The translations under genes were made by a program, and so were the position numbers. Source: Lachnospiraceae bacterium (GTDB lineage: Bacteria > Bacillota > Clostridia > Lachnospirales > Lachnospiraceae). Taken from it: 51,225 nucleotides of DNA. Below, in pieces: positions 1 through 51,225 of the stretch (its first letter is position 1; every line of letters starts with the position of its first letter). The DNA lies in NCBI GenBank assembly GCA_017552715.1, contig JAFZOW010000050.1, forward strand, positions 1 through 51,225. The letters are read 5' to 3'. The notes under the pieces were generated by a model. That model was not told where the DNA came from, searched no databases, and was given only the letters and a program-made list of their open reading frames with translations.

Positions 1-248
1 AGATACTGGCAATCCGGGAACAGATCGACAATATTTGACGGAAGCGTTGGCGGGATGTAAGATAATAATCAAATCTGGTTAGAATCATCTATCCTTGGAT
101 CAATCTCATTCCTGTCAACTGACGATTCCTTTACGCCATCCCGGGCTTTCACAAGCTTGTAGCCGGCATGGGGGTATGGTATGATGATATCAGAGTCCGG
201 ACTCATGGATCCGGGAATATATAAACACCGTATTGAGGTAAACGGAAG
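1..248. other. Left-edge intergenic region with possible end of an upstream gene
   Basis: No complete gene is visible. A short open frame entering from the left edge ends at TGA 36-38 (reads ILAIREQIDNI) and could be the C-terminus of an upstream protein, but two other frames are open for a similar distance, so this is weak. The rest is a non-coding approach to the barnase-type gene, with its promoter at 157-185. Confidence 0.3.
157..185 (+). promoter_or_regulatory. Sigma-A-type promoter of the barnase/barstar operon
   Basis: TTGTAG (157-162), a 17-bp spacer and TATGAT (180-185). Transcription would start near 192, leaving a leader of about 57 nt. The perfect 10-bp palindrome ACAAGCTTGT (151-160) overlaps the -35 element and could be an operator; that is inference. 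Confidence 0.55.
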
Positions 249-923
249 ATGAAGGGCAAGAAGAAATGGAGAATGATCCTTACCATAGTCTTTGCTGCAT
301 TGTTCCTTTTGTGGCTGGTAAGCGATCTGCGGAAGGAAAAAGAAGATGGTGCTGCCGGTACGCAGGAGCAGTATGCGGAAGCGTTTACACCGACCGATGC
401 ACCTACCGCAGAAGCAAAGACAACGCCCACACCGACCGAGGCGCCGACCGCAGAAGTGACGGAAACGCCTACACCGACCGAGGCGCCGACCGCAGAAGTG
501 ACGGAAACACCTACACCGGCCGAAGCGCCGACTGTGGAAGCGACGGCGACGCCCACACCGACTGAAGCGCCGACAGCAGAGGCGGAAGCTTTATTGGATC
601 CGGATGGAAGCTATTGCAGCAAGGAGGATGTGGCTCTGTATCTGTATACTTATCACCGGCTGCCTTCCAATTACATAACGAAGAAAGAGGCGGAAAAGCT
701 GGGCTGGAGCGGCGGAAGCCTGGAACCCTACGCACCGGGAAAATGTATCGGCGGAGACCGCTTCGGAAACTACGAAGGAGTGCTGCCGGACGGGGATTAC
801 CGGGAGTGTGATATCGATACCCTGGGAAAGAAACGGGGGCAAAAACGTATCGTTTATGATCTGACGGACTGGGATATTTACTATACCGGGGATCATTACG
901 AGAGCTTTACGCAGCTATACTGA
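249..923 (+). CDS. Membrane-tethered barnase-type ribonuclease
   Basis: Guanyl-preferring RNase of the barnase (N1/T1, microbial RNase) family. Residues 8-25 form one hydrophobic segment after a Lys/Arg-rich N-terminus with no clear cleavage site, so it looks like a membrane anchor. Residues about 47-114 are a Pro/Thr/Glu/Ala linker made of 14-residue repeats. The C-terminal domain (about 115-224) aligns with barnase: YHRLPSNYITK, GWSGGS, APGKCIGGD, and DHYESFT at the end. Catalytic equivalents are all present: K145 (barnase K27), E186 (E73), R200 (R87) and H216 (H102). An intact active site predicts a working nuclease outside the membrane. The barstar gene follows 23 bases downstream. GAGG at 235-238 is the likely ribosome site. 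Classical barnase is secreted freely; tethering on a repeat linker is the unusual part. Confidence 0.9.
   Translation: MKGKKKWRMILTIVFAALFLLWLVSDLRKEKEDGAAGTQEQYAEAFTPTDAPTAEAKTTPTPTEAPTAEVTETPTPTEAPTAEVTETPTPAEAPTVEATATPTPTEAPTAEAEALLDPDGSYCSKEDVALYLYTYHRLPSNYITKKEAEKLGWSGGSLEPYAPGKCIGGDRFGNYEGVLPDGDYRECDIDTLGKKRGQKRIVYDLTDWDIYYTGDHYESFTQLY
426..590 (+). repeat. 42-bp in-frame tandem repeat encoding the PTPTEAPT linker
   Basis: Units begin at 426, 468, 510 and 552, exactly 42 bp apart. Units 1 and 2 are nearly identical; units 3 and 4 are diverged and unit 4 is slightly short. Each full unit encodes 14 residues of a Pro/Thr/Glu stalk. The period keeps frame, so copy-number change would lengthen or shorten the tether without disrupting the RNase domain. 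Confidence 0.9.
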
Positions 924-946
924 TGAACTTTGCGGAAGGAGCGCTT

Positions 947-1225
947 ATGGAGATCCTGCTGGACCTGGAGAATATATGCAGCGCAGATGAATTTTATGAG
1001 CTGCTGGGAGAGAATATGGCTCTGCCGGCTTATTTTGGCAGAAATCTGGATGCCCTGCATGATGTGCTGGGAGATATCACAAAGGAAACGCGGATCCGTA
1101 TCATACACACGGACGGGGTATCCGTGATGATGCCGAAGTTTTTCCGGGGACTCAGGCGTCTTGCTGCAGATATTCATGAAGAGAACGAACACGTCTGTAT
1201 AGTGCTGGAGGATGATCTTTCATGA
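947..1225 (+). CDS. Barstar-family RNase inhibitor
   Basis: Cytoplasmic inhibitor that would bind and block the neighbouring barnase-type enzyme before export. I choose ATG 947 because GGAAGGAG lies just upstream at good spacing; an earlier ATG at 923 overlaps the RNase stop codon but has no ribosome site. From 947 the protein is 92 residues (barstar is 90) and aligns in register: LPAYFGRNLDALHDVL matches barstar LPEYYGENLDALWDCL, putting N33, D35 and D39, which contact the barnase active site, at the same numbers. Barstar W38 is replaced by His. The gene ends in a 4-base ATGA overlap with the next gene, implying translational coupling. Confidence 0.9.
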   Translation: MEILLDLENICSADEFYELLGENMALPAYFGRNLDALHDVLGDITKETRIRIIHTDGVSVMMPKFFRGLRRLAADIHEENEHVCIVLEDDLS

Positions 1226-1923
1226 AGTATAAGTATGACAAGCGGATACGTCGCAGGCTCTTTGTTGCCTCCGTCAGTCTGGCGTGCCTGGCGTTTATTT
1301 CTGCCCTGCTCCTGCTTGCCGAATCCCTGGCACCCTATGCTTATCTGCTCCTGGTATTTCTCATACCTGTCGACATCTGTTGCTGGGCAGGCTGGGTGGA
1401 CAGCCTGCAGTATATCCGCCGTCTGGGAAAGTGGGGGATCGAAGTTCCCGAGGTTAAGGGGGATCAGCTGATCCCGCCGCCGCTTGCGACGGAGCTGCCG
1501 GAGGATGGAGAGGTCTGCACACACAGCGTGATCCTGGCAGGCCTTGCCTGGGCGGTCTGTGCAGGGATCGTTATATGGGCTTTTTTGCACGTGCGACATT
1601 TTGCACCTTTGGGCATAGGGGCGGATGCCCGCTTTGCCGCAGCGATCTTCGGTGTACCGCTTTTTGCTGCCTGGATGATCGGGGGGCTGGTATATTTCCG
1701 TCAGCGTCTGAACAGCCTGTACAGGGATGAGGCGGATCCCCTTACTTTTAAAAAAGTACGTACACGTTTTGTGAGCGGCTGTGTGACCATATCGATCTGC
1801 CTGCTCATCACGTGTTTTTTACTGCATTCCGCAAGGACCATGAGTGATTATATCTATAAATCCCGGCTGCAGGCCGTATGGGAGGATGACTGGCGCTCCC
1901 ATGTCGGGGAGCCGCTGCCCTAG
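1222..1923 (+). CDS. Five-helix membrane protein, function unknown
   Basis: A 233-residue protein I do not recognise. Hydrophobic segments at about 13-35, 39-58, 103-124, 138-158 and 188-205 suggest five membrane helices. The N-terminus is strongly basic (KYKYDKRIRRR), a soluble stretch lies at about 65-100, and the short C-terminal tail is polar. Its ATG overlaps the barstar stop (ATGA), so it is the third gene of that operon. This could tie it to handling of the tethered RNase (immunity or placement) or be a simple operon passenger; the sequence does not decide. No catalytic motif is visible. Confidence 0.6.
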   Translation: MKYKYDKRIRRRLFVASVSLACLAFISALLLLAESLAPYAYLLLVFLIPVDICCWAGWVDSLQYIRRLGKWGIEVPEVKGDQLIPPPLATELPEDGEVCTHSVILAGLAWAVCAGIVIWAFLHVRHFAPLGIGADARFAAAIFGVPLFAAWMIGGLVYFRQRLNSLYRDEADPLTFKKVRTRFVSGCVTISICLLITCFLLHSARTMSDYIYKSRLQAVWEDDWRSHVGEPLP

Positions 1924-1932
1924 TCCCGTCTC

Positions 1933-1961
1933 TTGTGAAATCCCCCGTTTTGTGCTAAAGT
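1933..1961 (+). promoter_or_regulatory. Promoter of purB
   Basis: TTGTGA (1933-1938), 17-bp spacer, TAAAGT (1956-1961). The leader to ATG 2004 is about 36 nt and carries AGGAGG at 1991-1996. No purine riboswitch would fit in so short a leader. Confidence 0.55.
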
Positions 1962-2003
1962 GGAGAAGTTTGGAACAGCAATATATCAGCAGGAGGTATT
2001 CCC

Positions 2004-3440
2004 ATGGCAACAGACATTTATCAGAGCCCGCTCTCGGAGCGCTACGCCAGTAAGGACATGCAGTATATCTTTTCGCAGGACATGAAGTTCAGGACCTGGC
2101 GGAAACTCTGGATCGCCCTGGCCGAGACGGAGATGGAGCTGGGGCTTGAGCAGATCACCCCGGAGATGATCGAAGAACTGAAGGCCCATGCCGAAGATAT
2201 CAACTATGAAGATGCTAAAGCGCGCGAAAAAGAAGTGCGGCATGATGTGATGAGCCATGTTTACGCCTATGGACTGCAGTGCCCGAAGGCCAAGGGCATC
2301 ATCCATCTGGGTGCTACGTCCTGCTATGTGGGGGATAATACGGATATCATCGTGATGCGTGAAGCTCTGAAGCTGGTGCGCCGTAAGCTGATCTGTACCA
2401 TAGATGAGCTGGCAAAGTTCGCGGAGCAGTACAAAGCCCTGCCGACCCTTGCATTTACTCATTTTCAGCCGGCCCAGCCCACTACCGTGGGTAAGAGGGC
2501 TACCCTGTGGATCAATGAATTCATGATGGATCTGGAGGATCTGGACTATATCGCAGCTTCGCTTAAGCTTCTGGGATCCAAGGGGACTACCGGTACCCAG
2601 GCCAGCTTCCGCGAGCTCTTTAATGACGATGACGAGACCATCGATAAGATCGATCCCATGATCGCGGAGAAGATGGGCTTTGGGGCCTGCTATCCCGTAT
2701 CGGGACAGACCTATTCCCGTAAGGTGGATACCAGGGTATTGAACATCCTGGCCGGTATCGCGGCCTCCGCTCACAAGATGAGCAATGATATCCGCCTGCT
2801 GCAGCACTTAAAAGAGGTGGAGGAACCTTTCGAGAAATCCCAGATCGGATCCTCGGCCATGGCCTATAAGCGGAATCCCATGCGCAGCGAGCGTATCGCT
2901 TCCCTTTCCCGTTATGTGATCATCGATGCCCTGAACCCGGCCATCACTTCGGCTACCCAGTGGTTCGAGCGTACCCTGGACGATTCCGCCAATAAGCGTA
3001 TCTCCATTGCGGAAGCGTTTCTGGCAACGGACGGTATACTGGAGCTTTGCCTGAATGTGGTGGACGGCCTGGTAGTGAACGATAAGGTCATAGAGAAGCA
3101 TCTCTTAAGCGAGCTGCCCTTCATGGCTACGGAAAACATCATGATGGATGCCGTGAAGGCCGGAGGCGACCGTCAGGAGATGCACGAAGAGATCCGTACC
3201 CTTTCCATGGAGGCCGGGAAGCATGTGAAGCAGGAAGGCAGGGAAAACGACCTGCTGGATCTGATAGCGGCAGATCCCAAGTTCGGCTTAAGCCGTGCAG
3301 AACTGGATGAGAAGATGAAGCCCGCTGATTATGTGGGCCGCGCTCCCAGACAGGTGGAAGTATATCTGCGTGATTTTGTGAAGCCCCTGCTGGCAGAGAA
3401 TAAGGAGCTGCTGGGGGCCACCGGGGAAGTGAATGTCTGA
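2004..3440 (+). CDS. purB: Adenylosuccinate lyase
   Basis: Catalyses two beta-eliminations of fumarate: SAICAR to AICAR in IMP synthesis, and adenylosuccinate to AMP. The 478-residue length is typical for the family. It carries the fumarase/aspartase-superfamily signature SSAMAYKRNPMRSERI at about residues 284-299, the flexible loop with the catalytic serine, and the early conserved stretch HDVMSHVYAYG. AGGAGG (1991-1996) lies 7 bases before ATG 2004. A GH10 xylanase gene follows with a 35-base gap and no terminator, so the two may be read together. purA, the other enzyme of the IMP-to-AMP branch, lies 1.6 kb downstream with its own promoter. Confidence 0.97.
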   Translation: MATDIYQSPLSERYASKDMQYIFSQDMKFRTWRKLWIALAETEMELGLEQITPEMIEELKAHAEDINYEDAKAREKEVRHDVMSHVYAYGLQCPKAKGIIHLGATSCYVGDNTDIIVMREALKLVRRKLICTIDELAKFAEQYKALPTLAFTHFQPAQPTTVGKRATLWINEFMMDLEDLDYIAASLKLLGSKGTTGTQASFRELFNDDDETIDKIDPMIAEKMGFGACYPVSGQTYSRKVDTRVLNILAGIAASAHKMSNDIRLLQHLKEVEEPFEKSQIGSSAMAYKRNPMRSERIASLSRYVIIDALNPAITSATQWFERTLDDSANKRISIAEAFLATDGILELCLNVVDGLVVNDKVIEKHLLSELPFMATENIMMDAVKAGGDRQEMHEEIRTLSMEAGKHVKQEGRENDLLDLIAADPKFGLSRAELDEKMKPADYVGRAPRQVEVYLRDFVKPLLAENKELLGATGEVNV

Positions 3441-3475
3441 GAAAAGTCTGATCCATGTTTAACGGAGGTGGAAGC

Positions 3476-4906
3476 TTGTTCCGGAAAGAAATATTAAAAA
3501 GAGGGATCTGTCTTCTGGCAGGATTATCGATACTGGCTGCCTGCGGGCAGAAAGATCCGCAGCCGCAGCCTGCGGAACCGACGCCGGGTGCCGTGGTTTC
3601 GGAAGATGAAGCGGAGGAGCCGGTACCCTCGGAGGGGGAACAGCCTGCTGTGACGGAGGATGAAAACCCGGATGAGGGGACGGAAGCGGAGCAGAGCGGA
3701 GAGGTGCCGATCCTCAGGGATGCGGTGCGCAGCAAGCTTGGGGGCTTTGCGGGCTGTGCCGTGACCGGAAGTGAAGTGGACGATCCCAAGGTCTGGGAGA
3801 TCGTCACCACTCATTTTGAAGCCGTGACCCTGGGGAATGAACTGAAGCCCGACGCTCTGGTGGGCTACAGTGTCACATACTGTCCGGGAACGGAGACCGC
3901 GGAACTGAACGGGGAGACCCTGATCGTTCCGAAGCTGGATCATTCCAGGGCGGACAAGATCCTGGACAAGATCCTTAACTGGAACGAGGAGCATCCCGAC
4001 CGGAAGCTTATGGTCCGGGGCCATGTGCTGGTATGGCATTCCCAGACGCCGGAATGGTTCTTTCACGTGGATTACGACAAGAGCAAGCCCTATGTGAGCG
4101 CTGCGGAGATGGACAAGCGGCTCGAGTGGTACATACGGGAGGTCCTGACGTATTATACCGGCGAGAACAGCCGTTATAAGGATCTCTTTTACGGCTGGGA
4201 TGTGGTGAACGAAGCTGTCAGTGACGGGACGGGGAGCTACCGCGGGGATGCGGAGAATCCGGGAGAATCCCTGAATGAGGACCGGCACGGGAGCAATTCC
4301 AGCTGGTGGCATGTGTATCAGAGCAATCAGTACATCATCAATGCCTTCAAGTATGCCAATAAATATGCGCCTGCCGATCTGGAACTGTATTACAATGATT
4401 ATAATGAGTGCAATTCGAATAAGCGGAAAGGTATCTGCGAACTGCTGAAAGCCGTAAAGGAAGCGGAAGGTGCTCCCGGTGAAGGGACCCGGATCAGTGC
4501 TATGGGGATGCAGGGGCACTACGGGATGGAGGATCCCAGCTCCACTTCGATCTCGGAATCCATCAAAGAGTATTCGAAGATCGTCGGGAAGGTGCAGTTC
4601 ACCGAAATGGATATCAGTGCAAGCAGTGCTTATGACGGCACGGCGGCTTCCGCGGAAGAGGAGAATGAAAGACTGCGCCTGCGATATAACATGATCTATT
4701 ACACGATCAATAACGCCAATGCGGAAGAAGGCGTGGAAGTGTCCGGGATCAATTTCTGGGGGACCGTGGACCAGTATTCCTGGCTGCAGTTCCGCTCCAA
4801 TGTGGGAGGCGGCAGCAGGACGGGGCTTCCCCAGATGCCGCTGCTCTTCGGGGAGGATTATCAGCCAAAGCCCTGCTTCTACATGTTTGCGGATCCGAAG
4901 TACTGA
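3476..4906 (+). CDS. GH10 endo-1,4-beta-xylanase, lipoprotein
   Basis: Secreted xylan-cleaving enzyme anchored by lipid. I prefer TTG 3476 because GGAGGTGG (3464-3471) sits just upstream; the in-frame ATG 3455 precedes that site. From TTG the signal peptide ends in lipobox LAAC with Cys23, followed by an acidic Pro/Glu spacer (about 24-75). The GH10 barrel shows VLVWHSQTPEWFF, the acid/base region WDVVNEAVSD (E246) and the nucleophile region QFTEMDIS (E377), plus the late INFWGTVD motif. No carbohydrate-binding module is seen (476 residues in all). It sits between purB and purA, an unexpected place for a polysaccharide hydrolase, and points to a fibre-degrading gut or rumen lifestyle. Confidence 0.93.
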   Translation: MFRKEILKRGICLLAGLSILAACGQKDPQPQPAEPTPGAVVSEDEAEEPVPSEGEQPAVTEDENPDEGTEAEQSGEVPILRDAVRSKLGGFAGCAVTGSEVDDPKVWEIVTTHFEAVTLGNELKPDALVGYSVTYCPGTETAELNGETLIVPKLDHSRADKILDKILNWNEEHPDRKLMVRGHVLVWHSQTPEWFFHVDYDKSKPYVSAAEMDKRLEWYIREVLTYYTGENSRYKDLFYGWDVVNEAVSDGTGSYRGDAENPGESLNEDRHGSNSSWWHVYQSNQYIINAFKYANKYAPADLELYYNDYNECNSNKRKGICELLKAVKEAEGAPGEGTRISAMGMQGHYGMEDPSSTSISESIKEYSKIVGKVQFTEMDISASSAYDGTAASAEEENERLRLRYNMIYYTINNANAEEGVEVSGINFWGTVDQYSWLQFRSNVGGGSRTGLPQMPLLFGEDYQPKPCFYMFADPKY

Positions 4907-4940
4907 GGCGTTTGCCTGCGGCGGGATCTTAAAAAAGTGT

Positions 4941-4969
4941 TTTACTTATGCAGGTATTTCGGATATAAT
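4941..4969 (+). promoter_or_regulatory. Promoter of purA
   Basis: TTTACT (4941-4946), 17-bp spacer, TATAAT (4964-4969). The leader of about 65 nt ends in AAAGGAGAG before ATG 5041. Confidence 0.6.
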
Positions 4970-5040
4970 ATATGCGTTGCGTTTATCGGCAGCGGGGCCT
5001 TTCCGGGGAGACGGAGAGGCGTGCAGAAAAGGAGAGAGTT

Positions 5041-6336
5041 ATGGTCAAAGCGGTCGTAGGAGCCAACTGGGGCGATGAAGGCAAAGGCAAGATCACGGAT
5101 ATGCTGGCTGAAAATGCGGACGTGGTCGTGCGTTTTCAGGGCGGAGCCAATGCCGGACATACCATCAAGAATAAATACGGGAAGTTTGCACTGCATACAC
5201 TGCCTTCCGGAGTGTTTTATGATCATACCACTTCGGTGATCGGTAACGGCGTGGCGCTGAATGTACCGAAGTTCTTTGAGGAGCTTAAATCCGTTACGGA
5301 CCGGGGGGTGCCCGCACCGAAGATCATGATCAGTGACCGGGCCCAGATGGTGATGCCCTATCATATCGCTTTTGATGAATATGAAGAAGAGCGTCTGAAG
5401 GGTGCCGCCTTCGGTTCCACGAAATCCGGTATCGCACCCTTTTATTCAGACAAATTTGCCAAGACCGGTTTCCAGGTCAATGAGCTTTTTGACGAAGAGG
5501 AGCTGAAAAAGAAGATCGAGCGTGTGATCGTTCAGAAGAACGTCCTGCTGGAGCATCTTTATCATAAGCCTGCCCTGAAGGCGGAGGAAATCTTTGCCAC
5601 CCTCATGGAATATAAGAAGATGGTGGAACCCTATGTGGGAGATGTTTCCGCTTTCCTGAACAGGATGCTTAAGGACGGGAAGACCGTGCTGCTGGAAGGG
5701 CAGCTGGGAACCCTTAAGGATACGGACCACGGCATCTATCCCATGGTGACCAGTTCCAATACCATCGCAGCCTACGGGGCTGTCGGAGCCGGTGTTCCGC
5801 CCTACGAGATCAAACAGATCGTTACGGTCTGCAAGGCTTATTCTTCCGCTGTGGGCGGTGGTGAGTTCGTTTCCGAGATCTTCGGCGATGAAGCGGAGGA
5901 GCTCAGGAGACGAGGCGGTGACGGCGGAGAGTACGGTGCTACCACCGGACGTCCCAGACGAGTGGGCTGGTTTGACTGCGTAGCTTCCAGATACGGCTGC
6001 CGTCTGCAGGGGACCACGGATGTGGCCTTCACGGTCATCGATGTACTGGGCTATCTGGACGAGATCCCCGTCTGTGTGGCTTACGAACTGGACGGTGAGG
6101 AGACGGCGGACTTCCCCGTGACCTGGAAGTTAAAGCACTGCAAGCCGGTATGGAAGACCCTGCCGGGCTGGAAGTGCGATATCTCCGGGATCCGTAAGTA
6201 CGAGGAGCTGCCGGAGAACTGCAGGAAGTATATCGAGTTCGTGGAGGAGCAGATCGGCTATCCCATCACCATGATCTCCAACGGACCGTCCCGGGAAGAT
6301 ATCATCTACCGTCAGAGTTCGCTTCGCAAATCCTGA
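5041..6336 (+). CDS. purA: Adenylosuccinate synthetase
   Basis: Condenses IMP with aspartate using GTP to give adenylosuccinate, the first committed step to AMP. The start at ATG 5041 follows AAAGGAGAG and gives the family N-terminus VGANWGDEGKGK, whose GDEGKGK is the GTP-binding loop with the catalytic Asp. An in-frame earlier start at 4972 would lie almost on the -10 element and is rejected. Other family motifs are QGGANAGHTI, EGQLGTLKDTDHGIYP and TTGRPRRVGWFD. Length 431, as usual. purB and purA flank the xylanase. Confidence 0.97.
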   Translation: MVKAVVGANWGDEGKGKITDMLAENADVVVRFQGGANAGHTIKNKYGKFALHTLPSGVFYDHTTSVIGNGVALNVPKFFEELKSVTDRGVPAPKIMISDRAQMVMPYHIAFDEYEEERLKGAAFGSTKSGIAPFYSDKFAKTGFQVNELFDEEELKKKIERVIVQKNVLLEHLYHKPALKAEEIFATLMEYKKMVEPYVGDVSAFLNRMLKDGKTVLLEGQLGTLKDTDHGIYPMVTSSNTIAAYGAVGAGVPPYEIKQIVTVCKAYSSAVGGGEFVSEIFGDEAEELRRRGGDGGEYGATTGRPRRVGWFDCVASRYGCRLQGTTDVAFTVIDVLGYLDEIPVCVAYELDGEETADFPVTWKLKHCKPVWKTLPGWKCDISGIRKYEELPENCRKYIEFVEEQIGYPITMISNGPSREDIIYRQSSLRKS

Positions 6337-6460
6337 CGACAGATCACCGTAAAACTCGGGATTCGCAAGCCCTCTCCGCTCCGCTCCGGTCGTTGCCGAA
6401 CAAGCGCCACCGGCGCTTGGCAACCTCGCGGGATATTCTCTGCGCAGAGTTACTGAAAAA
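6337..6460. repeat. Intergenic palindromic segment between purA and the EamA gene
   Basis: This gap holds several inverted repeats and no ORF. CAAGCGCC/GGCGCTTG (around 6411-6420) forms an 8-bp stem with loop ACC, extended outward by GTTGC/GCAAC with a small bulge. CTCTGCGCAGAG (6438-6449) is a perfect 12-bp palindrome. A CTCCGCTCCGCTCC stretch precedes them. No T-run follows, so these are not normal terminators. They may be a small dispersed repeat. Confidence 0.5.
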
Positions 6461-7351
6461 ATGATATGGATATTGCTGACACTCTTCTACGGCCTTGTTA
6501 AGGGCCTCAGGGAGATCGTAAAAAAGAAAGCTTTGGAGAAAAGTACCGTAATGGAGGTACTTTTCTTTTATACCCTGGTAGGTTTTGTGATACTTCTTCC
6601 GGATATCGGGGAGGTCAGCCTCATCGGCGGGAAGATGTTCGCGGCGGTGGCCTTCAAGTCCTTTGTGATCTTTGTGGCCTGGCTCTGCGGCTTCCGGGCC
6701 ATTAAGGAGATCCCGGTAAGCCTGTACGGGCTGCTGGACTTATCCCGGGTGCTCTTTGCCATGCTGCTGGGTGTGCTGGTCCTTAAGGAAGTGCTGAGCG
6801 GCCTCCAGATCTTTGGAATGTGCCTGGTGGCTCTGGGACTGGTGGCGCTGCGCTTTGAAGACAGGGTTCATGAGCTGCTGGGGCGCAAGGCTCCCGAAAC
6901 GAAGGAAAAGAAGGAGGGACCGAAGGGAAGGCTCTGGCTCTTTGTGCTGCTTTCTTTTCTGTCGGCATTCCTGAATGCGGTATCGGGCACCATGGATAAG
7001 GTGCTCACAAAACAGATCAGCTCCGCAGACCTGCAGTTCTGGTATATGCTCTTTCTGCTGATCTTTTACACGGTCTATATCCTGCTGCGGAAGGTGAAGA
7101 TCGACTGGAAAAAGACCGTGAAGAACGGATGGATCTGGATCCTGAGCATCCTTTTCATCCTGGCGGACCGGGCGTTATTTATCGCCAACTCGATCCCGGA
7201 TTCCAGAGTGACGGTGATGACGCTCATCAAACAGTCCTGCTGCGTTGTTACCATACTGGGAGGCCGGCTGGTATTTAAAGAAAAAGGAATAGGCTTCAAG
7301 CTCTGCTGTGCAGCCGTGATCATCGCCGGCATCATGATCGGCGTAATCTGA
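6461..7351 (+). CDS. EamA/DMT-superfamily permease
   Basis: A 296-residue inner-membrane protein with about ten hydrophobic segments in two similar halves, each an EamA domain (roughly 3-130 and 155-295), separated by a charged loop (about 134-154, RKAPETKEKKEGPKGR). The family exports or exchanges small metabolites; the substrate cannot be read. ATG 6461 begins the first membrane helix directly, so it is a sensible start, but no clear ribosome site precedes it. An inverted repeat lies in the early coding region (6538-6565). pcrA follows 11 bases downstream. Confidence 0.8.
   Translation: MIWILLTLFYGLVKGLREIVKKKALEKSTVMEVLFFYTLVGFVILLPDIGEVSLIGGKMFAAVAFKSFVIFVAWLCGFRAIKEIPVSLYGLLDLSRVLFAMLLGVLVLKEVLSGLQIFGMCLVALGLVALRFEDRVHELLGRKAPETKEKKEGPKGRLWLFVLLSFLSAFLNAVSGTMDKVLTKQISSADLQFWYMLFLLIFYTVYILLRKVKIDWKKTVKNGWIWILSILFILADRALFIANSIPDSRVTVMTLIKQSCCVVTILGGRLVFKEKGIGFKLCCAAVIIAGIMIGVI
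6538..6570 (+). promoter_or_regulatory. Terminator-like hairpin inside the EamA coding region
   Basis: GAAAAGTACC (6538-6547) and GGTACTTTTC (6556-6565) form a perfect 10-bp stem with an 8-base loop, followed by TTTT. It lies about 80 bases after the start codon. The geometry resembles an intrinsic terminator or attenuator, though the stem is AT-rich and it may be chance. Confidence 0.35.
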
Positions 7352-7362
7352 AAGGAAAGACT

Positions 7363-9648
7363 ATGGGACTTCTGGATGAACTGAACGATAAACAGTACGA
7401 AGCGGCCACCCATGTGGACGGCCCCTTACTGATCATTGCAGGTGCCGGCTCGGGCAAGACCAAGGCCATCACCCACCGGATCGCCTATCTGATCAAAGAG
7501 GTGGGGATCAATCCCTGGAATATCATGGCCATCACCTTTACCAATAAGGCTGCCGGAGAGATGCGGGAACGCGTGGACCGTATCGTGGGAGAAGGCAGCG
7601 AGGGCGTATGGGTCATGACCTTTCACTCCAGCTGTGTACGCATCCCGCGGCGTCATATCGATCAGATCGGCTATGACAACAGCTTTACGATCTACGATAC
7701 GGATGATTCCAAGAGCGTGATGAAGGCTGTGTTCAAGAAGCTTCAGTTCGATCCCAAGCAGATCAAGGAAGCTACAGTGCTGCGGGAGATCAGCAATGCC
7801 AAGAACGAGCTGCTGGGCCCTGCGGAATATGAGGAGCTGTACCGGGGGGATTTCGGACGGAAACGTTTTGTGGAAGCATATAAGGAGTATCAGGAGACCC
7901 TGTTTAAGAACAACGCTCTGGACTTTGACGACCTGCTGCGTATGACGGTGCACCTCTTTAAGGAATGCCCGGAGGTGCTGGAGAACTATCAGCGGCGTTT
8001 TCAGTATATCTGTGTGGATGAGTATCAGGATACGAACAATGCCCAGTTCGAACTGGTAAAGCTTCTGGCCGGGGAGCGGAAGAACATCTGCGTGGTGGGT
8101 GACGATGACCAGTCCATCTACAAATTCCGCGGCGCCAATATCATGAACATCCTGAACTTTGAAAAGGTGTTCCGTGGGGCGAAGGTGATCAAACTGGAGC
8201 AGAATTACCGGAGTACGAAAAACATCCTGGACGCTGCCAATGCGGTGATCGCCAATAACCGGGGGCGCAAGGAAAAAGCCCTGTGGACCGAGCGGGCGGC
8301 GGATGAGCCCGTGCGTTTCCGGCAGTACGATACCGGCCGGGAGGAAGCGGCGGAGGTGGTGTCGGAGATGTGCCGCCTGCACCGGAAGGGAGAGGGGGAC
8401 TGGAAGGATTTTGCCATCCTTTACCGTACCAACGCCCAGTCCCGTGAATTTGAAGAAGCCTTTGTACGGGAAAATGTGCCCTACTATATCGTTGGGGCGG
8501 TGAACTTCTATGCCAGACGCGAGATCAAGGATGTGCTGGCTTATTTAAAGACCATCGATAACGCAAAGGATGATCTGGCGGTGCGGCGCATCATCAATGT
8601 GCCCAAACGGGGCATAGGTGCTACCACGCTGCAGAAGGCGGCAGACTATGCTGCCGTGAACGGGCTGGATCTTTTTGAAGCCTGCAGCCGGGCCTCCCAG
8701 ATCCCGGGGATCGGAAAGGCCGGGGCAAAGGTGGAGGCTTTTGCACGGATGATCGAGGGCTACCGCAGGATCCTTTCGGATTACGGGATACTGGAGACCT
8801 TAAAGCATCTGCTGGACGAAAGCGGCTATCTGGAAGAGATCCGGGCCTCCGATGAGGATGATGCCCAGGAGAGGCTGGAAAACGTGGAGGAATTCGTAAA
8901 CCGCGTGGCAGTCTTTGAGGAGGAGCATCCGGAGGGGACGCTGTCCGAGCTGCTGGAGGAGGTGGCTCTGGTGAGTGACCTGGATAATGCGGATACGGAG
9001 ACTTCCCGGGTGCTGCTCATGACCGTCCATTCCGCCAAGGGGCTTGAATTCCCCAGGGTATGGCTCTGCGGTATGGAGGACGGGATATTCCCCGGTTATC
9101 TGACCATTAACAGCGATGATCCGAAGGACCTGGAGGAGGAGCGTCGCCTGGCTTATGTGGCCATTACCCGGGCCAAGGATGTGCTGACCATCACGGCGGC
9201 ACGCTCCCGCATGATCCGGGGGGAGACCCAGTATAATGCGGTGAGCCGCTTTGTGAAGGAGATCCCGCAGGAACTGCTTTCCGGAGAACTTCCGAAGGCA
9301 CGCCGGCGTTTTGACGAGGAGTACGATGAGGAAGATGCACCGAGACGGGCCTTCCGGGAGATGCCCTTCGGCAGGGCGGATGATGGGCCGAGAGGAGGCT
9401 TCATCCCCCGGAAGCTGCCTTCCGTGCCGCAGCATCCCAAGGCCCCCGTGAAGCTGTCCACGGTGGCGGAGCTGTCCATCAAAGAACCGGATTATACGGT
9501 AGGCGACCGGGTACGGCATGTAAAATACGGGGAGGGCGAAGTACTGGCCATGGAGAAAAAGCCCCGGGACTGGCAGGTTACGGTGAATTTTGATACCGCG
9601 GGCCAGAAGGTCATGTATGCCGCTTTCGCCAGACTGGAAAAGCTATGA
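7363..9648 (+). CDS. pcrA: ATP-dependent DNA helicase PcrA/UvrD
   Basis: Superfamily 1A 3'-5' helicase for repair and for clearing replication obstacles. Walker A GAGSGKT is at residues 27-33. Further motifs: TFTNKAAGEMRERV (Ia), VDEYQDTN (II), VVGDDDQSIYKFRGA (III), EQNYRSTKNIL (IV), TVHSAKGLEFPRVWL (V) and EERRLAYVAITRAKD (VI). The C-terminal segment (about 700-761) is the Tudor-like tail typical of Gram-positive PcrA. Length 761. Motif Ib reads CVRIPRRHID where Leu is usual in place of Pro. AAGGAAAG precedes ATG 7363, and the stop overlaps a possible ATG of the next gene. Confidence 0.96.
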   Translation: MGLLDELNDKQYEAATHVDGPLLIIAGAGSGKTKAITHRIAYLIKEVGINPWNIMAITFTNKAAGEMRERVDRIVGEGSEGVWVMTFHSSCVRIPRRHIDQIGYDNSFTIYDTDDSKSVMKAVFKKLQFDPKQIKEATVLREISNAKNELLGPAEYEELYRGDFGRKRFVEAYKEYQETLFKNNALDFDDLLRMTVHLFKECPEVLENYQRRFQYICVDEYQDTNNAQFELVKLLAGERKNICVVGDDDQSIYKFRGANIMNILNFEKVFRGAKVIKLEQNYRSTKNILDAANAVIANNRGRKEKALWTERAADEPVRFRQYDTGREEAAEVVSEMCRLHRKGEGDWKDFAILYRTNAQSREFEEAFVRENVPYYIVGAVNFYARREIKDVLAYLKTIDNAKDDLAVRRIINVPKRGIGATTLQKAADYAAVNGLDLFEACSRASQIPGIGKAGAKVEAFARMIEGYRRILSDYGILETLKHLLDESGYLEEIRASDEDDAQERLENVEEFVNRVAVFEEEHPEGTLSELLEEVALVSDLDNADTETSRVLLMTVHSAKGLEFPRVWLCGMEDGIFPGYLTINSDDPKDLEEERRLAYVAITRAKDVLTITAARSRMIRGETQYNAVSRFVKEIPQELLSGELPKARRRFDEEYDEEDAPRRAFREMPFGRADDGPRGGFIPRKLPSVPQHPKAPVKLSTVAELSIKEPDYTVGDRVRHVKYGEGEVLAMEKKPRDWQVTVNFDTAGQKVMYAAFARLEKL

Positions 9649-9671
9649 TCGACAGACAGAAAGGAAATGGG

Positions 9672-11192
9672 ATGAAACATCTGAAAAAACTGACACTCCT
9701 GCATTCCAATGATATGCACGGGGATTTTCTGGCGGAAAAGATCGATGATCGGCTGGTAGGAGGCATCTCCCTTCTGTCGGGCTATATCTGCAAGGTGCGG
9801 CAGGAAGAAGAAAGCGTTCTCTATGCCATAGCCGGAGATATGTTCTGCGGCTCCATCATCGATTCCGAGTTTCACGGCATGTCCACGATACAGCTCATGA
9901 ACCTCCTTTCCCCGGATATCGTGACTCTGGGGAATCATGAGGTGGATTACGGGGTGGCCCATCTGCTCTTTCTGGAAAAATGCGCGGAATTCCCCATCGT
10001 GAACGCGAACCTTTATATCCGGACCAACCATGCCAGGCTTTTCGATCCCTGCCGCATCATCGAGATCAACGGCATGAAGATCCTCTTTATCGGTATCATC
10101 ACCGAGATCACACTGATGAAGTGCAGGATGGACAAATTGATCGGGAGCTTCATCACACTGGAGGATGCGGCGGCGGAGGTCGGTCGGATCTGCAATGTTT
10201 ACAACTCCATGGATGTGGATATGACGGTCCTGCTGACACATATCGGCCTGGAGGAAGATAAGAAGCTGGCGGCCATGCTGGATCCTTCCTGGGGCGTGGA
10301 TATGATCATCGGCGGCCACTCCCATGATTTTATGAAGGAGCCTGCGGTGGTGAACGGTATACCCATCGTACAGGCCGGCACCGGGACCGATCAGATCGGA
10401 CGCTTCGATCTGCTGATCGATACCGATGAAAACCGTATCGACAGCTACAGCTGGACGCCGGTGGCGATCAATGAGGACAACTGCCCCCGGGATCCGGCCA
10501 TAGAGGAAGCGATCCGTACTTATAAGGACCAGACAGACGAAAAATACGGGCGTATCCTGACCAAATTCGTTAGGAAACTCACGGCGCCCTATCAGGTGGT
10601 GGAAACGGAGATCGGGGATCTTTTTGCCGATGCGATGAAGGATGCGCTGGGGGTGGATATCTTCCTGATGGCTTCCGGCTCCATCCGTGTTAAGGAATTC
10701 GGCCCCGTGGTCACCAAGGGGGACTTTGATGAGTGTTTTCCTTTTGATGATTCCGCCCATGTGACTTACTGGACCGGTGCGCAGCTGAAACATGGCTTCC
10801 TGAGGATACTCAGGGATGAAACGCTGGAAGGGGAGCATACGGAGTTTTATCAGGTATCCCACGGGGTAGAGCTGGAGTATGATCAGAAGAGCCATTCGAT
10901 CATCCGCTTCTGCTTTGAGGGGGAGCCTGTGGAAGATGACAGGATCTACTCCGTTGGCCTGCAGGATTTCCATTACAAGAATCTGAAGGATTCCTTTGAT
11001 CTGGAGCATGAGGAGATTCAGAAGAATCATCCCTCGCGTGAGGTGGCGAGCTCCTGCTGCCAGATCATAGAGGAGAACCTGCAGAACGGACAGCATCAGA
11101 ATGTGCGGACCGAGGGAAGGCTGGTGATCCGTTTCACGGAGGAATCCTGGGAAAAGCTTCAGAAAGTGAAGGCCGGCCGGGAAAAAAAGTAA
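9672..11192 (+). CDS. Cytoplasmic 5'-nucleotidase-family metallophosphoesterase
   Basis: Two-domain enzyme of the UshA/5'-nucleotidase family that removes phosphate from nucleotides or related esters. ATG 9672 follows AAAGGAAA; a start at 9645 overlapping the pcrA stop is also possible. The N-terminal calcineurin-like domain has HSNDMHGD, GDMFCGS, TLGNHEVDYG and GGHSHD, the di-metal ligand motifs. The C-terminal half (about 300-490) matches the 5'-nucleotidase substrate domain. There is no signal peptide, although most relatives are exported, so the enzyme should act in the cytoplasm. Purine genes lie upstream, which fits a nucleotide-salvage role without proving it. Confidence 0.88.
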   Translation: MKHLKKLTLLHSNDMHGDFLAEKIDDRLVGGISLLSGYICKVRQEEESVLYAIAGDMFCGSIIDSEFHGMSTIQLMNLLSPDIVTLGNHEVDYGVAHLLFLEKCAEFPIVNANLYIRTNHARLFDPCRIIEINGMKILFIGIITEITLMKCRMDKLIGSFITLEDAAAEVGRICNVYNSMDVDMTVLLTHIGLEEDKKLAAMLDPSWGVDMIIGGHSHDFMKEPAVVNGIPIVQAGTGTDQIGRFDLLIDTDENRIDSYSWTPVAINEDNCPRDPAIEEAIRTYKDQTDEKYGRILTKFVRKLTAPYQVVETEIGDLFADAMKDALGVDIFLMASGSIRVKEFGPVVTKGDFDECFPFDDSAHVTYWTGAQLKHGFLRILRDETLEGEHTEFYQVSHGVELEYDQKSHSIIRFCFEGEPVEDDRIYSVGLQDFHYKNLKDSFDLEHEEIQKNHPSREVASSCCQIIEENLQNGQHQNVRTEGRLVIRFTEESWEKLQKVKAGREKK

Positions 11193-11318
11193 GAGAAAAA
11201 GAAAACACTGGAAAAAATGAAATATCTGTGTTATCATCATATCAGACAGCTGTTTGAAACGGCTTAAAAGAGTATGCGACCGGCAGATGCCGGAATAAAA
11301 GCGGTTCAGGAGGGCATT
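11193..11318 (+). other. Intergenic region, no strong signal
   Basis: 126 bases with no convincing gene. TATCAT at 11233-11238 could be a -10 element, but the matching -35 (TGGAAA, 18-bp spacing) is poor. CAGGAGGG (11307-11314) is the ribosome site of the next gene. Confidence 0.35.
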
Positions 11319-11609
11319 ATGACTAGCAAAGTTGAAGATGTACTGGCAGCGGTGAAGCTGGGAGATCTGCTGACGAGGAAGCAGGAGCCGGTGATCGAGG
11401 TGAAGGAGAAGAACTCCACCTTAAAGACCGTTCTGATCATTCTCGGGATCGTGACCGTAGTGGCTGTGATCGCTTTTGCGGTTTATAAGTTCATGACTCC
11501 GGATTATCTGGATGATTTTGATGATGATTTCGACGATGATTTCGATGATGATTTCTTCGACGATGACGATCTGGTCGTAGACGAATCCAAGAAATCTGAA
11601 GCAGAATAA
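11319..11609 (+). CDS. Small single-span membrane protein with Asp-rich tail
   Basis: A 96-residue protein. ATG 11319 follows CAGGAGGG; an earlier in-frame start at 11274 lacks one. Residues 1-33 are soluble (KVEDVLAAVKLGDLL), about 37-59 form one hydrophobic helix, and the tail is a run of Asp/Phe repeats (DDFDDDFDDDF) followed by an acidic end. The tail could bind cations or a basic partner; no enzymatic motif exists. I do not recognise a characterised relative, so function is unknown. Confidence 0.7.
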   Translation: MTSKVEDVLAAVKLGDLLTRKQEPVIEVKEKNSTLKTVLIILGIVTVVAVIAFAVYKFMTPDYLDDFDDDFDDDFDDDFFDDDDLVVDESKKSEAE

Positions 11610-11633
11610 GTTTTTTTGAAAAAGATCATGGAT

Positions 11634-11655
11634 AAGCGGGAAGTGATTCCCGCTT
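11634..11655 (+). terminator. Hairpin before the rRNA methyltransferase gene
   Basis: AAGCGGGAA (11634-11642), loop GTGA, TTCCCGCTT (11647-11655): a perfect 9-bp stem. Only three T follow the following G, so termination would be weak. It ends 16 bases before the next ATG and could instead affect translation there. Confidence 0.4.
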
Positions 11656-11671
11656 GTTTGCGTGGGGAGAT

Positions 11672-13057
11672 ATGAAAAAAGGACAGATTTACGAGGGGAT
11701 CGTTGAACGCATGGATTTTCCGAATAAAGGGATCGTGCGGGTGGATACGGAAGAGGGGCCGGAGTATGCCGCGGTAAAGGATGCGCTTCCGGGAAGAAGG
11801 GTTTCCTTTGTGGTAACCAAGCGCCGCGGCGGAAAAGCGGAAGGCCGGCTTAAGGGTGTGCTTGAGAAAGCAGCCTGCGAGAAGGCCGGACTGGGCTGTC
11901 CTCATGCCGGGATCTGCGGCGGCTGTCTCTATCAGGGCTTTCCCTATGAAGAGACACTTAAGATCAAAGAGGCCCAGATAAAGCGGCTTTTGGGGGCGTA
12001 TACGGCGGACAGCATATATGAGGGGATCGTGGAGAGCCCCTTAAGGGAAGGCTACCGCAACAAGATGGAATATACCTTCGGCGATGAGTACATGGACGGA
12101 CCGCTGGCTCTGGGTCTGCATAAGAAGGGCAGTTTTTACGATATACTGCCGGTTCCCGACTGCAGGATCGCACCGGAGGATTTCGGGAGGATCCTGGCAT
12201 ACACGCTGGGATTCTTCAGGGAACGGGGCATAGCCCATTACCACAGGATGAAGCATACGGGTATCCTCAGGCATCTTCTGCTGCGCCGCGGGGAAGGGGC
12301 CGGTGAGCTTCTGGCCGGACTGGTGAGTACCTCGAGTGAAGCGCTGAACGGGGATATGCTGAGGGAATGGAAGGAAGGATTGCTTACTCTGCCGCTTAAG
12401 GGAAGCTTTGCGGGGATACTTCATATCGTGAATGACAGTCCTGCGGATGCGGTAAAATGTGACCGCATGGAGATCCTCTACGGGGAGGATTCCTTTACCG
12501 AGCATATCCTGGAACTGCAGTTTAAGGTCTCGACTTTCTCCTTCTTTCAGACCAACAGCCGGGGGGCAGAGAAGCTTTATACTATGGCAAGGGACTTCCT
12601 TACGGCCGGCGGCATCCACGGAACGGTCTATGATCTGTACAGCGGTACGGGCACCATTGCGCAGCTTTTAAGTCCTGCGGCGGAACGCGTGGTGGGAGTG
12701 GAAATCGTGGAAGAAGCGGTGGAAGCGGCCCGGGAGAACGCGGAGCGCAACGGGATCGGCAATTGTGAATTCATTGCAGGGGATGTGCTGAAGGTCCTGG
12801 AGGAGCTGGAGGGCAAACCGGATGTGGTGGTGCTGGATCCGCCCCGAGATGGCGTTCATCCGAAGGCCTTATCCCGCATCCTTTCCTATGGGGTGAAGAA
12901 CATCCTTTATATCTCCTGCAAGCCCAGCAGTCTGGCGAGAGATATGGAAGCCGTTTCCGCTGCCGGCTACCGCATCCGGAGATGGGGGATGGTGGACATG
13001 TTCCCCTTTACCGGGAATACAGAAGTCTGTTGTCTCCTTGAACAGCAAAAGCCGTGA
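11672..13057 (+). CDS. rlmD: 23S rRNA (uracil-C5)-methyltransferase, RumA/RlmD type
   Basis: SAM-dependent enzyme making 5-methyluridine in 23S rRNA. ATG 11672 follows GGGGAG and gives the start MKKGQIYEGIVERMDFPNKG. Order: TRAM RNA-binding domain (about 1-60), a Cys cluster C69, C76, C82, C85 (CPHAGICGGC) expected to hold a 4Fe-4S cluster, a central domain, then the methyltransferase fold with DLYSGTGTIAQLL (SAM site), LDPPRDGVHPK, and the catalytic Cys in YISCKPSSLARD. 461 residues is normal. Which uracil (or pair, as for RlmCD) is modified cannot be read. It stands alone between two small membrane-protein genes. Confidence 0.92.
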   Translation: MKKGQIYEGIVERMDFPNKGIVRVDTEEGPEYAAVKDALPGRRVSFVVTKRRGGKAEGRLKGVLEKAACEKAGLGCPHAGICGGCLYQGFPYEETLKIKEAQIKRLLGAYTADSIYEGIVESPLREGYRNKMEYTFGDEYMDGPLALGLHKKGSFYDILPVPDCRIAPEDFGRILAYTLGFFRERGIAHYHRMKHTGILRHLLLRRGEGAGELLAGLVSTSSEALNGDMLREWKEGLLTLPLKGSFAGILHIVNDSPADAVKCDRMEILYGEDSFTEHILELQFKVSTFSFFQTNSRGAEKLYTMARDFLTAGGIHGTVYDLYSGTGTIAQLLSPAAERVVGVEIVEEAVEAARENAERNGIGNCEFIAGDVLKVLEELEGKPDVVVLDPPRDGVHPKALSRILSYGVKNILYISCKPSSLARDMEAVSAAGYRIRRWGMVDMFPFTGNTEVCCLLEQQKP

Positions 13058-13129
13058 GGGGACAGCATCGGAAAAGGCAGATATGCCCGGGATCCTTACG
13101 GGCTTAATGAAGGAACTTGGTTAAAAGAG

Positions 13130-13900
13130 ATGAAGAAGAAAAAAAAGATCAGCGTTGTCAGTATAGTACATTATGTTCGTCTGGTATACAGATCCGCACT
13201 GTTTGTCCTGCTTCTGATCAGCTATATACGTTTCAGATTTTTTTCCGAAGCGGCAGTGCTCGAAAGCGTTGAAAAGATGCCGACGATCATATTTATCACC
13301 TGGGCGGTTTTTGCCGTGGAAATGATCATGCGTTTCTTCCCTTCGCGATATGAGAGTCCGGGATGCCAGAAGCAGTTTGCGCGCAACTATATAAAATCCG
13401 GCAGTACGGAGATATCCATACCGGATAATAATGCCACTATGCTGGTGGCCCTGATCTGGGTCGTTTTTAACGCATTCTTTGGGGCCTTGCATATGGCGGG
13501 GATACTGGATGACGGGATCATGATCCTGTTATGCAGCACGTATTCCATCTGTGATATCATATGTATCCTGTTTTTCTGCCCCTTCCAGACATGGTTCATG
13601 AAGAACAAATGCTGCAGCGCCTGCAGGATATATAACTGGGATTATGCCATGATGTTTACGCCGCTGTTTTTTGTGAGAAAGAGCTATACCTGGAGTCTGC
13701 TGGTACTGTCCGTTGCCTTGTTGATCCGCTGGGAGATAACATTCTTCCTGCATCCTGAACGTTTTTCCGAAAAGACCAATGATTATCTGCAGTGCAAAAA
13801 CTGTACGGAAAAGCTCTGTGCCCATAAAAAACAGCTCAATTCCTTATGGAAACAGATCGAGGAATATACGGCGGAGCGGATCAGGCGGCTGAAGAAATAG
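13130..13900 (+). CDS. Unknown multi-span membrane protein with Cys-rich C-terminus
   Basis: A 256-residue protein I cannot assign. A Lys-rich start (MKKKKK) precedes hydrophobic segments at about 17-37, 49-66, 102-122, 127-150 and 178-205. Cysteines cluster in two places: KCCSACRIYNWD (about 162-173) after the fourth helix and CKNCTEKLCAHKK (about 222-234) in the tail. The CxxC plus CxH spacing resembles a small metal-binding knuckle. The last 30 residues are a charged helix. It ends shortly before a strong terminator and is not in the ABC operon that follows. Confidence 0.6.
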   Translation: MKKKKKISVVSIVHYVRLVYRSALFVLLLISYIRFRFFSEAAVLESVEKMPTIIFITWAVFAVEMIMRFFPSRYESPGCQKQFARNYIKSGSTEISIPDNNATMLVALIWVVFNAFFGALHMAGILDDGIMILLCSTYSICDIICILFFCPFQTWFMKNKCCSACRIYNWDYAMMFTPLFFVRKSYTWSLLVLSVALLIRWEITFFLHPERFSEKTNDYLQCKNCTEKLCAHKKQLNSLWKQIEEYTAERIRRLKK

Positions 13901-13935
13901 AAAGATCAAGCTTAAGGATAAGCACTTAATGCCAT

Positions 13936-13970
13936 AAATGCCCCCGGCATCACCGGGAGCATTTTTTATG
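13936..13970. terminator. Intrinsic terminator upstream of the ABC/two-component operon
   Basis: TGCCCCCGG (13939-13947), loop CATCA, CCGGGAGCA (13953-13961) with one mismatch, then TTTTTT. Flanking A and T extend the stem, so it may work in both directions. It separates the unknown membrane protein from the regulated promoter that follows. Confidence 0.85.
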
Positions 13971-13980
13971 CTATGACAGC

Positions 13981-14024
13981 TTCTTAAGGATTTCATAAGA
14001 ATTTCATAGCCCTTTCTTAAAGAA
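13981..14024 (+). promoter_or_regulatory. Four phased 11-bp direct repeats, likely OmpR-type regulator operator
   Basis: Units start at 13981, 13992, 14003 and 14014, exactly 11 bp apart: TTCTTAAG, TTCATAAG, TTCATAGC and TTCTTAAA, i.e. TTC(T/A)TA plus 5 bases. OmpR/PhoB-family regulators bind tandem direct repeats of this period on one face of DNA. The last unit covers the -35 position of the TATAGT promoter. The regulator encoded at 19314 is the natural candidate. Confidence 0.75.
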
Positions 14025-14042
14025 GTCCGGGAACAGATCCTG

Positions 14043-14048
14043 TATAGT
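14043..14048 (+). promoter_or_regulatory. -10 element of the ABC/hydrolase/two-component operon
   Basis: TATAGT at 14043-14048. The sequence 17 bp upstream (14020-14025) is a poor -35 but lies within or beside the fourth direct repeat. A weak -35 covered by the activator site is the usual design of a promoter that needs a phosphorylated response regulator. Confidence 0.6.
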
Positions 14049-14070
14049 GATATCAACGGAGGTACGGAAT

Positions 14071-14829
14071 ATGAAAGCTATCTTAAAAACAGAAAAGTTA
14101 TGCAAAACCTTTTCCAATGAGGGCTTGCAGCAGCACGTGATCAAAAATCTCGACCTTGAGATAATGGAAAAGGACTTTACCGTGATCATGGGATCGTCGG
14201 GTTCGGGAAAGTCGACACTGCTCTATGCCCTGTCGGGAATGGATAAGCCCACTATGGGTAAGGTGTTCTTTAACGATGAAGATATATCAGATTACAGTAA
14301 CGATAAGCTGGCGGTATTCAGAAGAGAGCATTGCGGTTTTGTTTTTCAGAGCATCTACCTGCTGGAGAATATGAATGTCATCGACAACATCCTTACCGGG
14401 GCACTGGTGGCGCAGAAGAATACTCCGGAGCTTGTGGCAGGGGTGAAGGAGCTGCTTAAGAAGGTAGGGATAGATGAGCCGCTGTGGAGGAAATTTCCGA
14501 ATCAGCTTTCCGGAGGTGAGTGCCAGAGGGTGGGGATAGTCAGGGCCATCATAAATGAACCTCAGATACTTTTTGCGGATGAACCTACGGGAGCGTTGAA
14601 TTCATCATCGGGGCAGGATGTACTGGACGTGTTTACGGAACTTCACAAGAGCGGGCAGAGCATCGTGATGGTAACACACGATATAAAAACCGCACTCCGC
14701 GGCTCCAGAGTGATCTATTTAAGAGATGGCGGCGTTGTGGGAGAACACAGAATGCCGGATTATGAAACGGACGATATTACAAAACGCAAGGAATCGTTGC
14801 AGGACTTCTTAAATGAGATGGGATGGTAA
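14071..14829 (+). CDS. ABC transporter ATP-binding protein, BceA/MacB-like
   Basis: Cytoplasmic ATPase driving the adjacent FtsX-type permease. ATG 14071 follows ACGGAGG; a GTG at 14047 lies inside the -10 element and is rejected. Walker A GSSGSGKST is at 41-49, Q-loop at 92, signature LSGGE at 146-150, Walker B ILFADEP at 166-172, and the switch His in VMVTHD. 252 residues, normal for this class. First gene of the operon, 3 bases before the permease gene. BceAB-type and related transporters remove antimicrobial peptides or pull substrates from the membrane; the direction of transport here is not readable. Confidence 0.9.
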   Translation: MKAILKTEKLCKTFSNEGLQQHVIKNLDLEIMEKDFTVIMGSSGSGKSTLLYALSGMDKPTMGKVFFNDEDISDYSNDKLAVFRREHCGFVFQSIYLLENMNVIDNILTGALVAQKNTPELVAGVKELLKKVGIDEPLWRKFPNQLSGGECQRVGIVRAIINEPQILFADEPTGALNSSSGQDVLDVFTELHKSGQSIVMVTHDIKTALRGSRVIYLRDGGVVGEHRMPDYETDDITKRKESLQDFLNEMGW

Positions 14830-14832
14830 GCT

Positions 14833-17337
14833 ATGAAAAAGATCTTAAGATTGTCATTTGCAAATATAAAGAAACATAAAAAGGAATCGGTCCTTTTCAT
14901 GATCCTGATCACGCTGGGAGTCGTACTTCTTTCAGCGTCGGTTTCGGCGGTAACGGGGATCAAAACGATCACGCCGCGCATGGTGGAAGAAAGCGGATGT
15001 TATAAAAACTTTGTATCGATCAGGCAGGATCATTATTCGGATCGTTATCTGGAGTTCCTGAAAGAGAATCCGGATGTGGAAAGCTTTGATCATGCCGGCT
15101 TTGTGACGGATATCATTAAAGCAAGGCAGACAGATGAAGGGGATATATTGACCGACATCAGTTTTGTCTCGCTTGGCGGAGAATGTCGGATGGAAAGCTT
15201 TGAGCCGGATCCGGATTTCTGGTCGGCAGACCATCCGATCGTGCTTGCATCTGCCATGAGGGATAAACTCGACCTTTCTGAAGGAGATGCGTTTACGATC
15301 AGCTGGGACAATAAGGAATTCACATTCACGCTAGTCGGTTTTTACGAAACGGGGATCTGGAATTACGGCAGCAAAGCGGTGGTGAACGAGGAAGATTTTG
15401 CCTATCTGGAAAACAGCATGGATGACCGCTATGAGATGATAGGCATAAATACGACTGAGGTCGCGGATGACCGCACCGTGCTCGCCGATTTCAAGGCCTT
15501 TGCGGAAGAGGCTTCTGTAAATGATCTGTCAGGTTCTGTTTATGCGATCTCTTATGAAGAGACAGTTTCAGCCAATGAACTGAACATGTCCCTGCTCAGC
15601 ATCATCATGATGATCATGTCAGCGGTGATCGTGATCGCGATCCTGATAATGATCCGCTTTCGCATTGTAAGTGACATTCAGGAGCAGATCGTATCGATCG
15701 GGGTTCTGGAAGCGATCGGATACACATCGGGACAGATCGCTGCTTCTTACATAGCGGAATATATCCTCATTGCCCTTGTCAGTTCCCTGGTCGGGATCGC
15801 TCCCGCAATGGCAATGGCAAAGGGGCTTCTTAAGAATGCGGCTTCCGGTGTCGGCTATGGCGGCTCCCTTGCGGCCCCGGTGCTTCCTGTTTTTATCTGT
15901 ACAGCGGCTGTCATTCTCTTTATCGGATTAACGGCATTCAGCAAGGCCTGCTCCGTTCGAAAGTATCCTCCGGTCATGGCCTTCCGCAAGGGGATCGAGA
16001 CACACAGCTTCAAAAAGACGATCCTGCCCTTGGAAAAGACAAAAGGCAGCGTACATGTCCGGCTTGCGGTAAAAGATCTTTTCGGGAATGCGAAGAACCA
16101 TGTCGGCCTGACGGTCTGCATCATGGCCTGCACGGTATTGGCACTTTCAGGCTTCGTTCTGGGTACTTTCTTCGGAAGCCCTGACAGGATATTGGGAAGC
16201 GTCTGCGGACATGAGCTTTGTGATATCAGAATAGAAGCGGTCGGAGATGTGGAGCCGGAAGTCTTTGCGGGGGAACTGGAGGGGATGCCCGAGGTGAGAC
16301 AGGTTCTGACAACTGCTTCGGACATCGGAGTGAAGGCGGCATTCGGCGATGCAGAGAATAAGAGTCCGGATACTTCCTATCATCTGGAGGTCTATGAGGA
16401 TTATTCAAAAACTTCAACGATCGTGCTCACAAAGGGAAGACTCCCGGAACATGAAAACGAAGTGAGTGCAACGGTACAGTCGGCGAAGATGATCGGGGCG
16501 GAAGTGGGAGATACCATTACCCTCGAGCATGGAAAAGTAAAAAAAGACTATGTCATGACCGGGATCGTCAATTCAGCGGTAAACCCGGATACGGTCTATC
16601 TTACGACAGCGGGCTTCAAACGCATGAACCCGGCATATGCGCCTTCCGCTTTTGATATCTACCTGAACGAGGGTACTGACAGAAAAGCATTTGCGGATCT
16701 TCTCAGGGAACGCTACGGAAAAGAGATAGCGGAATACAAAGATGACAAGGCCAAGGGGGATACCACGGAAGAAAAGATCCGGGCAATGGCGGATAAAAAG
16801 ATGGCGGAGGCCATGACCGAACAGGGGGTCAGCTACATGGAATACGCGATCTGCGTGGGAGACAGGATCATTACCGGCAGCACATCCCTCATGAAGATCA
16901 AAACACTGACATTTGTACGGGAGGAAATGGAAGAGATCGCAGACATGCTCCTTATCTCTTTCGCAGGCATTGCAGCCATAATGATGATCGTATCCGGAAT
17001 AGTCGTGATCCTGATCCTTTCCATCCTGATGGCTTCTACGATCCGAAAGCAGTATAAGGAACTGGGGATCATGAAGGGGCTGGGATACACATCAAGGGAA
17101 CTTAAGTTCCAGCTGGCATTCCGCATCGTGCCGGTAGCGTTTGCGGCAGTTATCCTGGGAACAGTCCTTTCGATACCGCTGATGGGCGTTGTGAACGCAT
17201 ATGTCTGCAAAGTAACGGTATCGGCTTTCACGGTGATCCTGCTGGATATTGCTATCCTTTTCTACTGCTTTGTCTGCGCATACATAAGTGCAAGAAGGAT
17301 CAAAAAGATCTCGGTATATGAACTGATCTCGGAATAA
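14833..17337 (+). CDS. Large FtsX-family ABC permease
   Basis: An 834-residue membrane subunit of the transporter above. One helix near 18-40 is followed by a large outside domain (about 41-240). Then comes a first FtsX unit of three helices (about 255-375), whose cytoplasmic part reads QEQIVSIGVLEAIGYT. After another helix near 425-445 there is a second outside domain (about 450-690) and a second FtsX unit (about 700-830, with RKQYKELGIMKGLGYTSREL). This two-FtsX layout is the type found in Clostridia and differs from BceB, whose single large loop lies between helices 7 and 8. The outside domains are candidates for ligand recognition. It starts 3 bases after the ATPase gene. Confidence 0.88.
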   Translation: MKKILRLSFANIKKHKKESVLFMILITLGVVLLSASVSAVTGIKTITPRMVEESGCYKNFVSIRQDHYSDRYLEFLKENPDVESFDHAGFVTDIIKARQTDEGDILTDISFVSLGGECRMESFEPDPDFWSADHPIVLASAMRDKLDLSEGDAFTISWDNKEFTFTLVGFYETGIWNYGSKAVVNEEDFAYLENSMDDRYEMIGINTTEVADDRTVLADFKAFAEEASVNDLSGSVYAISYEETVSANELNMSLLSIIMMIMSAVIVIAILIMIRFRIVSDIQEQIVSIGVLEAIGYTSGQIAASYIAEYILIALVSSLVGIAPAMAMAKGLLKNAASGVGYGGSLAAPVLPVFICTAAVILFIGLTAFSKACSVRKYPPVMAFRKGIETHSFKKTILPLEKTKGSVHVRLAVKDLFGNAKNHVGLTVCIMACTVLALSGFVLGTFFGSPDRILGSVCGHELCDIRIEAVGDVEPEVFAGELEGMPEVRQVLTTASDIGVKAAFGDAENKSPDTSYHLEVYEDYSKTSTIVLTKGRLPEHENEVSATVQSAKMIGAEVGDTITLEHGKVKKDYVMTGIVNSAVNPDTVYLTTAGFKRMNPAYAPSAFDIYLNEGTDRKAFADLLRERYGKEIAEYKDDKAKGDTTEEKIRAMADKKMAEAMTEQGVSYMEYAICVGDRIITGSTSLMKIKTLTFVREEMEEIADMLLISFAGIAAIMMIVSGIVVILILSILMASTIRKQYKELGIMKGLGYTSRELKFQLAFRIVPVAFAAVILGTVLSIPLMGVVNAYVCKVTVSAFTVILLDIAILFYCFVCAYISARRIKKISVYELISE

Positions 17338-17392
17338 GCTCTTGAGCTGTCCGGGGCTAAGCGAAGTGGTTTGACTGATCGTAGGAGGAAGA

Positions 17393-19303
17393 ATGACAAT
17401 GACTAAGGAGATAAGAAAGATCTGTGGCGGCATGCTGACGGGACTGGCGTTATGCTTTTCGGTAAGCTCTATCCTGGCCAATGCCGAAGAGCCTGCCGGT
17501 GAAAGTACCGTGGCTGATCCCTGTGCCGTTCCGGACGGGAGCGTTTTGAACATCGCTTCCGTCAGCAAGATGTATGTCACCGCAGCCGTGATGCAGCTGG
17601 TGGATGCAGGGAAGGTAAAGTTGGATGCTCCCGTGACGGATTATATCCTGGATTTTCAGATGGCGGACGAAAGATATAAGGATATCACGGTACGAATGCT
17701 GCTGAACCACAGCTCAGGGCTGATGGGATCGTCTTATGAAGGAGCCTTTCTCTTTGAAGAAAAAAGCTCGGATTATCATGATACGTTTTTGCAGAAGCTG
17801 AAAAGACAGCATCTGAAGGCAGATCCGGGTGCGTTCAACTGCTATTGCAATGACGGCTTCACCCTGCTCGAGATCCTTGTAGAACGTGTAAGCGGCTTGA
17901 GCTTTACGGAATATATCAAAGAAAACATCAGCGCCCCGCTTTCTCTGGATCATACGGGAACGCTTTGGGATACGGATCTTGACAGGCTGATCCCGGTGTA
18001 CATCAACGGCAATGTGAAGCTTAAGCCTGCGGTCCCGCAGCTGATCGCTACGGGTGGGATCATGTCCGATGCGGAGGACGTATGCCGCTTCGGCACAGCC
18101 TTTTTTACAGGCAATGACATTTTGTTTTCCGAAGAAGCGAAGTGCGAAATGTCGGAGAATAACAATACGGATGGTTCTCAGCCGGCTTTTGGACTGGGCT
18201 GGGATAACGTGGAGAAGGAAGACTATAAAAATGTCGGCGTAAAAGTGCTCTCAAAGGGAGGGGATGCAATGCAACATGCAAATCTCCTGGTAGCCCCGGA
18301 CCAGAAGATCAGCGTGGCAGTGCTTTCCTCCGGCGGATCCAGTTCCAATTGTGAAGAGATCTGCCTGGATCTTCTGGACGTGGCGCTTTCCGGACAGGGG
18401 ATCGACATCGTGCACCCGGAAAAAGATAAACCGGAGCTGATCCCTGTGCCGGATGAATTTGCCGGGTTTGAGGGCTTATATGCGAATACGGAAAAAACCA
18501 TGAGCATAAGCTTTCCGGACAAACAGTACATGCTGGCCCGTTCCGTCACTTCCGAAAACGAATTTGAAACGCAGTTTATGTATGCCGCGGACGGAACTTT
18601 TGTGGAAGTGAGCGGAGATGTAAGCTCCGGGAAGGCTATCCCGGTACAGCCGCTGAATGCGTATATGTTTGAAGAAAAGAACGGGCAGATGTATCTTTCC
18701 CATCCCGAAATGGGCGGCATGCTGATAAAGGTAGAGGGAAAACAGGTGGACGAAAGTGTGCAGAAGGCATGGGATCAGCGGAATGGTGCGTACTATTACC
18801 TGGTAAACGCGTCGGCTTCGGATACAAGCTATACCGATAACAACCGTATGAAGATGTGCACAAGCGTGGAGGCTCCCGGCATGGTAAACGGCTATGTGAT
18901 GCAGGATGAAGATCATGCAGTTTATGAAAAGCTGATCCCGGGAACTGCCTCAAGGGATATCAGCGATCTGCGTATGGAAATAGCGGATGGGAAAGAATAT
19001 GCGTGTCTGGATGATCTGGGCTTTAGGCTGATCTCGGAAAAAGACATCCCGGTATTTACGGATGATGTTACGGAAGTTGCGCTTAAGTCCGGGGAGGCCA
19101 GCTGGTTTAAGATCGACGGAGCAAAGGATGTTACACTGAGGCTTGATGTGCCGGAAAACGCGGCTGTATATGTATACGACAAATACATGAACATTAAATA
19201 TTCAAGCTATATGATCGGATATGGGACTGGCGTACCCCTGCCCGAATATGGTATGATAGTGTTTATCGGAGAAAGCGGTTCGACCGTGAACGTAGGAAGA
19301 TAG
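17393..19303 (+). CDS. Secreted serine hydrolase, beta-lactamase/PBP4* family, with long C-terminal region
   Basis: Exported class C beta-lactamase-like hydrolase. AGGAGG (17383-17388) precedes ATG 17393; ATG 17399 is an alternative. Signal peptide 1-31, likely cleaved after ANA. Active-site motifs: SVSK (S56, K59), YCN (Y151-N153) and KGG (288-290). Only about 25 residues separate the signal peptide from SVSK, so the first strands usually found before the nucleophile are missing or replaced. After about residue 340 some 300 residues continue without a domain I recognise, probably beta-rich. The substrate could be a peptide, ester or D-amino-acid bond. Its place inside the transporter/sensor operon suggests it degrades or processes the same compound or acts on the wall; this is inference. 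Confidence 0.82.
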   Translation: MTMTKEIRKICGGMLTGLALCFSVSSILANAEEPAGESTVADPCAVPDGSVLNIASVSKMYVTAAVMQLVDAGKVKLDAPVTDYILDFQMADERYKDITVRMLLNHSSGLMGSSYEGAFLFEEKSSDYHDTFLQKLKRQHLKADPGAFNCYCNDGFTLLEILVERVSGLSFTEYIKENISAPLSLDHTGTLWDTDLDRLIPVYINGNVKLKPAVPQLIATGGIMSDAEDVCRFGTAFFTGNDILFSEEAKCEMSENNNTDGSQPAFGLGWDNVEKEDYKNVGVKVLSKGGDAMQHANLLVAPDQKISVAVLSSGGSSSNCEEICLDLLDVALSGQGIDIVHPEKDKPELIPVPDEFAGFEGLYANTEKTMSISFPDKQYMLARSVTSENEFETQFMYAADGTFVEVSGDVSSGKAIPVQPLNAYMFEEKNGQMYLSHPEMGGMLIKVEGKQVDESVQKAWDQRNGAYYYLVNASASDTSYTDNNRMKMCTSVEAPGMVNGYVMQDEDHAVYEKLIPGTASRDISDLRMEIADGKEYACLDDLGFRLISEKDIPVFTDDVTEVALKSGEASWFKIDGAKDVTLRLDVPENAAVYVYDKYMNIKYSSYMIGYGTGVPLPEYGMIVFIGESGSTVNVGR

Positions 19304-19313
19304 AGTAAAGAAC

Positions 19314-20039
19314 ATGATCTGTAAATGCCTGATCGTAGATGACGATGTGACCATCGCCGAGAATACGGCGGAATACTTTAATATGTTCGACCTGCCCACA
19401 GCCTATGTGACGGGCTATGATGAGGCCATCGCGTTTCTGGAGGCAAACGAGGTGTCACTCATCCTTTTGGATATCAATCTGGGAGAGAAGTCCGGCTTTG
19501 AGCTGTGCAAACGGATCCGGGAAGATTACGATATGCCCATTTTCTTTATCAGTGCGAGAAAAAGCGATGAGAACGTGCTGATGGCGCTGAACATAGGAGG
19601 AGATGACTATATCAGCAAGCCCTTTTCGGTGAATATCCTTCTGGCGAAGGTAAAGACCGTGCTGGCACGTTATGAAAAGGCTGCCGAAGCCATGAAGGCA
19701 GCTTTGGAACAGCCCGGATCCGGAACTGTTGTGGGGGAAGACGGGAGGATCACGGTCTCGGAGGGATTGTATCTGGATACCTCCACACATAAGCTGCTGC
19801 GGGGAGAGGAGCTCATTGCCCTGACCGTGATGGAATACAAGATGCTCTTATACCTGACGGAACACAGGGGGCGTGTGGTGACAAAAGATGAGCTTTTGGA
19901 CAGCGTATGGGAAGATGAGTATATCGGGGAAGGGACCCTGTCCGTGCATACGAGACATCTGCGTGAAAAAATAGAGAAGGACCCTAAGAATCCGGAGATC
20001 ATTAAAACGGTCTGGGGCGTCGGATATATGATCGAATGA
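19314..20039 (+). CDS. OmpR-family response regulator
   Basis: Receiver domain (about 1-120) with acidic pocket DDD (9-11), phospho-acceptor D53 in LILLDINLG, and the conserved Lys in DDYISKPFS. A winged-helix domain follows (about 140-241), ending in KTVWGVGYMIE. It would be phosphorylated by the kinase whose ATG overlaps its stop (ATGA). The four direct repeats before the first gene of the operon have the spacing expected for this regulator, implying positive autoregulation. It starts 10 bases after the hydrolase gene. Confidence 0.95.
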   Translation: MICKCLIVDDDVTIAENTAEYFNMFDLPTAYVTGYDEAIAFLEANEVSLILLDINLGEKSGFELCKRIREDYDMPIFFISARKSDENVLMALNIGGDDYISKPFSVNILLAKVKTVLARYEKAAEAMKAALEQPGSGTVVGEDGRITVSEGLYLDTSTHKLLRGEELIALTVMEYKMLLYLTEHRGRVVTKDELLDSVWEDEYIGEGTLSVHTRHLREKIEKDPKNPEIIKTVWGVGYMIE

Positions 20040-21310
20040 AAGGGACATTTACCAAATTCATTTTGTTTGAAAGCCTGATCCTGGCAGCGGCGGTAATATT
20101 GCTCGGTATTACCGCCATTTCCTATCGCCACAGACAGATCGATGTGGTTGCGATCAACGATTACGTACAGACGGTTAAGGAACACTGGGACGACGGAAGT
20201 TATACGGAAACGGCATTACCGCAGACACAGTTTATGATCCTCGGCCCGGACGGAGCTGTGCTGTATTGTTCGGATGAAGAGCTCTTCGAGGGGATCGGAT
20301 CGGAACTGGACGCCGTGCGAAATGATATGTTCTGTTTTTCTCTTACGGATAACGGACGTTTCCTGGGCAGCCTCGTGATACCGGATCCCGCGAAGGAAGA
20401 TTATGAGAAGCTGATGGCGAGGATACTGATCATCACAGCGGCTATTGTGATGGTCATTGTTATCTCCCATCTGTCTTTTTTATGGTATGTTGAAAAAAAT
20501 GTGATCCGTCCCTTCCGGCGTATGAAGGAATTTGCCGCCCGGGTGGCGCAGGGAGAGCTGGATGAGCCTCTGCTCCTGGAGAAGAATAATATGTTCGGCC
20601 TCTTTACCGAGAGCTTCGATCTGATGCGGGAGGAATTGCGGGCTTCGAAGGAGAGGGAGCTGGCACTGAAGCTTAAGGAGAAAGAACTGGTGGCGAGCTT
20701 AAGCCACGACCTGAGATCGCCGGTGGCCGGGATACGGGTGATCTGCGAGCTTCTGGAGGCCAAGGCCGAAGATGCCTATATACGTGGCAAGATTGAGACG
20801 ATACGACATAAGACGGAAGAGATGGATGTGCTCCTTTCCGACCTGCTGTCGACGGCGCTGGAGGACCTGGGTGAACTGAACGTCCATTGCAGCGAAGTGA
20901 GCTCGGATATCCTGGAAAAGCTTCTGGAGGAGCATGATACGAAGAAAAAGCTTCATGCATCGGAGCTTCCGGGATGCATCCTGCGCATCGATACCAACCG
21001 GCTTTCACAGGTGATCGGTAATATCATTGGCAATTCCTATAAATATGCGGATACGGAGATCGATGTGAGTTACGGATACCGGGAGCATTATCTGGAGATG
21101 AAAATCCGGGACTACGGGAAGGGTGTGGAAGAGGAGGAGCTTCCGCTTCTTACCAATAAGTTTTACCGGGGGAAGGCACAGGCCTCGGATAAGGAAGGAA
21201 GCGGCCTGGGGCTGTATATTTCCGCAGAGCTGATGAAAAAGATGCAGGGACAGCTGATATTGTCGAACGAAAACGGATTTGCCGTTACTCTTTTGTTACC
21301 GCTGGCGTAG
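20036..21310 (+). CDS. Sensor histidine kinase
   Basis: Membrane kinase paired with the upstream regulator. Helices at about 8-29 and 128-150 enclose an outside sensor of about 98 residues, followed by HAMP (about 151-205). The kinase core shows the H box SLSHDLRSP (H224), N box NIIGNSYKYA, and G boxes DYGKGV and GSGLGLYIS. 424 residues. BceS-type kinases have almost no outside loop and sense through their transporter; this one has a real loop, so it may detect ligand directly. Translationally coupled to the regulator by a 4-base overlap. Confidence 0.93.
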   Translation: MKGTFTKFILFESLILAAAVILLGITAISYRHRQIDVVAINDYVQTVKEHWDDGSYTETALPQTQFMILGPDGAVLYCSDEELFEGIGSELDAVRNDMFCFSLTDNGRFLGSLVIPDPAKEDYEKLMARILIITAAIVMVIVISHLSFLWYVEKNVIRPFRRMKEFAARVAQGELDEPLLLEKNNMFGLFTESFDLMREELRASKERELALKLKEKELVASLSHDLRSPVAGIRVICELLEAKAEDAYIRGKIETIRHKTEEMDVLLSDLLSTALEDLGELNVHCSEVSSDILEKLLEEHDTKKKLHASELPGCILRIDTNRLSQVIGNIIGNSYKYADTEIDVSYGYREHYLEMKIRDYGKGVEEEELPLLTNKFYRGKAQASDKEGSGLGLYISAELMKKMQGQLILSNENGFAVTLLLPLA

Positions 21311-21364
21311 GAACTGTCCTCAGCGGATCCGGATCCCATAAGGGGCATTAGCTTCAGAAGATAC

Positions 21365-21393
21365 TTGTAAAAACGCTTGTGATACGATAAAAT
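21365..21393 (+). promoter_or_regulatory. Promoter giving a leaderless mRNA for the gene at 21401
   Basis: TTGTAA (21365-21370), 17-bp spacer, TAAAAT (21388-21393). The ATG at 21401 begins 7 bases after the -10 element, where transcription should start. No Shine-Dalgarno sequence exists. Confidence 0.6.
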
Positions 21394-21400
21394 TATCTCT

Positions 21401-23128
21401 ATGTCACATAAAAAGAAAACGCTGCCGGAGGGCGGTAAAAAAAGAAAAAGAAAAATGTTCCGATGGGGGCGCATGAAGCTGACACGCTCCCTTCTTTTTG
21501 CGTTTGCAACAGCCGGAGTCGTTCTGCTCGCTGTGTTGGTAGCTGCCTTTGCCAGTCTTTTTTCCGACGGAGGAGAAGGGAAGCAGGCGGCACAGCGCGT
21601 CGAGATGAGCGTATCCGAACAGGCGGCGATGTCGGAGCAGGTGGTACACGTGCTGTATCCCGAACCGGATGTGGTGGCGGCAGCAGAGGAGGCGGCCCGG
21701 AAGGAAGCGGAAGAGAAGGCGCGGAAGGAAAAAGAAGAAGAGGAAGCCCGTATTGCCTCCGAAAATGCCGCGGCAGCAGCGGAGGAAGAAGAACGCGAGG
21801 TGCTGCGTGCCCAGGGACCGGGCTGCCGGCTGGTGGACGCAGCCACCATTGCCCTGACGGCTGAACTGGGGAGCATGCCCGTGACCGATGATGATGTGCT
21901 CTATGTCTATGAGCTGGCTCCTTATCAGTACAGCCTGGAAGGGGCGGCGCAGATCGCAACTACGGCCGTATCCCAGAAGCCGGCGGTGAGCTTTCCCTTT
22001 GCCGGAGACGGGGCAGTCTCACGTCTGTATTGCAAATTCGTGTTCGCGGCCAATGTGGGCGGGACCATGACCATGCTGGGAGAACCCCAGTATATCACCA
22101 ATCCGGAACTGCTGGCCACCAATACGAAGCCCCGGAGTGCTTATCCCACCAAGTCCATTCAGGGACATGGGACCTGCCATAATTATTACCTGGACCGGGG
22201 TTACGGCGGGGAAGGCATGATGCTGATCGTGAACAATACCGGCCAGAATGCGGTGCTGAAGCATCCGGCCGCCAGCAGCCCGGATTCCCATATGGTGGAT
22301 GAGGGACCGTTGCTCTATATGTTCAATGCGGCCAATGCCGACGGGGTGAATGCCCTGGCCAGCGGCCTTAAGAATCTGGCAGCTTCCCATAATACCCAGG
22401 ATTTCGTGATCGGCAATGAGGTGAACGAACGGAAATGGTGTTATGTGGCCTACATGGACTGGGATCAGTACGTGCGGGAATATGTACAGAGCTTCCGGGT
22501 GGCTTATAATGCCATCAAGAGCACCAATGCCAATGCACGTATCTTTTTCTCCGTCAGTCAGGACTGGGACCGCAACCGTCCGAGCGGCAGCGCGGAGTAT
22601 TACTGGTATCTTGATTCCAAGGATTTCATAGCCAAGTTTAACAGCCAGATCCGTGCCGGCGGGAATATCGACTGGTGTATCGCCTGTCATCCCCATACGG
22701 TTCCCCTGACCTATTCCAAATTCTGGGATATGTCGGGACTGGGGAACGGAGGCTATTTTGCGGCGCAGATCTCCAGCGGGGCCATGATGAGCTTTCAGAA
22801 TCTGTCGCTTCTGACCAATTATCTGCAGTCACCGGAGCTGCTGTCTCCGGCAGGAAAGGTGCGGCCGGTCATTGCCAGTGAAACGGCCATTGCCGGCGGC
22901 CAGGGGGCGGAGGTGCAGGGGGCGGCGCTGTATGCGTCTTTCCAGGCCAGTCTGCGCAACCCTTATATTGAAACGATCATTTACCTGGAAGACCCTACCA
23001 TAGGGGCGGTTTTTTCCGGGAAAGCAAGAGAAGTATATGATGCCATGGGAGGGCCCGAGGATGCGGCATACGACGCCTGGGCCAAAGCAGTGATCGGGAT
23101 CAGCGACTGGGGGCAGGTGCTGCGCTGA
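21401..23128 (+). CDS. Membrane-anchored GH-A-like barrel protein (DUF5722-like)
   Basis: A 575-residue protein with a very basic N-terminus, one membrane helix (about 31-53), an Ala/Glu/Lys-rich helical stalk (about 88-130), and a C-terminal region resembling DUF5722 proteins of Clostridia. Two Glu fit a clan GH-A retaining glycosidase: E340 in FVIGNEVNERKW (acid/base, Asn-Glu pair) and E494 in PVIASETAIAG (nucleophile). Activity and substrate are unknown; glycosidase is inference from the pattern. The ATG at 21401 lies 7 bases after the -10 box, so initiation may be leaderless; ATGs at 21455 and 21473 are alternatives. It is 38 bases upstream of the big surface protein and may be co-expressed with it. 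Confidence 0.75.
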   Translation: MSHKKKTLPEGGKKRKRKMFRWGRMKLTRSLLFAFATAGVVLLAVLVAAFASLFSDGGEGKQAAQRVEMSVSEQAAMSEQVVHVLYPEPDVVAAAEEAARKEAEEKARKEKEEEEARIASENAAAAAEEEEREVLRAQGPGCRLVDAATIALTAELGSMPVTDDDVLYVYELAPYQYSLEGAAQIATTAVSQKPAVSFPFAGDGAVSRLYCKFVFAANVGGTMTMLGEPQYITNPELLATNTKPRSAYPTKSIQGHGTCHNYYLDRGYGGEGMMLIVNNTGQNAVLKHPAASSPDSHMVDEGPLLYMFNAANADGVNALASGLKNLAASHNTQDFVIGNEVNERKWCYVAYMDWDQYVREYVQSFRVAYNAIKSTNANARIFFSVSQDWDRNRPSGSAEYYWYLDSKDFIAKFNSQIRAGGNIDWCIACHPHTVPLTYSKFWDMSGLGNGGYFAAQISSGAMMSFQNLSLLTNYLQSPELLSPAGKVRPVIASETAIAGGQGAEVQGAALYASFQASLRNPYIETIIYLEDPTIGAVFSGKAREVYDAMGGPEDAAYDAWAKAVIGISDWGQVLR

Positions 23129-23166
23129 AGATCCCGGCAAACAACAGCAAAAAAGGAGGGAGCTCG

Positions 23167-26100
23167 ATGAAAAAAACAGGAATGGTACGGAAAGCGATCG
23201 CCCTGTTCTGCGCCCTGAACATGCTGGGGGGCAGCCTGTTTCAGGACGGCGGATGGAAACTTCTTGCCAACCGGGTTTATGCGGCCGGGGAGGAGGAAGA
23301 GCCTGCTGTGGAGGAAGTGAGCGAAGATGATGTGCTCGCGGTTGACGAGGCGGCATCCGTTGAAGCGGAACTGACCGGTGACGAAGATGCTCCGGTAGCT
23401 GATGAAACCGGCTTGCCGGAAGAGGAAGAGGCTCCGGAGACCGGGGATGATACGGCTGAGGAGACAGAAGAGCCGGAGAGTCTGCCGGATGAGGAGCTTA
23501 TCGAGGCTGATCCTGAGGAGACGGAAGAACCCGCTGCGGCAGCACCGGTCCTCAGCAAGGCACAGCTGGAAGTGTTTTATAATTATTCGGAAGATGCTGA
23601 GGATCCCGACGGGGTAAAGCTTTCGCTGACGGACGCTTTCCGGACGGCACTGAACACTTCCGGTGGCAGTCTTACGGCAGGGGATTATACCTGGTCCGAG
23701 AACGATCCCATACCGGATCCGGGCATAGAATATGTGACTTCCGACAAGACCTATAAGATCACGGATCTCTCCGGCCTGTTTCAGGATCTGGATAAGGTGA
23801 AGGTGCTGGATATGTCCGGATGGGACCATGAGCTGAAACGTCCCTACAGGGATATGAGCAGAATGTTTCAGGGCTGTTCTTCCCTTACAAAGCTTGAATA
23901 TTTCTCCCTGATCACTCCTGAGTGTAAGACTTTAGCCTGTATGTTTTACGACTGTACCTCCTTAAAGGAGTGCTCACCTTCACTGACGACCGAGTCTGTT
24001 ACGAGCATGGCCTGCATGTTCCGATACTGCAGCAAGCTCGAAAAGCTTTACAGCGTGAATTATTATGATACCTCGTCACTGGAAAACATGAATTTCATGT
24101 TTTCCAACTGCCGTTCCCTTAAGTGGCTCAATCTGGAAAACTTTGGCATCGGCAAGGTGAGAGAGATGTACGGGGCTTTCTATCTGTGCACTTCCCTTGA
24201 AAAACTCAATCTGTCTTCCTTTGATTTTTCTTATATCTATCCCGCTACCGGCCACAGTCTCATCGGTACGGATGACCTGTTCCTGCAAGCGGGGAATGGG
24301 AGTCTGCAGATCTATGTCCGTGATGAGGAGGCAGCTACAGTCATCACCGGTGGGGATTATAATACAGCTTACAGTGCGGACAGCATGGAAGTGATCGTAT
24401 TTGACCTGAATGCTCTGGATGATGATTTTCTGGAGATCGCATATGAATACATCGACCTGGGTGACGGAACATACAGGCTTGAACTGAGTGACTCCCTCCG
24501 GAATATCCTGGACTGGAATACATCGGTCTCCACGCAGTTATACTCCATAAAGGCGGGAGATCCCCTGCCTAACCCGGATTCGGTCAACAGCAGCTATCAC
24601 GGAAAGATCAGCAGCTATGCGGGGCTGTTCAAGGGGCTGAGGGGTGCGAAGGTCATCGATATATCTCTCTTTGACGGGAAGACCATAAAGGACATGAGCG
24701 AGATGTTCTTCCGCTGTGAAAAACTGCAGACTCTGAAGATGCGCTCCTTCCAGCCGCGTTCGGATGCAAAGATGGACAATATGTTCTGGATGGCCGGATG
24801 TAAAAGCTATGTAGTCGGCCGCGGCAGACATCAGCAAACGGTCGATGCCGAAGCCTGGGTGCATGATACGGATGTGGTCGGGCTTTTTGGGGATCCGGAG
24901 AAGAATACCCGTTGGGAAGAGGAAAGGCTCAAGCTGAAGGTCAAGTGGACCGTGATCCTGGATTTCTGCGGAAAATGCGAAGATCCGGATGATATGATCG
25001 TAGAGCTTCACAAGGAGGATGGATCCGTAGTGGGCCTCTGGACGAATGTATACAGCGGTTTCAAAATGGTGGGCTGGTACAGGGACAGGGAATACACCCA
25101 GCCTTTTGATACGGAAACAACGCCGATCCACAGTGATATCACCCTCTATGCCAAGTGGGAGTATGTTCTGTCCCTGACGGAAGGGGAGCTGGAAGCCTTT
25201 TATGATTACCGTCCGTACGGGGACGGGCTGAAGCTTGCATTGAATAACGAGTTCAAAGCTGCGCTCAATAAAGAAGAAGGAACATATTACGTAAGGCGGG
25301 AAGACGGCAGCGGATATTATGTATGGCATGTGGGAGATCCCCTGCCGAATCCAGGGCTCACTCATACGGTGGGAGGAAAAACGCTTCCCGTAAACAGTTA
25401 TAACGCACTGTTTATGTACAGTGACGCACGTGTCCTGGACCTGAGCAAGTGGGAGACGGGCAATGTCACCGATATGTCCAAGATGTTCGAACGCTGCTTT
25501 TATGTCAAAAAGCTGGATGTGAGCTCCTTTGATACTTCGAAAGTCACGACCATGGAGGATATGTTCGTCTATTTCTCAGATGAATATGGCTACGATACCC
25601 TGGATCTTAAAAACTTTGATGTTTCCCATGTGACGAACATGGAAGACCTTTTCGAGTTCGCCGATATAAGGAGCCTCGATATCGACAGCTGGAAAACTCC
25701 GTTGGTCACGGATATGAAGGGCATGTTCTGGTGCTTCCACTCGGATGAGATCTACATGAGAAAGCTGGACATCCGGGATGACTGCAATTATGAAAAGTTT
25801 TTCCATAACAATGTATCGAAGGCGGGCATGGAAGTATTTGTCTATCTGAAGAACGCCCGTATGAGAAATCTTTTTGTGAACCGCTCGGATGAATACGGCA
25901 CTGCACTGCTCCATTTTGTGGTAGCCGAGGATCCCGAGGCGTTTTCAGATTCCTTCCTGGAGAAGTTTTACGTTTATGACAGCTATGAGGTGAAGTATTA
26001 TAAGGTATCCCTTACGGATGAGTTTAAAGCACAGCTGAATAAGACGGACGGGAAAATGGTGATGCCCGGCGATACCTATACCTGGCACGCCGGGGATCCT

Positions 26101-28449
26101 CTTCCCAATCCCGTTCCGGAATCTTCCATCAAATATCGGGATAAGGTCAGGAGCTATGCGGGGATGTTTGAAGGCAGCACCGTCCGGGATCTGGATCTGT
26201 CCCTGTTCAATACCAAGGATATAACGAACTACAGGGAGATGTTCAAAAACTGCAGGAATATTAAGAAGCTTGTTCTGGGCGACTTCCGTATCGATGCCGG
26301 CGATGATACCACGGACATGCTGCTGGGGACCTGTGCTTCCAATACGGGTACTCCCGTCATGGGCAGTGTGGATGATGTGGCGGTCTCTGCGATCCTGAAT
26401 GATAAGGATAAGACCGGGATCGACACTTCGAAGCTTACGTTTAAGAATCTGTATGTCATACGTTTTGCTGCCGGCGGGGGAAGCGGTGAGATGGCGGATA
26501 TAAGCGTGGAAGCAGGCAGTTCCATTACCCTGCCGGAATGCGAGTTTACGCCTCCGGAGGCGGCTACCTTCGATAAATGGGACAAGGGTAAGCCCGGCGA
26601 TAAGTTTACGCCTGACAGTTCCTGCACTGTAAAGGCCCTGTGGATATGCTCTCATGTGGCAGTCCATACGGATGCGAAGGCTTCCGACTGCACTACGAAG
26701 GGGAATATCGAATACTGGACTTGTGAGCGCTGCGGTCTGATCTTTGCGGATGCGGCCTGTACCCATGAGATTGAGAAGGAAGATACGGAGCTGCCGGCGC
26801 TGGGTCATGACTGGGGAAACTGGAAGACCCTTACGGAGGCCGACAGTGATCATGACGGACTGGAGGAACGTGTATGCCGGCGTGATGAGAGCCATAAAGA
26901 ACAGAGAGTCGTGATGGCACATGTTTCCTACCCGGAGTGGGAGATCGTATTTGATGATGAATGCATACGTGAAACGACAGAAGGAAAATATGAAGCTACC
27001 TATACCGGAAGCCGTATACAGCCTTATGTAAAAGTAGTCCATTCGGGCAGGGTATGTGCGCTGGGGGTTGATTACACTCTGAAATACGGAAAGAACAAGG
27101 CGGCAGGCGAGGATGCCGGAACGGTCGTTGTAAAGGGCAAAGGGAGCCTTACAGGGTCGAAGACCCTGCGCTTTACCATCACTAAGAAGAGTCTGGCGGA
27201 TGCGGATGTGATCGCCGGCAGCGCGGTCTACGAAGATAAGAAATCTCCTGAGCCTGTTGTCGCATACCATGGTACTATCCTTAAGAAGGGCAGGGATTAT
27301 CAGACGGAAAGCGTAATCCCCGGAGCCATTCTCATCAAGGCACTTGAGACATCCAATTTCTCGGGGGACAAGACGATCTATGTCACGCCTGTGGATAAGG
27401 ATACTCTTAAGAGCCATAAGATCAAGGCAGTACTGAAAGCAAAAGATCTTTTCTTTGACTATGATCCGAAGCTTCCGGGAGAGGAGCTTACGGTGACGGA
27501 TGCCGCAGGCAATGTACTTACCCGGGGGATCGACTACCGTGTAAGCTGTTCGGATAATGTGAGGGCCGGTAAGGTCTCGATGGTGATCGTGGGAATGGGA
27601 GCTTATGCCGGCAGCGTGAAAAAGAGCTACAGGATCAAAGCGGCGGCGGGAGCCTTCATCAGTGTATCCCTGGATAAGGATGTCTATACTTATTCCAAGG
27701 CGGGGGTGCGGCCGAAGATCACCGTGAGCGCGACCATAGGCGGCCTTACGAAGCAGCTGAAGGAAGGCAGGGACTTCAGCTGTAAGTTTAAGAACTGTAA
27801 AAAGCCCGGTACCGGATCCTTTACGCTCACCATGAAGGGGGACTATAAGGGAGCAAAATATACCGGTGATACGAAGTTTGCGATCAAGGCTGCCGAGGTG
27901 ACAGCTTCCAATACGGTGATCTGTGCATCGGATATGGTATTTACGAAGGCCGGTGTCTATAAACCGAAGGTAAGTGTCATCGTAAACGGCGAAGTGCTGA
28001 AGAAGTCGGATTTTGAAGTGGTATATCCCGACGGCGGAAAGATGGCCGAAGCAGGGATCATGAATATCGCTGTTAAGCTGAAAGGGAAGAATTATACCAC
28101 AACGCTGAGTGATATCTCCGTTTCGGCCCGTATCGTTAAGGATAAGACGGACTTGAAGAAGGCGAAGTTTGTACTGACTCAGAATGGGAAGAGCATAAAG
28201 AAAATCTCCTTAAAGGGGGATGGGATCTTCTTTGATTTCTCCGATCCCAGCGGCGTACAGCCCGGGATAAAGCTTAAGGATAAGACCATAAGCGGTACGG
28301 AGCTGAAGACGAACTTTGAACTGATCTACGCTGATAATACCGCGGCAGGAAAGGCTACTCTGATACTGAAGGCCGAGTCGGGGTCGGAATATGCCGGTAT
28401 GTGTGTCGGGACCTTCAAGATCGGAAAGACAGTGATCGGTGGGGAATAA
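23167..28449 (+). CDS. Giant BspA-like (DUF285 repeat) surface protein
   Basis: A 1760-residue exported protein. GGAGGG precedes ATG 23167. Signal peptide about 1-38, then a Glu-rich spacer (about 39-127). Four related modules follow, starting near residues 128, 418, 669 and 926. Each opens with a short helix-turn, then a (G)DPLPNP-type motif, then BspA/DUF285 repeats with signatures such as LDLSKWETGNVTDMSKMF and MFxxC. InlB-type strands ending in KW separate modules 2 and 3, and a similar unit follows module 4. Next are a Cys-rich segment (about 1161-1215, CERCG, GHDWGNW) and several Ig-like units to the end. No LPxTG or other anchor is visible. Such proteins usually bind host or bacterial surfaces. 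Confidence 0.88.
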   Translation: MKKTGMVRKAIALFCALNMLGGSLFQDGGWKLLANRVYAAGEEEEPAVEEVSEDDVLAVDEAASVEAELTGDEDAPVADETGLPEEEEAPETGDDTAEETEEPESLPDEELIEADPEETEEPAAAAPVLSKAQLEVFYNYSEDAEDPDGVKLSLTDAFRTALNTSGGSLTAGDYTWSENDPIPDPGIEYVTSDKTYKITDLSGLFQDLDKVKVLDMSGWDHELKRPYRDMSRMFQGCSSLTKLEYFSLITPECKTLACMFYDCTSLKECSPSLTTESVTSMACMFRYCSKLEKLYSVNYYDTSSLENMNFMFSNCRSLKWLNLENFGIGKVREMYGAFYLCTSLEKLNLSSFDFSYIYPATGHSLIGTDDLFLQAGNGSLQIYVRDEEAATVITGGDYNTAYSADSMEVIVFDLNALDDDFLEIAYEYIDLGDGTYRLELSDSLRNILDWNTSVSTQLYSIKAGDPLPNPDSVNSSYHGKISSYAGLFKGLRGAKVIDISLFDGKTIKDMSEMFFRCEKLQTLKMRSFQPRSDAKMDNMFWMAGCKSYVVGRGRHQQTVDAEAWVHDTDVVGLFGDPEKNTRWEEERLKLKVKWTVILDFCGKCEDPDDMIVELHKEDGSVVGLWTNVYSGFKMVGWYRDREYTQPFDTETTPIHSDITLYAKWEYVLSLTEGELEAFYDYRPYGDGLKLALNNEFKAALNKEEGTYYVRREDGSGYYVWHVGDPLPNPGLTHTVGGKTLPVNSYNALFMYSDARVLDLSKWETGNVTDMSKMFERCFYVKKLDVSSFDTSKVTTMEDMFVYFSDEYGYDTLDLKNFDVSHVTNMEDLFEFADIRSLDIDSWKTPLVTDMKGMFWCFHSDEIYMRKLDIRDDCNYEKFFHNNVSKAGMEVFVYLKNARMRNLFVNRSDEYGTALLHFVVAEDPEAFSDSFLEKFYVYDSYEVKYYKVSLTDEFKAQLNKTDGKMVMPGDTYTWHAGDPLPNPVPESSIKYRDKVRSYAGMFEGSTVRDLDLSLFNTKDITNYREMFKNCRNIKKLVLGDFRIDAGDDTTDMLLGTCASNTGTPVMGSVDDVAVSAILNDKDKTGIDTSKLTFKNLYVIRFAAGGGSGEMADISVEAGSSITLPECEFTPPEAATFDKWDKGKPGDKFTPDSSCTVKALWICSHVAVHTDAKASDCTTKGNIEYWTCERCGLIFADAACTHEIEKEDTELPALGHDWGNWKTLTEADSDHDGLEERVCRRDESHKEQRVVMAHVSYPEWEIVFDDECIRETTEGKYEATYTGSRIQPYVKVVHSGRVCALGVDYTLKYGKNKAAGEDAGTVVVKGKGSLTGSKTLRFTITKKSLADADVIAGSAVYEDKKSPEPVVAYHGTILKKGRDYQTESVIPGAILIKALETSNFSGDKTIYVTPVDKDTLKSHKIKAVLKAKDLFFDYDPKLPGEELTVTDAAGNVLTRGIDYRVSCSDNVRAGKVSMVIVGMGAYAGSVKKSYRIKAAAGAFISVSLDKDVYTYSKAGVRPKITVSATIGGLTKQLKEGRDFSCKFKNCKKPGTGSFTLTMKGDYKGAKYTGDTKFAIKAAEVTASNTVICASDMVFTKAGVYKPKVSVIVNGEVLKKSDFEVVYPDGGKMAEAGIMNIAVKLKGKNYTTTLSDISVSARIVKDKTDLKKAKFVLTQNGKSIKKISLKGDGIFFDFSDPSGVQPGIKLKDKTISGTELKTNFELIYADNTAAGKATLILKAESGSEYAGMCVGTFKIGKTVIGGE

Positions 28450-28476
28450 GACCGGTACCGGAAGGCTCGAAAATTC

Positions 28477-28505
28477 TTGACATTATTCTGAAAGTCCTGT
28501 AAAAT
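28477..28505 (+). promoter_or_regulatory. Near-consensus promoter of tRNA-Gly
   Basis: TTGACA (28477-28482), 17-bp spacer, TAAAAT (28500-28505), the strongest match in the window. Transcription should begin near 28512, 8 bases before the mature tRNA. Confidence 0.85.
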
Positions 28506-28519
28506 GGACTTTCAGAGAT

Positions 28520-28590
28520 GCAGGATTAGTACATCGGTAGTATGCAAGCTTCCCAAGCTTGAGAGGCGGGTCCGACTCCCGTATCCTGCT
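28520..28590 (+). tRNA. tRNA-Gly (anticodon CCC), divergent
   Basis: A 71-base cloverleaf. Acceptor GCAGGAT/ATCCTGC is perfect with discriminator T. The D arm is GTAC-ATCGGTA-GTAT, the anticodon arm CAAGC-TTCCCAA-GCTTG (anticodon 28552-28554), the variable loop AGAG, and the T arm GCGGG-TCCGACT-CCCGT. CCA is not encoded. Oddities: the T loop has C where U55 is nearly universal, and positions 15 and 48 are T and G rather than the usual purine-pyrimidine pair. Both affect contacts between D and T loops. It has its own near-consensus promoter and a large hairpin after it, so it is expressed alone. It reads GGG glycine codons, or could have a specialised use. Confidence 0.88.
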
Positions 28591-28733
28591 GCGAATAAGC
28601 CGTCTGGCAAAAACAGAATCCCCGCATTTATGCGAGGGATTCTGTTTTTATCAGACGGCAAACGGACATGAGCAAGCCGCGAAGCGGCTGCGAATGCCCG
28701 TAGATCGCGAAGCGATCGTATTATTCGCAGCAG
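28586..28733. repeat. Inverted-repeat-bounded segment at the tRNA 3' end
   Basis: CTGCTGCGAATAA (28586-28598), which includes the last 5 bases of the tRNA, is perfectly inverted as TTATTCGCAGCAG (28721-28733). Inside are the terminator hairpin and two palindromes of the same form, AGCCGC-gaa-GCGGCT (28675-28689) and GATCGC-gaa-GCGATC (28703-28717). CTGCGAAT (28688-28695) can also pair with ATTCGCAG (28723-28730). The heptamer TGCGAAT or its complement recurs four times between 28590 and 28741. Confidence 0.7.
28599..28659. terminator. Large terminator hairpin after tRNA-Gly
   Basis: GCCGTCTG/CAGACGGC forms the base. AAAAACAGAATCCC (28609-28622) pairs with GGGATTCTGTTTTT (28636-28649), and CGCAT/ATGCG the tip. 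Poly-A and poly-T sides make it a bidirectional intrinsic terminator. Confidence 0.85.
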
Positions 28734-28770
28734 TTTGCGAATGTTTTATTTTTTTCTTTCCGGAGGTCTG

Positions 28771-30747
28771 ATGCTTTTCACACTTACCGGCTTTGCCGCT
28801 GTACTTTCTTTTTTTGCTGCGGCCTGGCTGTCCACCTTTGCCTATGAGAACCGTTTAAGCCACTACTGGCTGATCCCGGCCTGTATGTTGGGCTGCTTTT
28901 TTTACTTTGCACTCTGCCTGCAGAGCCGGGAGAGTGAAAGCCGCCGAAAGCAGCTGCGACTGCTTAACGGCGTCCTTCTTTTTGTATCTCTTGTGTTCAC
29001 CTTCGGAAATCTCATATTCGGGAAACGCTTTCTCCCGGCGGAATATGTATCCCAGGCCTGTCTGATCCTGTGTACCCTTGCTGCAGCCCTGAAGCTGGGA
29101 GCGGGGAAGATGACGATGACGGTACTTTGGGACGCTGTCCGTAAACATTGGGGCATCCTTCTTCTTTCGTTTTTCTGTCTCCTGCACTGCTTTGATCCGG
29201 CCATGCTCCAGTTCAAATGGGATGCCAGGGGATATTATCTCGCATCGATGGAGAGCATTCCCTATTCCCTGCGGAGCCTGGCGGCGGTGGGGCATCTCTC
29301 CCAGTCCTATACGCTCTGGAATCACCTCTGGACGGCCCTTGCGGGAGGGGAGACGGCATACGGGATGCTGCTGGGGAATTTCATTGCCTATCTTTTGAGT
29401 GTCTATGTTTTTTATGCTTCTCTTCGCCGCCTGGTCCCGGGTCGGAAGCAGCCGGAGTATGTTCTGGGGACCGCAGTCTGGGCCTTTCTTCCCTATACCC
29501 TCGGGATGGCAGATCATCACAGTCCGGACTATCTGATCATGTGCCTCTTTCCTCTGCTCTTTTACCTGAGCCTTACAAAGCAGTGGATCCTTCAGTTTGC
29601 CCTGGGGCTCTTCTTTGTTTTTCTGAAGGAAACGGGGATATTGATCTACGGGACCTTAAGTCTGGGCTGTCTGTGGATCGATCTGACAGAAGAGCCTGCA
29701 AGCCGGAGAAAGCTCCGGGACAGCCTGTTTGTCCTGATGAGACGGGGGCGTTATCAGGCCTGGCTCCTTACGGCATTTTTATGGATCCTCATGTACCGGC
29801 ATGCGGAGAACTGGGAGGACGGAGGACGGAGTCTTCGTTTTGATCCGGCATTTACAACGGCCAAGCTGAAGGTACTCTTTGTCATCAATTTTCAGTGGAT
29901 CGGAAGTCTGATCCTTATCCTGGGGCTGCTCTGCATCCTGCTGAAAAAGGGGGAAAAGAAAAAGGCACAGTGGCTGCCTCTCCTGCTCTTTCCCTGGGGG
30001 ATGTTTACCGTTTTCATCTGCCTGTATGTTTTTTACAATAATGTGCGTTATTCCCAGATCTTTCCATTCTGTCTCTGTCTGTCGGCGGTGGTATTGCTGC
30101 TGAAGTTCATGGAAAAGACCGGGAGCGGGACGGTCCGGATATCGGGAGCTGTCATCTTATCGCTCTGGTCCGTTCTGCTGCTGCTGTCATGCTTTTATAC
30201 CTTTGATCCGCTGAACCGGCTGTGTTTTTCGCTGCGCTCCACGGGAGGAGGGAAGATCCTGGCTACGGATACGGTGGTGGACCTTCCCATAGGGGACGGC
30301 TCGGTCTATAACCGGCAGCAGCTGTGGGAAGAAAGAGCCCTGCAGGAGGCGCTGGATGCGGCACGCGCAGACGGGGATACCATTCTGCTCCCGATGCTGG
30401 GGGAGAACAGCTGGTGGTTTGAGGCCCTGCAGGGCTGGAGAGTACCGTCGGAGGAGCGGTACAGCCTTGCAAGAGAGTATTATATTCAGGGACTCCACTG
30501 GAGGGATGCAAAACCGCGGGAAGCGAGTGAGGAACTTCTGCTTTATGAGGTCTCCGATGAAAAGGGCCTTCGGACTCTGATGGAGCAGGTGGGCGCGGAG
30601 TGCTGTTCTTTCATTACGATGGACGGTTACGGAGAGGAGCTTGCCTCTTTCATACGGGAAAACTGCCTGATATGGAAGGAAGAGACTTATGAATATCGCG
30701 GCTGGCGTATGAGACGGATCGAGTTCGGAAGCCCCTCCTTTGGTTGA
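28771..30747 (+). CDS. Polytopic membrane protein, possibly GT-C-type glycosyltransferase
   Basis: 658 residues with about ten or eleven membrane helices and a soluble C-terminal domain (about 490-658). CCGGAGG precedes ATG 28771; an upstream ATG in the same frame at 28741 lacks a site. After an early helix pair, the stretch FKWDARGYYLASMESIP contains an Asp in the first large outside loop, the place where GT-C enzymes such as PMT or ArnT keep their catalytic Asp. That, with the layout, suggests use of a lipid-linked sugar, but no stronger motif exists. Similar in style to the gene at 49011. thrS follows after its own promoter. Confidence 0.55.
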   Translation: MLFTLTGFAAVLSFFAAAWLSTFAYENRLSHYWLIPACMLGCFFYFALCLQSRESESRRKQLRLLNGVLLFVSLVFTFGNLIFGKRFLPAEYVSQACLILCTLAAALKLGAGKMTMTVLWDAVRKHWGILLLSFFCLLHCFDPAMLQFKWDARGYYLASMESIPYSLRSLAAVGHLSQSYTLWNHLWTALAGGETAYGMLLGNFIAYLLSVYVFYASLRRLVPGRKQPEYVLGTAVWAFLPYTLGMADHHSPDYLIMCLFPLLFYLSLTKQWILQFALGLFFVFLKETGILIYGTLSLGCLWIDLTEEPASRRKLRDSLFVLMRRGRYQAWLLTAFLWILMYRHAENWEDGGRSLRFDPAFTTAKLKVLFVINFQWIGSLILILGLLCILLKKGEKKKAQWLPLLLFPWGMFTVFICLYVFYNNVRYSQIFPFCLCLSAVVLLLKFMEKTGSGTVRISGAVILSLWSVLLLLSCFYTFDPLNRLCFSLRSTGGGKILATDTVVDLPIGDGSVYNRQQLWEERALQEALDAARADGDTILLPMLGENSWWFEALQGWRVPSEERYSLAREYYIQGLHWRDAKPREASEELLLYEVSDEKGLRTLMEQVGAECCSFITMDGYGEELASFIRENCLIWKEETYEYRGWRMRRIEFGSPSFG

Positions 30748-30748
30748 A

Positions 30749-30790
30749 CCGAAAAAAGTATTCCCTTTTTTTCGGCATATGTGATATAAT
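30749..30790 (+). promoter_or_regulatory. thrS promoter with overlapping AT-rich hairpin
   Basis: TATAAT (30785-30790) preceded by TGA makes an extended -10 (TGnTATAAT); the -35 is poor (TTCCCT, 18-bp spacer). CCGAAAAAA (30749-30757) and TTTTTTTCGG (30766-30775) form a hairpin over the -35 region that could end transcription of the upstream gene. The leader is only about 30 nt, so there is no T-box, though Firmicute thrS genes often have one. Confidence 0.6.
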
Positions 30791-30825
30791 GCACTTTATA
30801 TTTTAAGAAAGTGAGGAGAACGTTT

Positions 30826-32850
30826 ATGAAGATCACATTAAAAGACGGCAGTATCAAGGAATACGACGGCGCGAAGAGTGTCTATGAGATCGCTCTGGAT
30901 ATCTCTGAGGGTCTGGCCCGTGCGGCCTGCGCGGCGGAGCTTGACGGGCAGGTGGTGGATCTTCGAACTACCGTGGACAAGGATGCCACTCTCAATATAT
31001 TGACCGCGAAGGATAAGGAAGGTCTGGCGGCTTATCGCCATACCACGGCCCATGTACTGGCTGAGGCGGTTAAGCGTCTTTTCCCGGAGGCCAAGCTGAC
31101 CATCGGGCCTTCCATTGATACCGGCTTCTATTATGATTTCGATTTCCGGCCTTTTTCCAGAGAAGATCTGGATGCCCTGGAAGCCGAGATGAAGAAGATC
31201 ATCAAAGCGGACGAGAAGATCGAGCGCTTTACGCTGAACCGTGCCGATGCCATCAAAAAGATGGAGGAGATCGGCGAACCCTATAAGGTTGAGCTGATCG
31301 GTGACCTGCCGGAGGATGCGGAGCTTTCCTTCTACAGCCAGGGGGATTCCTTTGTGGATCTCTGCGCCGGCCCTCATCTGATGAGCACGAAGTATGTGAA
31401 GGCTTTCAAGCTGCTTTCCTCTTCCGGAGCTTACTGGCGGGGGAGTGAAAAGAATGCCATGCTGCAGCGTATCTACGGCACGGCTTTCCCCAGCAAGGAT
31501 GAGCTGCAGGCTTATCTGGATTATCTGGAGGATATCAAGAAGCGGGATCATAACAAGATCGGCCGTGAGATGGAGCTCTTTACCACAGTGGATGTGATCG
31601 GTCAGGGTCTGCCTCTGTTCATGCCCAAGGGTACCCGCATGCTGGAGACCCTGCAGCGCTGGATCGAGGACAAGGAAGACTGGGAGTGGGGCTATGTGCG
31701 CACCAAGACCCCTCTTATGGCCAAGAGCGATCTGTACAAGATCAGCGGTCACTGGGATCATTACAAGGACGGTATGTTCCTTCTGGGCGACCAGGAGAAG
31801 GTGCTGGAGGAAGTAAAGGCAGGAGAGGATGTGGAGATCAAGGAGAGCGATGTATACGCCCTGCGTCCCATGACCTGTCCCTTCCAGTTCTTCATTTACA
31901 AGAATTCACAGAAGAGCTACAGGGATCTGCCCATCCGTATGGCCGAGACCTCCACGCTCTTCCGTAACGAGGATTCCGGCGAGATGCACGGACTGACCCG
32001 TGTACGTCAGTTCACCATCACCGAGGCGCACCTGATCGTGCGGCCGGATCAGGCGGTGGAGGAGTTCAAGGGGGCTTTGTCCCTGATCAAGGACTGCATG
32101 GAAACTCTGGGGCTGCAGGACGATGTGACCTATCGTCTTTCCAAGTGGGATTCGGAGAATAAGGATAAATACATCGGTGATCCCAAGACCTGGGAGGAGA
32201 CGGAGCAGCATCTGAGGGATATCCTGGTAGAGCTGGACGTGCCTTTCTATGAGGCAGTGGGCGAGGCGGCCTTCTACGGTCCCAAGGTGGATATCAACGC
32301 ACGGAATGTATACGGTAAGGAAGATACCATGATGACCGTGCAGTGGGATCCCATGAATGCCGAGCGCTTTGATATGTATTATATCGATCAGAATGGCGAA
32401 AAGCAGCGTCCCCTGATCATTCACCGTACAAGTGCGGGCTGCTATGAGCGTACCATGGCCTGGCTGATCGAAAAATACATGGGCAAGTTCCCGACCTGGC
32501 TCTGCCCGGAACAGGTGCGTGTACTGCCGATCTCGGAAAAGTACGAGGATTACGCTAAGAAAGTGGAGGCGGAACTTAAGAAAGTACGTGTGCTGGCCAG
32601 CAGTGACCTGCGTTCCGAAAAGATCGGCTACAAGATCCGCGAGGCGAGAAAGGCCAGAGTGCCGTACATGCTGATCGTAGGCGAGAAGGAGCAGGAAGAG
32701 GGTACGGTATCCGTGCGCAGCCGCTTCGCAGGTGATGAAGGTGCAAAAAAGCTTTCCGACTTTATCGCAGCGCTTAAGGAAGAGATCGATAACAAGACGA
32801 TCCGTGAGGAACTTCCCGAGAGCGAAGCCGAAGGAAAGCGGATGCGCTGA
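30826..32850 (+). CDS. thrS: Threonyl-tRNA synthetase
   Basis: Charges tRNA-Thr; class II. GAGGAGA (30813-30819) supports ATG 30826; the GTG at 30811 is too early. Order: TGS domain (1-60), editing domain with HTTAHVLA and DLCAGPH, catalytic core (about 240-535), anticodon-binding domain (about 540-640). Zinc ligands are present as Cys in RPMTCPFQF, His in ITEAHLIV and His in IIHRTSAG. The motifs MTCPFQF and TLFRNEDSGEMHG differ from E. coli MNCPGH and CHRNEPSG; I believe this variant occurs in Clostridia. 674 residues. A charged small protein gene follows 11 bases later. Confidence 0.95.
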   Translation: MKITLKDGSIKEYDGAKSVYEIALDISEGLARAACAAELDGQVVDLRTTVDKDATLNILTAKDKEGLAAYRHTTAHVLAEAVKRLFPEAKLTIGPSIDTGFYYDFDFRPFSREDLDALEAEMKKIIKADEKIERFTLNRADAIKKMEEIGEPYKVELIGDLPEDAELSFYSQGDSFVDLCAGPHLMSTKYVKAFKLLSSSGAYWRGSEKNAMLQRIYGTAFPSKDELQAYLDYLEDIKKRDHNKIGREMELFTTVDVIGQGLPLFMPKGTRMLETLQRWIEDKEDWEWGYVRTKTPLMAKSDLYKISGHWDHYKDGMFLLGDQEKVLEEVKAGEDVEIKESDVYALRPMTCPFQFFIYKNSQKSYRDLPIRMAETSTLFRNEDSGEMHGLTRVRQFTITEAHLIVRPDQAVEEFKGALSLIKDCMETLGLQDDVTYRLSKWDSENKDKYIGDPKTWEETEQHLRDILVELDVPFYEAVGEAAFYGPKVDINARNVYGKEDTMMTVQWDPMNAERFDMYYIDQNGEKQRPLIIHRTSAGCYERTMAWLIEKYMGKFPTWLCPEQVRVLPISEKYEDYAKKVEAELKKVRVLASSDLRSEKIGYKIREARKARVPYMLIVGEKEQEEGTVSVRSRFAGDEGAKKLSDFIAALKEEIDNKTIREELPESEAEGKRMR

Positions 32851-32861
32851 GGATAAGGATA

Positions 32862-33197
32862 ATGACGGACGATAGAAAAAAGAACAATATGCCGGAGGAC
32901 GAGGAGAGGCTCCTGCGCCAGCGGGACGAGAATCCTTTAAAACCGGTGCACAGCAATATGGTGGAAAACCTCAAGGAGGAGATCATCAAGGCCTATGAGG
33001 ATGCGCTGGAGGCCAACGACAAGGATGTGGTCAAACGTATGGAATGGGAGTTTTCCACCATCAGCATCCATAAAAAGGAACTGCGGGATTATGTGGCCCG
33101 AAGAAAGGCGGCCCGGGGCGGAAGCCCCGCCGTCGAGGGCCCTGCAGAAGGCCCTGCAGAAGAAGAAAAAACACTTGACGAAAGTGAAGGCGTGTGA
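32862..33197 (+). CDS. Small charged protein, function unknown
   Basis: 111 residues, very hydrophilic, no membrane segment. The central part (about 30-80, HSNMVENLKEEIIKAYEDAL and on) looks helical and possibly coiled-coil; the tail has a GPAEGPAE duplication from a 12-bp DNA repeat, then an acidic end. GGATAAGGATA precedes ATG 32862. It follows thrS by 11 bases. The promoter of infC is embedded in its final codons: the stop TGA ends at 33197, directly before the -10 element at 33198. I do not recognise a family. Confidence 0.6.
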   Translation: MTDDRKKNNMPEDEERLLRQRDENPLKPVHSNMVENLKEEIIKAYEDALEANDKDVVKRMEWEFSTISIHKKELRDYVARRKAARGGSPAVEGPAEGPAEEEKTLDESEGV

Positions 33198-33203
33198 TAT
33201 AGT
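33175..33203 (+). promoter_or_regulatory. Promoter of the infC-rpmI-rplT operon
   Basis: TTGACG (33175-33180), 17-bp spacer, TATAGT (33198-33203). It overlaps the last codons of the preceding gene. Transcription would start near 33210. Confidence 0.8.
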
Positions 33204-33209
33204 TTACAT

Positions 33210-33363
33210 CTGCAAGCAGAGTTGAAAGACTCTCACCCTGCGGCGAAAGAGCTTCAGGCGTTACGATAAGGCTTTGTCGGACTTAAGCCCGTTTGTATAC
33301 GAAGGTGAGATACTGCTTGCGCGGTATCTTTTCTTTTTTGTCACGGTAAGGAGGTATAAAACT
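33210..33363 (+). promoter_or_regulatory. infC leader with attenuator, L20-leader-like
   Basis: About 154 nt of non-coding leader. AGAGT/ACTCT (33218-33233) forms a 5' hairpin. TCTCACC (33231-33237) can pair with GGTGAGA (33304-33310), and GGCTT/AAGCC (33270-33289) forms a central stem. The terminator hairpin at 33308-33329 needs AGA of that same GGTGAGA, so pairing with the 5' part would act as antiterminator. In Bacillus, ribosomal protein L20 controls this operon through such a leader; L20 as ligand here is inference. Confidence 0.7.
33308..33339 (+). terminator. Regulated terminator in the infC leader
   Basis: AGATACTGC (33308-33316), loop TTGC, GCGGTATCT (33321-33329), one T-G pair, followed by TTTCTTTTTT. 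It stands 9 bases before the infC ribosome site, the usual place for an attenuator. Confidence 0.85.
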
Positions 33364-33873
33364 ATTAGCGATTTATTGATCAACGGTCAGATCAGGGAAA
33401 GAGAAGTGCGTGTGATCGGCCCCGACGGGGAACAGCTGGGAGTCAAGTCGATCCAGGATGCACAGCGTATAGCGGATGACGCGGAACTGGACCTGGTGAT
33501 GATCGCGCCTACGGCCAAGCCGCCGGTATGCCGCATCGTGGATTACGGGAAGTTCTGCTACGAGCAGAAGCGCAAGGAAAAGGAAGCCAAGAAAAAGCAG
33601 CATGTGGTGGAGATCAAGGAGATCCGCCTCTCCCCGAACATCGATACGAACGATCTGAATACCAAGATCAATGCAGCCAGGAAGTTTCTGAGCAAGGGAG
33701 ACCGGGTTAAGATGACTCTGCGCTTCCGCGGACGTGAGATGGCCCATATGGCCAATTCCAAGCACATCCTGGACGATATCGCAACAGAGCTTTCAGATAT
33801 TTCAACCGTGGAAAAAGCACCCAAGGTAGAAGGACGTACCATGACCATGTTCCTTGCGGTGAAAAAGCAATAG
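33364..33873 (+). CDS. infC: Translation initiation factor IF-3 (ATT start)
   Basis: Binds the 30S subunit and checks start-codon pairing. I place the start at ATT 33364: AAGGAGGT (33348-33355) lies 8 bases upstream and the protein then begins (M)SDLLINGQIREREVRVIG, the normal IF-3 N-terminus, with 169 residues. A start at 33274 would translate the attenuator. ATT is the conserved start of infC in many bacteria and lets IF-3 repress its own translation. The N-domain (about 1-75), a Lys-rich linker, and the C-domain (KEIRLSPNIDTNDL, RFRGREMAH) are complete. First gene of infC-rpmI-rplT. Confidence 0.95.
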   Translation: MSDLLINGQIREREVRVIGPDGEQLGVKSIQDAQRIADDAELDLVMIAPTAKPPVCRIVDYGKFCYEQKRKEKEAKKKQHVVEIKEIRLSPNIDTNDLNTKINAARKFLSKGDRVKMTLRFRGREMAHMANSKHILDDIATELSDISTVEKAPKVEGRTMTMFLAVKKQ

Positions 33874-33895
33874 TAATTGAAGGAGGAATAAAGAA

Positions 33896-34093
33896 ATGCC
33901 TAAGATGAAGACAAGCAGATCAGCAGCAAAGAGATTCAAAGCGTCCGGAACGGGGAAACTCATCCGTAACAAGGCGTACAAGAGTCACATCCTGACCAAG
34001 AAGTCCACGAAGAGAAAACGTAACCTTCGCCAGGATATCGTAACAGATCCTACGAACGCAAAGAATATGAAGAAGATCCTTCCGTATCTGTAA
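33896..34093 (+). CDS. rpmI: 50S ribosomal protein L35
   Basis: 65 residues, highly basic, starting [20 protein letters not shown], the standard L35 N-terminus. AGGAGG precedes ATG 33896. It lies 22 bases after infC and before rplT in the conserved three-gene operon. Confidence 0.97.
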
Positions 34094-34134
34094 GCAGGCG
34101 GCAGGATGAGAATAAATGATCGGAGGTAGATAAA

Positions 34135-34491
34135 ATGGCAAGGATCAAAGGTGGCGTTAATGCCAAGAAAAAACATAACAGAGTACTGAAGCTGGCAAAG
34201 GGATACAGAGGCGCACGTTCCAAGCAGTATCGTGTGGCAAAGCAGTCCGTGATGCGGGCACTGGCCAGCTCCTATGCAGGACGTAAAGAGAGAAAGCGTC
34301 AGTTCCGTCAGCTGTGGATCGCTCGTATCAATGCGGCAGCACGTATGAACGGTCTTTCTTACAGCCGCTTTATGTACGGCCTGAAGCTGGCTGAGGTAGA
34401 CATCAACCGCAAGATGCTCTCCGAGATGGCAGTAAATGATGCGGAGGGTTTTGCCAGCCTGGCAGATCTGGCTAAGAGTAAGATCGCTTAA
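34135..34491 (+). CDS. rplT: 50S ribosomal protein L20
   Basis: 118 residues, the usual length; [23 protein letters not shown] is the L20 start (long basic extension) and [21 protein letters not shown] the globular core. It assembles early on 23S rRNA and, in Bacillus, represses this operon through the leader. GATCGGAGG precedes ATG 34135. pepD begins 3 bases after its stop, so read-through into pepD is likely. Confidence 0.97.
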
Positions 34492-34494
34492 GAG

Positions 34495-35943
34495 ATGGAA
34501 AAACTGAAAGGTTTGTATCCGGAGCCGGTGTTTTCCTGCTTTGAACAGATCTGCGGGATACCCCATGGTTCCTATCATATTGATGAAATAAGTGATTATC
34601 TGAAAAGCTTCGCCGAAAGGCGTGGCTTTTCGTGCGTACAGGATAAAGAAAAAAACATTCTCGTGCGCCTGGCAGCAACCCGGGGTTACGAGGATGAACC
34701 TGTACTGATCCTGCAGGGCCATATGGATATGGTGGCAGTGCATGACGATCCCGCAGTGGATATGACGAAGCATGTACTGGCCCTGGATCATGACGGGGAA
34801 TGGGTCTTTGCGGAGCATTCCAGTCTGGGCGGGGATGATGGTATAGCCGTGGCCATGATGATGGCTCTGATGGAGGATCCTTCGATCCCTCATCCGGCGC
34901 TGGAGTTATTGATAACCGCCAACGAAGAAGTTGGGATGGACGGCGCCGTTGGGCTGGATGCGTCGCTCCTTAAGGGGAAACGCCTCCTGAACCTGGATTC
35001 CGAGGATGAGGGGATCTTTACCGTGGGCTGTGCCGGAGGGACGCGCGTTGTGGCGCATATGCCCCTTACAGTGGCGAAGGCCCCCGTGAACGGTAAGCTG
35101 TTTTCCATAAAGCTTTCCGGCGGTGCCGGAGGGCATTCAGGGCAGATGATCGATCAGGGCAGGGCCAATGCCATTCATCAGCTGGGACGTATACTGTATG
35201 AGCTTCATAAGCTCTGCGGGGCCTGCCTTGTTTCTATGGCAGGCGGAACGGCCTGCAATGCCATTCCCGGCGAGGCGGAGCTCGCGCTCTGTCTGGAAGA
35301 TGGCGAAAAAGCCGTGGCTTATCTGGAAGATTTCCGGAGGGTACTGAAAGAAGAATACCGGGGAAAGGATGAAGAGCTGACGCTGGACTGGAGCGTTTCT
35401 TCTGAGATGCCTGAGCGGCTGTATGATGCAGAGTGCAGCGGACGTCTGGCAGCATTTCTGATCGCTGCTCCCGATGGCGTACAGGCCATGAGCGGTGATG
35501 TAAAGGGGCTGGTGGAGACTTCACTGAACCTGGGGGTTCTGAAGATCGAGAACGACGAGCTGACTGCCTTTTTTGAGCTTCGCAGCATGATAGGCAGTGC
35601 GGCGGCCTACCTGAGGGACCGCGTGGCCGCGCTGATCACTGCTTTCGGAGGCAGGGCTGAGCTTTCGGCTTCCTATCCGGAGTGGTCCTATCGTAAGGAT
35701 TCACCGCTGCGGGATAAGATGCAGAAGGTCTATCGCAGGATGTATGCCGGTGATGCCAAAGTGGAGCTGATCCACGCGGGGCTGGAATGCGGAGTGCTGG
35801 CTAAGAAGATCGAGGACTTTGATGCGGTGTCCATCGGGCCCGAGATGCAGGATATACATAGCACACGGGAGCGGCTGAATATCGCCAGTGTGGGCCGTGT
35901 GTGGGATTACGTGCTGGAAGTGCTGAAGGAAAAAGATGATTGA
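34495..35943 (+). CDS. pepD: Xaa-His dipeptidase (PepD, M20 family)
   Basis: Cytoplasmic metallopeptidase cleaving dipeptides, classically aminoacyl-histidine. Metal-site motifs: LQGHMDMVAVHDD (about 76-88), SSLGGDDGIAVA (about 108-119) and TANEEVGMDGA (about 141-151), with a late His in VELIHAGLECG. 482 residues, normal for PepD. The M20 lid domain lies at about 205-390. It begins 3 bases after rplT without an obvious ribosome site, suggesting coupling. Its 3' end overlaps the next gene by 8 bases. Confidence 0.93.
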   Translation: MEKLKGLYPEPVFSCFEQICGIPHGSYHIDEISDYLKSFAERRGFSCVQDKEKNILVRLAATRGYEDEPVLILQGHMDMVAVHDDPAVDMTKHVLALDHDGEWVFAEHSSLGGDDGIAVAMMMALMEDPSIPHPALELLITANEEVGMDGAVGLDASLLKGKRLLNLDSEDEGIFTVGCAGGTRVVAHMPLTVAKAPVNGKLFSIKLSGGAGGHSGQMIDQGRANAIHQLGRILYELHKLCGACLVSMAGGTACNAIPGEAELALCLEDGEKAVAYLEDFRRVLKEEYRGKDEELTLDWSVSSEMPERLYDAECSGRLAAFLIAAPDGVQAMSGDVKGLVETSLNLGVLKIENDELTAFFELRSMIGSAAAYLRDRVAALITAFGGRAELSASYPEWSYRKDSPLRDKMQKVYRRMYAGDAKVELIHAGLECGVLAKKIEDFDAVSIGPEMQDIHSTRERLNIASVGRVWDYVLEVLKEKDD

Positions 35944-37852
35944 TATGAAAGAATTCTGGGGCATGATGAATGTCCTGGACAATGCGGATGATGTGGCGAT
36001 CTTTGTGGTGAGCGGCAGGGACGGAAATATCCTGTACTGCAACCATCTGGTAACGGTGCTGACAAATGCCCATGCGGGAAGCCATGTTTCCCAGGTGTGG
36101 GATATGGAGGATTACCAGAAGGCGAATACCCGCTGCAATGAGGGCGGGACCTACCGTTATCTCGTGGAGCAGTCCCCCTTCGGCAAACGCCGTAATGTGA
36201 CGGTGAGCAAGGTGGTATGGAGCCGCGGGATCCTGGCCTATTCCTTTGTGATCACTGCCCATGTGGATGATGAGGAGGAAGCGGAGAGAGACCGTATCTT
36301 CTCGATCCTGGGTAAGGATTACCGGCATATCTTCCTGATGGATATGATGAAGGGAGAGGTGACCACACTCCTAAAGCCCGAAGCCGGAGGCGAAGGCCAT
36401 TACCGTGCGGTGTACTATCATCCGGTACGTTTTGATGAATGGAAAAAAGAGCTGATCAACGAGCATGCCCATCCGGATGATTCCGAACAGTTGCTCCATT
36501 TCCTGGAACCCCTGGAGGTGCGGGACCAGCTTTCCAAAGGTGATTATTCTTTCCAGTACCGCAGACGTCAGGGGGATGAGTTCCGCTGGACGGAGCTGCG
36601 TTTCCGACGCCTGAGCGAGCTGAACGGCCGTGTGGTATGCACTGAGCGTGATGTGCAGGGAGAGACCCTGGTGAGCGGCCGCGAGCGGGAGAACGAGATC
36701 ATCTTAAGCTCCCTCAGCAACGTGTACCGTTCCATTTATCTGCTGGATCTGCAGACGAAGCAGTATGTGACAGTAAAAGCGGATACCCTGCTCTTCGGTA
36801 TACCCGGGGAGGGGAGCGTGGACGGTCTTCTGGAGATCGTGTCGGAATTTATCCCCGATGAGGGACAGAGGCGTGACCTTAATTCCGCCTTTTCTGCTGA
36901 AGCTCTTGCGGAGGCATTTTCCGGGGATGCGGAGAATGTGGTGCGGGAGTATCATTCCGCCATCAGCGAAGGGGAGAGCTGGATGAGTGTCAATGCCTTC
37001 CGTCCTCCCTATATGCAGGGGATGGAGGATAAATGCGTCTTAAGCTTCATGGATATCACCGAGCATAAGCGGGTGGAGGAAGAGCGGAACGAGAAGAATA
37101 TCATCATCGATATCCTGTCTTCCCGCTATACCTGCGTGTATTTTGTAAATCTCCTGGACGGGAGCTTTCATTCCATTCAGGTGCCTCAGAAGTACCGCTA
37201 TATCGAGAAGCAGTTTGCCACCGTGGACGAGGCCATGACCCATTATGCCAAGGCTTATGTCCTGGAGCAGTACAGGGATATCTTCCTGAACAATATCTCC
37301 ACCCGGGAGATCCGGGAACAGTCGGATGATGGCGTCTTTCGGGAGTATATCTACCGTACGGTGGAGGATCAGTGGATCCGGCTCCTGATCTATACCTTGA
37401 ACGAGAACGGCCGCCCCGGCGTCATCCTTCTTTTTGAGGATAATACGGACAGGATGGTACAGAGGGAAATGTCCCTCATGTATAACGCCGCACTGCTGGC
37501 GGATTATGATTATATGTTTGAATACGATCCGGATATCGATCAGATCTATACCCTGCTTTTTGACGGGGAACGACTGGTGCGGGAAAACAGCCTGGATTGC
37601 GGCATGCATACCGAGCGCTTCAAGGATCTGGTGCCCATTCATCCCGATGACCTGCTCATGCTGGTGAATGCCTGCAGTCAGGAAAGCCTGGATGAGACCT
37701 TTGCGGCGGGAAAGACCGTGAGCCATATGTTCCTGCGCCGCATGACGCCGGAGGGATACCGCCTGTATATGTACGGGCTCCATTTCTATGAGGATATGGG
37801 ACGCCGGAGGGTGCTGATCATGGCCCGGGACAGTGAGAGAGAGTGGATCTAG
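35936..37852 (+). CDS. Multi-PAS protein without output domain
   Basis: A 638-residue soluble protein built of about five PAS-like units. PAS_3-type HPDD motifs occur near 178-183 (EHAHPDD) and near 575-580 (IHPDD), and PAC-like strands such as FRWTELRFRR follow. No GGDEF, EAL, kinase, methyl-accepting or DNA-binding domain is present; it ends right after the last PAS unit (LIMARDSEREWI). Related Clostridia proteins often end in GGDEF, so loss of that domain is possible, but no remnant is seen downstream. GAAGGAAAAAG precedes ATG 35936, which overlaps the pepD end. Ligand and partner unknown. Confidence 0.65.
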   Translation: MIDMKEFWGMMNVLDNADDVAIFVVSGRDGNILYCNHLVTVLTNAHAGSHVSQVWDMEDYQKANTRCNEGGTYRYLVEQSPFGKRRNVTVSKVVWSRGILAYSFVITAHVDDEEEAERDRIFSILGKDYRHIFLMDMMKGEVTTLLKPEAGGEGHYRAVYYHPVRFDEWKKELINEHAHPDDSEQLLHFLEPLEVRDQLSKGDYSFQYRRRQGDEFRWTELRFRRLSELNGRVVCTERDVQGETLVSGRERENEIILSSLSNVYRSIYLLDLQTKQYVTVKADTLLFGIPGEGSVDGLLEIVSEFIPDEGQRRDLNSAFSAEALAEAFSGDAENVVREYHSAISEGESWMSVNAFRPPYMQGMEDKCVLSFMDITEHKRVEEERNEKNIIIDILSSRYTCVYFVNLLDGSFHSIQVPQKYRYIEKQFATVDEAMTHYAKAYVLEQYRDIFLNNISTREIREQSDDGVFREYIYRTVEDQWIRLLIYTLNENGRPGVILLFEDNTDRMVQREMSLMYNAALLADYDYMFEYDPDIDQIYTLLFDGERLVRENSLDCGMHTERFKDLVPIHPDDLLMLVNACSQESLDETFAAGKTVSHMFLRRMTPEGYRLYMYGLHFYEDMGRRRVLIMARDSEREWI

Positions 37853-37946
37853 TTACGTTGAGGCTTTCGGCCACGTGCTGTCGGGATAAGCAGGCAAGCA
37901 TTTGGTCCGTGTATTTAAGAATCGATACACCAGGGAGGGGAGGATT

Positions 37947-38369
37947 ATGAGAAAGAAAACGCTGAACATCGTACTGGACGGCTTTATCGTGATGCTTGCC
38001 ATCACCGCGGTACTGCTGATCATACTGATCCTGAAACGGGGGGATGTGCCGGTAGCTGCGCAGGATAAAACTCCGGAACCCACCGTGGCGACAACAGCAT
38101 CGAAAGATACGGATAGCGGGAAGGATGAGGAGCCTACCCCCGAGCCTACGGAGGCAGAGCCTACCCCCGAGCCTGCGGATGAGAAGGTCTATGTGACCGC
38201 CAATGATTCCGTAAACATCCGCTCCGGCCCGGGAACGGATAACCCTGTGGTAGGATCGGCTTCACCGGGAGACAAGTTCGAGCTGGTGGAAAAGACGGAT
38301 ACAGGCTGGACGAAGGTGAAATACAACGGCAGCGATGCTTATATCTTCACGGATTTCTTAGATTTCTGA
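37947..38369 (+). CDS. Membrane-anchored SH3-domain protein
   Basis: 140 residues. GGGAGGGGAGG precedes ATG 37947. One N-terminal helix (about 8-30) anchors it, a Pro/Glu/Thr linker with PTPEPTEAEPTPEP repeats follows (about 50-75), then a bacterial SH3b domain (about 76-140: VYVTANDSVNIRSGPGTDNPVVG, GWTKVKYNG, YIFTDFL). SH3b domains bind peptidoglycan or related polymers. Architecture (anchor, PT-rich spacer, outside domain) resembles the barnase-type protein at 249. It is the last plus-strand gene before convergent PBP1A. Confidence 0.85.
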   Translation: MRKKTLNIVLDGFIVMLAITAVLLIILILKRGDVPVAAQDKTPEPTVATTASKDTDSGKDEEPTPEPTEAEPTPEPADEKVYVTANDSVNIRSGPGTDNPVVGSASPGDKFELVEKTDTGWTKVKYNGSDAYIFTDFLDF

Positions 38370-38420
38370 GTTATTTTCTTAAGCCCTGTAAGGCGGTTCT
38401 TTTGTAAGGGGCTATGGAAA

Positions 38421-38588
38421 AAGGACGGGCATATGTATTCAATGCAGCGACCGTATTTTGCCGTCGTCGCTTAGTGAGCAGGCCGGACGCGGTTTTATCC
38501 AGCGTCCGGCCGTTTTGCGAACTTAGCGTCCGTTACTGGCAAAATCCGAGCGGAAGCGTGTCGCAGCATGAATACATATCCCGTCCTT
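38421..38588. repeat. 168-bp imperfect palindrome between convergent genes
   Basis: The ends are inverted repeats: AAGGACGGG-c-ATATGTATTCA from 38421 returns, inverted, ending at 38588. The arms 38421-38451 and 38560-38588 share 28 positions with two one-base insertions and one mismatch. Inside, ATTTTGCC (38455-38462) pairs with GGCAAAAT (38538-38545), and the centre is a perfect 10-bp hairpin GGCCGGACGC/GCGTCCGGCC (38481-38511) followed by GTTTT. No target-site duplication is evident. It could be a MITE-like element or an elaborate shared terminator. Confidence 0.75.
38481..38516 (+). terminator. Central GC-rich hairpin, probable terminator
   Basis: GGCCGGACGC, 11-base loop, GCGTCCGGCC, then GTTTTG. 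The GC-rich stem with short T run fits a terminator for the plus-strand genes. On the minus strand no T run follows. Confidence 0.55.
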
Positions 38589-38607
38589 ATGTAGTTCTGA
38601 CAACAGA

Positions 38608-41232
38608 TCAGTCGATATCGAAGTGTATCCCCATGGCTTCCAGGGCATCCCGCTGCTGTTCCAGGATCGCCCGGTGGTTTGGATCGGCGAAGAATTCCGC
38701 ATTGTGCGGGCAGGAGGTGCCGTGGTACTCATCCGTAGAATCCGAGCCGGCCCAGAGCACCTGAGGCTCCGGCGGGTTCAGGGTCACCACGCCTTCCACA
38801 CAGAAAGGACACATGGCATCCGCCGGCAGTCCCGTAGCCATACAGACATTTCCGGCATAATGTACGTTACAGGTCTCGTGGGGCACGGTACCTTCGGCAA
38901 AATATTCCGTACGTACGCAGTCGTCGCAAAGCCCCGGGATGGGGAGTTTGCCCGATTTGCTGCATACCGTGGCCATAGTGATCCCTGCAGGTACTTCAAA
39001 GGAGCGGTACTCCAGGTTTTCGTGCAGCCTGGACATGACGGCCCTCCACATGGTCTGTGAGAGCTTCCGGTCTGTTCCGGGCAGATCCTCGTTATTGTCA
39101 TAGCCGGTCCAGCAGGTGGCTGTATAATAAGGTGTAAAGCCGGCGAACCAGACATCCTTGTAGCTGGTGGTGGTTCCGGTCTTACCGGCCATGGCCATGC
39201 CACCGAAGTTTACGGCACCGCCGGTACCCTTGGTCACCACGTCTACCATGGCATCCGTGAGCAGGAAGGCCGTGGTCTCTTTGATCACGCGATGCTGATC
39301 CTGGGACTGGGTCTTGTCGATCAGCAGATTTCCGTCATGATCCACGATGCGGGTATAGAGCAGGGGTTCCATATACATTCCGCCGTTGGCAATAGTACCA
39401 TAAGCGGCGTTCAGTTCCAGATTCGTGATACCTTTGGTGATACCGCCAAGGGCCAGTGCCTGGTTGATATCGCTCATGACCTCGCCCTGGGAGTTTACCT
39501 GGCGTTCCACGAGGGTGGTAAAACCAAAGGACTTCAGGTAGTCAAATCCAAGTTCCGGACGGACCACCGTGAGGGTCTTGACTGCGATGATGTTCAGGGA
39601 CTGTTCGATACCGTAACGCAGGGAGCAGATCCCCTTGTAATCCTCCCCGTACCAATTGGCCACGGGACGCCCGCCGGTATACTTGAAGGGGGCATCCACA
39701 AACACATCTGCCAGAGTGAGGCCGGCGGAATCCAGAGCCGGGGCATAAGCAGCCACGACCTTGAAACAGGAGCCGGGCTGACGGGTGGTGGTGAAGGCAC
39801 GGTTCAGGGAACGGCTGGTCTCCTTGGCGCCCCGTCCGCCGATCATGGCCAGCACGTGGCCGGTGGTATGATCCGCCACCGTAAGGGAAACCTGGGGCTG
39901 AGGAGTCAGGGAGATGCTGTCCGCAGCGACCTCGTCACCGGGCTTCATCACCGCATCAAGGTATTCCTGAATGGCGGCGTAAGCATCATCCTGGGTGGCA
40001 TAGATCATGTTGAATTTGGGATTGCCCTTCTCCCGGAAGAATTTCCGGAACATCTCCGTCGAATGGTTCTCGACTTCGCCGTCTGAGTGCCGTATGGATA
40101 CACGGTAATTCAGATACCAGTGGGTATTGTCCGGGTAATTGGCTTCATCAGAGTAGATCTCGTCGCAGATGGCCTGGATGCGGGAATCCTGAGTGGTATA
40201 GATGGAAAGGCCGCCGCTGTAGAGCAGATTGTAGGCCTTGGCCGAAGCCTGGGATTCTACATAGCCGTCGGCGATGAACTTTTCAGTAAGATCTTTGGCG
40301 ACCACATCAATGACGGCATCCTCAAAGTAGGAATAAACGCTCTCCTCCTCCACCAGAACGTTGGTGGCGGTGATACGGGCGTAGACGTCATCTGCCATGG
40401 CATCGTCGTATTCCGCCTGGTTGATATAACCCAGCTCCAGCATATCGTCCAGAACCTTTTTCCGGCGTTTTGCGTTCCCTTCGGGATGAAGGATGGGATC
40501 GTTGGCGGAAGGGTTCTGGGTGATGCCTGCGATGGTAGCGGCCTCGGAAAGGTTCAGCTCGTGTACCGGCTTGCCGAAGTAGCGCATGGATGCAGCCTGA
40601 ACGCCCAGGGTGTTATGCCCCAGGTTGATGGTGTTCATATAGAGTTCCAGGATCTGGCGCTTGTCCAGAGTCTTTTCCAGCTCCATGGCCAGGAACTGCT
40701 CCTGGATCTTACGGCGGTATTTGTCGAAACCTTTTTCGGCAGTCCATTTGTCAAAGACGTTGTTCTTGATGAGCTGCTGGGTGATGGTGGAAGCGCCCTG
40801 CTTGAAATTGCGGTTTTTCAGGCCTATGGCGGCGGCACGCATGATACCTTCGATATCGATACCGTTGTGCTGATAGAAACGCCGGTCCTCAACGGCCACA
40901 AAGGCGTCGCAGAGGACCTGGGGGACCCGGTCTATGCTCACATAGGTACGGTTGGAGTTTTCTGCCACCAGTTTGGTGAGCTGATGCCCCTCGCTGTCGT
41001 AGAGATTGGTGGCGTAGCCCGTGGGGGTCACGTCGATGTTCTCCATGGAAGGGGTGGATGCCAGGATGCCCCGGAACATGCCGATGCCCAGGCAGGCGCC
41101 GATGACCACGCCCGCAAAGAGACAGATCATGATGGCCTTGATCAGGTTGATGCCCAGCATCTTCTTGATCTTGGTACCCTTGGAGCTTAACTGCCGCTGT
41201 TTTCTTTTTATACCTTCGCGCGAATAATCCAT
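38608..41232 (-). CDS. Bifunctional class A penicillin-binding protein (PBP1A)
   Basis: Builds and cross-links peptidoglycan. An N-terminal cytoplasmic segment (MDYSREGIKRKQRQL) and one helix (about 30-55) precede the GT51 transglycosylase domain (VEDRRFYQHNGID, TITQQLIKN). The transpeptidase domain has SxxK as SCFK in RQPGSCFKVV, SLN, and KTGTT. The C-terminal part is Cys-rich (GLCDDC, MCPFC), a feature seen in Clostridia. 874 residues from ATG 41232. The start codon sits 9 bases after TATAAT, so the mRNA is nearly leaderless and no Shine-Dalgarno sequence is possible. Divergent from yigZ. Confidence 0.93.
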   Translation of the reverse strand: MDYSREGIKRKQRQLSSKGTKIKKMLGINLIKAIMICLFAGVVIGACLGIGMFRGILASTPSMENIDVTPTGYATNLYDSEGHQLTKLVAENSNRTYVSIDRVPQVLCDAFVAVEDRRFYQHNGIDIEGIMRAAAIGLKNRNFKQGASTITQQLIKNNVFDKWTAEKGFDKYRRKIQEQFLAMELEKTLDKRQILELYMNTINLGHNTLGVQAASMRYFGKPVHELNLSEAATIAGITQNPSANDPILHPEGNAKRRKKVLDDMLELGYINQAEYDDAMADDVYARITATNVLVEEESVYSYFEDAVIDVVAKDLTEKFIADGYVESQASAKAYNLLYSGGLSIYTTQDSRIQAICDEIYSDEANYPDNTHWYLNYRVSIRHSDGEVENHSTEMFRKFFREKGNPKFNMIYATQDDAYAAIQEYLDAVMKPGDEVAADSISLTPQPQVSLTVADHTTGHVLAMIGGRGAKETSRSLNRAFTTTRQPGSCFKVVAAYAPALDSAGLTLADVFVDAPFKYTGGRPVANWYGEDYKGICSLRYGIEQSLNIIAVKTLTVVRPELGFDYLKSFGFTTLVERQVNSQGEVMSDINQALALGGITKGITNLELNAAYGTIANGGMYMEPLLYTRIVDHDGNLLIDKTQSQDQHRVIKETTAFLLTDAMVDVVTKGTGGAVNFGGMAMAGKTGTTTSYKDVWFAGFTPYYTATCWTGYDNNEDLPGTDRKLSQTMWRAVMSRLHENLEYRSFEVPAGITMATVCSKSGKLPIPGLCDDCVRTEYFAEGTVPHETCNVHYAGNVCMATGLPADAMCPFCVEGVVTLNPPEPQVLWAGSDSTDEYHGTSCPHNAEFFADPNHRAILEQQRDALEAMGIHFDID

Positions 41233-41241
41233 AACGGAGGT

Positions 41242-41270
41242 ATTATACACCTATCCGGGAAAAATTGCAA
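41242..41270 (-). promoter_or_regulatory. PBP1A promoter, sharing its -35 with yigZ
   Basis: On the minus strand: TTGCAA (41270-41265), 17-bp spacer, TATAAT (41247-41242), then ACCTCCGTT and ATG at 41232. The expected start near 41235 leaves about 3 nt of leader. Confidence 0.75.
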
Positions 41271-41293
41271 AATAATCGCTTATCATGTAAAAT
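41265..41293 (+). promoter_or_regulatory. yigZ promoter, sharing its -35 with PBP1A
   Basis: On the plus strand: TTGCAA (41265-41270), 17-bp spacer, TAAAAT (41288-41293), then ACTGTCC and ATG at 41301. TTGCAA is its own reverse complement, so the same six base pairs are the -35 of both divergent promoters. Confidence 0.75.
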
Positions 41294-41300
41294 ACTGTCC

Positions 41301-41939
41301 ATGGCTGAGAGAAAGATCCTCCTGGAAGGCGGAGTGGGGGAATACGAGGAAAAAAAGTCCCGTTTTATCGCTACGCTCCGTCCGGTACGCAGCGTCGAAG
41401 AGGCGGCTGCCTTTATAGAGGAGATGAAAAAGAAATACTGGGACGCCAGGCACAACTGTTCCGCCTTTGTGATCGGGAAGGGAAATGCCCTGACACGCTG
41501 CTCGGATGACGGGGAACCCTCCGGTACGGCGGGGCGGCCTATGCTGGATGTGCTCTGCGGAGCCGAGGTACGGGATGCGGCGGTTGTGGTGACCCGCTAC
41601 TTCGGCGGAACGCTGCTGGGAACCGGCGGCCTGGTGCGGGCCTACTCCCAGGCGGTAAAGGAAGGGCTGGCCAACAGCATCCTGGCTGTGGAAAGGGAAG
41701 GGGAGCGTCTGCTCCTGGCCATGGCTTACCCGGATGTGGACCGTGTGCTGCGTTGTCTGGAGGAAGAGGGCATAAACCCGGAAAAGAGTGATTACGGTGC
41801 GGACGTTACCATGGAAGTGGTCTGCGCCAGAGAAGCGGCGGAAGGACTCTGCCGGAAGCTCACGGATATAAGCGCCGGCAGAGTACTGGCGGAAAGTCTG
41901 GGAGAGTGCGTGTTCCTGGAGAGGGAAGGGATCAGCTGA
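41301..41939 (+). CDS. yigZ: YigZ/IMPACT-family protein
   Basis: 212 residues. The N-terminal IMPACT domain (about 1-125) shows EYEEKKSRFIA, DDGEPSGTAGRPML and VVTRYFGGTLLGTGGLVRAYS, the family signature; a ferredoxin-like C-terminal domain (about 135-205) follows. Biochemical role is not settled; the eukaryotic relative acts on the GCN1/GCN2 translational stress path. ATG 41301 lies exactly where transcription should begin, so the mRNA appears leaderless. Its 3' end overlaps the convergent folA gene by 8 bases. Confidence 0.92.
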   Translation: MAERKILLEGGVGEYEEKKSRFIATLRPVRSVEEAAAFIEEMKKKYWDARHNCSAFVIGKGNALTRCSDDGEPSGTAGRPMLDVLCGAEVRDAAVVVTRYFGGTLLGTGGLVRAYSQAVKEGLANSILAVEREGERLLLAMAYPDVDRVLRCLEEEGINPEKSDYGADVTMEVVCAREAAEGLCRKLTDISAGRVLAESLGECVFLEREGIS

Positions 41940-42423
41940 GCTTTCGATAGCTTACGAAACGGTACTCCAGATCGAAATAGGTCTGTTCTTCGCTCTCTTC
42001 TGTTTTTTCCCAAGCGGGATCCTTATCCAGGTCCGGGAAGAAGGCATCTGCTTCGTAATTGTGGTCGATGCGGGTCACCTCCGCACAGTCGCAGTAGGGC
42101 AAAAGCTGGCGGTAGATGCTGTCTCCGCCGATGATATACACGTCTTTTGTATCATATTTCTTAAGCTCTTCCAGCAGTTCTTCCACGGAATGTACCACAA
42201 GAGCATCTTTTACGGTATAGGACGGATCCCGGGACAGGATGATATTTGTGCGGTTCTTTAAGGGTTGGCGTCCGGGAAAGGTGTCCATGGTCTTACGGCC
42301 CAGCACCACCACCTTGCCGGTGGTGATCTCGCGGAAGCGCTTATGATCCTGAGGGATGCTCACCAGAAGCTGCCCCTTGTTGCCGATGGCCCAGTTATTA
42401 TCTACTGCTACGATAAGATTCAT
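41932..42423 (-). CDS. folA: Dihydrofolate reductase
   Basis: Reduces dihydrofolate with NADPH, restoring the cofactor consumed by ThyA. Motifs: LIVAVDNNWAIGNKGQLL at the start, DHKRFREITTGKVVVLGRKTMDT, and VYIIGGDSIYRQLLP (NADPH site). The active-site acid is Asp of PQDHKRF. 163 residues. It lies 15 bases after thyA, last gene of a minus-strand operon. Its end overlaps yigZ tail to tail. Confidence 0.96.
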   Translation of the reverse strand: MNLIVAVDNNWAIGNKGQLLVSIPQDHKRFREITTGKVVVLGRKTMDTFPGRQPLKNRTNIILSRDPSYTVKDALVVHSVEELLEELKKYDTKDVYIIGGDSIYRQLLPYCDCAEVTRIDHNYEADAFFPDLDKDPAWEKTEESEEQTYFDLEYRFVSYRKLS

Positions 42424-42438
42424 TTCTTTTTCTCCTTT

Positions 42439-43287
42439 TCAGACGGCTACCGGGATGTCTTCGATCTGCGGGCCGTATTGATAATCGATCAGTTTTACAT
42501 CATCTCTCGTGAACTCGTAGAAATCGTGCTTCTCCGGGTTCAGTTCGAATTTCGGGGCCGGGAAGGGCTCACGGGAGATCAGTTCCTTTACAAGATCCAC
42601 ATGCCGGTCATAGATATGCGCATCCGCGATCACATGGACCAGCTCGCCCACGTTCATATCGCAGGTCCGTGCCAGCATATGCACCAGTACCGCATACTGG
42701 ACCACATTCCAGTTGTTGGCGGTCAGCACATCCTGGGAGCGCTGGTTTAAGATGGCGTTCAGGGTGAGCTTTTCTTCTCCGGGGCGCTGCGTTACATTGA
42801 AGGTCATGCTGTAGGCACAGGGATAGAGGTTCATCTCGTGCAGGTCCTGATGAACATAGAGATTTGTCATGATACGGCGGCTGAAGGGATTGTTCTTCAG
42901 ATCGTAGATGACACGGTCCACCTGGTCCATCATTCCTTCTTTATACTGATGCTTCACGCTCATCTGGTAACCGTAGGCTTTTCCGATGGAACCCGTTTCA
43001 TCGGCCCAGGCGTCCCAGATATGGCTGTGGAGTTCATTCACATTGTTGGACTTCTGCTGCCAGATCCAGAGCATCTCCTCGGTGGCGGACTTGATCGCGG
43101 TACGCCGCAGGGTGAAAGCGGGAAACTCCGCCCGCAGATCATAACGGTTCACCACACCGAATTTCTTGATAGTGTAGGCAGGAGTGCCGTCTTCCCAGTG
43201 GGGGCGGACCTTTTCACCCTCCGTGCTGGTACCGTTTTCCAGTATGTCCCGGCACATATCTATGAAGATCTTGTCTGCCATGCTCAT
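42439..43287 (-). CDS. thyA: Thymidylate synthase, ThyA type
   Basis: Methylates dUMP to dTMP, turning methylene-THF into DHF. AGGAGG lies 9 bases before ATG 43287. The catalytic Cys is in NLYPCAYSMTFN, where E. coli has PPCH. The dUMP-binding loop reads RSQDVLTANNWNVVQYAVL rather than RSxDxxLGxPFN; I believe this divergent form matches the Bacillus ThyA/phage phi3T type. HVIADAHIYDRHV is the conserved late motif. 282 residues. Followed by folA. Confidence 0.94.
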   Translation of the reverse strand: MSMADKIFIDMCRDILENGTSTEGEKVRPHWEDGTPAYTIKKFGVVNRYDLRAEFPAFTLRRTAIKSATEEMLWIWQQKSNNVNELHSHIWDAWADETGSIGKAYGYQMSVKHQYKEGMMDQVDRVIYDLKNNPFSRRIMTNLYVHQDLHEMNLYPCAYSMTFNVTQRPGEEKLTLNAILNQRSQDVLTANNWNVVQYAVLVHMLARTCDMNVGELVHVIADAHIYDRHVDLVKELISREPFPAPKFELNPEKHDFYEFTRDDVKLIDYQYGPQIEDIPVAV

Positions 43288-43305
43288 AATATAAGTCCTC
43301 CTGTT

Positions 43306-44646
43306 TTAGATGTTAAGAACCCTCGTGGCGATGGCGAAATACACCAGCAGCGAGAGCGCATCAACAATGGTAGTGATGAAGGGACTGGCAGTGACCGCCG
43401 GATCGAAGCCCAGCTTTTTTGCCAGAAGCGGCAGGGTGCAGCCCACCAGCTTGGCGATGAGCACCGCCAGGAGCAGGGTCATGCATACCACAAGGGCTAC
43501 GGAGAAGCCAACCTTGTCCAACAGCAGGAGCTTCACCATATTGGCGACTGCCAGGGATGTGCCGCAGAGTAAGGCTACACGGAATTCCTTCCATATAACC
43601 CGCAGTACATCTCCGAAGCCGATCTCATTGAGGGAGAGGCCGCGGATCACGGTAACGCTGGCCTGACCGCCGGCATTTCCGCCGGTATCCATGAGCATGG
43701 GGATATAGGCTACCAGTACCGGAAGGGCCCCCAGAGCTTCTTCAAAGCTCGAGATGATGCTGCCCGTGAAGGTGGCGCTGATCATCAGCAAAAGCAGCCA
43801 GGGCATACGCTTTCCCCAGATCTCTACGACCGCTGTGCGCATATAGGGTTTGTCGGAAGGAACGATAGCGGCCATCTTTTCCATATCCTCGGTGGCCTCT
43901 TCTTCGATGATGTCCACTACGTCGTCTACGGTGATGATGCCTACCAGACGGTCTTCATTATCCACGACCGGCATGGAAGTAAAGTCATATTTCTGGAAAG
44001 TGTGGGCTACTTCCTCCTGGTCGGTGAGTGTGTGTATGCTCACTACGTTTTCGTGCATGATATCGCCGATCACATCATCTTCGTCGGACAGCAGAAGATA
44101 GCGCAGGGCTACGGTGCCCTTCAGCTTGCGGGTGGAATCCAGCACATAGCAGATATTGATGGTCTCGGAATCGATGCCGATCTTCCGGATACGTTCGATG
44201 GCTTCCTTTACCGTGAGGCTTTCGTTCAGATCTACGTACTCCACGGTCATGACGGAACCGGCAGAATCCTCCGGATAACGCAGCAGGTTATTGATATCCC
44301 GTCTTGTTTCCGGACTGGCATTGGCCAGCAGCTTTTTTACTATATTGGCGGGCATTTCCTCGATCAGGTCCGTTGCATCATCGGCCATCAGGTTATCGAT
44401 GATGTTGGCCGCATCTTTTTCGGAAAGGGAAGTGATGATGGAAGACTGGTTTTCAATCTCGAGGTATGCAAAAACATCCGCAGCCATGGACTTGGGCAGG
44501 ATACGGAAAAGCTTCAGCATCTGTTCCTTGTCCATCTGCTCCAGGAAGGAAGCAATATCCGCGGAGTTCTGTTCGGAAAGCTCCTGACGCAGGCGGGTAT
44601 ACTGTTTTGTCTCTATGAGCTCGTTCAGCTCTTCAAATTCTTCCAT
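43306..44646 (-). CDS. mgtE: Magnesium transporter MgtE
   Basis: Mg2+-gated channel. Order: acidic N domain (about 1-125), two CBS domains (about 130-255), a connecting helix, and five membrane helices (about 280-446). The pore signature PMLMDTGGNAGGQ is present. 446 residues, standard. In known MgtE, Mg2+ bound between N and CBS domains closes the pore. It lies 10 bases after the diguanylate cyclase gene and 18 before thyA. Confidence 0.96.
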   Translation of the reverse strand: MEEFEELNELIETKQYTRLRQELSEQNSADIASFLEQMDKEQMLKLFRILPKSMAADVFAYLEIENQSSIITSLSEKDAANIIDNLMADDATDLIEEMPANIVKKLLANASPETRRDINNLLRYPEDSAGSVMTVEYVDLNESLTVKEAIERIRKIGIDSETINICYVLDSTRKLKGTVALRYLLLSDEDDVIGDIMHENVVSIHTLTDQEEVAHTFQKYDFTSMPVVDNEDRLVGIITVDDVVDIIEEEATEDMEKMAAIVPSDKPYMRTAVVEIWGKRMPWLLLLMISATFTGSIISSFEEALGALPVLVAYIPMLMDTGGNAGGQASVTVIRGLSLNEIGFGDVLRVIWKEFRVALLCGTSLAVANMVKLLLLDKVGFSVALVVCMTLLLAVLIAKLVGCTLPLLAKKLGFDPAVTASPFITTIVDALSLLVYFAIATRVLNI

Positions 44647-44656
44647 TGATATTTCC

Positions 44657-45748
44657 TTACTTTACTACTCTGTTTCTTCCGCCCTGCTTGCCTTTGTACA
44701 GTTTTGCATCAGCGCGGTTGATAGTTGCCTCGATGCCGAGGCGGGGGTTGAACTCTTCGCAGCCGAAGGTCATGGTGATATTGAAATGGTACTCCTTGAA
44801 ATCCATGGGAGTTTTTTCGATGGTGTGGCGGAGTTCATCCAGATAGCGATAGGCCTTCTCCATATCCATATTCTCAAAAGCAAAGAGGAATTCCTCACCA
44901 CCCCAGCGGGCCACATAGCCTTTCCCCTTCATGAACTGTTTGAAGATGCCGGCGGCAGTGGAGAGAACAAAGTCACCGGTGTCGTGACCGTAGGAATCGT
45001 TGACCTTTTTAAAGAAGTCGATATCGCCGATGGCCATGGTAAAGGGTTTGTTTGAGCGGTTGTATTCAAAGACCACACCGGCCAGATGTTCGTTCATATG
45101 CCGGCGGTTGGAAAGGCCGGTGAGGGCATCCAGGTTGGCCATACGTTCCAGATTGTCGTTGATACGGCGCAGTTTTTCTTCGGCCTGGTTGAATTTTACG
45201 CAGTAGGCATAGGCGGTGGAAATGATAGCCAGTGAGAAAAAGAACATATTGAAGGTCTGGAAGAACAGGGTGAAACGATCCGAAGGAACAGTGTACAGGG
45301 AAAGGATACTGCTCAGCTCCGACAAAAACATCAGGTAGATCATCAGACCTATGGAATACAGCCGCTTGGCCCCCATATGGGCGGTCTTGTTGAAGAATAT
45401 GAGCAGGATATTAAGAAATATCGGCAGCTCGAAACAGAGAGAAAAGCCGTGATAGAGTGTCAGCAGGGTGGAAAAGGCTATGAGGATGACATTCATCAGG
45501 ATGAGGGCCGTCAGGGTATGGTCTTCATAAGTAAGAATGAAACAGCCGATGCACATTGCAATGGCTCCGATCAGAAGAAGCCCCAGCACATAATGCTGCA
45601 GGAAAGCCGTCAGGATGCCTGTGATGAGATAGTAGATACTGAAGATCAGGGAGAGGATGCGCAGCAACACTGCCATATCCTTGGTCTCTTTCTCGTTCTG
45701 AACATCCTGCAGAAGGAAATCTTTGAATCGGGTGAACGCTCCGCCCAT
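44657..45748 (-). CDS. Membrane diguanylate cyclase (GGDEF)
   Basis: Makes the second messenger c-di-GMP from GTP. GAAAGGAG supports ATG 45748. Five or six hydrophobic segments (about 25-180) form an N-terminal membrane sensor with no known family. The GGDEF domain (about 200-363) has DALTGLSNRRHM, DIDFFKKVNDSYGH and an active ARWGGEEFLF (GGEEF). No RxxD inhibitory site precedes it at the usual spacing. 363 residues. First gene of dgc-mgtE-thyA-folA. Confidence 0.92.
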   Translation of the reverse strand: MGGAFTRFKDFLLQDVQNEKETKDMAVLLRILSLIFSIYYLITGILTAFLQHYVLGLLLIGAIAMCIGCFILTYEDHTLTALILMNVILIAFSTLLTLYHGFSLCFELPIFLNILLIFFNKTAHMGAKRLYSIGLMIYLMFLSELSSILSLYTVPSDRFTLFFQTFNMFFFSLAIISTAYAYCVKFNQAEEKLRRINDNLERMANLDALTGLSNRRHMNEHLAGVVFEYNRSNKPFTMAIGDIDFFKKVNDSYGHDTGDFVLSTAAGIFKQFMKGKGYVARWGGEEFLFAFENMDMEKAYRYLDELRHTIEKTPMDFKEYHFNITMTFGCEEFNPRLGIEATINRADAKLYKGKQGGRNRVVK

Positions 45749-45783
45749 AGCCTTCTCCTTTCCGTCAAAGCTGGTCAGAAATG

Positions 45784-45812
45784 AGTATAACACAAAAAGC
45801 CGGAGGCGTAAA
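45784..45812 (-). promoter_or_regulatory. Promoter of the dgc-mgtE-thyA-folA operon
   Basis: On the minus strand: TTTACG (45812-45807), 17-bp spacer, TATACT (45789-45784). The leader to ATG 45748 is about 28 nt. It faces away from the ilvE promoter only 7 bp away. Confidence 0.6.
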
Positions 45813-45819
45813 TCCGTTC

Positions 45820-45848
45820 TTGACAGCCCACCTGTGCGGTTTTATACT
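45820..45848 (+). promoter_or_regulatory. Promoter of ilvE
   Basis: TTGACA (45820-45825), 17-bp spacer, TATACT (45843-45848). The leader is about 33 nt with GGAAAGGAAG at 45869-45878; there is no room for a T-box or attenuator. Confidence 0.75.
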
Positions 45849-45888
45849 TTTCCTTAATAAAATTTCTTGGAAAGGAAGCGTGTATACT

Positions 45889-46911
45889 ATGGAAAAAAAG
45901 GATATCAAATGGTCGGAGCTGGGCTTTGGCTATGTGAAGACCGACAAGCGTTACGTGGCTAACTTCAGGAACGGCGCATGGGATGAAGGCGGACTTACGG
46001 AAGATGCCGATATCGTAATGAATGAGTGTGCCTGTGTTCTGCAGTATGCCCAGACCTGCTTTGAGGGCCTGAAGGCCTACACCACGGAGGACGGACGTAC
46101 CGTCTGCTTCCGCCCGGATCTGAATGCTGCGCGTATGTATGATACCGCACTCCGGCTGGAGATGCCTCCCTTCCCGAAGGAGCGTTTTGTGGAAGCGGTG
46201 AAGCAGGTGGTGAAGGCCAATGAAGCCTGGGTTCCGCCCTATGGCTCCGGTGCCACGCTCTACCTCCGTCCTTACCTTTTCGGCATCAATCCCGTGATCG
46301 GGGTGAAGCCTGCCGATGAATATCAGTTCCGTATCTTTGCCACACCGGTAGGCCCGTATTTTAAGGGCGGTGTGAAGCCGTTGACCCTTTGTGTGAGTGA
46401 TTTTGACCGTGCGGCCCCTCATGGTACCGGACACATTAAGGCGGGATTGAATTATGCCATGAGCCTGCATCCCATTGTGGAAGCCCATAAGGCCGGCTTT
46501 GCCGAGAATATGTATCTGGATGCTGCCACCCGTACCAAGGTGGAGGAGACCGGCGGAGCCAACTTCCTCTTTGTTACGAAGGATGGGGGTGTGGTGACAC
46601 CGAAGAGCGATTCCATCCTGCCTTCCATCACCAGAAGGTCGCTTATGTATGTGGCGAAGGAGATCCTGGGCCTGAAAGCAGAGGAGCGTGAAGTGCATTT
46701 TGATGAGGTAAAGGATTTTGCGGAATGCGGACTTTGCGGGACCGCGGCGGTCATCTCTCCGGTAGGAAAGATCGTGGATCATGGTAAGGAGATCGCCTTC
46801 CCCAGCGGGATGGATGAGATGGGGCCTGTTACGAAAAAGCTTTACGATACCCTGACGGGCATCCAGATGGGACGGATCGAAGCCCCCGAAGGCTGGATCG
46901 TGGAGATCTGA
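45889..46911 (+). CDS. ilvE: Branched-chain amino acid aminotransferase
   Basis: PLP enzyme interconverting Leu, Ile and Val with their 2-oxo acids. ATG 45889 follows GGAAAGGAAG; a frame start at 45781 lies before the promoter. FEGLKAY, the PLP lysine in GHIKAGLNYAMS, and EETGGANFLFV are fold-IV class signatures; the late GTAAVISPVG binds phosphate. 340 residues, the longer BCAT type. Monocistronic, with a strong terminator at 46931. Confidence 0.95.
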   Translation: MEKKDIKWSELGFGYVKTDKRYVANFRNGAWDEGGLTEDADIVMNECACVLQYAQTCFEGLKAYTTEDGRTVCFRPDLNAARMYDTALRLEMPPFPKERFVEAVKQVVKANEAWVPPYGSGATLYLRPYLFGINPVIGVKPADEYQFRIFATPVGPYFKGGVKPLTLCVSDFDRAAPHGTGHIKAGLNYAMSLHPIVEAHKAGFAENMYLDAATRTKVEETGGANFLFVTKDGGVVTPKSDSILPSITRRSLMYVAKEILGLKAEEREVHFDEVKDFAECGLCGTAAVISPVGKIVDHGKEIAFPSGMDEMGPVTKKLYDTLTGIQMGRIEAPEGWIVEI

Positions 46912-46930
46912 GAAACGTCTTATGAACATT

Positions 46931-46961
46931 AAAAAACAGGCGCCGCCGGCGCCTGTTTTTT
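46931..46961. terminator. Bidirectional terminator between ilvE and typA
   Basis: AAAAAACAGGCGCC (46931-46944), loop GCC, GGCGCCTGTTTTTT (46948-46961): a perfect 14-bp stem with A and T flanks, serving both convergent genes. Confidence 0.95.
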
Positions 46962-46971
46962 GAATTCCGAT

Positions 46972-48819
46972 TTACTGTGCACTCTTGGCTTGGGCGGAGA
47001 TGGCAGCGCGCTTCCGGGCTGTGGAATCCAGGATCTTTTTGCGGATCCGGAGGCTCTTCGGAGTGACCTCCAGAAGCTCGTCCGTACCGATGAATTCCAG
47101 GCACTGCTCCAGACTCATGAGTCTGGGCGGGGTCAGCTTCAGGGCATCATCGGAACCGGAAGCCCGGGTGTTGGTGAGCTGTTTCTTCTTGCAGACGTTC
47201 AGCTCGATATCTTCCTGCTTCGGATTCTCTCCGATGACCATGCCGGCATAGACCTTTTCGCCGGGACCGATGAAGAGCGGTCCGCGGTCCTGGGCATTGA
47301 AAAGTCCGTAGGTAACGGATTCTCCGGTCTCGAAGGAGATCAGGGAACCCTGTTTGCGATAGCTGATCTCGCCCTTGAAAGGCGCGTAGCCTTCAAAGAT
47401 CGTGTTCAGGATACCGTTTCCCTTGGTATCCGTCATGAATTCCCCACGGTAACCGATCAGGCCACGGGAAGGAATGCGGAACTCCAGACGGGTGTAGCCG
47501 CCGCTGGCAGCTCCCATGTTCAGGAGTTCACCCTTGCGGGTGCTCAGCTTTTCAATGACAGAGCCCGAGAATTCTTCGGGCACATCCACATAGGCCAGCT
47601 CCATGGGCTCCGTCTTTTTCCCGTTTTCATCCTGATGGTAGATCACTTCGGCCTTGCTCACGGCAAATTCATAGCCCTCGCGGCGCATATTCTCGATCAG
47701 TACCGAGAGGTGCAGCTCGCCCCGGCCGGAAACCTTGAAGGCTTCGGTGGTATCCGTGTCCTCCACACGAAGGGATACATCGGTATTCAGCTCGCGGTAG
47801 AGGCGATCCCGCAGATGTCGGCTGGTCACATATTTTCCTTCCTGTCCCGCGAAAGGAGAGTCATTTACGATAAAGTTCATGGAAATGGTGGGCTCGCTGA
47901 TCTTCTGGAAGGGGATGGCTTCCACATGCTCGGGATCGCAGAGGGTATCTCCGATATGGATGTCCGCAATGCCGGAGATGGCCACGATGGAGCCGATGCC
48001 GGCTTCCTTTACCTCGACGCGCTCCAGACCGTCAAATTCGTAGAGCTTGCTGACTTTTACCTTCTTTATTTTATCGGGATCGTGGTGGTTGACGATGACC
48101 ACCTCCTGATTAACGGAAACCTTGCCGTTGTCCACCTTGCCTACGCCGATACGTCCTACATATTCATTGTAGTCGATGGTGGAGATAAGTACCTGGGTGC
48201 CGCCTTCGGGATCCCCGGTGGGAGCAGGGATGGCGGAAAGGATGGTCTCGAAGAGAGGGGTCATGTCCTTTCCCTCGTCATCCGCATCCAGGGAAGCGGT
48301 GCCGGCCTTGGCGGAGGCGAAGACAAAGGGGCAATCCAGCTGTTCGTCATCGGCCCCCAGATCGATGAGCAGCTCCAGTACCTCATCGATGACCTCCTTC
48401 GGCCTTGCTTCGGGACGGTCTACCTTATTAATGCATACGATGACCGGGAGTTTCAGCTCCATGGCCTTGCCAAGCACGAAACGGGTCTGGGGCATAGGGC
48501 CTTCAAAGGCATCCACCACCAGGATCACGCCGTTCACCATCTTAAGGACACGCTCCACTTCGCCGCCGAAATCCGCGTGGCCCGGGGTGTCGATGATATT
48601 GATCTTGGTTCCCTTATACTGTACGGCGGTATTCTTTGAAAGGATGGTGATACCCCGTTCCCGCTCGATATCGTTGGAATCCATGACCCGCTCCACCACT
48701 TCCTGGTGGGCGGCGAATACACCACTCTGCTTTAAAAGCTCATCCACCAGCGTGGTCTTGCCGTGATCCACGTGGGCGATGATGGCTACATTCCGGATGT
48801 CGTCTCTGCTCTCGATCAT
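46972..48819 (-). CDS. typA: Ribosome-associated GTPase TypA/BipA
   Basis: Translational GTPase that binds the 70S A-site region and aids 50S assembly and stress growth. G1 is [10 protein letters not shown]3 DTPGHADF, G4 NKVD, followed by EF-G-like domains II, III and V and the BipA-specific C-terminal domain. 615 residues. AGAGGAG precedes ATG 48819. Confidence 0.97.
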
Positions 48820-48868
48820 TTTCTTATTCTCCTCTTATAATGCTCTTTTATCCGCTCAAACGAGGGGC

Positions 48869-48897
48869 ATTATAGCATTTTTGCGTTACAGGTGCAA
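48869..48897 (-). promoter_or_regulatory. Promoter of typA
   Basis: On the minus strand: TTGCAC (48897-48892), 17-bp spacer, TATAAT (48874-48869). The leader to 48819 is about 42 nt. Confidence 0.75.
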
Positions 48898-48923
48898 GAG
48901 AAAGATGAAGCGGAAAAGGACTT

Positions 48924-48959
48924 TTGACGAAGGAGGGATATGATGGTATTATGAGATTC
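48924..48959 (+). promoter_or_regulatory. Promoter, or alternatively a tiny upstream ORF, before the last gene
   Basis: TTGACG (48924-48929), 17-bp spacer, TATTAT (48947-48952) reads as a promoter with start near 48960. The same bases hold AAGGAGGG (48929-48936) before ATGATG (48940), a four-codon frame (MMVL) whose TGA overlaps ATG 48951. Both readings cannot apply to one transcript. Confidence 0.5.
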
Positions 48960-49010
48960 GGAGAAAAGCTTCTTTTTGCGGCATCGGGATCATGGATGAG
49001 GCAGGTATAT

Positions 49011-51044
49011 ATGGATAAGAAAAAGAAAAAACTGATCACGGATCTGCTGGCGATCCTGCTGGGAGCGCTGTTTCTGGAGTGCTTTGTCTTTAATTTCAGG
49101 CACTGGCTGAGCAGGGCCAACAGCCCTATCGAAGTGCCGCTTAAATACTGCAGCTACACCGGGGAGGCAGAGTGGCAGGAGGACGGGAGTGTGGTGCTGA
49201 CCCGGCCAGAGGAGGAGACAGGATGCCTGGTTGCCGTTAATCTGGAGGGTTTGGGGGTCGAAATGACGAATATCGCAGTGGAGATCGCCTGCACGGATCC
49301 CGAACGCAAGTGGACCAATTATATGCGGGAAGACTATATGATACAGCATTCCCCCATGGTACGGGCCACCACCATCCTGAACCTGGACGGGCAGCGTGAG
49401 GATAACCCCGGATCTTGGCTATTGGGGGCAGGGAATACCGAATACATACAGATCCCCCAAGCCGGAGAAGTAGACGCCTTTGGCCTTTTTCTGGAGCCGC
49501 TGATGGGGAGCCGGATCCGTATCGGGAGCATCACCCTTAATGCCAACCAGCGCATGTGTTTCCTGCCCCTGCGTTTTCTGGCTGTACTGTTTTTCATGCT
49601 CTTTGTCTATGCTTTCCTGCCGGGCTCAGTTCTGTGGAGGGAAAGCCTGCTGGAAGAAAACGGAAAACTCAGGAAGAAGTATCTTGCAGCCTTCGGGATC
49701 GTGGCGATCCTGCTTCTGATCCTCATCAACATCCTCCTGCGTCAGAGTCTGGTTTATATGAGCAGCGAGGGAGGCTTTCATCCCTATACGGATCTGGCAA
49801 GAGCCTTTGCGCATGGGCATCTTTATCTGGATGAGGAACCGACGCCGGAACTGAAGGCCATGGAGGATCCTTATGATCTGGTGGAGCGTATGGAAAAGGA
49901 GGTTCATTTTCGTCTGGACTATGCGTACTATAATGAAAAATACTATATTTATTTCGGAGTCGTTCCCTGTCTCCTGCTGTACCTGCCCTGGTACCTGATC
50001 AGCGGGACGGATCTGCCGGGCTATCTGGTGATGCCCTTTATGCTGTGGCTCTGCTATATCGGAGCTGCCTTTCTCCTTCATTCCCTGATCCGGCGATACG
50101 CGCGGGGGACCTCCGCGGCAACGGCCATACTCCTGTGGATGGGGGCGGCAGCAGGGCTTTCCCTGCCCCAGGCCATGGGGGATGCCACGAATTATTATGC
50201 GCCCATGCTGCCTGCTGCTTTCTTCTTTTTCCTGGGCATGAGCCTGAACCTGTCGGCAGCGGACCGGCTGGAGGCGGGAGAACGGAAAGGGGGGACGCTA
50301 CGGCTGGTCCTTGGAAGCCTGTGTATGGCACTGATCGCAGGATGCCGGCCCAATCTGGTGCTGGGAGCTGTATGCACGGTGCCCGTATTGCTTCCGCTGC
50401 TCTTCCCGAAAAAAGAAGAAAAAAGACGGCCGGATCTTAAACTCTGTCTTGCTTTTGCGCTGCCGTATGCGGCAGTCGCTGCCGGACTTATGCTGTACAA
50501 TGCCCTGCGTTTCGGCTCACCCTTTGATTTCGGGGCTATGAAGAATATGACCTTTGCTTTCCTGACCACGATACAGCCTTCCGTCGCGGTACTGGGAGCT
50601 GGACTATTCTATTATCTCATCCGCCCGGTGACCTTCATGGGGCGATGGCCCTATCTGAACAGGACCAGTTTTAAGTGGAGCAATCCGAATCTGCTGGCAA
50701 GCCACGATTCCGTGGGTGGACTGTTCATGTTATATCCAGTGTTGTTGCTGGGACTCTGTGTTTTTCTGCCGCAGAAGGGAAAGGATGCGAAAAGCCGGGA
50801 ACTGGCATGGATCGGCCGCATGGGCTTCCTGCTTGTGCCTCTTATGGCTATGCTCACGGCCCAGATGGGCGGGCTGGTGGACCGTTACCGTATCGATATG
50901 TCGCCCTTTGCGGGGCTGGCCCTGATCTGTGGCGGCCTGCTGCTTCGGCAGTTCCTGCGGGAACGGAGCATCAGTGAAAAACAGCGGAAGCTCCTGCAGA
51001 GACATTTACTTTTTTTTTTCGTCGCCTACCATGCAGCAACGTAA
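49011..51044 (+). CDS. Polytopic membrane protein, GT-C-like, truncated at chimeric junction
   Basis: An N-terminal helix (about 8-25), an outside beta-rich domain (about 30-180), and then about ten membrane helices. HPYTDLARAFAHGHLYL in the first large loop and YNALRFGSPFDFG resemble GT39/ArnT-type glycosyltransferases that use lipid-linked sugars; no substrate is readable. I prefer ATG 49011 (AGGCAGG upstream, MDKKKKK before the helix); ATG 48951 and 48996 are possible. From about 51010 the reading frame runs into foreign sequence (VAYHAAT) and stops at 51044, so the true C-terminus is missing. Confidence 0.65.
   Translation: MDKKKKKLITDLLAILLGALFLECFVFNFRHWLSRANSPIEVPLKYCSYTGEAEWQEDGSVVLTRPEEETGCLVAVNLEGLGVEMTNIAVEIACTDPERKWTNYMREDYMIQHSPMVRATTILNLDGQREDNPGSWLLGAGNTEYIQIPQAGEVDAFGLFLEPLMGSRIRIGSITLNANQRMCFLPLRFLAVLFFMLFVYAFLPGSVLWRESLLEENGKLRKKYLAAFGIVAILLLILINILLRQSLVYMSSEGGFHPYTDLARAFAHGHLYLDEEPTPELKAMEDPYDLVERMEKEVHFRLDYAYYNEKYYIYFGVVPCLLLYLPWYLISGTDLPGYLVMPFMLWLCYIGAAFLLHSLIRRYARGTSAATAILLWMGAAAGLSLPQAMGDATNYYAPMLPAAFFFFLGMSLNLSAADRLEAGERKGGTLRLVLGSLCMALIAGCRPNLVLGAVCTVPVLLPLLFPKKEEKRRPDLKLCLAFALPYAAVAAGLMLYNALRFGSPFDFGAMKNMTFAFLTTIQPSVAVLGAGLFYYLIRPVTFMGRWPYLNRTSFKWSNPNLLASHDSVGGLFMLYPVLLLGLCVFLPQKGKDAKSRELAWIGRMGFLLVPLMAMLTAQMGGLVDRYRIDMSPFAGLALICGGLLLRQFLRERSISEKQRKLLQRHLLFFFVAYHAAT
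51005..51020. other. Probable assembly junction
   Basis: A run of ten T (51010-51019) joins the membrane-protein gene to sequence with different base and codon use. To the left the plus-strand frame is normal for its family; to the right the minus strand codes for a Bacteroidales-like DnaX. The exact point cannot be set within a few bases. Confidence 0.75.
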
Positions 51045-51225
51045 CAGACAAATCTCAACGTGTTGGCGTTTATCGCGCGCCTGCTTGAAATTTAGTTCGG
51101 CGTTGGCAGTAACTTCAATTAACTTAATTATGTGGTTGACGTCCATCTTGGCGGACTGCTCTTTGTAGCGCACGCCAGTCTTCTCGCTGACGTCGAGCAA
51201 CATGACGCTCTCTTCGTTGTGTGCC
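51006..51225 (-). CDS. dnaX: Partial DNA polymerase III gamma/tau (DnaX), Bacteroidales-like
   Basis: About 72 codons open to the right edge, ending at TAA 51008-51006. The translation contains SVMLLDVSEKTGVRYKEQSA and ELNFKQARDKRQHVEICLL. These resemble the clamp-loader domain III end of Bacteroidales DnaX (pattern RYKEQA, LNYRASKNKRLLVEL). Codon use is more AT-rich (AATTAAGTTAATT) than the rest of the window. Family assignment is from memory of the pattern; the stop may be real or created by the join. It is not part of this organism's genome if the junction is artificial. Confidence 0.65.
   Translation of the reverse strand, partial: AHNEESVMLLDVSEKTGVRYKEQSAKMDVNHIIKLIEVTANAELNFKQARDKRQHVEICLLRCCMVGDEKKK

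Follow-up and report, generated by a model that had tools for sequence, protein, structure and literature searches.

The sequence analysed here, a stretch of 51,225 nucleotides (hereafter the window), comes from a Lachnospiraceae-like bacterium and contains two neighbouring genes transcribed in opposite directions, one encoding a class A penicillin-binding protein and the other a YigZ protein. The gap between them is 68 bp long and divides into consecutive segments of 9+6+17+6+17+6+7 bp. The features are as follows, with the evidence for each in parentheses.

38608..41232, minus strand: class A penicillin-binding protein gene, PBP1A-like (Pfam, TIGR02074, start register)
41233..41241, minus strand: 9 bases between the PBP1A -10 box and the ATG (ACCTCCGTT), no Shine-Dalgarno sequence (sequence)
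41242..41247, minus strand: -10 box TATAAT of the PBP1A-like gene (sequence, scanner; positional recurrence in relatives)
41248..41264, minus strand: 17-bp spacer of the PBP1A-like promoter (TTG at this distance in some relatives)
41265..41270, no strand: palindromic hexamer TTGCAA, putative -35 box in both directions (sequence, scanner; shared use inferred from spacings in relatives)
41271..41287, plus strand: 17-bp spacer of the yigZ promoter (TTG at this distance in some relatives)
41288..41293, plus strand: -10 box TAAAAT of yigZ (sequence, scanner; positional recurrence in relatives)
41294..41300, plus strand: 7 bases between the yigZ -10 box and the ATG (ACTGTCC), no Shine-Dalgarno sequence (sequence)
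41301..41939, plus strand: yigZ, IMPACT/UPF0029 family (TIGR00257, Pfam, start register)

The leftward gene product contains both the Transgly and the Transpeptidase domains of Pfam and scores 493.2 bits against TIGR02074, which is below the curated cut-off of 508.75 and does not place it in the PBP1A family proper; because it combines a glycosyltransferase with a transpeptidase domain, we refer to it as a class A PBP, PBP1A-like. The rightward product scores 176.8 bits against TIGR00257, above the curated cut-off of 167.95, and is thus a member of the YigZ family, with matches to Pfam UPF0029 and DUF1949. The start codons, ATG 41232-41230 on the minus strand and ATG 41301 on the plus strand, are both in register with those of relatives in the genus, on which ground the alternative starts GTG 41250 (PBP1A) and TTG 41265 (yigZ) were rejected.

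The hexamer at 41265-41270 is identical to its own reverse complement. Direct reading and a promoter scanner both bear out the first-pass annotation in that 17 bp separate it from TATAAT on one side and from TAAAAT on the other, and the sequence confirms that the start codons follow 9 (PBP1A) and 7 (yigZ) bases past the -10 boxes. The hexamer pairs match the consensus at 10/12 (PBP1A) and 9/12 (yigZ) positions, and TTGCAA is a weak -35 box for yigZ (4/6). The PBP1A promoter can also be scored as TTTGCA with an 18-bp spacer, so that the two promoters may not use precisely the same hexamer. At the 17-bp spacings the -35 registers coincide on 41265-41270, which makes these divergent promoters with overlapping core elements, and the -10 boxes (41242-41247 and 41288-41293) do not overlap, so the region is not a bidirectional promoter of the shared -10 type. 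By eye, the spacers have no evident symmetry that would extend the hexamer into a wider regulator palindrome.

Transcription starts can be placed by the rule of a 6-base discriminator. On this rule the PBP1A transcript is predicted to start at G 41235 with a 3-base leader ("near-leaderless"), and the yigZ transcript at the first base of its ATG or at the base preceding it. The earlier description of both mRNAs as leaderless would therefore hold up to that small leader of PBP1A, and it gains from the recurrence in relatives presented below. No match of at least 4 bases to a Shine-Dalgarno (SD) sequence lies between -18 and -4 in front of either gene, as previously proposed. Extending the search turns up AGGTG some 15 bases ahead of the PBP1A start codon, beyond the -10 box, and this would count as an SD only if transcription starts upstream of that box. 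GGAGG on the plus strand (41236-41240) was rejected as an SD of yigZ because transcription is predicted to begin downstream of it and the ATG is far off. Leaderless genes are expected to have a -10 box that ends about 5-9 bases before the start codon and recurs in relatives, and both genes conform, at 7 (yigZ) and 9 (PBP1A) bases. As sequence-based predictions, (near-)leaderless starts are well supported for both genes: because the boxes and the SD-less starts are found again at corresponding positions in relatives, we regard the two promoters as real.

The genus comparison used one genome per species. Matches that received no locus were left out: three of yigZ (G021, G029 and G005) and four others (one each in G005, G021 and G029, and a C-terminal piece in G013, whose N-terminal piece is covered by locus L009). 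For yigZ, a -10 box (at least 5/6) is found 6-8 bases before the ATG in 19 of 30 genus loci, the window included, and in a 29-row control the interval of 5-10 bases collected 18 rows, compared with 1-6 for each of eight other intervals of the same width of six. For PBP1A the box occurs 6-9 bases before the ATG in 7 of 29 rows, and six other genomes have TATAAT 7-9 bases before the ATG. The 17-bp spacing of each promoter taken singly is likewise present in relatives: with the window included, TTG is located at a spacer of exactly 17 in all seven leaderless-like PBP1A promoters and in 4 of the 19 leaderless-like yigZ promoters (outside the window in G023, G030 and G015, loci L004, L006 and L013), while the 25 other spacers from 6 to 31 yield none for PBP1A and four in total for yigZ. 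A -35 box of 4/6 at 16-18 bp is reached in six of the 19 yigZ promoters and absent in 13, and the -10 is of the extended type (TGN) in 13 of the 19 but not in the window. With a weak -35, TTG at 17 bp in 4/19 and an extended -10 in 13/19, yigZ could run on its -10 element alone.

Of the 27 different sequences upstream of PBP1A in the genus, 16 have an SD and five have neither feature, and consequently the leaderless PBP1A start is best seen as a subclade trait. The 28 distinct yigZ regions comprise 16 leaderless-like, 10 with an SD and two with neither; L004 is classed with the SD regions and has a -10 box too. In loci not recognised as members of the genus, no -10 box was found 5-10 bases before the start in 70 yigZ and 66 PBP1A cases, a comparison that is weaker for yigZ, with starts in register in only 11/70 as opposed to 66/66 for PBP1A. 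A peak of -10 matches at 10 bases before the ATG in this outgroup includes no clear leaderless genes among the sites listed, which trace partly to coding sequence and partly to ATGs in frame with, and upstream of, PBP1A starts that have an SD. In the 582 kb sampled from the window's own genome (427 ORFs), starts with such a -10 box form a small peak, with 9 ORF matches at 6-8 bases versus 0.75 expected.

The sharing of the hexamer behaves differently from the individual promoters. Among 23 head-to-head loci the shared -35 occurs in the window only, i.e., in 0 of the 22 others at three thresholds, and none of those 22 has an overlap of any pair of -35 candidates, although in eight of them one or both strands have no candidate (-10 of 5/6, -35 of 4/6) and absence of sharing there means little. 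The conservation in close relatives that the first-pass annotation had named as a check thus fails for the shared hexamer. At 68 bp the window's gap is the shortest of all, the other loci ranging from 74 to 549 bp, and at the next two shortest gaps the promoters overlap at -10 instead; overlapping -10 boxes for this gene pair are found in G001 and G022 of the same genus. The sister species G011 has a 549-bp gap, in which PBP1A has a -35 box of its own and the candidate promoter of yigZ is 35 bases away from the ATG. The palindrome TTGCAA of G013 serves PBP1A, and the yigZ promoter is nearly 200 bp away. In G015 both genes are leaderless-like and not head to head, and in G003 they are in tandem.

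A consensus scan of positions 36000-46000 returned 12 such sites versus 8.5 +/- 3.5 in shuffled sequences; since shuffles give a similar number, consensus matching alone proves nothing, and the support comes from the relatives. With both -10 boxes fixed, a -35 of at least 4/6 on both strands at spacers 17/17 arises in 0.35% of shuffles, and in 1.3% when spacers of 16-18 are admitted (the 40 bp between the -10 boxes, dinucleotide-shuffled 20,000 times), in a test that is post hoc, the pattern having been picked by eye. The shared-hexamer arrangement is unique within the 582 kb examined of the window's own genome, where 10 shuffles of the sample gave 0 each, and there is none in 400 kb from three relatives.

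We consider it probable that the 68-bp region contains two back-to-back promoters whose -35 boxes merged on one palindrome by species-specific compaction, with little interference. Both promoters would be of the sigma-A type, and with each -10 box at its own start codon both mRNAs would start at or within about 3 bases of the AUG and be translated without an SD. The gap would have contracted to a minimum in this species, so that -35 boxes that are separate in relatives coincide on one hexamer; the most likely origin of the shared box is such spacer shrinkage in one species rather than a need for a switch. Polymerase would be engaged in one direction at a time, each start being an independent event; since the starts are independent and the boxes weak, both genes probably have low constitutive expression and interfere little.

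The polymerase footprint spans the roughly 65 bp between the predicted starts. The mutual exclusion proposed earlier is sound as steric exclusion at binding, per initiation event, with the overlap of the sites directly visible; its extension to a switch does not find support. A regulator-free switch, in which polymerase facing one way blocks the other promoter, PBP1A and YigZ output alternates or is inversely coupled, and the hexamer is under selection, appears very doubtful. We know of no functional link between PBP1A and YigZ that would call for exclusion. Two other short-gap species overlap at -10, and close packing of the pair is thus not unique, but none of the 22 other head-to-head relatives shares the -35, and in further relatives the genes are in tandem or not adjacent. 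In the excerpts of PMC12825309, E. coli bidirectional promoters compete when one direction is strongly activated, but all five promoters described were too weak for competition at basal activity, and because of this result for shared -10 promoters a regulatory switch is unlikely here. It is just as improbable that the palindrome acts as a functional coupler, in which the direction of docking on one hexamer sets PBP1A and YigZ output almost wholly, as could follow from both messages lacking leaders. If it were so, the -10 overlaps of G001 and G022 would mean that coupling of the pair was reached repeatedly via different promoter overlaps.

An alternative arrangement, rather unlikely in our judgement, is that TTGCAA is used by PBP1A alone, while yigZ dispenses with a -35 and relies on its -10 box and the TG immediately ahead of it; the rightward 17-bp register would then be due to chance. 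G013 provides an example, its TTGCAA serving PBP1A with no yigZ -10 beside it, and the many genus yigZ promoters without a recognisable -35 and the frequent extended -10 point the same way. However, the yigZ promoter of the window is without TGN, TTG at exactly 17 bp recurs in three other species, and the 17/17 arrangement is rare in shuffles. That one or both genes are not leaderless, with transcription from farther upstream inside the neighbour gene or translation from the GTG or TTG codons and the boxes due to chance, is scarcely credible: the mechanical ORF list has longer starts for both genes, consensus scans do no better than shuffles, and AGGTG is available if transcription starts upstream of the -10 box, but the ATG codons align across the genus rows and the -10 boxes recur in position.

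Overlapping back-to-back divergent promoters are a known general class, and the 68-bp region resembles them in its divergent genes, overlapping core elements and steric exclusion; it differs in that the overlap is one whole palindromic -35, with start codons at both -10 boxes. Warman, Grainger and colleagues describe, in the excerpts of PMC12825309, pseudo-symmetric shared -10 promoters with starts most often 18 bp apart but sometimes 10 or 23. As in those promoters, symmetric DNA would allow polymerase to engage either way, one binding event excluding the other, whereas here the -35 is shared, the -10 boxes are 40 bp apart and the predicted starts about 65 bp apart. A shared -35 hexamer was not found among the matches listed in a literature search on divergent, bidirectional and overlapping promoters and on leaderless genes in Firmicutes, Lachnospiraceae and Clostridium, which left subscription journals mostly uncovered, nor in the excerpts of PMC4374768. 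Within one genus there is a natural series from separate promoters (most head-to-head species) through -10 overlap (clearest in two) to a shared -35 (this species), which could test the weight of polymerase exclusion as promoters pack closer.

Both genes also resemble the leaderless genes of Zheng et al. 2011 (PMC3160421, in excerpt), with a TANNNT box at -10 distance from the start codon and no SD. Transcript mapping, as excerpted, reports 15 leaderless genes in C. difficile (PMC7438776) and about 70 (about 2%) in C. autoethanogenum (PMC6873888). The present candidates suggest that leaderless starts form a small, evolutionarily stable class in a mostly Lachnospiraceae genus, unlike the Firmicutes clades in which the 2011 survey, as excerpted, found them concentrated (Lactobacillales and Mycoplasma), Lachnospiraceae not being among those it named.

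The PBP1A-like class A penicillin-binding protein gene and yigZ diverge from an intergenic gap of 68 bp (G+C 35%), which is fully accounted for by promoter parts (9+6+17+6+17+6+7 = 68). The features, read from the sequence, are:

38608-41232, minus strand: class A penicillin-binding protein gene (PBP1A-like), with Transgly and Transpeptidase domains, slightly under the TIGR02074 cut-off
41247-41242, minus strand: PBP1A-side -10 box TATAAT, 17-bp spacer from TTGCAA, then 9 bases to the ATG at 41232
41265-41270, both strands: palindromic hexamer TTGCAA, its own reverse complement
41288-41293, plus strand: yigZ-side -10 box TAAAAT, 17-bp spacer from TTGCAA, then 7 bases to the ATG at 41301
41301-41939, plus strand: yigZ (TIGR00257)

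The geometry described in the first-pass annotation, namely one TTGCAA serving two divergent promoters across two 17-bp spacers, with 9 and 7 bases left before the starts, is exact to the base. The hexamer pairs match the consensus at 10/12 and 9/12 positions, and the extended -10 element (TGN) is absent from both promoters. At its other end, yigZ overlaps the dihydrofolate reductase gene (41932-42423, minus strand) tail to tail by 8 bases (41932-41939).

Motif matches carry no weight by themselves, since a consensus promoter scan of the surroundings yields 12 sites compared to 8.5 +/- 3.5 in shuffled sequences. The shared hexamer was assessed post hoc by keeping both -10 boxes in place and shuffling the intervening 40 bp 20,000 times; a hexamer with 4/6 matches to the -35 consensus on both strands and 17-bp spacers on both sides arose in 0.35% of shuffles, and in 1.3% when spacers of 16-18 bp were permitted. 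With both -10 boxes at 5/6 or better, the arrangement is unique in 582 kb of the same genome and was found neither in 400 kb from three relatives nor in ten shuffles of the own-genome sample.

The two promoters were compared across the genus (35 genomes searched; yigZ found in 33 and the PBP gene in 34, with 30 loci returned for each). All 30 yigZ rows and 30/31 PBP1A rows begin with an ATG in the common register, the sole exception being a match cut off near a contig end. In 19 of the 30 yigZ loci (29 from the genus search plus L100, which represents genome G034), a -10 box matching 5/6 or better ends 6-8 bases before the ATG, and in a positional control on 29 rows the window of 5-10 bases holds such a box in 18 rows versus 1-6 in eight other windows of the same width. 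For PBP1A, TATAAT lies 7-9 bases before the ATG in 7/29 rows; control windows more than 28 bases upstream are equally rich (4-8 rows), as expected when relatives led by a Shine-Dalgarno (SD) sequence have promoters farther up. Among 27 distinct PBP1A rows, 16 have an SD and five have neither an SD nor a leaderless-like -10. The strongest evidence that both -35/-10 registers are functional is that TTG recurs in the leaderless-like promoters (PBP1A 7/7, yigZ 4/19) with a spacer of exactly 17 bp to the -10, compared to none for PBP1A and four in total for yigZ at all remaining spacers of 6-31 bp. The -35 is not general for yigZ, since 13/19 of these promoters carry TGN and 13/19 are without any 4/6 -35 at 16-18 bp. 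The proposal of two promoters is supported by -10 positions and TTG spacing that recur in relatives.

Transcription usually starts about 7 bases below the -10 box. By this rule the yigZ transcript would begin at the AUG or one base earlier, and the PBP1A transcript at G 41235 with a leader of 3 bases. No SD match of at least 4 bases occurs at -18 to -4 before either start; an AGGTG farther upstream of the PBP1A start sits before its -10 box. In outgroup rows (75 loci, L037-L111, minus five from genus genomes), neither PBP1A (0/66) nor yigZ (0/70) has a -10 box within 5-10 bases upstream of its start; the yigZ set is the weaker one, with only 11/70 chosen starts in register with the window's. 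Open reading frames that lack an SD and have a promoter-like -10 box 6-8 bases upstream number nine of 427 in the own-genome sample (0.75 expected from other -10-to-start distances), 3 of 134, 4 of 89 and 1 of 77 in three relatives (0.5, 0.75 and 0.5 expected) and 3 of 298 in the outgroup set (1.42 expected). Part of the nine are likely due to chance; from these counts, leaderless starts look like a minor yet real class in this genome and genus, comparable in size with the approximately 2% of genes in C. autoethanogenum and the 15 genes in C. difficile given in the parts consulted of PMC6873888 and PMC7438776, respectively. The leaderless, SD-less reading of both genes, as first annotated, is well supported by the -10 positions next to ATG in relatives. 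Leaderless-like arrangements also precede a DUF5722 gene in the window (21401-23128; TTGTAA-17 bp-TAAAAT-7 bases-ATG, no SD) and, in the genome sample, genes for a DUF6056 protein (L155 1585-2895, minus strand; TTGACA-17-TATAAT-6-ATG), an Exo_endo_phos (Pfam) protein (L192 16389-16931; TATAAT-7-ATG) and a tRNA-synt_His (Pfam) protein (L198 16913-18112; TTGACA-17-TATACT-9-ATG).

The shared -35 is real in the sequence and found in the window's species only. The yigZ gene is head to head with a PBP gene in 23 of 30 loci, with gaps of 68, 74, 79, 112 and up to 549 bp; at three threshold settings none of the other 22 has a two-strand -35 hexamer, nor do overlapping -35 candidate pairs occur among them, eight of the 22 giving no -35 candidate on one or both strands. 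The sharing therefore stands for the window, and its conservation fails in relatives. The sister species (G011, gap 549 bp) retains the PBP1A promoter (TTGCAT, 17, TATAAT, 7, ATG), and its yigZ promoter candidate differs, lying 35 bases from the ATG. Its gap (L003) contains a 57-base stretch twice (2224-2280 and 2530-2586, 95% identity), perhaps an intergenic repeat family. G013 has PBP1A with identical TTGCAA, 17, TATAAT, and yigZ 241 bp away with its own promoter candidate; in G015 both genes are leaderless-like though not head to head; and in G003 (L031 1470-1503) a PBP1A-like gene and yigZ stand in tandem, 7 bases from PBP stop to yigZ ATG.

Mechanistically, polymerase with the main sigma factor would dock on TTGCAA in either orientation, and docking one way would mask the opposite site, making initiation events mutually exclusive in time; both genes could nevertheless be expressed, since each event would clear the promoter. 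The annotated regulatory switch, in which PBP1A and YigZ production would be inversely coupled, is unlikely and has no comparative support, the shared -35 having been found in one species only. In the portion of PMC12825309 consulted, all five E. coli bidirectional promoters tested were too weak for competition at basal level, and competition appeared only when one direction was strongly activated. The element in common is a -10 in those promoters and a -35 in the window; by analogy, we would expect little interference between promoters with boxes at 10/12 and 9/12.

Other short gaps are packed differently. In G001 (74 bp, L026 1473-1479) and G022 (79 bp, L014 1462-1468, numbered on the reverse complement of the stored locus, which places yigZ on the plus strand), -10 boxes TATTAT and TATAAT overlap across strands with an offset of one base, a layout like that of E. 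coli bidirectional promoters with a shared -10. Overlapping -10 candidates also occur in loci L018 and L029, where the yigZ-side candidate is 70 and 123 bases from the ATG. In a midpoint-rooted FastTree phylogeny of PBP1A and YigZ, the three short-gap species fall in three separate clades, and their nearest kin have gaps of 549, 158-238 and 138 bp. The simplest account is repeated, independent packing of the divergent region, reaching a shared -35 in the window's species.
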